From a virus, in IMG/VR virus record IMGVR_UViG_3300046467_001286, positions 1-25,392 of that record: a stretch of DNA of 25,392 nucleotides. One strand, written 5' to 3'. Below the pieces are notes generated by a model that ran no database searches, was not told where the DNA came from, and saw nothing but the letters and a program-made list of their open reading frames with translations. The translations under genes and the position numbers were made by a program. Positions 1-25,392 of the stretch are shown here, one piece after another (position 1 is the stretch's first letter; each line of letters opens with the position of its first letter).

Positions 1-28
1 ATCTCAATCATCGGGCGGCGATCAGCCA

Positions 29-133
29 AACCCGGTAAAATTCTAAAGCAACGCCGTTTAGGCTGGGCTATAGGCAATATTTTTTGTTTATAGGTGGGCC
101 TATGTAATGGCGCACCGTGAAAACTCTTATTTC
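29..133. repeat. Terminal redundancy, left copy
   Basis: This segment reappears at 25288-25392. Bases 40-133 match exactly, and there is a single mismatch at 39 (A here, C at 25298). The offset of 25,259 implies a circular or concatemeric map of that length. Bases 1-28 resemble the bases before the right copy (both contain ATCGGG about 15-20 bases upstream) but have diverged, with a 2-base length difference. The repeat holds the protease-to-capsid intergenic region. Confidence 0.9.
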
Positions 134-145
134 ATAGGTGATAAA

Positions 146-1459
146 ATGGCAGTTGATAAATTGCAAGAACTACAGGAGCAGCGTAATGGCTTAGCTGCTG
201 AAATTAAAACCCTGGGCGATAGTCAAGATAGCTGGGGAGCCGAAGAACGGGAACGATGGGACGTTGTAAACGCTGAATATGATTCCATTATTGAATCACA
301 AGCAGCAACGCAACAACAGTTAGACGTTTCAGCGCGTTTAGACGCTATCAGCGAAGAACGCCAAAAATCGGACTGGCAAGGAAAACGAAACGACGAACCA
401 CAACCAATTACGGATGATACAAAATCTAAGGCGTTAATTGCATGGTGTCGTTTCCAATCTGGCCAAGATGTAACTGATGATCTATATGCAGCGGCGAAAC
501 GTTGCGGCGTAGATCCACGGAAAGCATTTTTTGAAGCTGAATATCGTCAAGCCGCCACATATAACGCACGTGGTTTTGGTGGCGAATTTCGCGCCCAAAG
601 CACCGTCGATGCGGCTGGTGGATACACAATCCCCGAGGGATTCAGTAACGAACTAGAACGGGCGTTGTTAGCATTTGGCGGGCCTCGTCGAGTTAGTCGA
701 ATTTTACGGACGTCATCGGGTAATGACATTCCCTGGCCAACCGTTAACGACACTAGCAACAAGGGCGCAATCCTAGCGGAAAACACCCAGGTTAGCGAAC
801 AGGATGTAGTATATGGAAGCGTTACATTAAATGCTTTCAAATATTCCAGTAAATTAATTCGCGTTTCGGCTGAGCTGATGCAAGATTCGGCCTTTAACCT
901 AGGTGCTGAAATTGGTTCTATGATTGGTGAAAGACTGGGACGCATTACTGCGGAACACTTCACAACCGGTACAGGATCCAGCCAACCCGAAGGAATCGTA
1001 ACGGGTTCAACCCTGGGCGTAACCGCTGCAAGTGCAACGGCGATAACTATGGATGAGCTAATTGATTTGCTTGCTAGCGTGGATCCTGCTTACCAGGATT
1101 CAAGTAGCGCCGGTTTCATGATGCACAATAGCGTTAAATCTGCTGTTCGCAAATTGAAGGATTCTAATAACCAATATCTATGGCAACCGGGTTTAACTTC
1201 CGATGCTCCTGATATGCTTTTAGGGAAACCGGTTGTAGTTAATCAGGAAATGGCCAGTAGTATCGCCACAGGCGAAAAAACTGTGTTGTTTGGTGATTTC
1301 TCTAAGTTCTTAATTCGTGACGCTGGCGGGGTTAAACTTGCTCGTATGGATGAACGCTATAGAGACTATGACCAAACCGGGTTTGTAGCGTTTAGCCGCC
1401 ATGATAGCGTTTTATTGGATGCGGGAACAAATCCAGTTAAGCACCTTATCCAGGCGTAA
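146..1459 (+). CDS. Major capsid protein, HK97 fold
   Basis: This is the major head subunit, 437 residues from the chosen start. Residues 1 to about 100 are charged and helical, like the delta (scaffolding) domain of HK97-family capsids. A glycine-rich stretch around DAAGGYTIPEG then marks the usual beginning of the mature shell domain. The C-terminal half carries the family pattern of a GT/GSSQPEGI segment, a helix with VDPAY, a LLGKPVV loop and a final FVAFSRHDSVLLDAG strand. I chose ATG 146 because AGGTGAT lies 5-10 bases upstream. An in-frame ATG at 107 would add 13 residues and is less likely. The gene directly follows the protease across the circular junction, as expected for protease-dependent capsid maturation. 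The family call is strong; the cleavage site is inferred. Confidence 0.95.
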   Translation: MAVDKLQELQEQRNGLAAEIKTLGDSQDSWGAEERERWDVVNAEYDSIIESQAATQQQLDVSARLDAISEERQKSDWQGKRNDEPQPITDDTKSKALIAWCRFQSGQDVTDDLYAAAKRCGVDPRKAFFEAEYRQAATYNARGFGGEFRAQSTVDAAGGYTIPEGFSNELERALLAFGGPRRVSRILRTSSGNDIPWPTVNDTSNKGAILAENTQVSEQDVVYGSVTLNAFKYSSKLIRVSAELMQDSAFNLGAEIGSMIGERLGRITAEHFTTGTGSSQPEGIVTGSTLGVTAASATAITMDELIDLLASVDPAYQDSSSAGFMMHNSVKSAVRKLKDSNNQYLWQPGLTSDAPDMLLGKPVVVNQEMASSIATGEKTVLFGDFSKFLIRDAGGVKLARMDERYRDYDQTGFVAFSRHDSVLLDAGTNPVKHLIQA

Positions 1460-1474
1460 CCTAAAGGGGAAATT

Positions 1475-1687
1475 ATGAAAGTTGAATTATTAGTAAGCAG
1501 AGCGGGAACTAGTTTTAGTCAATCAGTAGGTGACATAATCGAGGTTTCCGATGCTGAGGGTAAACGGCTTTTAGATTCCAACCAGGCAAAGGCGGCCGGG
1601 GGTAAATCCCCTGGCCGTTTGCCGGTGGTTGAATCGGCCGCACGTAAAGCACCGAAAAAACGAGCCAAAAAGGTAGTTGATGACTAA
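1475..1687 (+). CDS. Small head-region protein, unknown function
   Basis: This 70-residue protein follows the capsid gene after 15 bases, with a good ribosome site (AAAGGGG) before ATG 1475. The first ~40 residues look like a small beta domain (KVELLVSRAG, GDIIEVSDAEGKRLL). The last ~20 are basic and rich in K, R, A and P (ARKAPKKRAKK), and end in an acidic tip. Short proteins of this kind are common between capsid and connector genes in HK97-type phages, but their role is not established. The basic tail could contact DNA or the capsid interior, which is inference. It overlaps the next gene by 8 bases. Confidence 0.8.
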   Translation: MKVELLVSRAGTSFSQSVGDIIEVSDAEGKRLLDSNQAKAAGGKSPGRLPVVESAARKAPKKRAKKVVDD

Positions 1688-2294
1688 TAACTACGCAATT
1701 AAGACAATCACAGCGGCCACAGATGAGCCGGTAACGAATGCTGAGGTAAAAAGCCACATTGCCATAGATGGTACTGATTTTGATACGCAAATCGGCGATT
1801 ATATCAAAGCGGCTACACTATATATTGAAGCGGAAACGGGCCGCCAGGTATGCACGGCCACTTATGATTTAATCGTTGATAGATTCCCAGCGGGGCGGGC
1901 TGCTATCAACATTCCTAAAGGGCAATTGCAATCGATCACCCATATTAAATATATTGATACGGACGGTGTGCAAACTAGCCTATCTAGTTCTAAATATAAG
2001 GTTTCGGATTCAAGAGAGCCGGGGATTATACAACCGGCGTTTAATGAAGTCTGGCCAGTTAGCCGGCGTGAAATTGATTCCGTTGAAATTAGGTTTATTT
2101 GTGGTTATGGCGATGCATCCGCAACGCCGGAGGGAATCAAACAGGCCGCATTGCTGTTAGTTGGGCATTATTTCGAGCATAGGGAAGCGGTAGCTTTTAA
2201 TAACGTCGCTACAGTGGTTCCCCTGGCATTGCTAAACATCCTAGCGCATTACAAAATAGGAGAGGAGTTCCTATGGTACGATCCGGCGCGCTAA
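1680..2294 (+). CDS. Head-tail connector protein (gp6/gp8-like)
   Basis: This 204-residue protein has the organisation of phage head-tail connectors (HK97 gp6 / phiE125 gp8 type). It opens with a TITAATDEPVTNAEVKSHI segment. A helix containing DTQIGDYIKAATLYIEAETGRQ follows, then the beta-rich middle (LIVDRFP, LQSITHIKYID) and a final helical part with GIKQAALLLVGHYFEHREA, a family hallmark. These proteins form the ring below the portal. I chose ATG 1680 over TTG 1677. The gene overlaps the preceding one by 8 bases and the next by 22, and it sits in the canonical place after the capsid gene. Confidence 0.88.
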   Translation: MTNNYAIKTITAATDEPVTNAEVKSHIAIDGTDFDTQIGDYIKAATLYIEAETGRQVCTATYDLIVDRFPAGRAAINIPKGQLQSITHIKYIDTDGVQTSLSSSKYKVSDSREPGIIQPAFNEVWPVSRREIDSVEIRFICGYGDASATPEGIKQAALLLVGHYFEHREAVAFNNVATVVPLALLNILAHYKIGEEFLWYDPAR

Positions 2295-2602
2295 GACATC
2301 GTATAGAATTGCAAAACAACGCCGGAACCGCGGACAGCGCCGGCCAGATTGCGCAGTCATGGAACACATACACAACGGTTTATGCCGAAGTGATTTACAA
2401 GGGCGGCGCGGAGGTAATCAGGGGCCAGCAAGTAGATGCTAAATACGCGGCTATTATTCGTATTCGTTATATAGAATCGGGAACGTTTCCCGTACCAGAA
2501 CACCGGGTAGATTGGGACGGCGTGATTTTTAACATTGAAACCGTACAACGTCGAGACACCCACAAGCGTGAATTGTGGCTGTATTGCACGGAGGATGTTT
2601 AA
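2273..2602 (+). CDS. Head closure / head-tail adaptor protein
   Basis: This 109-residue protein matches the SPP1 gp16 / HK97 gp7-like head closure family in size and pattern. It has an RHRIELQNNAGTADSAGQ opening, a W..Y.TVYAEV strand, a GGAEVIRGQQVDA segment and an IRYI strand, then a final VDWDGVIFNIETVQRRDTHKRELWLYC beta region. In this family the protein closes the portal channel and gives the tail its docking surface. AGGAGAGG lies upstream of ATG 2273, and the gene overlaps the connector by 22 bases, which suggests translational coupling. Confidence 0.87.
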   Translation: MVRSGALRHRIELQNNAGTADSAGQIAQSWNTYTTVYAEVIYKGGAEVIRGQQVDAKYAAIIRIRYIESGTFPVPEHRVDWDGVIFNIETVQRRDTHKRELWLYCTEDV

Positions 2603-2603
2603 A

Positions 2604-3152
2604 ATGGTTGAAACAGCCGTAAAAATGTCTAAAAAAGATATGCTAACATTACAAAAATCGTTTGATGTTTTAAGTGATAGCCTAAGGCGCAACATACAGC
2701 GAAAAATTTTAACTGCTGTTGCAACTAGTATAAAAAAAGAATACCGAATAAGGACACCGCAATCCAGCAAAACCGGAACTAGTAAGGCCTGGAGCAAAAA
2801 GATAAAGGATATAAGGGAACCAGGGCGAAACAGGCTAAAAAAAGCGGTCGTAAGTAAACCATCGAGTAAATGGAAAAACAAACGCCAGTTAGCGGCGCGG
2901 GGGATTTTGGGAGTAACGGCGGGTTATAACTACTCGCGCGGGGATGCAAAAGCCGCTAACTATGCTCACCTGGTTAATGATGGCCATGTAGCAGTTTATT
3001 GGGGGCGCAAGGGCGGCGGCACGGTTGCGGGGATCCATTGGCAACGGGCGGCACGGCAAGCGGCGGCGGCTAAATCCAGAGCGATTGTAGCAGCAAAGGC
3101 AAAACAAGCAGTTACAGCGGCGGTTATCATGGCAGCGAAAAAGGGTAGATAA
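2604..3152 (+). CDS. HK97 gp10-like tail/neck morphogenesis protein
   Basis: This 182-residue, strongly basic protein starts at ATG 2604, with GGAGG about ten bases upstream and one base after the previous stop codon. It has an N-terminal helix (SKKDMLTLQKSFDVLSDSLRR), a middle part rich in K and S, a GYNYSRGDAKAANYAHLVNDGH motif, and an alanine/lysine helix at the end. The YA.LV..GH element and the position between head closure and tail completion genes are typical of HK97 gp10-like neck proteins. The longer N-terminal and K-rich parts differ from the shortest members, so the exact subfamily is uncertain. Confidence 0.75.
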   Translation: MVETAVKMSKKDMLTLQKSFDVLSDSLRRNIQRKILTAVATSIKKEYRIRTPQSSKTGTSKAWSKKIKDIREPGRNRLKKAVVSKPSSKWKNKRQLAARGILGVTAGYNYSRGDAKAANYAHLVNDGHVAVYWGRKGGGTVAGIHWQRAARQAAAAKSRAIVAAKAKQAVTAAVIMAAKKGR

Positions 3153-3574
3153 TGGCGGGAATCGGAACAGGCCTTAGAACATATTTGTTAACGGTTACAG
3201 CCGTTACGGATATTGTGTCGAGTCGCATCCGGCCGGATGCACTAATACAGAACGAAACGTTCCCGGCGATTGTAATAGATGAAACCAACAGCGACCACGA
3301 ACACATAGTAAGCGGTGGCGGTGGAATTGTAACAAGTCAAATGACAATAGCCTGCTACAGTGAAACCAGGTTAGCCGCTGAAAACCTGGGGGAAAAAGTG
3401 CGGGCGGCGTTGCAAGGATACGAGGGAAGCGCCGGCGGCGAGACAATACAAAGTAGCCAATTGAGCGGGAGGGCGAGCGGTTATCTAGTGCCAGCGGATG
3501 GATCCGACGGCGGTTTATATGTAACTAGTTTAAGTTTTGAAATAGTATTGACTGAATCAATACCAAGTTTTTAA
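3152..3574 (+). CDS. Tail completion protein, DUF3168-like
   Basis: This 140-residue protein has the DUF3168 (tail completion/terminator) pattern. A short N-terminal helix (GLRTYLLTVTAVTDIVSSRI) leads to the family PD.... FPAIVID strand. It continues with ACYSETRLAAENLGEKVRAAL, where the AA..LGE.VRAAL helix is characteristic, and a closing strand VTSLSFEIVLTE. These proteins cap the tail tube at the head-proximal end. The start ATG at 3152 overlaps the previous stop (TAATG), so translation is probably coupled. The next gene is the tube protein, as expected. Confidence 0.82.
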   Translation: MAGIGTGLRTYLLTVTAVTDIVSSRIRPDALIQNETFPAIVIDETNSDHEHIVSGGGGIVTSQMTIACYSETRLAAENLGEKVRAALQGYEGSAGGETIQSSQLSGRASGYLVPADGSDGGLYVTSLSFEIVLTESIPSF

Positions 3575-3586
3575 GGAGTTAAGAAA

Positions 3587-3994
3587 ATGGCACAAACTGG
3601 AAACAGCGCCACGATAGTTTTTGGTACGAGCGGTTTTACCGCTTCTTATAGTCGTATTGGCGGTACTGGTATGGGGCGGGAATCGTTGGATGTTTCGCAT
3701 CTGGGGACATCTGATTACATGACATTCCAACCGGCCGATTTAGTAGATGGCGGGGAATTTAGTTGTGCATTTCAATGGGATCAATCGGCTTCAACATTCC
3801 CACCAATTACCGCAGCAGCGGAAACCGTAACGGTAACCTATCCCATGAAATCCGGTGAAACTACAGCGGCAACGTTGAGTGGTTCCGGGTTCCTAACGGG
3901 TTCCACCGGTCCAGACCTGGTTAACGGTGAAATTATGAGCGGTGAGTATACCGTTAAATGGGGCGGCCAACCAACCTATACAGCAGGTTCATAA
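3587..3994 (+). CDS. Major tail tube protein
   Basis: This 135-residue protein is probably the tail tube subunit. It is rich in T, S and G, almost lacks charged helices, and alternates beta strands (NSATIVFGTSGFTASY, GEFSCAFQWDQ, VTVTYPM, GEIMSGEYTVKWGG). The VSHLGTSDYMTFQPADLVDGGEF element resembles tube proteins of lambda gpV/HK97 type (LD.SHLGT.......P..L.D.G). A strong ribosome site (AAGGAG) precedes ATG 3587, fitting a protein made in many copies. Its position after tail completion and before the chaperone genes supports the call. Confidence 0.85.
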   Translation: MAQTGNSATIVFGTSGFTASYSRIGGTGMGRESLDVSHLGTSDYMTFQPADLVDGGEFSCAFQWDQSASTFPPITAAAETVTVTYPMKSGETTAATLSGSGFLTGSTGPDLVNGEIMSGEYTVKWGGQPTYTAGS

Positions 3995-4266
3995 TGAAAA
4001 TAGTTATTGAGGATCACCCCAACGGGCTAATCAGTGATGTTAAGCTAATCCGCATCGATGGCATAGGCGCCGGCTATTGTGGAGTTTCGGAGGGGTCGCC
4101 GATTTGTTTTACTAGCAGACAACCGCAAGCGGTGCGGGCGCTAGTAAAGGTAGAGGTAGAAAAATTTATTGGTGGCGCCGTTGGTTCAGTTAATGAACCG
4201 CCACCACAACCAGAATTAGAGGAGCTAGAGGAAAATGGCGAAGAAGAAACTAACGAGCAGGGATGA
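3994..4266 (+). CDS. Small acidic tail-region protein, unknown
   Basis: This 90-residue product is not recognised. It begins MKIVIEDHPNGLISDVKLI and contains a small beta region with GIGAGYCGVSEG and two cysteines. It ends in a very acidic tail (PELEELEENGEEETNE). ATG 3994 overlaps the stop of the tube gene (TAATG). The 3' end overlaps the chaperone gene G by 32 bases, and the G start codon lies inside the acidic-tail codons. Its place between tube and chaperone suggests a tail assembly role, which is inferred from position only. Confidence 0.7.
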   Translation: MKIVIEDHPNGLISDVKLIRIDGIGAGYCGVSEGSPICFTSRQPQAVRALVKVEVEKFIGGAVGSVNEPPPQPELEELEENGEEETNEQG

Positions 4267-4627
4267 TTTACTAGCACGTTGTAAGCGGCGGTATAATACC
4301 GTTTCCATTGATGGGATGCAATTCAGGTTGCAATCATTAAGCGAATCGGAAAAGAGCCGTTTTGAAAAAGCGGTAATCAATAAGAAAACCGGCGAGGTAT
4401 ACATGAGCGCACGCCGGCGGCTATTGATTACGATGCTAGTAGATGATGACGGCGAACCGCTTTTAAGTGGTTCCGATATGGATTTATTGGGGGAAATGGA
4501 CGGGGCAATTGTTGGGAAGTTGTTTGATGCAGCTAGTGAACATGCCGGTTTTAGCAGTACCGACGAGGTAGAGGAACTGGAAAAAAACTCAAGCGACATC
4601 CAAGACGCTATTTTAGTTTCAAACTAG
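4235..4627 (+). CDS. Tail assembly chaperone G (unshifted product)
   Basis: This 130-residue product is the short form of the siphovirus tail chaperone pair. Lambda gpG and gpGT bind the tape measure protein and recruit tube subunits. It has a basic N-terminus (AKKKLTSRDDLLARCKRR) and a beta-helix region with YNTVSIDGMQFRLQSLSESEKSRFEKAV. A helical part follows (RRRLLITMLVDDDGEPLLSGSDMDLL), then an acidic end. A slippery heptamer at 4582-4588 lies about 40 bases before the stop, and the -1 frame stays open from there. ATG 4235 has GAGGAGCTAGAGG upstream, within the previous gene's acidic-tail codons. Confidence 0.88.
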   Translation: MAKKKLTSRDDLLARCKRRYNTVSIDGMQFRLQSLSESEKSRFEKAVINKKTGEVYMSARRRLLITMLVDDDGEPLLSGSDMDLLGEMDGAIVGKLFDAASEHAGFSSTDEVEELEKNSSDIQDAILVSN

Positions 4628-4890
4628 CGGCGAAACTGGGCGTTTGGGATGTCCCCTCAATGTTAGACGAGATGCCAACCGAATTACTAGATGAGTGGAT
4701 AGCGTTTTATAGGTTGGAGCCATTTGGGGAAGAGTGGTTACAGACTAGCTATTTATGCAGCATCGTTTTAAATTTGGCTGCAAAAGATAGCGTAGACCTA
4801 GACCATTTTGTACCTGATTTTACCGAGACGAAAAAAACCGTAGTTGATGATGAAGCACAAATGGCCGCTATGTATGGAGTAAAAAATTAA
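4235..4890 (+). CDS. Tail assembly chaperone GT, -1 frameshift fusion
   Basis: This is the predicted longer chaperone of about 218 residues. Residues 1-118 are read in the G frame to codon AAC (4586-4588). After a -1 slip, reading resumes at 4588 and runs open to the TAA at 4888-4890, adding 100 residues. The -1 segment reads through FKLAAKLGVWDVPSMLDEM and PTELLDEWIAFYRLEPFGEE. This resembles the T domain of lambda-type chaperones (F.LA..LG....ML.EM...E...W..F..LEP). The T part has no good independent start near the slip site; the first ATG in frame, 4660, lies inside this conserved part. The tape measure gene starts at the last base of the stop codon. Family knowledge predicts a few percent to tens of percent frameshifting; the actual rate cannot be read from sequence. 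Confidence 0.88.
4582..4588 (+). other. Programmed -1 ribosomal frameshift site A AAA AAC
   Basis: The heptamer AAAAAAC is placed so that AAA (4583-4585) and AAC (4586-4588) are zero-frame codons of the G gene. This is the canonical X XXY YYZ arrangement. The frame entered by a -1 slip carries no stop until 4888. A third upstream A at 4581 extends the run to seven A residues. I did not identify a convincing downstream stimulatory stem by eye. Confidence 0.88.
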
Positions 4891-6320
4891 TGGCCCTATC
4901 CATTGGATCCATTGCGACAACGTTTGTTGCTAAAACTAAACCGTTTGAATCGGGCGTTAAACGTGCCAGCGCTTCAGTTAAAAAAATGGGGAACGATGTA
5001 CGCACGGCCGGCCAACGGGCCGCGGATGGTTTCCGCAAGTTTAGCAATAGCGTTATCGTACAGGCCGCTAAAATAGGCGTCGCTATAGCCGCCATTGGGT
5101 TTGTAAAAATGGGCATTGGTGCAGCGGCCACAATGCAACAGGATCTAATAACGATTAAAACGTTTGTCGGTAGCGCTGAAAAAGCGCGCGATGTAATGGA
5201 ATCGTTGCGGGAGTTTGCCAAGAAAACGCCGTTTCAGTTAACCGACTTGGTAGAGGCTACCAAAAAAATGCTAGCGTTTGGTTTTGCTCAGGACGAAATA
5301 ATACCAAAGATGAAAATATTCGGTAACCTAGCATCTGCGGCAAATGTTCCCGTCGCCGAGTTGGTTCAAATATTTGGCAAGATTAAAAGCCAGGGTAAAT
5401 TAATGGGGGAAACCCTAAACCAATTAGCGGAGCGGGGGATCCCGGTAATATCAGCGCTAGCGGATCATTTTAAAGTACCAGAAGCGGCAATTCGTGAAAT
5501 GGTTACCGCCGGTAAGGTATCATTCGATGACATGATGAGCGCGATGGATAACCTGGCGGGCGCCGGTGGACAGATGGGTAACTTAATGGAGGAGCAGGCC
5601 GAGACACTAGCGGGGCGATGGTCAACGCTAAAGGATAAATTTGAGGATCTTGCATTAACAATCGGTGATTCTTTAATCCCAGCATTGGAGCGGCTGGTGG
5701 ATATGGGTTCTGATGTCGTTGATTGGGTAAAAAATATGGACGCTGAAACCGTGCGCTGGAATCTAACATTGGTTGGGATGGGTGCAACGTTCCTAATGAT
5801 ACTTAAATGGTTCCCCAAAATAATTCGGGGGTTCAAGTTGGTAATCAATACCCTTAAAGGGTTTGCGGCCGCTAGTGCAACGGCTAACGCTTTTGCAATG
5901 AATTTTCCGGGGTTGATAGCGGCCACGGCTGCGGCTAGTGCAGCGGGCGTTTTTATATATAAAACGATGGGAGACATGGAAGCGCAAGCGGAAGAAACGG
6001 CGCGGGCGATGGATGAACTAGTAAATAGTAGCAGGGAATTAGAGCGCGATAAGATAGTCCCCGTAGAGGAGGACAGCATTATACCAATCGAAAAGGCTAT
6101 CGAAAAGGTAAAAGAGTTGAACACCGAGTTGGGTAAAACAAGCAAGCCTATAACAGTTGCGGTTAAGGGAACAGCCGCAGAGTTTTCCGCGAGACAACGA
6201 GCCGCCGGGGCATTAGAAAAATTTCAGAAGGCCCAACTAAAGGCGGCCGAAAATGCACTAAAGCAATTGCAAGCAATCAAAAAGAATACAGAACAACCAC
6301 TAGCGGCGGCGGGGATCTAA
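4890..6320 (+). CDS. Tail tape measure protein
   Basis: This 476-residue protein is the tail length ruler and is ejected ahead of the DNA. The N-terminal part (about 1-40) is basic and helical (FVAKTKPFESGVKRASASVKK). The family tape-measure N-terminal domain follows (MQQDLITIKTFVGSAEKA, LREFAKKTPFQLTDLVEA, GIPVISALADHF). Hydrophobic segments near residues 53-77 (VIVQAAKIGVAIAAIGFV), 295-310 and 335-355 could insert in a membrane. The C-terminal ~100 residues are charged and helical (coiled coil likely). It is short for the family. At about 0.15 nm per residue a tail near 70 nm is inferred. ATG 4890 overlaps the chaperone stop (TTAATGG). Confidence 0.93.
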   Translation: MALSIGSIATTFVAKTKPFESGVKRASASVKKMGNDVRTAGQRAADGFRKFSNSVIVQAAKIGVAIAAIGFVKMGIGAAATMQQDLITIKTFVGSAEKARDVMESLREFAKKTPFQLTDLVEATKKMLAFGFAQDEIIPKMKIFGNLASAANVPVAELVQIFGKIKSQGKLMGETLNQLAERGIPVISALADHFKVPEAAIREMVTAGKVSFDDMMSAMDNLAGAGGQMGNLMEEQAETLAGRWSTLKDKFEDLALTIGDSLIPALERLVDMGSDVVDWVKNMDAETVRWNLTLVGMGATFLMILKWFPKIIRGFKLVINTLKGFAAASATANAFAMNFPGLIAATAAASAAGVFIYKTMGDMEAQAEETARAMDELVNSSRELERDKIVPVEEDSIIPIEKAIEKVKELNTELGKTSKPITVAVKGTAAEFSARQRAAGALEKFQKAQLKAAENALKQLQAIKKNTEQPLAAAGI

Positions 6321-7450
6321 TGGCAATTGTAAGCGTAAATATATTACATGATGGGTGGACAGGCTCGGAAGCGGCCGGCGCAAAGCCAAAGTTTACGGTT
6401 GTTTACCTGGTAGAGGTAGACGACAAAAACGACGGCGCAAAAATTGTGATGGATGCCGACGATGGAACAACTAGAATACCGCGTTTCAATGAAATCTATT
6501 CGGTTGGTAATGAGTCGGATAGTTTTGCAGTAGCTCAAACAAAGTCGCCAACCCCAATTGATGATAAATTTTGGCACGTTACCGTTACGTTTGGGGCGCC
6601 GGGTACTCTAGTGGGCCAGGATTTTAACGCATGGGCACGGGAGGTTGCCGGCGCTCCAATCGATGACGGCGACCCACCGAAACCCACAGAAGATGTATTT
6701 GAATGGCGCGTAAACTGTTCAATTCAAACCGTTAACGCTATACGGGTTGCCGAGCGCGGAGCCTATATCGGGAAAGCGTTTTTACCAATTGGAGGTTCAC
6801 CTTGGGACGCGGGTAACTTTAACGCCAACGGGTTTTCACCAGGTAAACCGCCGGTTTCACTCAATGCAGAGGGAGACGGTCTAGGGCGAATTACAAACGG
6901 CGTACCAATAACCAATTCAGTTTTTACCCCATTTGATCCACCCCCGGAAATTGCTTATAACCAATATCGCATAACTTGCACGATGAATGTAAGAAGCTAT
7001 CCGCAATGGTTGCTGACAAAGGTTAACAGTGTAAACAATGATTTGGTATGGTTTACCGGGCCAGGTTTGCGACTGCGGGCGCAGCCATATACCGCAAGAT
7101 ACATGGGGATAAATGTATCTGAAAGCATTGCAAACGGCCAGGTATTCAGTAGGTTAGAATTGGAATTTTTAATAGATCCAATTTTCGGTTGGCGTCTGGA
7201 TATTTTAGACAGGGGATATTGTATAAAATCTAACAACAAAGAGTTATCAGAGGGCGCGCCCGCTAAAAATAATGTAGTGGATGAGAAGGGGAACCAAATA
7301 TCCGAGCCCATATTATTGGATGGGGCCGGTAATAAACTAGACGTTGAATACTACCAGGCCTGTTATTTAAGATATGCGGTATATCCAGAAATCAATTTCC
7401 GGGCGGGTGCATTAACTAATTTTAGGGCATTACATAAAAGGATTAAATAG
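6320..7450 (+). CDS. Probable distal tail / tail tip protein, family not recognised
   Basis: This 376-residue protein starts at ATG 6320, overlapping the tape measure stop by one base. It looks beta-rich and globular. Visible segments are SVNILHDGWTGSEAAGAKPK and VVYLVEVDD near the start, a FWHVTVTFG strand near 90, FEWRVNCSIQTVNAIRV, and FGWRLDILDRGYCI near 300. There is no signal peptide or membrane segment. Position directly after the tape measure is where siphoviruses encode distal tail, tip and hub proteins, so a baseplate role is likely. No specific family motif is recognised, so the function rests on synteny. It is shorter than most tail hub proteins, and no large central fibre protein follows. 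Confidence 0.75.
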   Translation: MAIVSVNILHDGWTGSEAAGAKPKFTVVYLVEVDDKNDGAKIVMDADDGTTRIPRFNEIYSVGNESDSFAVAQTKSPTPIDDKFWHVTVTFGAPGTLVGQDFNAWAREVAGAPIDDGDPPKPTEDVFEWRVNCSIQTVNAIRVAERGAYIGKAFLPIGGSPWDAGNFNANGFSPGKPPVSLNAEGDGLGRITNGVPITNSVFTPFDPPPEIAYNQYRITCTMNVRSYPQWLLTKVNSVNNDLVWFTGPGLRLRAQPYTARYMGINVSESIANGQVFSRLELEFLIDPIFGWRLDILDRGYCIKSNNKELSEGAPAKNNVVDEKGNQISEPILLDGAGNKLDVEYYQACYLRYAVYPEINFRAGALTNFRALHKRIK

Positions 7451-7452
7451 AC

Positions 7453-8265
7453 ATGGTTGACAAGATTTGGACAGGCGCGGAAAATACCGTATTCGGTAAT
7501 AATGATAACTGGTTGGATGGTGCGCGGCCAGAAAATGGTGACGATTGTTATTGTACAGCAGATTATAACGTTGATATTATGGGCCAAATTTATTTATATG
7601 ATTTGGGATCATTCACTGTTGAAAGCGGTTACACGGGAACGATTGGCACTAAGGCAATATATTTTGCGCCAACATCAATTACGGCATTAGATTTTAAAGG
7701 TTCATCAGAAAGTTACATTAACGTAAATGCATCAGCTATTGATGTGCGCGTTGATGGCACTGCATCGGCAATAACTGGTAAGAGCGGATTGTATTTATTA
7801 GGATCCGCAATAGATGAACTAAACGTAATATCTGGAACGGTTGGAATAGCGGCTAGGGCCGGCGAAACCGCATCAGTAACAACGCTAACCATAAACGGTG
7901 GAACCGTTAACGTAGGTGATGGCGCTACATTAACAAACGCCACTATCTATAGTGGTAATCTGGTTTCCCAGGCAAGTATAACAACCATCAAAAATTATAA
8001 CGGCGGGGTAACTACTGAAGAAGCGGCCGCCATTACAACGCTAAATTTATTTAACGGTACGCATAACCACGACGGAACCGGAACAATCACCACCGCTAAC
8101 ATTGAGGGTGGGACGTTGGATCTATTCAGCAGCGGGTTAGCCAGGACGATAACAACGCTAAATCTAGAGCCGGGCGGCAGTATTGTTTATGATCCGGATC
8201 TAGTAACGATTACAAACTTAAACATAACCGGCGGCCCCATCTCCATAAATACCGATAATGCCTAA
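7453..8265 (+). CDS. Repetitive beta-solenoid-like protein, candidate fibre or receptor-binding protein
   Basis: This 270-residue protein opens with VDKIWTGAENTVFGNNDNWLDG and ARPENGDDCYC. The W.G......NW..G..P..GD pattern is like the capping segment of many beta-helix or passenger-type proteins. The rest is a succession of short turns with T, N, G, I and V: VTTLTINGGTVNVGDGATLT, ITTLNLFNGTHNHDGTGTIT, ANIEGGTLDLF, ITTLNLEPGG and ITNLNITGG. The period is roughly 20-25 residues. This suggests a parallel beta-helix used for receptor binding or as an adhesive fibre. It is probably translated in series with its neighbours, starting 2 bases after the preceding stop and overlapping the next gene by 8. 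Fibre function is inferred from fold and position. Confidence 0.72.
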   Translation: MVDKIWTGAENTVFGNNDNWLDGARPENGDDCYCTADYNVDIMGQIYLYDLGSFTVESGYTGTIGTKAIYFAPTSITALDFKGSSESYINVNASAIDVRVDGTASAITGKSGLYLLGSAIDELNVISGTVGIAARAGETASVTTLTINGGTVNVGDGATLTNATIYSGNLVSQASITTIKNYNGGVTTEEAAAITTLNLFNGTHNHDGTGTITTANIEGGTLDLFSSGLARTITTLNLEPGGSIVYDPDLVTITNLNITGGPISINTDNA

Positions 8266-8920
8266 CGGATTTTTACTTACTGGCGAAGCTATAAAAAAGC
8301 TGCGCGCGGATCACATCACGCTAAAAAACTTGGTGCGCCGTTTGGAATCTATGGTTTCAAATATACGGCCCAACCTAGCGAGGGAAGACAGCGTATTGGT
8401 AAAGGTTACCGAGGAAATAGAGGGGCGAACAACAACAACCCTGGGTAAAGGTAAAGCAGATATCCAAAATATCGACCTAGACACAGAAAATATTGCAACG
8501 TATTCAGATGCAACAGAAGTCAAAACAGCAGGAGCGGCGCCGACAAACCGAAACATTGACGTTTACAATGATTCATTAATTCCGATTCCTCTAGATTCTA
8601 TTATCAGGGTTTCCCGTAACTATCGCAGCGCGGCCTGGATGCCGGATATGGAAACACAAACGGCGATAGCTAAAACTAGTTTGGGGATAAATGCACGAGT
8701 AGACGTAACCTCCGAGGGCGTTACAACTTCCGCGCCGGGTAGCGCTACAGTTACAATATATTATATAAACAGCACTGGTAATTTAGAGGATACAGAAAAC
8801 ACAGTCACAGCCTATAACCTAGCGGGCGCAGCTATTGCGGCTAATGCTTGGATCACTATTAAGCGCGTCGAGGGTTCTAACTTCTGGGTTGTAGATATGG
8901 AAGACTGTGGGCCGGAATGA
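8258..8920 (+). CDS. Probable structural (tail-tip accessory) protein, unknown
   Basis: This 220-residue protein begins with a helical, basic segment (EAIKKLRADHITLKNLVRRLESMVSNIRP) that could form a coiled coil and trimerise. Beta-rich sequence follows: GRTTTTLGKGKADIQNIDLD, DSLIPIPLDSIIRVSRNYRS, ATVTIYYINSTGNLED, AAIAANAWITIKRVEGSNFW. The helix-then-beta layout fits a fibre-associated or tip protein. In DNA it overlaps the previous gene by 8 bases and the next by 4 (ATGA). I do not recognise a family. The position inside the tail cassette is the main evidence for a virion role. Confidence 0.7.
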   Translation: MPNGFLLTGEAIKKLRADHITLKNLVRRLESMVSNIRPNLAREDSVLVKVTEEIEGRTTTTLGKGKADIQNIDLDTENIATYSDATEVKTAGAAPTNRNIDVYNDSLIPIPLDSIIRVSRNYRSAAWMPDMETQTAIAKTSLGINARVDVTSEGVTTSAPGSATVTIYYINSTGNLEDTENTVTAYNLAGAAIAANAWITIKRVEGSNFWVVDMEDCGPE

Positions 8921-9633
8921 CTGGCATCACAAAAAATGGCCCCGGTTGCACCTGTTGTCAACCAGTGGAAGAATGCTGCACACATTGCGATCCAACCTAT
9001 AACGATGATATCGATGCGACGTTTGAGGGTTTTGGGGATGCCGCTGATTGTGATAATTGCGATTTTTTAAACCAAACGTTTACCCTACAATGCCCAACTA
9101 CTACGGGCGGGGTTTGTCTCGCGGCGGCTACTGAAAATTATCCTGCAAACTATGTTGAGGGTGTTCGCTGTTATTGGGGCGTTATATTTGATGGTTACAT
9201 AGGTGATAGGTTATGCAGTATCGTAACCGTCGATGAGCCAACTGGTTACACAATCACGAAAACGTTCTCCTGGTCTGGTTTGTTATTGGCAAAATATAAA
9301 ATTGATGATGGCGTAGATGAGTCTAGTTTCTGGCGGTTGCATATTGGTTATGAAATGAAAGTATCAGTAACAGAAATAATTTTAGATACCGAAGGTAACC
9401 CGGTGGAGCGCGGTAGTTATGCTAGGAAATGCGACGATTTTTATTATGATTTTGAACTAAATGAATGGCCGAGCAGGTGTAATTTATCCGTTGCGGATAC
9501 GTTTATAAAGACAGAGAACATAGGTGAAATAAGTGCAACATACCCGGAATTTGCGGGGCCATTTGTTACCGGCACAACTAGTTTTGCTGATTGGTGCGAT
9601 GAGTCCGGGACTGTGGAAGTAGAGGCAGCGTAA
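8917..9633 (+). CDS. Cysteine-rich tail-region protein, unknown
   Basis: This 238-residue protein has a dense cysteine cluster at its N-terminus. Within the first ~70 residues are CTCC, ECCTHCD, DCDNCDF and a further C, followed by scattered cysteines to the end (CYWG, CSIV, KCDD, CNLS, WCDES). The rest is aromatic, acidic and beta-like (TITKTFSWSGLLLAKYKIDDGVDESSFWRL). The N-terminal CxCC..CC..C pattern resembles metal-binding knuckles, but no standard zinc-finger spacing is clear. Its start overlaps the upstream stop (ATGA), and it is followed 3 bases later by another Cys-rich protein. A virion surface or assembly role is inferred from position only. Confidence 0.7.
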   Translation: MTGITKNGPGCTCCQPVEECCTHCDPTYNDDIDATFEGFGDAADCDNCDFLNQTFTLQCPTTTGGVCLAAATENYPANYVEGVRCYWGVIFDGYIGDRLCSIVTVDEPTGYTITKTFSWSGLLLAKYKIDDGVDESSFWRLHIGYEMKVSVTEIILDTEGNPVERGSYARKCDDFYYDFELNEWPSRCNLSVADTFIKTENIGEISATYPEFAGPFVTGTTSFADWCDESGTVEVEAA

Positions 9634-9636
9634 AGT

Positions 9637-10632
9637 ATGCAATGTATCTGGCAAGAAAACACGAAGGGCGTCTGTTGTGTTAACTGCGGCCATAATAAAC
9701 GCCGGGCCAGCTATCGTAAATGCTCGTTGCGTAAAGGGCTAGGGGATTCCATAGCCGGTTTTACATCGGCGATGGGTATTAAAAAATGCTCTGGATGCCG
9801 TAGCCGCCAGGGTACATTAAATAAAAAGTTTTCTACCCCAGCGTTTAAAAATGCCCGGTTGATTCCAACGGTGGAGCTAGTACACCAGGCCGTTAGATTT
9901 TGTGACCAAGTACCGCCGGAAATAGATGCCGTTTGTGGGGTTCCTAGATCCGGTATGATACCCGCCAGCGTGATAGCCGCTCATTTACATTTACCGTTAT
10001 ATAGCATTGATAAAAACCGCTATGTTACCAACGTCGGATATGGCCAACGGTTTAAGGCAACACCGGAGCCGCGGCGGTTTCTATTCGTAGATGATACCGT
10101 AGCAAGTGGGGCCGCTATGCGGCGGCTAGAGGCGTTTAAAGGCGTTACGGCGGCGATCTATGTAAATCCCAGGGCTAAGAATAAGCCGGATATATACGGC
10201 GCGGAATTAGAATTACCGCATTTGTTACAGTGGAATCTATTCAATAGCGGCTACGTTAGCCGTATGGCGTTTGATATGGATGGTGTCATTTGTCACGATA
10301 TGCCGTTTTCTAATCCGCTAGAGGTTGCCAAGCCGTACAACCTACCACGGCGGGCCGAGTTACCAGCGATCATCACCGGCCGGCTAGAATCGGATAGAGG
10401 CGTAACGGAAACCTGGTTAAAGCGTTTCGGGATCCAATGCAAACGGTTGATAATGTTTCCTGGTAGCGATGCGGATAGAATGAAACCCCGCGCTATTAGT
10501 GATTATAAAGCAGCGGCATTTATAAAATTAGAATTAGATTGGTTTGTAGAGTCTTGCCCCGTACAGGCCGGCGAAATTGCCGAGCGAACAGGGGCCTGGG
10601 TTATTTGTGCCGCTAACGGGGAGGTTTATTAA
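9637..10632 (+). CDS. Fusion: Cys-rich knuckle + phosphoribosyltransferase + HAD-like domain
   Basis: This 331-residue protein has three modules. Residues 1-65 hold cysteines (C3, C13, C14, C17, C29, C51, C54) around KGLGDSIAGFTSAMGI and KKCSGCRSRQ..LN, a short module found in phage tail-end proteins. Residues ~75-205 look like a type I phosphoribosyltransferase. GVPRSGMIPASVIA fits the N-terminal substrate loop, and FLFVDDTVASGAAM is the PRPP-binding loop with the paired acids D152/D153. Residues ~208-331 look HAD-like: DMDGVICHD (D213, D215) is motif I and IITGR is motif II. The usual motif IV acid pair is not visible (FVES instead). Such a pairing could link phosphoribosylation to dephosphorylation of one metabolite. 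Substrate and site of action are unknown. It starts 3 bases after the preceding gene. Confidence 0.82.
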   Translation: MQCIWQENTKGVCCVNCGHNKRRASYRKCSLRKGLGDSIAGFTSAMGIKKCSGCRSRQGTLNKKFSTPAFKNARLIPTVELVHQAVRFCDQVPPEIDAVCGVPRSGMIPASVIAAHLHLPLYSIDKNRYVTNVGYGQRFKATPEPRRFLFVDDTVASGAAMRRLEAFKGVTAAIYVNPRAKNKPDIYGAELELPHLLQWNLFNSGYVSRMAFDMDGVICHDMPFSNPLEVAKPYNLPRRAELPAIITGRLESDRGVTETWLKRFGIQCKRLIMFPGSDADRMKPRAISDYKAAAFIKLELDWFVESCPVQAGEIAERTGAWVICAANGEVY

Positions 10633-10890
10633 ATGGGACGTAAAAAGAGAATACGAAACAGTGACGGTAAATTGGTGATGGTCCCGGTGGATTCTAAAAA
10701 GGAGTCGAAGCGAGCCGGCAAAGTTGATATAATTTTGGCTAAAGCAGAATTAAGTAAGGCCAAAGCCGAGAAACGTAAATGGTTGGTGTTGCTAATTGCC
10801 ATTGGGCTAGGGGCATATTTTGTTCTATCCAGTGGTGCAGGTAGTAGCGCTTTAAATATTATCAAGGGTTTTTTACCAGGGGGTGAATGA
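10633..10890 (+). CDS. Small single-pass membrane protein, possible lysis function
   Basis: This 85-residue protein has a highly basic N-terminus (GRKKRIRNSDGK), a lysine/alanine-rich helix, and one membrane segment at about residues 49-66 (WLVLLIAIGLGAYFVLSS). A short glycine-rich end follows. A strong ribosome site (GGGGAGG) precedes ATG 10633, which abuts the previous stop. It opens a run of three small membrane proteins, the best candidates for a holin cassette. It could equally be a virion membrane or ejection protein. No family is recognised. Confidence 0.72.
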   Translation: MGRKKRIRNSDGKLVMVPVDSKKESKRAGKVDIILAKAELSKAKAEKRKWLVLLIAIGLGAYFVLSSGAGSSALNIIKGFLPGGE

Positions 10891-11096
10891 TGTTCAAGGA
10901 AATACTTGCAGCTTTTAAAAGCAAGCGTACTGTTGTGGCTCTGCTAACCTGTTTTTTCGCAACTATTAATGCGCAGCTATCCGAACCGCTAATAGATGCG
11001 GAGCTATTAAACAAGCTGGTTATAATTATTACGGGGCTTATTGTGGGCGATTCATTACGCCCGGTTGCTAAGAGGGAAACGCCCCCTAGTGAGTGA
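10887..11096 (+). CDS. Small membrane protein, holin-like
   Basis: This 69-residue protein shows two hydrophobic segments, residues ~15-30 (RTVVALLTCFFATINA) and ~42-56 (LNKLVIIITGLIVGDSL). A polar loop separates them, and the C-terminus is charged (RPVAKRETPPSE). Small size, few membrane segments and a charged tail are the features of class II-like holins. Holins are too diverse to assign from this alone. The start overlaps the previous gene (ATGATG; either ATG 10887 or 10890 can serve). No endolysin is recognisable nearby, which weakens the assignment. Confidence 0.72.
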   Translation: MMFKEILAAFKSKRTVVALLTCFFATINAQLSEPLIDAELLNKLVIIITGLIVGDSLRPVAKRETPPSE

Positions 11097-11343
11097 AGAT
11101 ATAAAAGATTTACAAAAGCATATGCAGCGGATCGAAATTAAGGTCGAACAGGTATTGACCGAACTACAACCGATTTGCAAATTGCACCGGGGTAATGGTA
11201 AACCGGGTTTAGATGTCCGCGTTTCCGTAGCAGAAACAGAATTAGAGGACGTTAAATCATCAACACGGTGGGCGTTACGTACAGCGGTAACGGCTATTAT
11301 TGGCGCGTTGTCGTCAGTTGTTTTATATTTGTTAAAAAAATAA
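11089..11343 (+). CDS. XhlA-like small coiled-coil membrane protein
   Basis: Starting from GTG 11089, which overlaps the previous gene by 8 bases, this gives 84 residues. Residues 1-25 form an amphipathic helix (SEDIKDLQKHMQRIEIKVEQVL), followed by a polar middle. A single C-terminal membrane segment (ALRTAVTAIIGALSSVVLYLL) ends in KK. This layout is that of hemolysin XhlA-like or holin-associated proteins. A longer reading from TTG 11041 adds 16 residues but lies wholly inside the previous gene and is less likely. An anti-host or virion membrane role cannot be excluded. Confidence 0.68.
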   Translation: MSEDIKDLQKHMQRIEIKVEQVLTELQPICKLHRGNGKPGLDVRVSVAETELEDVKSSTRWALRTAVTAIIGALSSVVLYLLKK

Positions 11344-11355
11344 CTAAGATTGCGC

Positions 11356-11385
11356 TTGCAAAACGCCGAAGGATTGTAGTAAGCT
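11356..11385 (+). promoter_or_regulatory. Possible promoter for the CsrA/recombination operon
   Basis: TTGCAA (11356-11361) and TAAGCT (11380-11385) are separated by 18 bases, between the lysis-candidate genes and the gene starting at 11437. The -35 resembles that of the stronger promoter at 19458, but the -10 is poor. The predicted transcript would begin close to the ACGAAGTT elements at 11392 and 11404. Confidence 0.3.
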
Positions 11386-11391
11386 ACCCCC

Positions 11392-11425
11392 ACGAAGTTT
11401 CAAACGAAGTTAAATTTATCAGAGG
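11392..11425 (+). promoter_or_regulatory. Leader element with repeated ACGAAGTT and copied csrA-end sequence
   Basis: ACGAAGTTT at 11392 and AAACGAAGTTAAA at 11402-11414 lie 23-45 bases before ATG 11437. The 13-base form recurs exactly at 19501-19513. The following TTTATCAGAGGGA contains the ribosome site and also occurs at the end of csrA (12172-12184), again joined to AAACGAAGT, with 5 fewer bases between. A regulatory role is inferred. Confidence 0.5.
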
Positions 11426-11436
11426 GAGCAAACGGG

Positions 11437-12030
11437 ATGTTTGCATTTACGGAAAGCCCACGCTGGGTAACTGTTCCAATACCGGAGCAAATAGGCAAGG
11501 ACGCCAACACCTACGCAAAAATACAAGCGCAGGAATACCAGGCTAATTACGTCGGCCGCCAAAACGATTACGCATCTATTCTATTAGATTGCGTTTGCGG
11601 TTGGGCGTTTTCTAAGTGGTGCAACGCCGAGCATTTATGGCATGATCCAAACTACCTGGATGATAACGATATTGATTGCATCTTAGATTTTAAGGATGTA
11701 GGGCTAACGCCGGTTGTTATTGTGCCGAGGTATTTACAGGGCGTGATAGATTCCCCTGGAGGGTTGCGTATATCGCATTGGCGGTTAAGCGTAGAGGAAC
11801 CAAACTATTATATAGCGGCTAGTTTTAGCGGCCATAGCGTAACGTTTTACGGTGCGGCGTTGAAGTACGATATTCTAGGCAGTTCGCATATATTCGAGGC
11901 GCGGCCGCTTATCTACGATGTACCAGAAGCCGAATTAAATTTATCAATGGGCTGGTTTGCGAAATACGCCGTTAAAACAAATGAACCGCAAGAAACGTTT
12001 TACAATATCTTTGATGAGGAGTTGCAATAG
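11437..12030 (+). CDS. Unknown protein upstream of csrA
   Basis: This 197-residue soluble protein belongs to no family I recognise. It has a helical N-terminal third (EQIGKDANTYAKIQAQEYQANYVGRQNDYASILLD) and a central DDNDIDCILDFKDVGLTPVVIVPRY. It continues with beta strands (YYIAASFSGHSVTFYGAALKYDIL) and ends in an acidic tail (NIFDEELQ). The D.....LDFK segment followed by a strand is loosely like a PD-(D/E)XK nuclease core, but the acid/lysine spacing is not convincing. It opens the operon with CsrA, Sak4-like ATPase and SSB. Ribosome site AGAGGGA precedes ATG 11437, and its stop abuts the csrA start. A nucleic-acid role is inferred only from neighbours. Confidence 0.7.
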   Translation: MFAFTESPRWVTVPIPEQIGKDANTYAKIQAQEYQANYVGRQNDYASILLDCVCGWAFSKWCNAEHLWHDPNYLDDNDIDCILDFKDVGLTPVVIVPRYLQGVIDSPGGLRISHWRLSVEEPNYYIAASFSGHSVTFYGAALKYDILGSSHIFEARPLIYDVPEAELNLSMGWFAKYAVKTNEPQETFYNIFDEELQ

Positions 12031-12228
12031 ATGGCGTTAGCACTAACCAGGAAACTAGGAAACCAAATATTGATTGGTGATGATATTATCATCACGGTTA
12101 AAAAATTAAAGGCGTCTAGCGTAATATTAAGCGTTGACGCCCCCAGAAACGTTAGGATTTTACGAAACGAAGTTTATCAGAGGGATTTAGACAATGCGAA
12201 AATTAAAAGCAAAAACGCCAGTAGGTAA
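12031..12228 (+). CDS. csrA: CsrA/RsmA-family translational regulator
   Basis: This 65-residue protein aligns along its length with bacterial CsrA, a dimeric RNA-binding repressor that recognises A(N)GGA motifs in leaders. The LTRK start corresponds to the LTRR of E. coli CsrA, and IGDDIIITV to its second strand region. VILSVDAPRNVRILRNEVYQR matches the core with the APK..VHREEIYQR end. The key RNA contacts are retained: R7 (equivalent of R6), K8 (conservative for R7) and R45 (equivalent of R44). The tail is longer and basic. ATG 12031 follows the upstream stop directly. AGGAG at 12017-12021 fits both a ribosome site and a CsrA-type site, so autoregulation is plausible. The gene overlaps the downstream ATPase by 35 bases. 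Confidence 0.93.
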   Translation: MALALTRKLGNQILIGDDIIITVKKLKASSVILSVDAPRNVRILRNEVYQRDLDNAKIKSKNASR

Positions 12229-13063
12229 AGATATACCCGCTAAGATTATTCTAAGCGGCGACGCCGGAGTAGGGAAAACGTGGTTCTCTCTTGATTTCCC
12301 TAGCTGCTATTATATCGATATCGAAGGTAGCGCCGAACGTAGCCATTATTCTGAAAAGTTAGCCGCCGGCGGTGGTGCTTATTTCGGGCGCGATGACGGT
12401 AGCCATGATTTTGAAACGGTATTGAATGAAATAATTACCCTGGCAACGGTTGAGCATGATTATAAAACCGTTGTTATTGATAGTTTTACAGAGCTATATA
12501 ATACAGCGGCGGCAATTGCGGAATTGAGGGTTGGCAACGATTACGGCAAAGATAAAAAAGAGGCCAACAAACCAACCCGGCAATTATTGCTATGGTTATC
12601 TAAATTAAATTTAACTGTGATTCTCATTTGCCACTCGGCCGATAAATGGGGCAAGGATGCCAAGGGTGAACAATCCGTAATAGATACGACTTACGACGGC
12701 TATAAGAGTCTAAAATTCAAGTTAGATTTGTGGGTAGAAATGCAATTGCAGGGGAACACCAGACGCGGCCGAGTACGCAAAAGCCGTTTACCAGGGTTTC
12801 CCATTGGCGAAACGTTTGATTTAACCTATAGCGAATTTGCCAACCGCTACGGGGTGGATCTATTAAACGCTACCAGGGAAAAAGTACATAAGATAGCGGG
12901 CGCGGAACAGGCCAGCAATCTAATTATGCTATGCCGTGATGCAGGGATACCGACAAAAACCCAACAAGGTTGGTGTAATAAAGCCGGGGTTGAATCGCTA
13001 GAATTATTACCGCCGGATAACCTGCAAGCGTGTATAGAGTATGCAAAGGGCCGGATAGCATGA
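12194..13063 (+). CDS. Sak4-like RecA-fold ATPase, phage recombination
   Basis: This 289-residue ATPase belongs to the phage nucleotide-binding (AAA_24/Sak4-like) group, RecA-fold proteins that promote single-strand annealing. Walker A is GDAGVGKT at residues 22-29. The Walker B strand is TVVIDSFTEL with D96, and a sensor-like LICHS follows near residue 145. The N-terminal strand CYYIDIEGSAERS is also typical. The C-terminal ~70 residues (IAGAEQASNLIMLCRDAGIP) are helical. Its ATG lies within csrA behind AGAGGGA (12179-12185), so csrA codons supply the ribosome site. An SSB-like gene lies just downstream, the usual Sak4 partner. A replication role, such as helicase loading, is the main alternative. 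Confidence 0.85.
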   Translation: MRKLKAKTPVGKDIPAKIILSGDAGVGKTWFSLDFPSCYYIDIEGSAERSHYSEKLAAGGGAYFGRDDGSHDFETVLNEIITLATVEHDYKTVVIDSFTELYNTAAAIAELRVGNDYGKDKKEANKPTRQLLLWLSKLNLTVILICHSADKWGKDAKGEQSVIDTTYDGYKSLKFKLDLWVEMQLQGNTRRGRVRKSRLPGFPIGETFDLTYSEFANRYGVDLLNATREKVHKIAGAEQASNLIMLCRDAGIPTKTQQGWCNKAGVESLELLPPDNLQACIEYAKGRIA

Positions 13064-13308
13064 GATCAACCAGAAAAATGATTGACGTTTGCAAGGCCTC
13101 TACCCAGATTTACGAATTGGGCGAAGCGTTAAACGGGCAGACATTAAAACAAATACGACTAACCGTCTGGCATTGTGCCGGCGTAAAACTTGGATGGGAA
13201 ACTTTAACAAAACTATGTTATTTACACGGAGTAAAAATCAGATGGAATTTAAACCAGAGGATGCAGGAGCAGGCATATTACCGGATGGGGAATACAGTTA
13301 CGAGGTAG
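13060..13308 (+). CDS. Small protein between ATPase and SSB, unknown
   Basis: From ATG 13060, in a four-base overlap with the ATPase stop (ATGA), this frame is open for 82 residues. It runs 67 bases into the SSB-like gene. It has a helical look with a possible helix-turn-helix segment (LTVWHCAGVKLGWETLTKLC) and a basic C-terminus. It explains the otherwise empty 178 bases between the two neighbours, and ATGA coupling is common in this genome. The long overlap with the SSB gene and the lack of a recognised family keep confidence moderate. Confidence 0.55.
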   Translation: MRSTRKMIDVCKASTQIYELGEALNGQTLKQIRLTVWHCAGVKLGWETLTKLCYLHGVKIRWNLNQRMQEQAYYRMGNTVTR

Positions 13309-13706
13309 TCACCAGCGAGGACACAATAAGCAAATTCAATGATGGCGAAGAACAGATACAGTTGAATTTGCGGATATTCCACGACGGCGGGCAACTACTT
13401 TTGAATGCGTGGTTATCGCCATCCAAGACATGGAAAATAAAACAATTTGCTTACTCGGTTGGGTTGGTTGACCGTTTTGAGGCCGGAACATTAACGGCTG
13501 CTGATTGCTTGGATAAGGCCGGCAAACTAAAGCTAGGAAACTACGAGGACAAAACCGGGACAACCCGCAACAGCGTTTTTAAATATCTAGAAACTGACAG
13601 TTTCGGTTTTATAAAAACCAGTACCGACGATGTCAAAGACGCATTGAAAACGTTCAAAGCTACGGCCAAAGTGGAGTCAGAATTACCGGACGATATGCCA
13701 TTTTAA
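13242..13706 (+). CDS. Single-stranded DNA-binding protein, DUF669-like
   Basis: This 154-residue protein from ATG 13242 (CGGAG ~10 bases upstream) ends in SELPDDMPF. That is the acidic-aromatic tip by which SSB proteins recruit partners. The body is OB-fold-like: GEYSYEVVTSEDTISKFNDG, QIQLNLRIFHDGGQLLLNAWL, then KIKQFAYSVGLVDRFEAGTL and a GKLKLGNYEDKTGTTRNSVFKYL strand pair. This follows the DUF669 phage SSB layout (DGEY...V......S......L.L.L......L...L). It would coat single strands made during replication and work with the Sak4-like ATPase upstream. A longer frame upstream reads through the overlapping small gene and has no good ribosome site. Confidence 0.82.
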   Translation: MEFKPEDAGAGILPDGEYSYEVVTSEDTISKFNDGEEQIQLNLRIFHDGGQLLLNAWLSPSKTWKIKQFAYSVGLVDRFEAGTLTAADCLDKAGKLKLGNYEDKTGTTRNSVFKYLETDSFGFIKTSTDDVKDALKTFKATAKVESELPDDMPF

Positions 13707-13738
13707 GTAACTGAATCTATTGTTTAAGAGGAGCAATG

Positions 13739-14299
13739 ATGATTTTATTAGAGCGGGAAAAACTTGTAATCGTTACGCCACCCCATACGGGTAGCGGGGC
13801 ATTGCATCGGATATTATGCAAAGCGGATATAGGCGGGATATGGGTTAATGGCCCAAACCCGGACGGCGGGATAGATCACCATTACGGGGCTATCCATCAG
13901 GGCTGGAAACATGACGGCTACAGCGTAATCTTATTAATCCGGGAACCGTACGCACGGAAATACGGTTTGTACAAACACTATATTTGGTGGTTGGAAAAAC
14001 AGGGATTAACGGCCGATGTTCCGTACAGTAAATATCTAGATAAACCCCCAGGGCATTATATGCACCAGGAAACGCAGTTACAGTTTTACCGGCGTAATGA
14101 TTTAGAGGGTTGCAAGATTGTAACCACCGCTGAAATAGATGATGTTTTAGCGTTTGAATATGATATAGAAATCCGGCCGGCGTTCGATCACACGGCGCTA
14201 TTTAGCGGTGAAAATCCGGTGGTGTTAGATCACCCATATTTTAAAACGGATGATTGGACGGCCGAGGTAAACTTTTGGAAATATTCCGGCAGCATTTAG
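13739..14299 (+). CDS. Sulfotransferase-like protein 1
   Basis: This 186-residue protein resembles PAPS-dependent sulfotransferases. Strand EKLVIVTPPHTGSGAL (residues ~7-22) is like the 5'-phosphosulfate loop (P-K-T-G-T/S), here PHTGSG. ILLIREPYARKYGLYKHY (residues ~64-81) is like the 3'-phosphate region (R.PY.R..S.Y), with G in place of the usual Ser. A histidine-rich segment (IDHHYGAIHQGW) lies between and could be catalytic. It is shorter than typical sulfotransferases (~250-300). AAGAGGAG is 5 bases before ATG 13739; ATG 13736 is also possible. A diverged paralogue starts at 15972. Two terminators follow the stop, so it ends the transcript. The acceptor is unknown, and catalysis is inferred from two motifs only. 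Confidence 0.65.
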   Translation: MILLEREKLVIVTPPHTGSGALHRILCKADIGGIWVNGPNPDGGIDHHYGAIHQGWKHDGYSVILLIREPYARKYGLYKHYIWWLEKQGLTADVPYSKYLDKPPGHYMHQETQLQFYRRNDLEGCKIVTTAEIDDVLAFEYDIEIRPAFDHTALFSGENPVVLDHPYFKTDDWTAEVNFWKYSGSI

Positions 14300-14310
14300 C
14301 GGCCGGGGTT

Positions 14311-14345
14311 AACCGTTGTGCAGACTCTCGACGCAGCGGTTTTTT
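14311..14345 (+). terminator. Intrinsic terminator after sulfotransferase-like gene 1
   Basis: AACCG (14311-14315) pairs with CGGTT (14337-14341). The stem extends inward (TG..GC with GCAG, with one wobble and one bulge), and the T-run is 14340-14345. It is weaker than the second hairpin a few bases downstream; the two form a tandem pair. Confidence 0.55.
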
Positions 14346-14350
14346 GGGAT

Positions 14351-14385
14351 CCCCTGGCCGGAGTGTTTCCGGCTGGGGGTTTTTT
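14351..14385 (+). terminator. Strong intrinsic terminator
   Basis: CCCCTGGCCGGA (14351-14362) pairs with TCCGGCTGGGGG (14368-14379) as a 12-bp stem with two G-T wobbles and a 5-base loop. TTTTTT (14380-14385) follows. It separates the recombination operon from the replication gene starting at 14400, so the initiator transcript either reads through or needs another promoter. Confidence 0.85.
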
Positions 14386-14399
14386 ATAGGGGATACGAT

Positions 14400-15194
14400 A
14401 TGCATGGATTCATTAAGTTACACCGCCAAATAGAGAATAGCCAAGTCTTTGAAGATCCGCATTTACTCAAAACGTGGATCTGGATTCTATGCCGGGCAGT
14501 ATGGAAACCCGTTAAAATGCGGGTTGGTATTGAGGTACAACCAGGGGAGTTTATTACCACTTACCGGCGCGCAGCAGAGGCGTTAAGCGTGTCACCAGCT
14601 ACGGTTAAAAGACAGTTCAAAACGCTAGAGTTTATGGAGCAAATCGCGCTAAAGAGTGACACACGGTTTACAGTGGTTTCAGTCTGTAATTATAGGCTAT
14701 ATCAAACCGAGGACGAAAAAGGTGGCGCACCAACGGCGCACGGACGTACACGGTCACGTATACACGGACGTATACACGGACGTATACAAGAAGAAGAAAC
14801 TAAAGAAACTAAAGAAGGGGAAGAAGGGAAAACCCCCGTTTTAAATTTAAGAGAACAAACGTTTGTTGATTGGATCCGATACAAGCAGGGGAGCGGGGGA
14901 GGCTATAGCCCCCAACAACTAACGGCGTTCAAAAAAACAGTTGAGCATTTATCAGATAAGCAGTTACAATTAAAGGTAACCAAAGCAATAGCCAACGGGT
15001 GGCGCGGCCTGGGGAATTATGACAAGGAACCAGAACCGCCCCAGCGACGCCGTAAGAAGTCCAAAGGGGAAATCCGGCAAGAGTTACGCCTGCGGGAGTT
15101 GCAGCGGGAACTGATAGCCCTCAGGGGGCTAGGTGAGGGTATGAGCAACGAAGCAGAAACCATTAAACAGGAGATCGCAAGTTATGAGGGCTGA
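14400..15194 (+). CDS. Replication initiator with winged-helix N-terminus
   Basis: This 264-residue protein resembles phage replication-initiation proteins (O/DnaD-like replisome organisers). The N-terminal ~105 residues hold HGFIKLHRQIENSQVFEDPH, KTWIWILCRAVWKP and PGEFITTYRRAAEALSVSPA. Next comes TVKRQFKTLEFMEQI, a winged helix-turn-helix, with VVSVCNYRLYQ as the wing. Residues ~113-145 are a low-complexity linker (RIHGRIHGRIQEEE) encoded by DNA repeats. The C-terminal part contains FVDWIRYKQGSGGGYSPQQL and AIANGWRGLGNY, as in phage replication proteins, then a charged helix. ATG 14400 (AGGGGAT upstream) is chosen over reading through the terminators. The origin appears to lie within the gene, as in lambda O. 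Confidence 0.82.
   Translation: MHGFIKLHRQIENSQVFEDPHLLKTWIWILCRAVWKPVKMRVGIEVQPGEFITTYRRAAEALSVSPATVKRQFKTLEFMEQIALKSDTRFTVVSVCNYRLYQTEDEKGGAPTAHGRTRSRIHGRIHGRIQEEETKETKEGEEGKTPVLNLREQTFVDWIRYKQGSGGGYSPQQLTAFKKTVEHLSDKQLQLKVTKAIANGWRGLGNYDKEPEPPQRRRKKSKGEIRQELRLRELQRELIALRGLGEGMSNEAETIKQEIASYEG
14737..14850 (+). other. Putative replication origin: four 12-bp iterons plus purine-rich and AT-rich tracts
   Basis: Four consecutive 12-mers end in CGTA: 14737-14748, 14749-14760, 14761-14772 and 14773-14784. The last two are identical (TACACGGACGTA) and the first two are close variants. A nearly all-purine tract follows (about 14788-14832, A and G with four pyrimidines), and then an AT-rich stretch (14838-14850). 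Iterons inside the initiator gene, followed by an asymmetric A-rich region, are the layout of the lambda origin. Function is inferred. Confidence 0.7.
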
Positions 15195-15732
15195 ACCTAG
15201 GCCGCTAGGGTTGGGTGGATACCCTGGTTTAAAAAATACAGCGCGTAAAATAAAGAAATTTATACCAGCGTCAAATATATATGTAGAGCCGTTTGCGGGA
15301 TTGGGTAGCACGATAGAATTTAAACACCGTAAAATTATCTGTAATGATTTATCCGATTACGCCGTTGGGTATTTAAAAAGCCGATACGGTATGTTCTCAG
15401 AAATTGAGATAACGCAGGAGGATTTCAAGGATTGTATAAAACGCTGGGATAGTGCAGAAACGTTTTTTTTAATCGATCCACCATGGCGATTTGAGATATA
15501 CAGCGAAAACGAAAAACCGTTTTGCGATAGAACGCCTATAGAATATTACAAACAGTTGCTACGTATCGTTGAAAACATCCAAGGCGATTGGATAATTTGC
15601 AGCGACAAAACAGAAACCGAAATTAAAAAAATCCTAAGTAAATCCAAATGGAATTGTAAATTTGTCCAGAGTGATGAAAGGGTTATTTTTGGGAAATACG
15701 CAACAACTTTAATATGTTCAAACTTATTTTAA
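15184..15732 (+). CDS. DNA adenine methylase (D12 class-like)
   Basis: This 182-residue SAM-dependent methylase is of the Dam/D12 type and methylates adenine at N6. Motif X is seen as GYPGLK (residues 12-17), followed by ARKIKKFIP. Motif I is YVEPFAGLGST (33-43), the acidic strand is ICNDLS (52-57), and catalytic motif IV is LIDPPW (96-101). DPPW replaces the more usual DPPY. It is short compared with Dam (~270), with a reduced target-recognition part. The gene overlaps the initiator by 11 bases. Likely roles are self-protection from host restriction or marking of replicated DNA. The recognition sequence cannot be read off; GATC is only a guess based on the family. Confidence 0.85.
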   Translation: MRAEPRPLGLGGYPGLKNTARKIKKFIPASNIYVEPFAGLGSTIEFKHRKIICNDLSDYAVGYLKSRYGMFSEIEITQEDFKDCIKRWDSAETFFLIDPPWRFEIYSENEKPFCDRTPIEYYKQLLRIVENIQGDWIICSDKTETEIKKILSKSKWNCKFVQSDERVIFGKYATTLICSNLF

Positions 15733-15747
15733 TGGGAGCTGTAAATT

Positions 15748-15975
15748 ATGAGGGCTAGATACGTTTCAGATAATCGGGCGCGGGTCCGGATTTTTACTAA
15801 CGATGTAACCATTTTAACCTACTTGCACCGGCGGTTAATCGGTGAGGGATTCCAGCAGGTGAGTTTTATTAAGTTTTGGGTGCATGTAGTGACGGCGGGC
15901 CGTCGGGGGTTTGTGGATCCTGAGCCGGAAGTACAACCGCTAATGGCGTATGATGAAACCGAGTTTAACGAGTGA
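15748..15975 (+). CDS. Small protein, unknown
   Basis: This 75-residue protein starts at ATG 15748 with GGGAG upstream. It begins with a basic beta-like segment (RARYVSDNRARVRIFTNDVT) and a helix (ILTYLHRRLIGEGF). Strand-like SFIKFWVHVVTAG follows, then an acidic C-terminus (YDETEFNE). No family is recognised. Its stop overlaps the GTG start of the second sulfotransferase-like gene (GTGA), so the two are probably translated together. A role cannot be assigned. Confidence 0.72.
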   Translation: MRARYVSDNRARVRIFTNDVTILTYLHRRLIGEGFQQVSFIKFWVHVVTAGRRGFVDPEPEVQPLMAYDETEFNE

Positions 15976-16550
15976 TTGTATTGAGTTGTGAAAGACTGGT
16001 AATTGCTACGCCGGACGGTTGCGAGGCTACCGCGCTACACGTTGACTTGTGTAGTGGCCGGGGTAATTATTGGATACCCCAGGCAAACGGGATAGGCGGT
16101 TATGATGATTTTGGCGTGATGATCCCTAAGCAATGGAAGGATTACGATAGGGCGGTATTGGTGCGAAACCCGTACACCAGGTTATTAGCGCTCAGGTATG
16201 ATTACAATAAGCGCCGGCGGGCGGTAGAAAAACAGCCGCTATCGTTGAGCGAGTATGTCGATAAAGTTAAAATGTTGCAGATTCCGTTGATATCTGAATG
16301 GGCCGAGCCGCTGGAAGAATACCAACAAATCCATTATGAGAGCATCGAAAAAGATATTCGAAAAATAACCGGGCTGCGGATAGATTGCAACGTAGATCAA
16401 AACGAGGGGTGGCGAAAACGGTTTGAAAAGTTAACGCCGGAGCGGTTAATATTTTTGTTTCAATACCTAGTAGGGGATATTGTGAAGTTTGGTTATACAA
16501 CAAAGGCAATTGGCCCAATCGAGGCCCAAGCATTGAGGGGGATATCTTGA
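15972..16550 (+). CDS. Sulfotransferase-like protein 2 (diverged paralogue)
   Basis: This 192-residue protein from GTG 15972 parallels the one at 13739. Both open with E(K/R)LVI.TP and have a loop ending in .AL (here TPDGCEATAL in place of TPPHTGSGAL). Both carry an R.PY.R segment near residues 60-80 (AVLVRNPYTRLLALRYDY) and a later region with LSEYVDK / YSKYLDK. The phosphosulfate-loop glycine and basic residue are missing, and the Ser of the 3'-phosphate motif is Ala. It may therefore have lost cofactor binding or act on a different ligand. A GTGA overlap couples it to the preceding gene and TTGA to the next. Family membership is likely, catalytic activity uncertain. Confidence 0.6.
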   Translation: MIVLSCERLVIATPDGCEATALHVDLCSGRGNYWIPQANGIGGYDDFGVMIPKQWKDYDRAVLVRNPYTRLLALRYDYNKRRRAVEKQPLSLSEYVDKVKMLQIPLISEWAEPLEEYQQIHYESIEKDIRKITGLRIDCNVDQNEGWRKRFEKLTPERLIFLFQYLVGDIVKFGYTTKAIGPIEAQALRGIS

Positions 16551-16900
16551 CCAATAGTAACGCCAAAGGGAAACGGGGCGAATTGGAATTGGTGAAACGG
16601 TTGAAAGAAATTCTACCGGGGAAGGATTGGCGTAGGTCGCAACAGTTTTGCGGGTACACGGCCGAAGGACAAGCGGATATTGTGGGGTCTATAAAAGATT
16701 TGCACATTGAATGTAAACGGGTGGAGGCCGGCACAAAAACCGTTTACAAATGGGTAGAGCAAGCGGAGCGGGACGCTAACGGGGGCGAGGTTCCTATAGT
16801 CATGCACAAGGCCAACTTACAACCCTGGTTAGTTATAGTGCCGCTAGATAGGTTGATTGAATTGAGCGCGATAATACAACGGGAATTAGATGAACATTAA
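16547..16900 (+). CDS. PD-(D/E)XK nuclease, possible Holliday junction resolvase
   Basis: This 117-residue protein starts at TTG 16547, overlapping the previous stop (TTGA). It shows the PD-(D/E)XK core. GKRGELELVKRLKEIL provides the first helix and acid, QADIVGS the central D, and LHIECKRVEA the E.K pair. Downstream is a helix (YKWVEQAERDA) and a strand (PWLVIVPL). Size, the AKGKRGE start and the RRSQQFCG...ADIVG spacing match small archaeal/phage Hjc-like resolvases and related VRR-type nucleases. It would cut branched recombination or replication DNA before packaging. Exact substrate is inferred. Confidence 0.78.
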   Translation: MTNSNAKGKRGELELVKRLKEILPGKDWRRSQQFCGYTAEGQADIVGSIKDLHIECKRVEAGTKTVYKWVEQAERDANGGEVPIVMHKANLQPWLVIVPLDRLIELSAIIQRELDEH

Positions 16901-17138
16901 CAACCTGAAACGACATAGCCGGCTAGGTGAACCGCTGGCAGATTGCCCGGTTTGCGGATCACCAGCAAAAGAGGGTTACAACATGCACGGCTGTATCGTT
17001 TACTGTACCCTGGTTAAGTGTGAAATATCCCTTGGGCCTTGCTACAATTCATTATCCAGGGAAAACCTAGCCAGGCTATGGAATAGTATAGAGAGGGTAA
17101 AAAATGAAAAGTGCGAAACGACAACCGACATTAGATGA
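16890..17138 (+). CDS. Lar-like zinc-ribbon protein (possible restriction alleviation)
   Basis: This 82-residue protein contains CPVCGSPA (C19, C22), a second cysteine group (YCTLVKC and a later C), and a SRENLARLWNSIERV end. The order CP.CG.......C..C......A...WN is that of the Lar family, named for restriction alleviation protein of the Rac prophage, and of related phage zinc ribbons. The spacing of the second pair is unusual (C-4-C instead of C-2-C). Anti-restriction function is known only for Lar itself and is inferred here. The start overlaps the nuclease gene by 11 bases. Confidence 0.6.
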   Translation: MNINNLKRHSRLGEPLADCPVCGSPAKEGYNMHGCIVYCTLVKCEISLGPCYNSLSRENLARLWNSIERVKNEKCETTTDIR

Positions 17139-17313
17139 GGTTTTAGCGGTGGTAGATGCCAACCCGGATAAGGTGCAATCATTTCAGACAATTGGCCCTA
17201 ATGGCTATTTGATGAATCGAGGCCGTTACAACGGACTGGGCATTATCTACGCCCTAGATCATGACGAGTATTTAAAGTTTACAAGGTGTCTGGTAGCCAG
17301 GCCAACCAACTAA
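17104..17313 (+). CDS. Small protein, unknown
   Basis: This 69-residue protein has ATG 17104 behind GAGAGGG and overlaps the preceding gene by 35 bases. It has a helical start (TLDEVLAVVDANPDKVQSF) and a likely beta region (NGYLMNRGRYNGLGIIYALD), with a final EYLKFTRC. No family is recognised. It is the last plus-strand gene before the converging minus-strand phosphoesterase; the 95 bases between them carry no convincing terminator. Confidence 0.68.
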   Translation: MKSAKRQPTLDEVLAVVDANPDKVQSFQTIGPNGYLMNRGRYNGLGIIYALDHDEYLKFTRCLVARPTN

Positions 17314-17408
17314 ACCAAAGCCAAAATTTATATATTTGGATGGCTAACCAAATGGCGCCCAGGATATGAAAAATAACAGCCGTCCTGTAAAACAATAATT
17401 CCGATTTG

Positions 17409-18257
17409 CTATGCTTCATAGATTTTTCGTTTCATCCCGTCGCTATCTGCGCTAAATTCGATCCAGTAACCGCCGAGCGGCCTCGGCCCTATACCCTTCT
17501 CAATTGACCAACCGCCGGCCCCATCTTTAAACTCATTTTTATATGTACCGCATCGGATAAAATGGATAGATTTCGTTCTTACGTTCCCTGATTTGTTTAG
17601 ATAGGCCCGCTCAACGGGAAACGTTTCTTTTTTATGGATATGCCCAGCAATATAAATATCAGCTTCCACTTGTTCCAGGTATTTTAAAAATGCCGTTGTC
17701 TGGCGTGACCAAGCACCGCCGGCGCCGTATCCATGATGGGAATAGATGACGTTAGAAAACCGGCTACTGTGCTGGTTACCGTAAACCCTAATGAAATTTC
17801 CGTAACCGCCAGCGGCAGTAATGCCGCCAACGTCGCGCATCTTCATTGCGAGCCGGTCTATTAAATCTATTTCCTGTCGTTTGAGAATTGCCGTTTCATG
17901 GTTGCCAGGACAAACAACCACTAAATTTTTTGCGTATGGTTTCCACCATTTAGCAGCGTTGATGATTATCCGGTCGAAATAATCTGGGTGATCGTCTTCG
18001 GGACGAACCGCCCCAGGCCCGCGGGATTTCCTAGGATCGTAGGAACCCATCATACAACAATGAAAATCGCCGAAAACACATATGGCCGCTTTACGTTTTT
18101 TGGCCTCGTCTAGATGTTCTTTGAGTAATTCCCGGTTACAGGCTGGGTTATCAAAGTGGATATCAGATAGGGCTAATATGTATTGTTTCGTTTTGATGGT
18201 TGGAAATTCAAAGCGGATCTCTTGGACGTTGCGCGATACTCTTTTTGTTTTGAACAT
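17409..18257 (-). CDS. Calcineurin-like metallophosphoesterase
   Basis: This 282-residue enzyme has all five metal-site motifs of the calcineurin-like phosphoesterase fold. They are LSDIHFD (D32, H34), FGDFH (G63, D64), PGNHET (N119, H120), YSHHG (H174, H175) and GHIHK (H206, H208). Such enzymes cleave phosphomono- or diesters (DNA ends, cyclic nucleotides, nucleoside phosphates) with two metals. Phage members include SbcD/Mre11-like nucleases, but no SbcC partner is present and the length is too short for SbcD. It is the only gene on the minus strand. ATG is at 18257 with no clear Shine-Dalgarno, so it has its own transcript beginning in the 18258-18322 region. Substrate unknown. Confidence 0.88.
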   Translation of the reverse strand: MFKTKRVSRNVQEIRFEFPTIKTKQYILALSDIHFDNPACNRELLKEHLDEAKKRKAAICVFGDFHCCMMGSYDPRKSRGPGAVRPEDDHPDYFDRIIINAAKWWKPYAKNLVVVCPGNHETAILKRQEIDLIDRLAMKMRDVGGITAAGGYGNFIRVYGNQHSSRFSNVIYSHHGYGAGGAWSRQTTAFLKYLEQVEADIYIAGHIHKKETFPVERAYLNKSGNVRTKSIHFIRCGTYKNEFKDGAGGWSIEKGIGPRPLGGYWIEFSADSDGMKRKIYEA

Positions 18258-18301
18258 GCTAAAATTCTAAATGTTATGTATGCCTAAGCCTATAGAACTT
18301 T

Positions 18302-18307
18302 TATAAT
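18302..18307 (+). promoter_or_regulatory. Possible plus-strand -10 box upstream of the 18323 hairpin
   Basis: TATAAT is an exact -10 consensus in an AT-rich stretch between the divergent phosphoesterase and radical SAM genes. No good -35 is present at 16-18 bases. If active, the transcript would begin near 18314 and meet a terminator hairpin almost at once. Confidence 0.35.
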
Positions 18308-18322
18308 AGGGATTCCTCTGAG

Positions 18323-18375
18323 CCTAACACGGGCCAACGGTTGGTTTTGCTATCGGCCGCCGTGTTAGGTTTTTT
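18323..18375 (+). terminator. Intrinsic terminator or attenuator before the radical SAM gene
   Basis: CCTAACACGG (18323-18332) pairs perfectly with CCGTGTTAGG (18360-18369), followed by TTTTTT (18370-18375). The loop holds a further GCC/GGC pairing and CCAACGGTTGG, which could form its own hairpin. It lies 28 bases before the radical SAM start (18404) and no plus-strand gene precedes it closely. An attenuator or a small-RNA terminator is therefore as likely as an operon end. Confidence 0.8.
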
Positions 18376-18403
18376 ACCTGTATATTATGGAGGTTTCCGG
18401 GTT

Positions 18404-19420
18404 ATGGAGTTTTGCACAAATCCATTTAGAACGTTACATATTCACCCCCGCAGTTATATCATTTGTTGCCCAAGTTGGTTTAGTGATAAGAACCAGGTGA
18501 TTGTAAAGGGCGATTATAAAAATCTGTGGGATGTATGGAACCACGACAACTTCAAGCGCTTGCGGCGGTATTGGTTAGAGGGTAATAAATCCCTATGCGA
18601 TAATTGCCCCCTGTTTTTAACACAGCCGCAATGGATCCAGGTGAAGCGGGATTATATGCGGGAGGAAATGAAGGACGCGCCCCAGGTGATTGTGTTCGCT
18701 AATGATGCCACCTGCAATTTACATTGCTGGACATGCCGCAGCAAACCGATTATCGAGAAACGGCAACAGCAAATATTTGAGCAGACGGAAAACGTATTAG
18801 AAACGTTCAAGGACGGCATAAAGTTTTTTAGTGCGATTGGTTCCGGGGATCCGTTCGCGTCGCCGGCATGGTTGAAGATACTGCAAACAATCGACATTAA
18901 GAAGTTTAACAACCCGGAGATAGAGATATTCACCAATGGCGTTTTGTTGCCTAAATATTGGGATAGCCTAAGCCATATACACGATAACATTATCCGTATC
19001 AAAATGAGCGTAGACGCGGCAAGCCCTGGAGTTTATGAGCGTACCAGGTTGGGCGGGCGTTGGCGGGATATGGATAACGCTATGAAATTTATTTCAAAGC
19101 TGGGCAGGCAATACATATTAAATATGATAGTGCAAGCCGATAACTATACCGACATACCGTTATTTATTGAACGTGCAATAGATCACAACGCAACACGGGT
19201 TAACTTAACCATGTTAAAAAACTGGCCTGATTTGCGAGGTGGTACAGCCGCATTTAATGAAGCGGATTTAAGCCAACCAGGAAACCCGGAACATGATAAG
19301 TTTATATCTTTGCTAGAGCGTGAATCGGCGTTATTGAATCATCCTATTGTTGATGCTTCCAGAATCTACCCAGCAGGGCAGGCGATTATTCGCAATATAC
19401 AGCAATCTAATATCTCATAA
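18404..19420 (+). CDS. Radical SAM enzyme with N-terminal twitch/SPASM-like domain
   Basis: This 338-residue enzyme starts at ATG 18404 (GGAGG about 10 bases upstream). It carries the radical SAM signature CNLHCWTC (C104, C108, C111), which binds the 4Fe-4S cluster that cleaves SAM. IGSGDPF then corresponds to the GGEP-like motif. EIEIFTNGVLL and IIRIKMSVDAASPGVYERTR are core barrel strands. Before the barrel, residues 1-70 resemble a twitch/SPASM cluster domain: C4, C21-C22, LWDVWNHDNFKRLRR, and CDNC (C65, C68). This order is typical of twitch-domain radical SAM proteins in phages and bacteria. No substrate is evident. It stands alone: a terminator hairpin lies before it and a promoter for small genes after it. 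Confidence 0.88.
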   Translation: MEFCTNPFRTLHIHPRSYIICCPSWFSDKNQVIVKGDYKNLWDVWNHDNFKRLRRYWLEGNKSLCDNCPLFLTQPQWIQVKRDYMREEMKDAPQVIVFANDATCNLHCWTCRSKPIIEKRQQQIFEQTENVLETFKDGIKFFSAIGSGDPFASPAWLKILQTIDIKKFNNPEIEIFTNGVLLPKYWDSLSHIHDNIIRIKMSVDAASPGVYERTRLGGRWRDMDNAMKFISKLGRQYILNMIVQADNYTDIPLFIERAIDHNATRVNLTMLKNWPDLRGGTAAFNEADLSQPGNPEHDKFISLLERESALLNHPIVDASRIYPAGQAIIRNIQQSNIS

Positions 19421-19457
19421 TATTATGATTATTTTCATTAATTAGGTGTGTTAGGGT

Positions 19458-19486
19458 TTGCATATTGTCGATAGTATGTATATAAT
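19458..19486 (+). promoter_or_regulatory. Strong sigma70-type promoter
   Basis: TTGCAT (19458-19463) and TATAAT (19481-19486) are 17 bases apart, with an AT-rich upstream segment. This is the best promoter in the window. Transcription would start near 19493, giving a leader of about 50 bases to the first small gene at 19542. Confidence 0.85.
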
Positions 19487-19500
19487 CATAGCATAAGAGT

Positions 19501-19526
19501 AAACGAAGTTAAAACCTAAAACGAAG
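19501..19526 (+). promoter_or_regulatory. Leader element AAACGAAGTTAAA and second ACGAAG copy
   Basis: AAACGAAGTTAAA at 19501-19513 is identical to 11402-11414, and AAACGAAG recurs at 19519. It lies just downstream of the predicted start of transcription and about 40 bases before ATG 19542. A shared operator, mRNA signal or processing site is inferred. Confidence 0.5.
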
Positions 19527-19541
19527 AAAGAGAGTAAGACA

Positions 19542-19730
19542 ATGGATTACAACGCAATATGGGAAATCATCAAAAGCAAAGTAGACAAAGCAACGCTATA
19601 TTATGCGGATACTTTGAGTAATAAGAATATTCATATGCTAGTTACAACGGCAGTTGATAACGGGGTATATTCCGCGGCGGTAGAGTTAGAATCCTGGGCC
19701 GATGATGAACTAGAAAAACTGAACAGCTAA
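19542..19730 (+). CDS. Small tandem paralogue 1
   Basis: This 62-residue acidic helical protein is the first of three related small genes. It shares a C-terminal pattern with the next two: (S/A)...Y...L.......LV..A.D.G...AA..LESWA. Here it reads VDKATLYYADTLSN, then LVTTAVDNGVYSAAVELESW. It has no cysteines, no signal peptide and no membrane segment. A strong promoter is 55 bases upstream and AAAGAGAG gives the ribosome site. Highly expressed small early phage proteins often redirect host machinery or block defences; that is inference. No family is recognised. Confidence 0.8.
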   Translation: MDYNAIWEIIKSKVDKATLYYADTLSNKNIHMLVTTAVDNGVYSAAVELESWADDELEKLNS

Positions 19731-19747
19731 AACATAGGGTTAGAACT

Positions 19748-19972
19748 ATGAGAGATTATAGCGCGGCGTTTATCGTTGCAGTTATCATACAGATACGCAA
19801 AAACGTTACCAAATCTACCAAGCGTTACCTGGGTAGTTTGGATTCACACGATAGGATAGACCTGGTAAGCATCGCATATGATGAAGGTATTTTAATGGCA
19901 GCGGCTACCCTGGAAAGCTGGGCGGCAGGCCAAACATGCGGCCCGTTAAATGATCCGCACACAAAACAATAA
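19748..19972 (+). CDS. Small tandem paralogue 2
   Basis: This 74-residue protein aligns best with paralogue 1 over about 45 residues: VTKSTKRYLGSLDS, then LVSIAYDEGILMAAATLESW. The N-terminus carries a hydrophobic helix (AAFIVAVIIQI). An extra tail (GQTCGPLNDPHTKQ) is absent from the others. It starts 17 bases after gene 1, with a weak ribosome site (AGGG). Because it shares a transcript with gene 1, the family probably expanded by tandem duplication and diverged. Function unknown. Confidence 0.8.
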   Translation: MRDYSAAFIVAVIIQIRKNVTKSTKRYLGSLDSHDRIDLVSIAYDEGILMAAATLESWAAGQTCGPLNDPHTKQ

Positions 19973-19996
19973 CAATAAACATAGGAGGTATTCGGG

Positions 19997-20188
19997 ATGA
20001 ATACTAAAAACATTAGGGCAGATCTATTGCCAGTAGTATTGCAACACAGCAGTACAGCCGCTAATAAATGGTTGAGTGGCCAGGGGCAGGAAACTAAACG
20101 GGATATAGCAGACCTTGCCAAGACTAAAGGAATACCGGAAGCTATCGCAGCACTGGAAACCCGATCTATTGGGTTATCTATCTGGTAA
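19997..20188 (+). CDS. Small tandem paralogue 3
   Basis: This 63-residue protein is the most diverged member. It keeps the spacing SSTAANKWLSGQGQ, then DIADLAKTKGIPEAIAALET. The G(I/V)..A...LE core matches, but LESWA has become LETRS. It has the strongest ribosome site of the three (AGGAGGT, 7 bases before ATG 19997). A perfect terminator 30 bases past the stop closes the unit. Homology to the other two rests on pattern and position, so it is less certain than for genes 1 and 2. Confidence 0.78.
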   Translation: MNTKNIRADLLPVVLQHSSTAANKWLSGQGQETKRDIADLAKTKGIPEAIAALETRSIGLSIW

Positions 20189-20217
20189 CAGAAACAATAA
20201 GAATATAAAACATAAGG

Positions 20218-20247
20218 CCCAGGGGATAATAAACCCCTGGGTTTTTT
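20218..20247 (+). terminator. Perfect intrinsic terminator
   Basis: CCCAGGGG (20218-20225) and CCCCTGGG (20234-20241) form an 8-bp perfect stem with an 8-base AT-rich loop. TTTTTT (20242-20247) follows. It closes the small-paralogue unit and separates it from the packaging genes starting at 20266. Confidence 0.92.
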
Positions 20248-20265
20248 CGTGCGCTGGTGGTGAGC

Positions 20266-20472
20266 ATGGATAAAACACAACTGATAGAGTTGATAGAGTA
20301 TAGGCGAATAGTCAAAGGGCTAAGGGTTACCCAGGCAGCACGGGCAGCAGGGGTAAACCAAGCTACCTGGCAACGTATGAGTAAAGGCGATATACAACCC
20401 AGTTGGGAAATGTTATTTACTATTGCTGCATCCCTGGGGCTAGGTGTTGGGGTAGTATGCTATGAGCGCTAA
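20266..20472 (+). CDS. Small helix-turn-helix (XRE-type) protein
   Basis: This 68-residue protein has an XRE/Cro-type DNA-binding domain over most of its length: IEYRRIVKGLRVTQAARAAG, then VNQATWQRMSKGDIQPSWEM with LFTIAASLGL. The recognition helix is around NQATWQRMSKG. ATG 20266 is preferred; GTG 20257 would add three residues. It follows the terminator at 20247 by 18 bases and overlaps the HNH gene start. It could control the late or packaging genes next to it. No lysogeny partner (integrase, cI-like repressor) is seen, so it is not evidence of a temperate phage. Confidence 0.82.
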   Translation: MDKTQLIELIEYRRIVKGLRVTQAARAAGVNQATWQRMSKGDIQPSWEMLFTIAASLGLGVGVVCYER

Positions 20473-20791
20473 GAGCTGCTGTAGATTCTGCTGTAAGCGT
20501 GACTGTAAGTGCATGACCGATAAGCCCAGGTCTATACCAATTAGCTGGACGGATAAAAGGGATACGGCATCAAAGCGGGGCTATGGCTACAAGTGGAAGC
20601 GGGCGCGGTTGGTATTCCTGCGTAACAATCCGCTATGTATTGAGTGCCTGAGGGCCGATAAGGTTACCCCCGGTTTCGCAGTAGACCACATACAACCACA
20701 CCGAGGCGATATGGTTTTGTTTTGGAATGTCGATAATTGGCAGACATTATGTGAGAAATGCCACAACACCAAAACGGGATTGGGGAATTAA
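20462..20791 (+). CDS. HNH endonuclease next to the terminase
   Basis: This 109-residue protein has an HNH nuclease core. FLRNNPLCIECL (C59, C62) and CEKCHNTKTG (C97, C100) form the zinc site. AVDHIQPHRGD gives the catalytic DH (D75, H76), and NVDNWQTLC the central Asn. The N-terminus has an additional cysteine-rich segment (CCRFCCKRDCKC). In HK97-type phages an HNH protein encoded beside terminase cooperates with TerL at cos cleavage. The gene lies just upstream of the small terminase, which fits that role. ATG 20462 overlaps the HTH gene by 11 bases. Confidence 0.88.
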   Translation: MSAKSCCRFCCKRDCKCMTDKPRSIPISWTDKRDTASKRGYGYKWKRARLVFLRNNPLCIECLRADKVTPGFAVDHIQPHRGDMVLFWNVDNWQTLCEKCHNTKTGLGN

Positions 20792-20900
20792 CAATAAAGG
20801 GGGGGGGGTGTTTTTCTGTGGGCGTATTCACAGGAAGACCTCAAGCCAACCCGCGCGTTTTTTTCCCCAAAAAATAGCGATTCGAACAGGAGTAAAAAAA
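20792..20900 (+). other. Noncoding gap with G10 run; candidate cos/packaging region
   Basis: This 109-base gap between HNH and TerS contains ten consecutive G (20799-20808). It also has a T5 run, and a T7-C4-A6 block around 20859-20875 whose T and A arms can pair. Its place next to HNH and TerS is where cos-type phages keep their cleavage site. No overhang can be identified by eye. A ribosome site (AGGAG) at its end serves TerS. Confidence 0.35.
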
Positions 20901-21353
20901 ATGCCTAGAGGACGCAAAGCAGTACCGGACGAAATCAAGCGGTTACGGGGGCTTGATAAGAAAAACCCCGATAGGTTTAATTATGCCGCGCCAAAGCCAG
21001 ACAAGAAGAAACACCGTAAACCCGGATGGGTTAAAGATAAACACGCGGTTGAGGCTTGGAAGTATTACGGCGAGTTATTGGATAAGCTGGGCGTATTAAC
21101 CACCACTGACAAAATGGCCCTAGAACAGTTAGCCATAGCTTACGCCAATTGGCGACGTTACCAGGTAGCCAGTGAGGCCGAAGGGCTAATTATCGACGGG
21201 CGGCGAAATCATAACGACATAGCCGCGCGGGATTGGTTTGATAGAACACTAAAGTTATTAATTGAATTTGGCTTAACGCCGGCGAGCCGGGGACGAATAA
21301 CCGTAGATAAACCATCCGAGGCCGTTTTACAAATTCAACCCAGGGAGCGGTAA
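20901..21353 (+). CDS. terS: Terminase small subunit, P27 family
   Basis: This 150-residue protein has the P27 TerS pattern. The basic MPRGRKAVPDEIKRLRGLDK start is followed by helix LKKW-like WKYYGELLDKLGVLTTTDKM, then ALEQLAIAYANWRRYQ and a final GLTPASRGRI. TerS recognises the packaging site and regulates the motor. I chose ATG 20901 (AGGAG 11 bases upstream). The same frame is open to 20727 but would cross the G-run region. TerL starts 3 bases after the stop. Confidence 0.92.
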   Translation: MPRGRKAVPDEIKRLRGLDKKNPDRFNYAAPKPDKKKHRKPGWVKDKHAVEAWKYYGELLDKLGVLTTTDKMALEQLAIAYANWRRYQVASEAEGLIIDGRRNHNDIAARDWFDRTLKLLIEFGLTPASRGRITVDKPSEAVLQIQPRER

Positions 21354-21356
21354 TAA

Positions 21357-22979
21357 ATGGGCGATTGGATCCGAAACGCGGCCGATGAAAAAGCCGCCGA
21401 AGCTGGGTATTCTATGGATGAATCACGCGGGGAGCATATATGTAATTTCATAGAATCTAATCTATGTTTGTACGAAGGCGATTACGCCGGAAAACCCGTT
21501 AGGCTTATGGATTGGCAGATAGACCTATTCTATAGGCTGTTTGGTTGGGTGATAGAGTCCGAGTTTTACGGGCGGGAAATCCGGCGTTTCCGTATTGCGT
21601 CCTGTTGGCTACCCAAGAAAAACGGTAAATCCCCGATGGGGGCGTTTGTTGGTTTGTATCTACTGGCGGCCGACGGGGAACCGGGGAACCACGTTTACAG
21701 CTGCGCTAGGGATTCCAAGCAAGCGGGGATAGTTCACAAGAACGCTAGGATGATGGTCGAGCAATCGCCGGCCTTAAATCAATTGTGCATGATAAACAAC
21801 AGCACCGGCGTTATCAGCTATGAACCGACACACAGCAATTACCAAATCGTTGCGGGTTCAAATTATCAATCCCTGGAAGGTTTGAACGGATCCTGTATAG
21901 TCGATGAGGTACACGTATTAGACCCACGAACAGCCAACGCTATAGAACATGCCGGTATTAGCCGCTCCGAGTGGCTGCGGTTTGAAATATCGACAGCGGG
22001 AAACAACCCCATAGGCCACGGGCGCCGACAGTGGGAGTATGGCGAGAAGGTAAACAGCGGGGCTATCGACGATCACGAGTTTTTCTTTTTGAAATATGGC
22101 GCGAATCCTAAATTAACGGATGACGAGTTACAACACCCGGACGTCTGGAAAGCCGCAAACCCGTCAATGGGTGTAATCATTAGCCAGGATGAGTTTACAA
22201 AGTCTATGCAGCGGGCGCGGCGCAGTCTATCCGATTGGCAGAATTTTAAAATGTATCGGTTGAATATCTGGGGGACTAGTGAATCCCCCTGGTTACGCAT
22301 CGAGGATTGGAATAAATGCGCCGTTGATACCGAGCCGGAGGATCTAGCCGGCATGGAGTGTATTGCAGGGATTGACCTGAGCCGCACAAGGGATATGACG
22401 GCGGTAGTATTAGTTTTTACCCACGGCGATGAGTTCACACTATTACCGTTTTTCTTTTATCCGGAGGAGGCCGCCAAGAACAACAGCCACATAGCCCCCT
22501 ATTTACAATGGGCTAATGATGGTTGGTTGGAATTAATACCAGGGGCGGTAATAGATTATGCTTATATCGAAAATCGTATAGCAGAATTATCGGAAATATA
22601 TATAATAACAGAAATAGTTTACGATAGGATGTATGCCGAAGATTTAACAACCAGGATAGAAAACCAGTTAGGTTGTTTGCGTACAAACTTCCCCCAAACT
22701 ATTATGCATTACGCCGGCCCTACAGCAGAATTTGAACGGCTGGTTATTGCTAAGAAGCTGAGGCATTTAAATAATCCAATACTAAATTGGCAGGCTGCAA
22801 GCGTTACCATCAAAACAGACGCCAACAATAATAAACGGCCGGTTAAACCCGGATCTGAATCACAGCGTAAAATAGATGGAATTGTAGCGGCCATAATGGG
22901 TATTGGGCGGGCTACCGCCGAAGCGGAACCAGCGGAAACATACGACTATTACAATGAAAACCCAATAGAGTTATTATGA
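21357..22979 (+). CDS. terL: Terminase large subunit
   Basis: This 540-residue packaging motor and nuclease is of the HK97/Terminase_1 group. The N-terminal ATPase has a Walker A-like LPKKNGKS (residues 85-92) and Walker B CIVDEVH (180-186, D183/E184). The C-terminal RNase H-like nuclease shows AGIDLSRTRDMTAVV (near 335-350), YDRMYAEDL in the middle, and RKIDGIVAAIMGIGRA near the end. TerL pumps DNA through the portal and cuts it at the packaging site. It overlaps the portal gene start by 4 bases (ATGA). The length is normal for the family. Confidence 0.96.
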   Translation: MGDWIRNAADEKAAEAGYSMDESRGEHICNFIESNLCLYEGDYAGKPVRLMDWQIDLFYRLFGWVIESEFYGREIRRFRIASCWLPKKNGKSPMGAFVGLYLLAADGEPGNHVYSCARDSKQAGIVHKNARMMVEQSPALNQLCMINNSTGVISYEPTHSNYQIVAGSNYQSLEGLNGSCIVDEVHVLDPRTANAIEHAGISRSEWLRFEISTAGNNPIGHGRRQWEYGEKVNSGAIDDHEFFFLKYGANPKLTDDELQHPDVWKAANPSMGVIISQDEFTKSMQRARRSLSDWQNFKMYRLNIWGTSESPWLRIEDWNKCAVDTEPEDLAGMECIAGIDLSRTRDMTAVVLVFTHGDEFTLLPFFFYPEEAAKNNSHIAPYLQWANDGWLELIPGAVIDYAYIENRIAELSEIYIITEIVYDRMYAEDLTTRIENQLGCLRTNFPQTIMHYAGPTAEFERLVIAKKLRHLNNPILNWQAASVTIKTDANNNKRPVKPGSESQRKIDGIVAAIMGIGRATAEAEPAETYDYYNENPIELL

Positions 22980-24634
22980 ATGAAACCTATATTATCGGGG
23001 CGGGGATTGATGCAAAGCGGGCAATAGAAAACCCTAACATCCCCCTGGGTAGCCCTGAGGTTTTCAACGAGATATTCAATAGTAACATTAGCGGCGGGGG
23101 CATTGCCGTTAGTCCTGAGCGGGCGTTATCTATCGCGCCGGTGTTCCAGGCGATTAACTTAATATCTGGGGACGTTGCCAAGCTACCCCTAAACATTTAC
23201 AAGCGCACGCCGGAGCAGGGCGACAAGGGGCGGGTGATCGACGAGAACCACCCAGGGCAACGATTGTTAAAGTATCGGCCTAATGCTGAAATGAGCGCGT
23301 TTAAGTTTTGGCGGCGCATGATGACCCACGCGCTTTTATGGTCTAACGCCTATGCACTAATTGAGCGGGACGAAACCGGCAATCCTATTTCCCTATTGCC
23401 ATTGTTACCGGATAGAACCAGCCCCCACAGAAACAAAGCGGGCGAATTGTTTTATGTATCGGAAATTGGCGGGGATTTAAAAGGGTTTGCGGCGTCTAAC
23501 ATTTTGCACCTAGAGCAAATCAGCGTAAACGGGTTAAGTGATTGCCAGCTAATCTATAAGGCGCGGGAATCGTTTGCACTATCAATAGCCGCGGAGAATT
23601 TCGCCAGTAAGTATTTCAGCAACGGCGGCCGCATTGGCGGTATTCTGGAAATGCCGGCAGGGATGCAGAAACAAGGCGCCGACAATCTAGAATCGGGATT
23701 CCGCAAAACTTATGAAGGGCTAGACACCAGCTTTAAAACCGTAATTCTGCGGGACGGGGCAAAGTTTCACCAGGCACAATTCACGCCAGAACAAACGCAG
23801 ATGGTAGCCGCCAGGACGCAACAAGTTAAAGAGGTGGCCAGGTGGTTTAATATCCCACCGCATAAATTGGGCGATGATTCAAACGCTAGTTATAATTCAT
23901 TGGAGCAGGAGAACAGAAGCTACTTAAACCATTGTCTATCGGCCTGGTTGAAAACCATTGAGTCTGAATGCTATTTAAAGATCCTTGCACCAATGGAGCA
24001 GGAATTAAACAGCCACTTTATAGAATTTAATGTAGGGGCGTTGATAGCCGCCGACATTGCGACTCAATACCAGATTTATAGAACAGGGATAGAAGCGGGG
24101 ATATTATCGCCGGATGAAGTTAGGGCAATGCAGAACCTAAACCCCCGGCCTGATAAGATGGGCAGCAAGTATTTAAGGCCGTTGAATATGGAATATGCGG
24201 AACAGGAAACGCCCATAGAGGTTGTTGAGGAAGTACCAGAAATGCTCCGGGATGACCAATTAACACCCGCCTACAAGGTATTAGATTCCGCTGTAGGCCG
24301 TTTTACCGGGTATCTGGCGCGCAAGGTTTCCAGGGAATCAGGTAAACCAGGGTTTTCTAGTTGGGTGGAAACATGCCAGGATGACGAAAGCAAACAATTG
24401 GAAACGGAAACAGGCGACGCGGTAAATCTAATATCAGCGTTGAGGGGATCCGATGCCGAAGAATTACAGCAACGGTTAAGCGGTTTCGTATTTAATGAAA
24501 TCGGGTTGAGAATAGAGGGCGTAATAACTAGCAGCGAGCCGGAACAAAGGACGGCCGCCCTTAAAATAGTTTTGAAAGATTACGCTGCGGAAATTATCGC
24601 AAGATATAAAAAGGAGATATTTACAGATGGCTAA
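22976..24634 (+). CDS. Portal protein, HK97 family
   Basis: This 552-residue protein forms the dodecameric portal ring at the capsid vertex. Family signatures are SIAPVFQAINLISGDVAKLP (about residues 50-70), MTHALLWSNAYALIERDETG, LLPDRTSPHRNK, and WFNIPPHKLGDDSNASYNSLEQE near residue 300. The conserved core ends near residue 400. A C-terminal extension of ~140 residues (AYKVLDSAVGRFTGYLARKV) makes it longer than the usual ~400-430. The start overlaps terL (ATGA), and the end overlaps the protease gene by 8 bases. What the extension does is unknown. Confidence 0.95.
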   Translation: MNETYIIGAGIDAKRAIENPNIPLGSPEVFNEIFNSNISGGGIAVSPERALSIAPVFQAINLISGDVAKLPLNIYKRTPEQGDKGRVIDENHPGQRLLKYRPNAEMSAFKFWRRMMTHALLWSNAYALIERDETGNPISLLPLLPDRTSPHRNKAGELFYVSEIGGDLKGFAASNILHLEQISVNGLSDCQLIYKARESFALSIAAENFASKYFSNGGRIGGILEMPAGMQKQGADNLESGFRKTYEGLDTSFKTVILRDGAKFHQAQFTPEQTQMVAARTQQVKEVARWFNIPPHKLGDDSNASYNSLEQENRSYLNHCLSAWLKTIESECYLKILAPMEQELNSHFIEFNVGALIAADIATQYQIYRTGIEAGILSPDEVRAMQNLNPRPDKMGSKYLRPLNMEYAEQETPIEVVEEVPEMLRDDQLTPAYKVLDSAVGRFTGYLARKVSRESGKPGFSSWVETCQDDESKQLETETGDAVNLISALRGSDAEELQQRLSGFVFNEIGLRIEGVITSSEPEQRTAALKIVLKDYAAEIIARYKKEIFTDG

Positions 24635-25259
24635 GATATTCCCAAACCAACAACCCGTAACGGTTGAAACGCGCGAGGATGGCACAACCACCATTAGCGG
24701 CTATGCGGCCGTATTTCATCGGGCCGAGGATCCCGGCACGCAGTTCCAATTGATGGATAATTACTATGAGCGGATTCAACCGGGGGCATTTGATAGAGCG
24801 CTTGCAGAATTGCAGGATGTAAGGGCGCTATTCAACCATGACCCTAACCACGTTTTAGGGCGTACCAAATCGGGAACGCTACGATTAACCACGGATTCAA
24901 CCGGGTTGCGATATGATGTAGACCTACCGAATACCCAAACCGCTAAAGACCTGGCCGAAAGCGTAAACCGGGGCGACGTTAGCGGGTCTAGCTTTGCGTT
25001 TAGCGTAACTGCATCCGGGCAAGAGATAGAGCGCAGCGACGGCCAGACATACCGAAACATTACAGACGCTAATTTATTTGATGTATCGGTGGTAACCTAT
25101 CCAGCATACGAAAGCGCCACTAGCGGCATGAGATCAAAAGAAAATTTAGAAGAAGCAAAACAGGCCGTTTCTGATTGGGAAAAAGAGCATTTTGCGGAAG
25201 CTGATAAAGTAAAAATCCGATTAGCGCAAATTAAACTTGACGCCAATTCTGATTTATAG
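24627..25259 (+). CDS. Prohead maturation protease, S78 family
   Basis: This 210-residue serine protease trims the capsid delta domain. ISGYAAVFHRAEDPG (23-37) and ERIQPGAFDRAL (48-59) are family segments. The catalytic His is H71 in LFNHDPN. The serine lies in the DVSGSSFAF segment (117-125), and NLFDVSVVTYPAYESA near 150 is the conserved acidic strand. It ends in a charged helix. It overlaps the portal gene by 8 bases and directly precedes the capsid gene across the circular junction, the standard HK97 order. Confidence 0.95.
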   Translation: MAKIFPNQQPVTVETREDGTTTISGYAAVFHRAEDPGTQFQLMDNYYERIQPGAFDRALAELQDVRALFNHDPNHVLGRTKSGTLRLTTDSTGLRYDVDLPNTQTAKDLAESVNRGDVSGSSFAFSVTASGQEIERSDGQTYRNITDANLFDVSVVTYPAYESATSGMRSKENLEEAKQAVSDWEKEHFAEADKVKIRLAQIKLDANSDL

Positions 25260-25287
25260 ATAATTCAAGCATCGGGAAACGATTAGT

Positions 25288-25392
25288 AACCCGGTAACAT
25301 TCTAAAGCAACGCCGTTTAGGCTGGGCTATAGGCAATATTTTTTGTTTATAGGTGGGCCTATGTAATGGCGCACCGTGAAAACTCTTATTTC
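25288..25392. repeat. Terminal redundancy, right copy
   Basis: This is the copy of 29-133 at the window's right end, with C at 25298 where the left copy has A at 39. In the circular genome the protease stop (25259) is followed by about 145 noncoding bases to the capsid start. Those bases hold a 6-bp inverted pair, ATAGGC and GCCTAT, about 23 bases apart. No clear promoter is seen there. Confidence 0.9.

Follow-up and report, generated by a model that had tools for sequence, protein, structure and literature searches.

Anti-defence and host-takeover proteins are often encoded at the ends of phage genomes and by small genes with strong promoters. In archaeal viruses, a single strong early promoter sequence is common to the anti-defence genes located near the genome termini (PMC11065993). 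Morons are recognised by the promoter and terminator of their own that flank them (PMC3918226), and promoters under Aca control typically contain an inverted repeat in their core (PMC9410906). Among cos phages, HK97 combines an HNH gene with a cos site and makes 3' overhangs; cleavage at cos is stimulated by gp74, its HNH protein (PMC9410871). In lambda, either genome end was reported to leave first at near 50%, a result that disputes the last-in-first-out model (PMC10287942).

Here we describe three small tandem genes close to one genome end in IMGVR_UViG_3300046467_001286, a viral record 25,392 bases long that was analysed over its whole length and is called the window below. An earlier note, made from the letters of this DNA, had read these genes as a self-contained unit of paralogues with a strong promoter and terminator of their own. 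We compare the unit with related phages and weigh what it may be for.

Results

The source genome

The record is taken as a near-whole, circularly assembled genome because its two ends, the first 133 and the last 128 bases (1-133 and 25265-25392), are 93% identical over ~130 bases. They read as two variant versions of one stretch, the record being nearly a full circle. Its genes follow the order HNH, TerS, TerL, portal, protease and capsid, and there is a replication block; protease, capsid and replication genes were named by reading the ORFs. No tRNA was found in the window. TerL is less than 60% identical to that of any of 50,697 phage records, and none of these records contains a near DNA match to the last 8.5 kb of the window; the phage therefore belongs to an uncultured group. 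Relatives were defined by TerL at 60-96% identity and taken from IMG/VR. A Planctomycete MAG contig considered as a clue to the host has HNH, TerS and TerL, the latter 43% identical, and was set aside, as it holds no member of the family described below. Elsewhere in the window, two related proteins (13736-14299 and 15972-16550, plus strand) look sulfotransferase-like by eye, with shared starts REKLVIVTPP / CERLVIATP and later IREPYAR / VRNPYTR, and are carried by relatives too. The features needed below are as follows.

17409-18257, minus strand: calcineurin-like metallophosphoesterase gene, divergent neighbour of the slot in the window and in five family-carrying relatives
18289-18307, plus strand: second copy of the promoter block, CCTATAGAACTTTTATAAT, 1 mismatch, upstream of the radical SAM gene
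18404-19420, plus strand: radical SAM (twitch-type) protein gene, neighbour of the unit, present in this phage alone among the fetched relatives
19457-19486, plus strand: unit promoter, TTTGCA-N18-TATAAT (equally TTGCAT-N17-TATAAT), 10/12 consensus positions
19468-19486, plus strand: promoter block CCGATA-N7-TATAAT within the unit promoter, 1 mismatch
19542-19730, plus strand: p1, 62 aa, pI 4.3, family member
19748-19972, plus strand: p2, 74 aa, pI 6.7, family member
19997-20188, plus strand: p3, 63 aa, pI 9.4, divergent member, closest to the q23 group
20214-20247, plus strand: intrinsic terminator, 12-bp stem, 8-nt loop, U6 tail
20266-20472, plus strand: small Xre-type HTH protein gene, directly after the terminator, with GTG 20257 as a possible alternative start
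20462-20791, plus strand: HNH endonuclease gene, adjoining cos
20840-20849, no strand: inferred cos site, CTCAAGCCAA, placed from relatives' contig ends

Three small genes between a promoter and a terminator

The three ORFs of 62, 74 and 63 residues that had been claimed for this place are present there, separated by 17 nt (p1-p2) and 24 nt (p2-p3), with about 70 nt from p3 to the HTH gene. In base composition they differ little from the genome (0.43 versus 0.46). Upstream lies a sigma-70-like promoter with a TCGATA element and a perfect TATAAT -10, and about 50 nt separate it from p1, in agreement with the leader of ~50 bases that had been described. The claim that this is the best promoter of the window holds as to its perfect -10 and its conservation in relatives, but not as to its score: by a simple measure it is equalled by sites at 7457, 15569 and 25237, and the overall count of promoter-like sites in the window is that expected after shuffling.

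The strong terminator reported after p3 is confirmed (-20.8 kcal/mol, z -4.5, no shuffle equally good). A simple scan reported it on the minus strand only, probably owing to pairing of the stem into the T run. Among relatives it has a counterpart in L007 alone, again strong (z -4.8), and no comparable terminator precedes HNH in L135 or in the q23 group, where the family gene runs almost straight into HNH. Another strong terminator-like hairpin, with a 13-bp stem and a TTTTTT tail, lies in the replication block (14351-14379, plus strand).

Relatedness and predicted structure of the three proteins

Pairwise comparison of p1 and p2 gave a score of 80 (Z 12.7) that was matched by 0 of 5000 shuffles, and by sequence the two are paralogues beyond doubt. 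In the same shuffle test, p2 and p3 were also similar (Z 5.3, p 8e-4), and similarity between p1 and p3 was not significant (p 0.31). The third protein is thus a weaker member, which joins the family via profile, motif and a matching predicted four-helix layout, and the earlier claim of three paralogues stands with this qualification. The shared motif is likewise found in part as it was described: G[IV]..A...LE occurs in all three proteins, whereas the following W is confined to p1 and p2, as is the upstream Y, in place of which p3 has W-L. When an extended form, A...G[IV]..A...[LI]E, was run against six-frame ORFs totalling 1.46 million residues, it matched 6 ORFs, all of them family members; as the pattern was built from the members, this count measures its specificity and is not independent proof. 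The proteins differ in charge (pI as listed) and in their C-terminal tails.

The model of p2, from an alignment of eight rows (A5), has helices at 6-18, 22-30, 33-46 and 48-63 (mean pLDDT 81, pTM 0.66). That of p3, of moderate confidence (mean pLDDT 74, pTM 0.54), has helices at 10-17, 20-27, 31-44 and 46-59; its alignment (A7) drew its further rows from the q23 group only and included neither p1 nor p2. In both models the conserved G sits at the turn between the last two helices. Three unrelated folds had been named as the outcome that would remove the paralogy claim, and the two models compared, p2 and p3, have four helices in the same order. Searches with the p2 fold gave no significant match in PDB via Foldseek (best E 1.3), a best match of E 0.5 among viral structures and, in VIA-align, RuvBL helicase segments as the best hit (Z 5.7, within the range for small helical bundles). 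The missing fold match does not show a new fold.

The earlier statement that no family could be recognised is upheld by searches of Pfam, PHROGs, NCBIfam and PADLOC, in which p1-p3 had no match below E 0.01; matches to PPV_E2_N (0.014) and DUF7000 (0.14) were taken as chance. A sequence profile search of PDB returned nothing below 0.03. Searched against isolated phages, P0001, P0003, P0005 and P0006 gave no match and P0002 gave one chance match (E 4). Scans of IMG/VR with p1, p2 and p3 found no close relative, and a scan with the q23 group returned its three already-known records only. No homology of p1-p3 to anti-defence proteins was found, nor any match to Q or other late-regulator families. 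Two candidates were rejected: T7 gp5.5, an H-NS inhibitor, was a weak PHROG lead for P0006 (E 0.07) and scores -1.3 bits with the family profile, and AcrIF1 of JBD30 has no similarity to p1-p3.

One family in a fixed slot of related phages

A search of related phages, which the earlier note had proposed along with a look at copy number, found one member in each of five relatives and three copies in the window. Profile matches occurred in 6 of 20 related records, every one in the same slot, between the divergent metallophosphoesterase gene and HNH/cos/terS/terL (window, L007, L021, L023, L132 and L135). Nine records reach the HNH end, and the family is found in six of them; G009, G018 and G017 are without it, the first two having the same HNH/cos arrangement. 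In G009 (L022 16780-17190) the slot holds G-rich imperfect repeats ('GGTGGCTA', 'ACTGGGT') without a convincing gene. The unit has its own promoter and terminator by sequence evidence, as had been claimed, but sits in a conserved slot, so that it is not simply an isolated cassette.

The members vary in form. In L007, q7 has 93 residues and lies between divergent metallophosphoesterase and HTH genes; p1 and p2 align with its residues 1-57, and its tail carries two CxxCxGxG motifs, a zinc-type tail present in one of the eight family members. Residues 70-92 of this tail, and these only, weakly match the PHROG 'anti-termination protein Q-like' (E 0.005). The q23 group (q21, q23 and q87) consists of a 56-residue gene directly before HNH in L021, L023 and L087/L132. 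The L135 member, q135, has 62 residues and was found at E 1e-4 by a profile built without it; 2 bases after it begins a cytosine-C5 methyltransferase-like gene, followed by an HTH gene, a 49-residue ORF and HNH. With leave-one-out profiles, each of the 7 members tested was the top hit out of 22,890 ORFs, at E values between 5e-10 and 0.11. Within the q23 group, dN/dS is 0.13 (q23/q87) and 0.02 (q21/q23), which shows strong purifying selection on the protein in this sub-branch. A tree of the eight members, with p1, p2, q7 and q135 against p3, q23, q87 and q21 at 79/86, does not resolve.

Conservation extends to the promoter. A block, CCGATA-N7-TATAAT, was derived by eye from four sites (window, L007, L023 and L135) and then scanned, and is therefore post hoc; the copies in L132 and at window 18289 turned up only after the pattern was set. 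Allowing up to 1 mismatch, it lies upstream of family genes in 6 of 6 genomes, q7 among them being preceded by a promoter-like block, and occurs nowhere else on either strand of ~1.3 Mb of fetched DNA except for the 18289 copy. Per-region chance was 0.000-0.011 by first-order Markov resampling. An operator palindrome common to all family promoters was sought and not found: the longest perfect arm of an inverted repeat in the window promoter is 4 nt (P 0.70), and those in relatives are 7 nt in L007 (P 0.08), 8 nt in L135 (P 0.02) and 9 nt in L132 (P 0.004).

Neighbouring genes and the genome end

A phosphoesterase of ~285 residues is found in all six family carriers, and G009 and G018 have a different one of 224 residues. 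The window's copy has a weak local match, over 35 residues, to an anti-phage phosphoesterase model (E 1.5e-4). The radical SAM protein matches NCBIfam NF033640 (E 3e-15, below the model's cut-off) and has a SPASM-like N-terminus; no match to it was found in isolated phages or in the fetched DNA of the five family-carrying relatives. Downstream, the HTH protein matches HTH_31 (E 1.9e-6), with similar genes in L007 and L135 and none in the q23 group. It is not similar to the JBD30_036 protein, the one Aca compared (p 0.20), which we take to be Aca1. Between cos and terS, L008 (1-1300) contains a gene reading like a fusion of a ParB-type protein and a DNA methylase, which would be one more modification gene at this genome end.

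Left ends of nine related contigs start at one homologous place, equivalent to window 20850, which lies about 510-600 bases before terL and further upstream of it where extra genes intervene. In five relatives the right end, ...GAC, falls directly behind HNH, at the equivalent of window 20839. The ten bases in between, 20840-20849, are absent from the relatives' assembled ends and would represent single-stranded 3' overhangs removed in library making. Since the contig ends place cos at 20840-20849, no part of the unit is more than 1.4 kb from the right genome end, and its promoter is 1.38 kb away. Were ejection to follow the classical lambda model, this end would enter the cell first; given the lambda result cited above, we use this as a supporting argument only.

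Discussion

The unit appears to be the three-copy form of an orphan family of ~60-residue, predicted four-helix proteins in a fixed slot of an uncultured clade of cos phages. We tentatively take these proteins to act early on the host, in anti-defence or takeover, as a family stationed at the genome end and present here in three copies; among the explanations weighed this one serves best, while falling somewhat short of an even chance. This role is an inference that draws on position, promoter, neighbours and copy number. Host RNA polymerase would read the unit early from its strong promoter, and the terminator would keep that transcription out of the HTH-HNH-cos-terminase genes. The small proteins would then bind and block a host protein, be it a defence or a takeover target, and the three copies, with their different charges and tails, might bind different targets or assemble together. 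An anti-defence setting is possible in that C5-cytosine methyltransferase-like and HTH genes follow q135 and an HTH gene follows the family gene in the window and L007; the block shared by the family promoters is also a close parallel to the common promoter of the archaeal anti-defence genes (PMC11065993). Together, the methyltransferase-like (L135), methylase-like (L008), HTH and radical SAM neighbours suggest a region dealing with the host. Points against an early role on the host are that searches found neither homology to an anti-defence protein or named family nor a significant fold match, the abutment of the q23 gene on HNH, the retention of the terminator in L007 only, and the two relatives, G009 and G018, that lack the gene.

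The main rival is late-gene regulation, in which the proteins would act on the downstream HTH-HNH-terminase-head operon, for example by allowing RNA polymerase to read through the terminator at 20214-20247, in the way that lambda Q acts at the pR'-tR' unit; we consider it rather unlikely, though a serious candidate. The window and L007 both have the order promoter, small genes, terminator and late operon, no other good promoter lies between terminator and HTH, and the q7 tail has its weak Q-like match. However, that tail belongs to a single member, p1-p3 resemble no late regulator, nothing comparable to the terminator precedes HNH in L135 or the q23 group, and two relatives do without the gene.

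That the unit is a classical moron, recently acquired cargo serving a lysogenic host, is improbable. Its own promoter and terminator fit such an origin, and of the phages seen this one alone has three copies, but homologues behind the same promoter block occupy the slot in five relatives and base composition is near the genome's. Close relatives therefore do carry the family at this position, and the extra copies alone are unique to the window. A little less probable still is an accessory role in packaging, with the proteins acting at cos together with terminase and the HNH endonuclease encoded next to them. HNH and cos are never far from the gene, which immediately precedes HNH in the q23 group, and stimulation of cos cleavage by HK97 gp74 offers a precedent; against this, G009 and G018 keep the HNH/cos arrangement without the gene, and in L135 methyltransferase-like and HTH genes intervene. 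Least of all do we credit a phage-encoded modified-peptide system in which the twitch-type radical SAM enzyme next door would modify p1-p3 after translation (the conserved helical domain as leader, the variable C-terminal tails as cores). This very improbable reading draws on the adjacency of two units that each carry a copy of the promoter block and on the differing tails of p1-p3, but has against it that the DNA fetched for the five family-carrying relatives yielded no relative of the enzyme and that no peptide-leader family was matched.

The three-gene set is compact and easy to express and screen, and family motif and promoter block together offer a means of finding more cargo genes in this uncultured clade. 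The family was previously unnamed; as an orphan family it is new, while the kind of setting in which it lies is known.

How the setting compares with described systems can be stated point by point. Like morons, the unit consists of small genes with a promoter and terminator of their own between core phage modules; unlike them, it has homologues with the same block in the slot of five relatives, and so is a resident element of its clade rather than an isolated insertion. Like acr-aca and other short-gene operons, it has tandem genes of <200 aa on one strand with gaps of <250 bp, an HTH gene downstream and a constitutive-looking promoter. The unit with its HTH gene has the short-gene geometry used for mining acr-aca operons in PMC9765179, a procedure that further needs an Acr homologue. 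It departs from acr-aca operons in the strong terminator between its small genes and the HTH gene, in a window promoter without inverted repeat, in an HTH protein without similarity to the one Aca compared, in the absence of the HTH gene from the q23 group, and in that no Acr homology was found (one Acr compared). With the early anti-defence genes of archaeal rudiviruses (PMC11065993) it has in common small genes near a terminus and a shared strong promoter sequence, the differences being that its promoter is bacterial-type and that the unit is known here from sequence alone. Finally, as in HK97-type cos/HNH/terminase regions, HNH lies next to cos with TerS and TerL on the other side, and the ends fit 3' overhangs; what sets this phage apart is the small-protein family beside HNH, for which no named counterpart was found in such regions.
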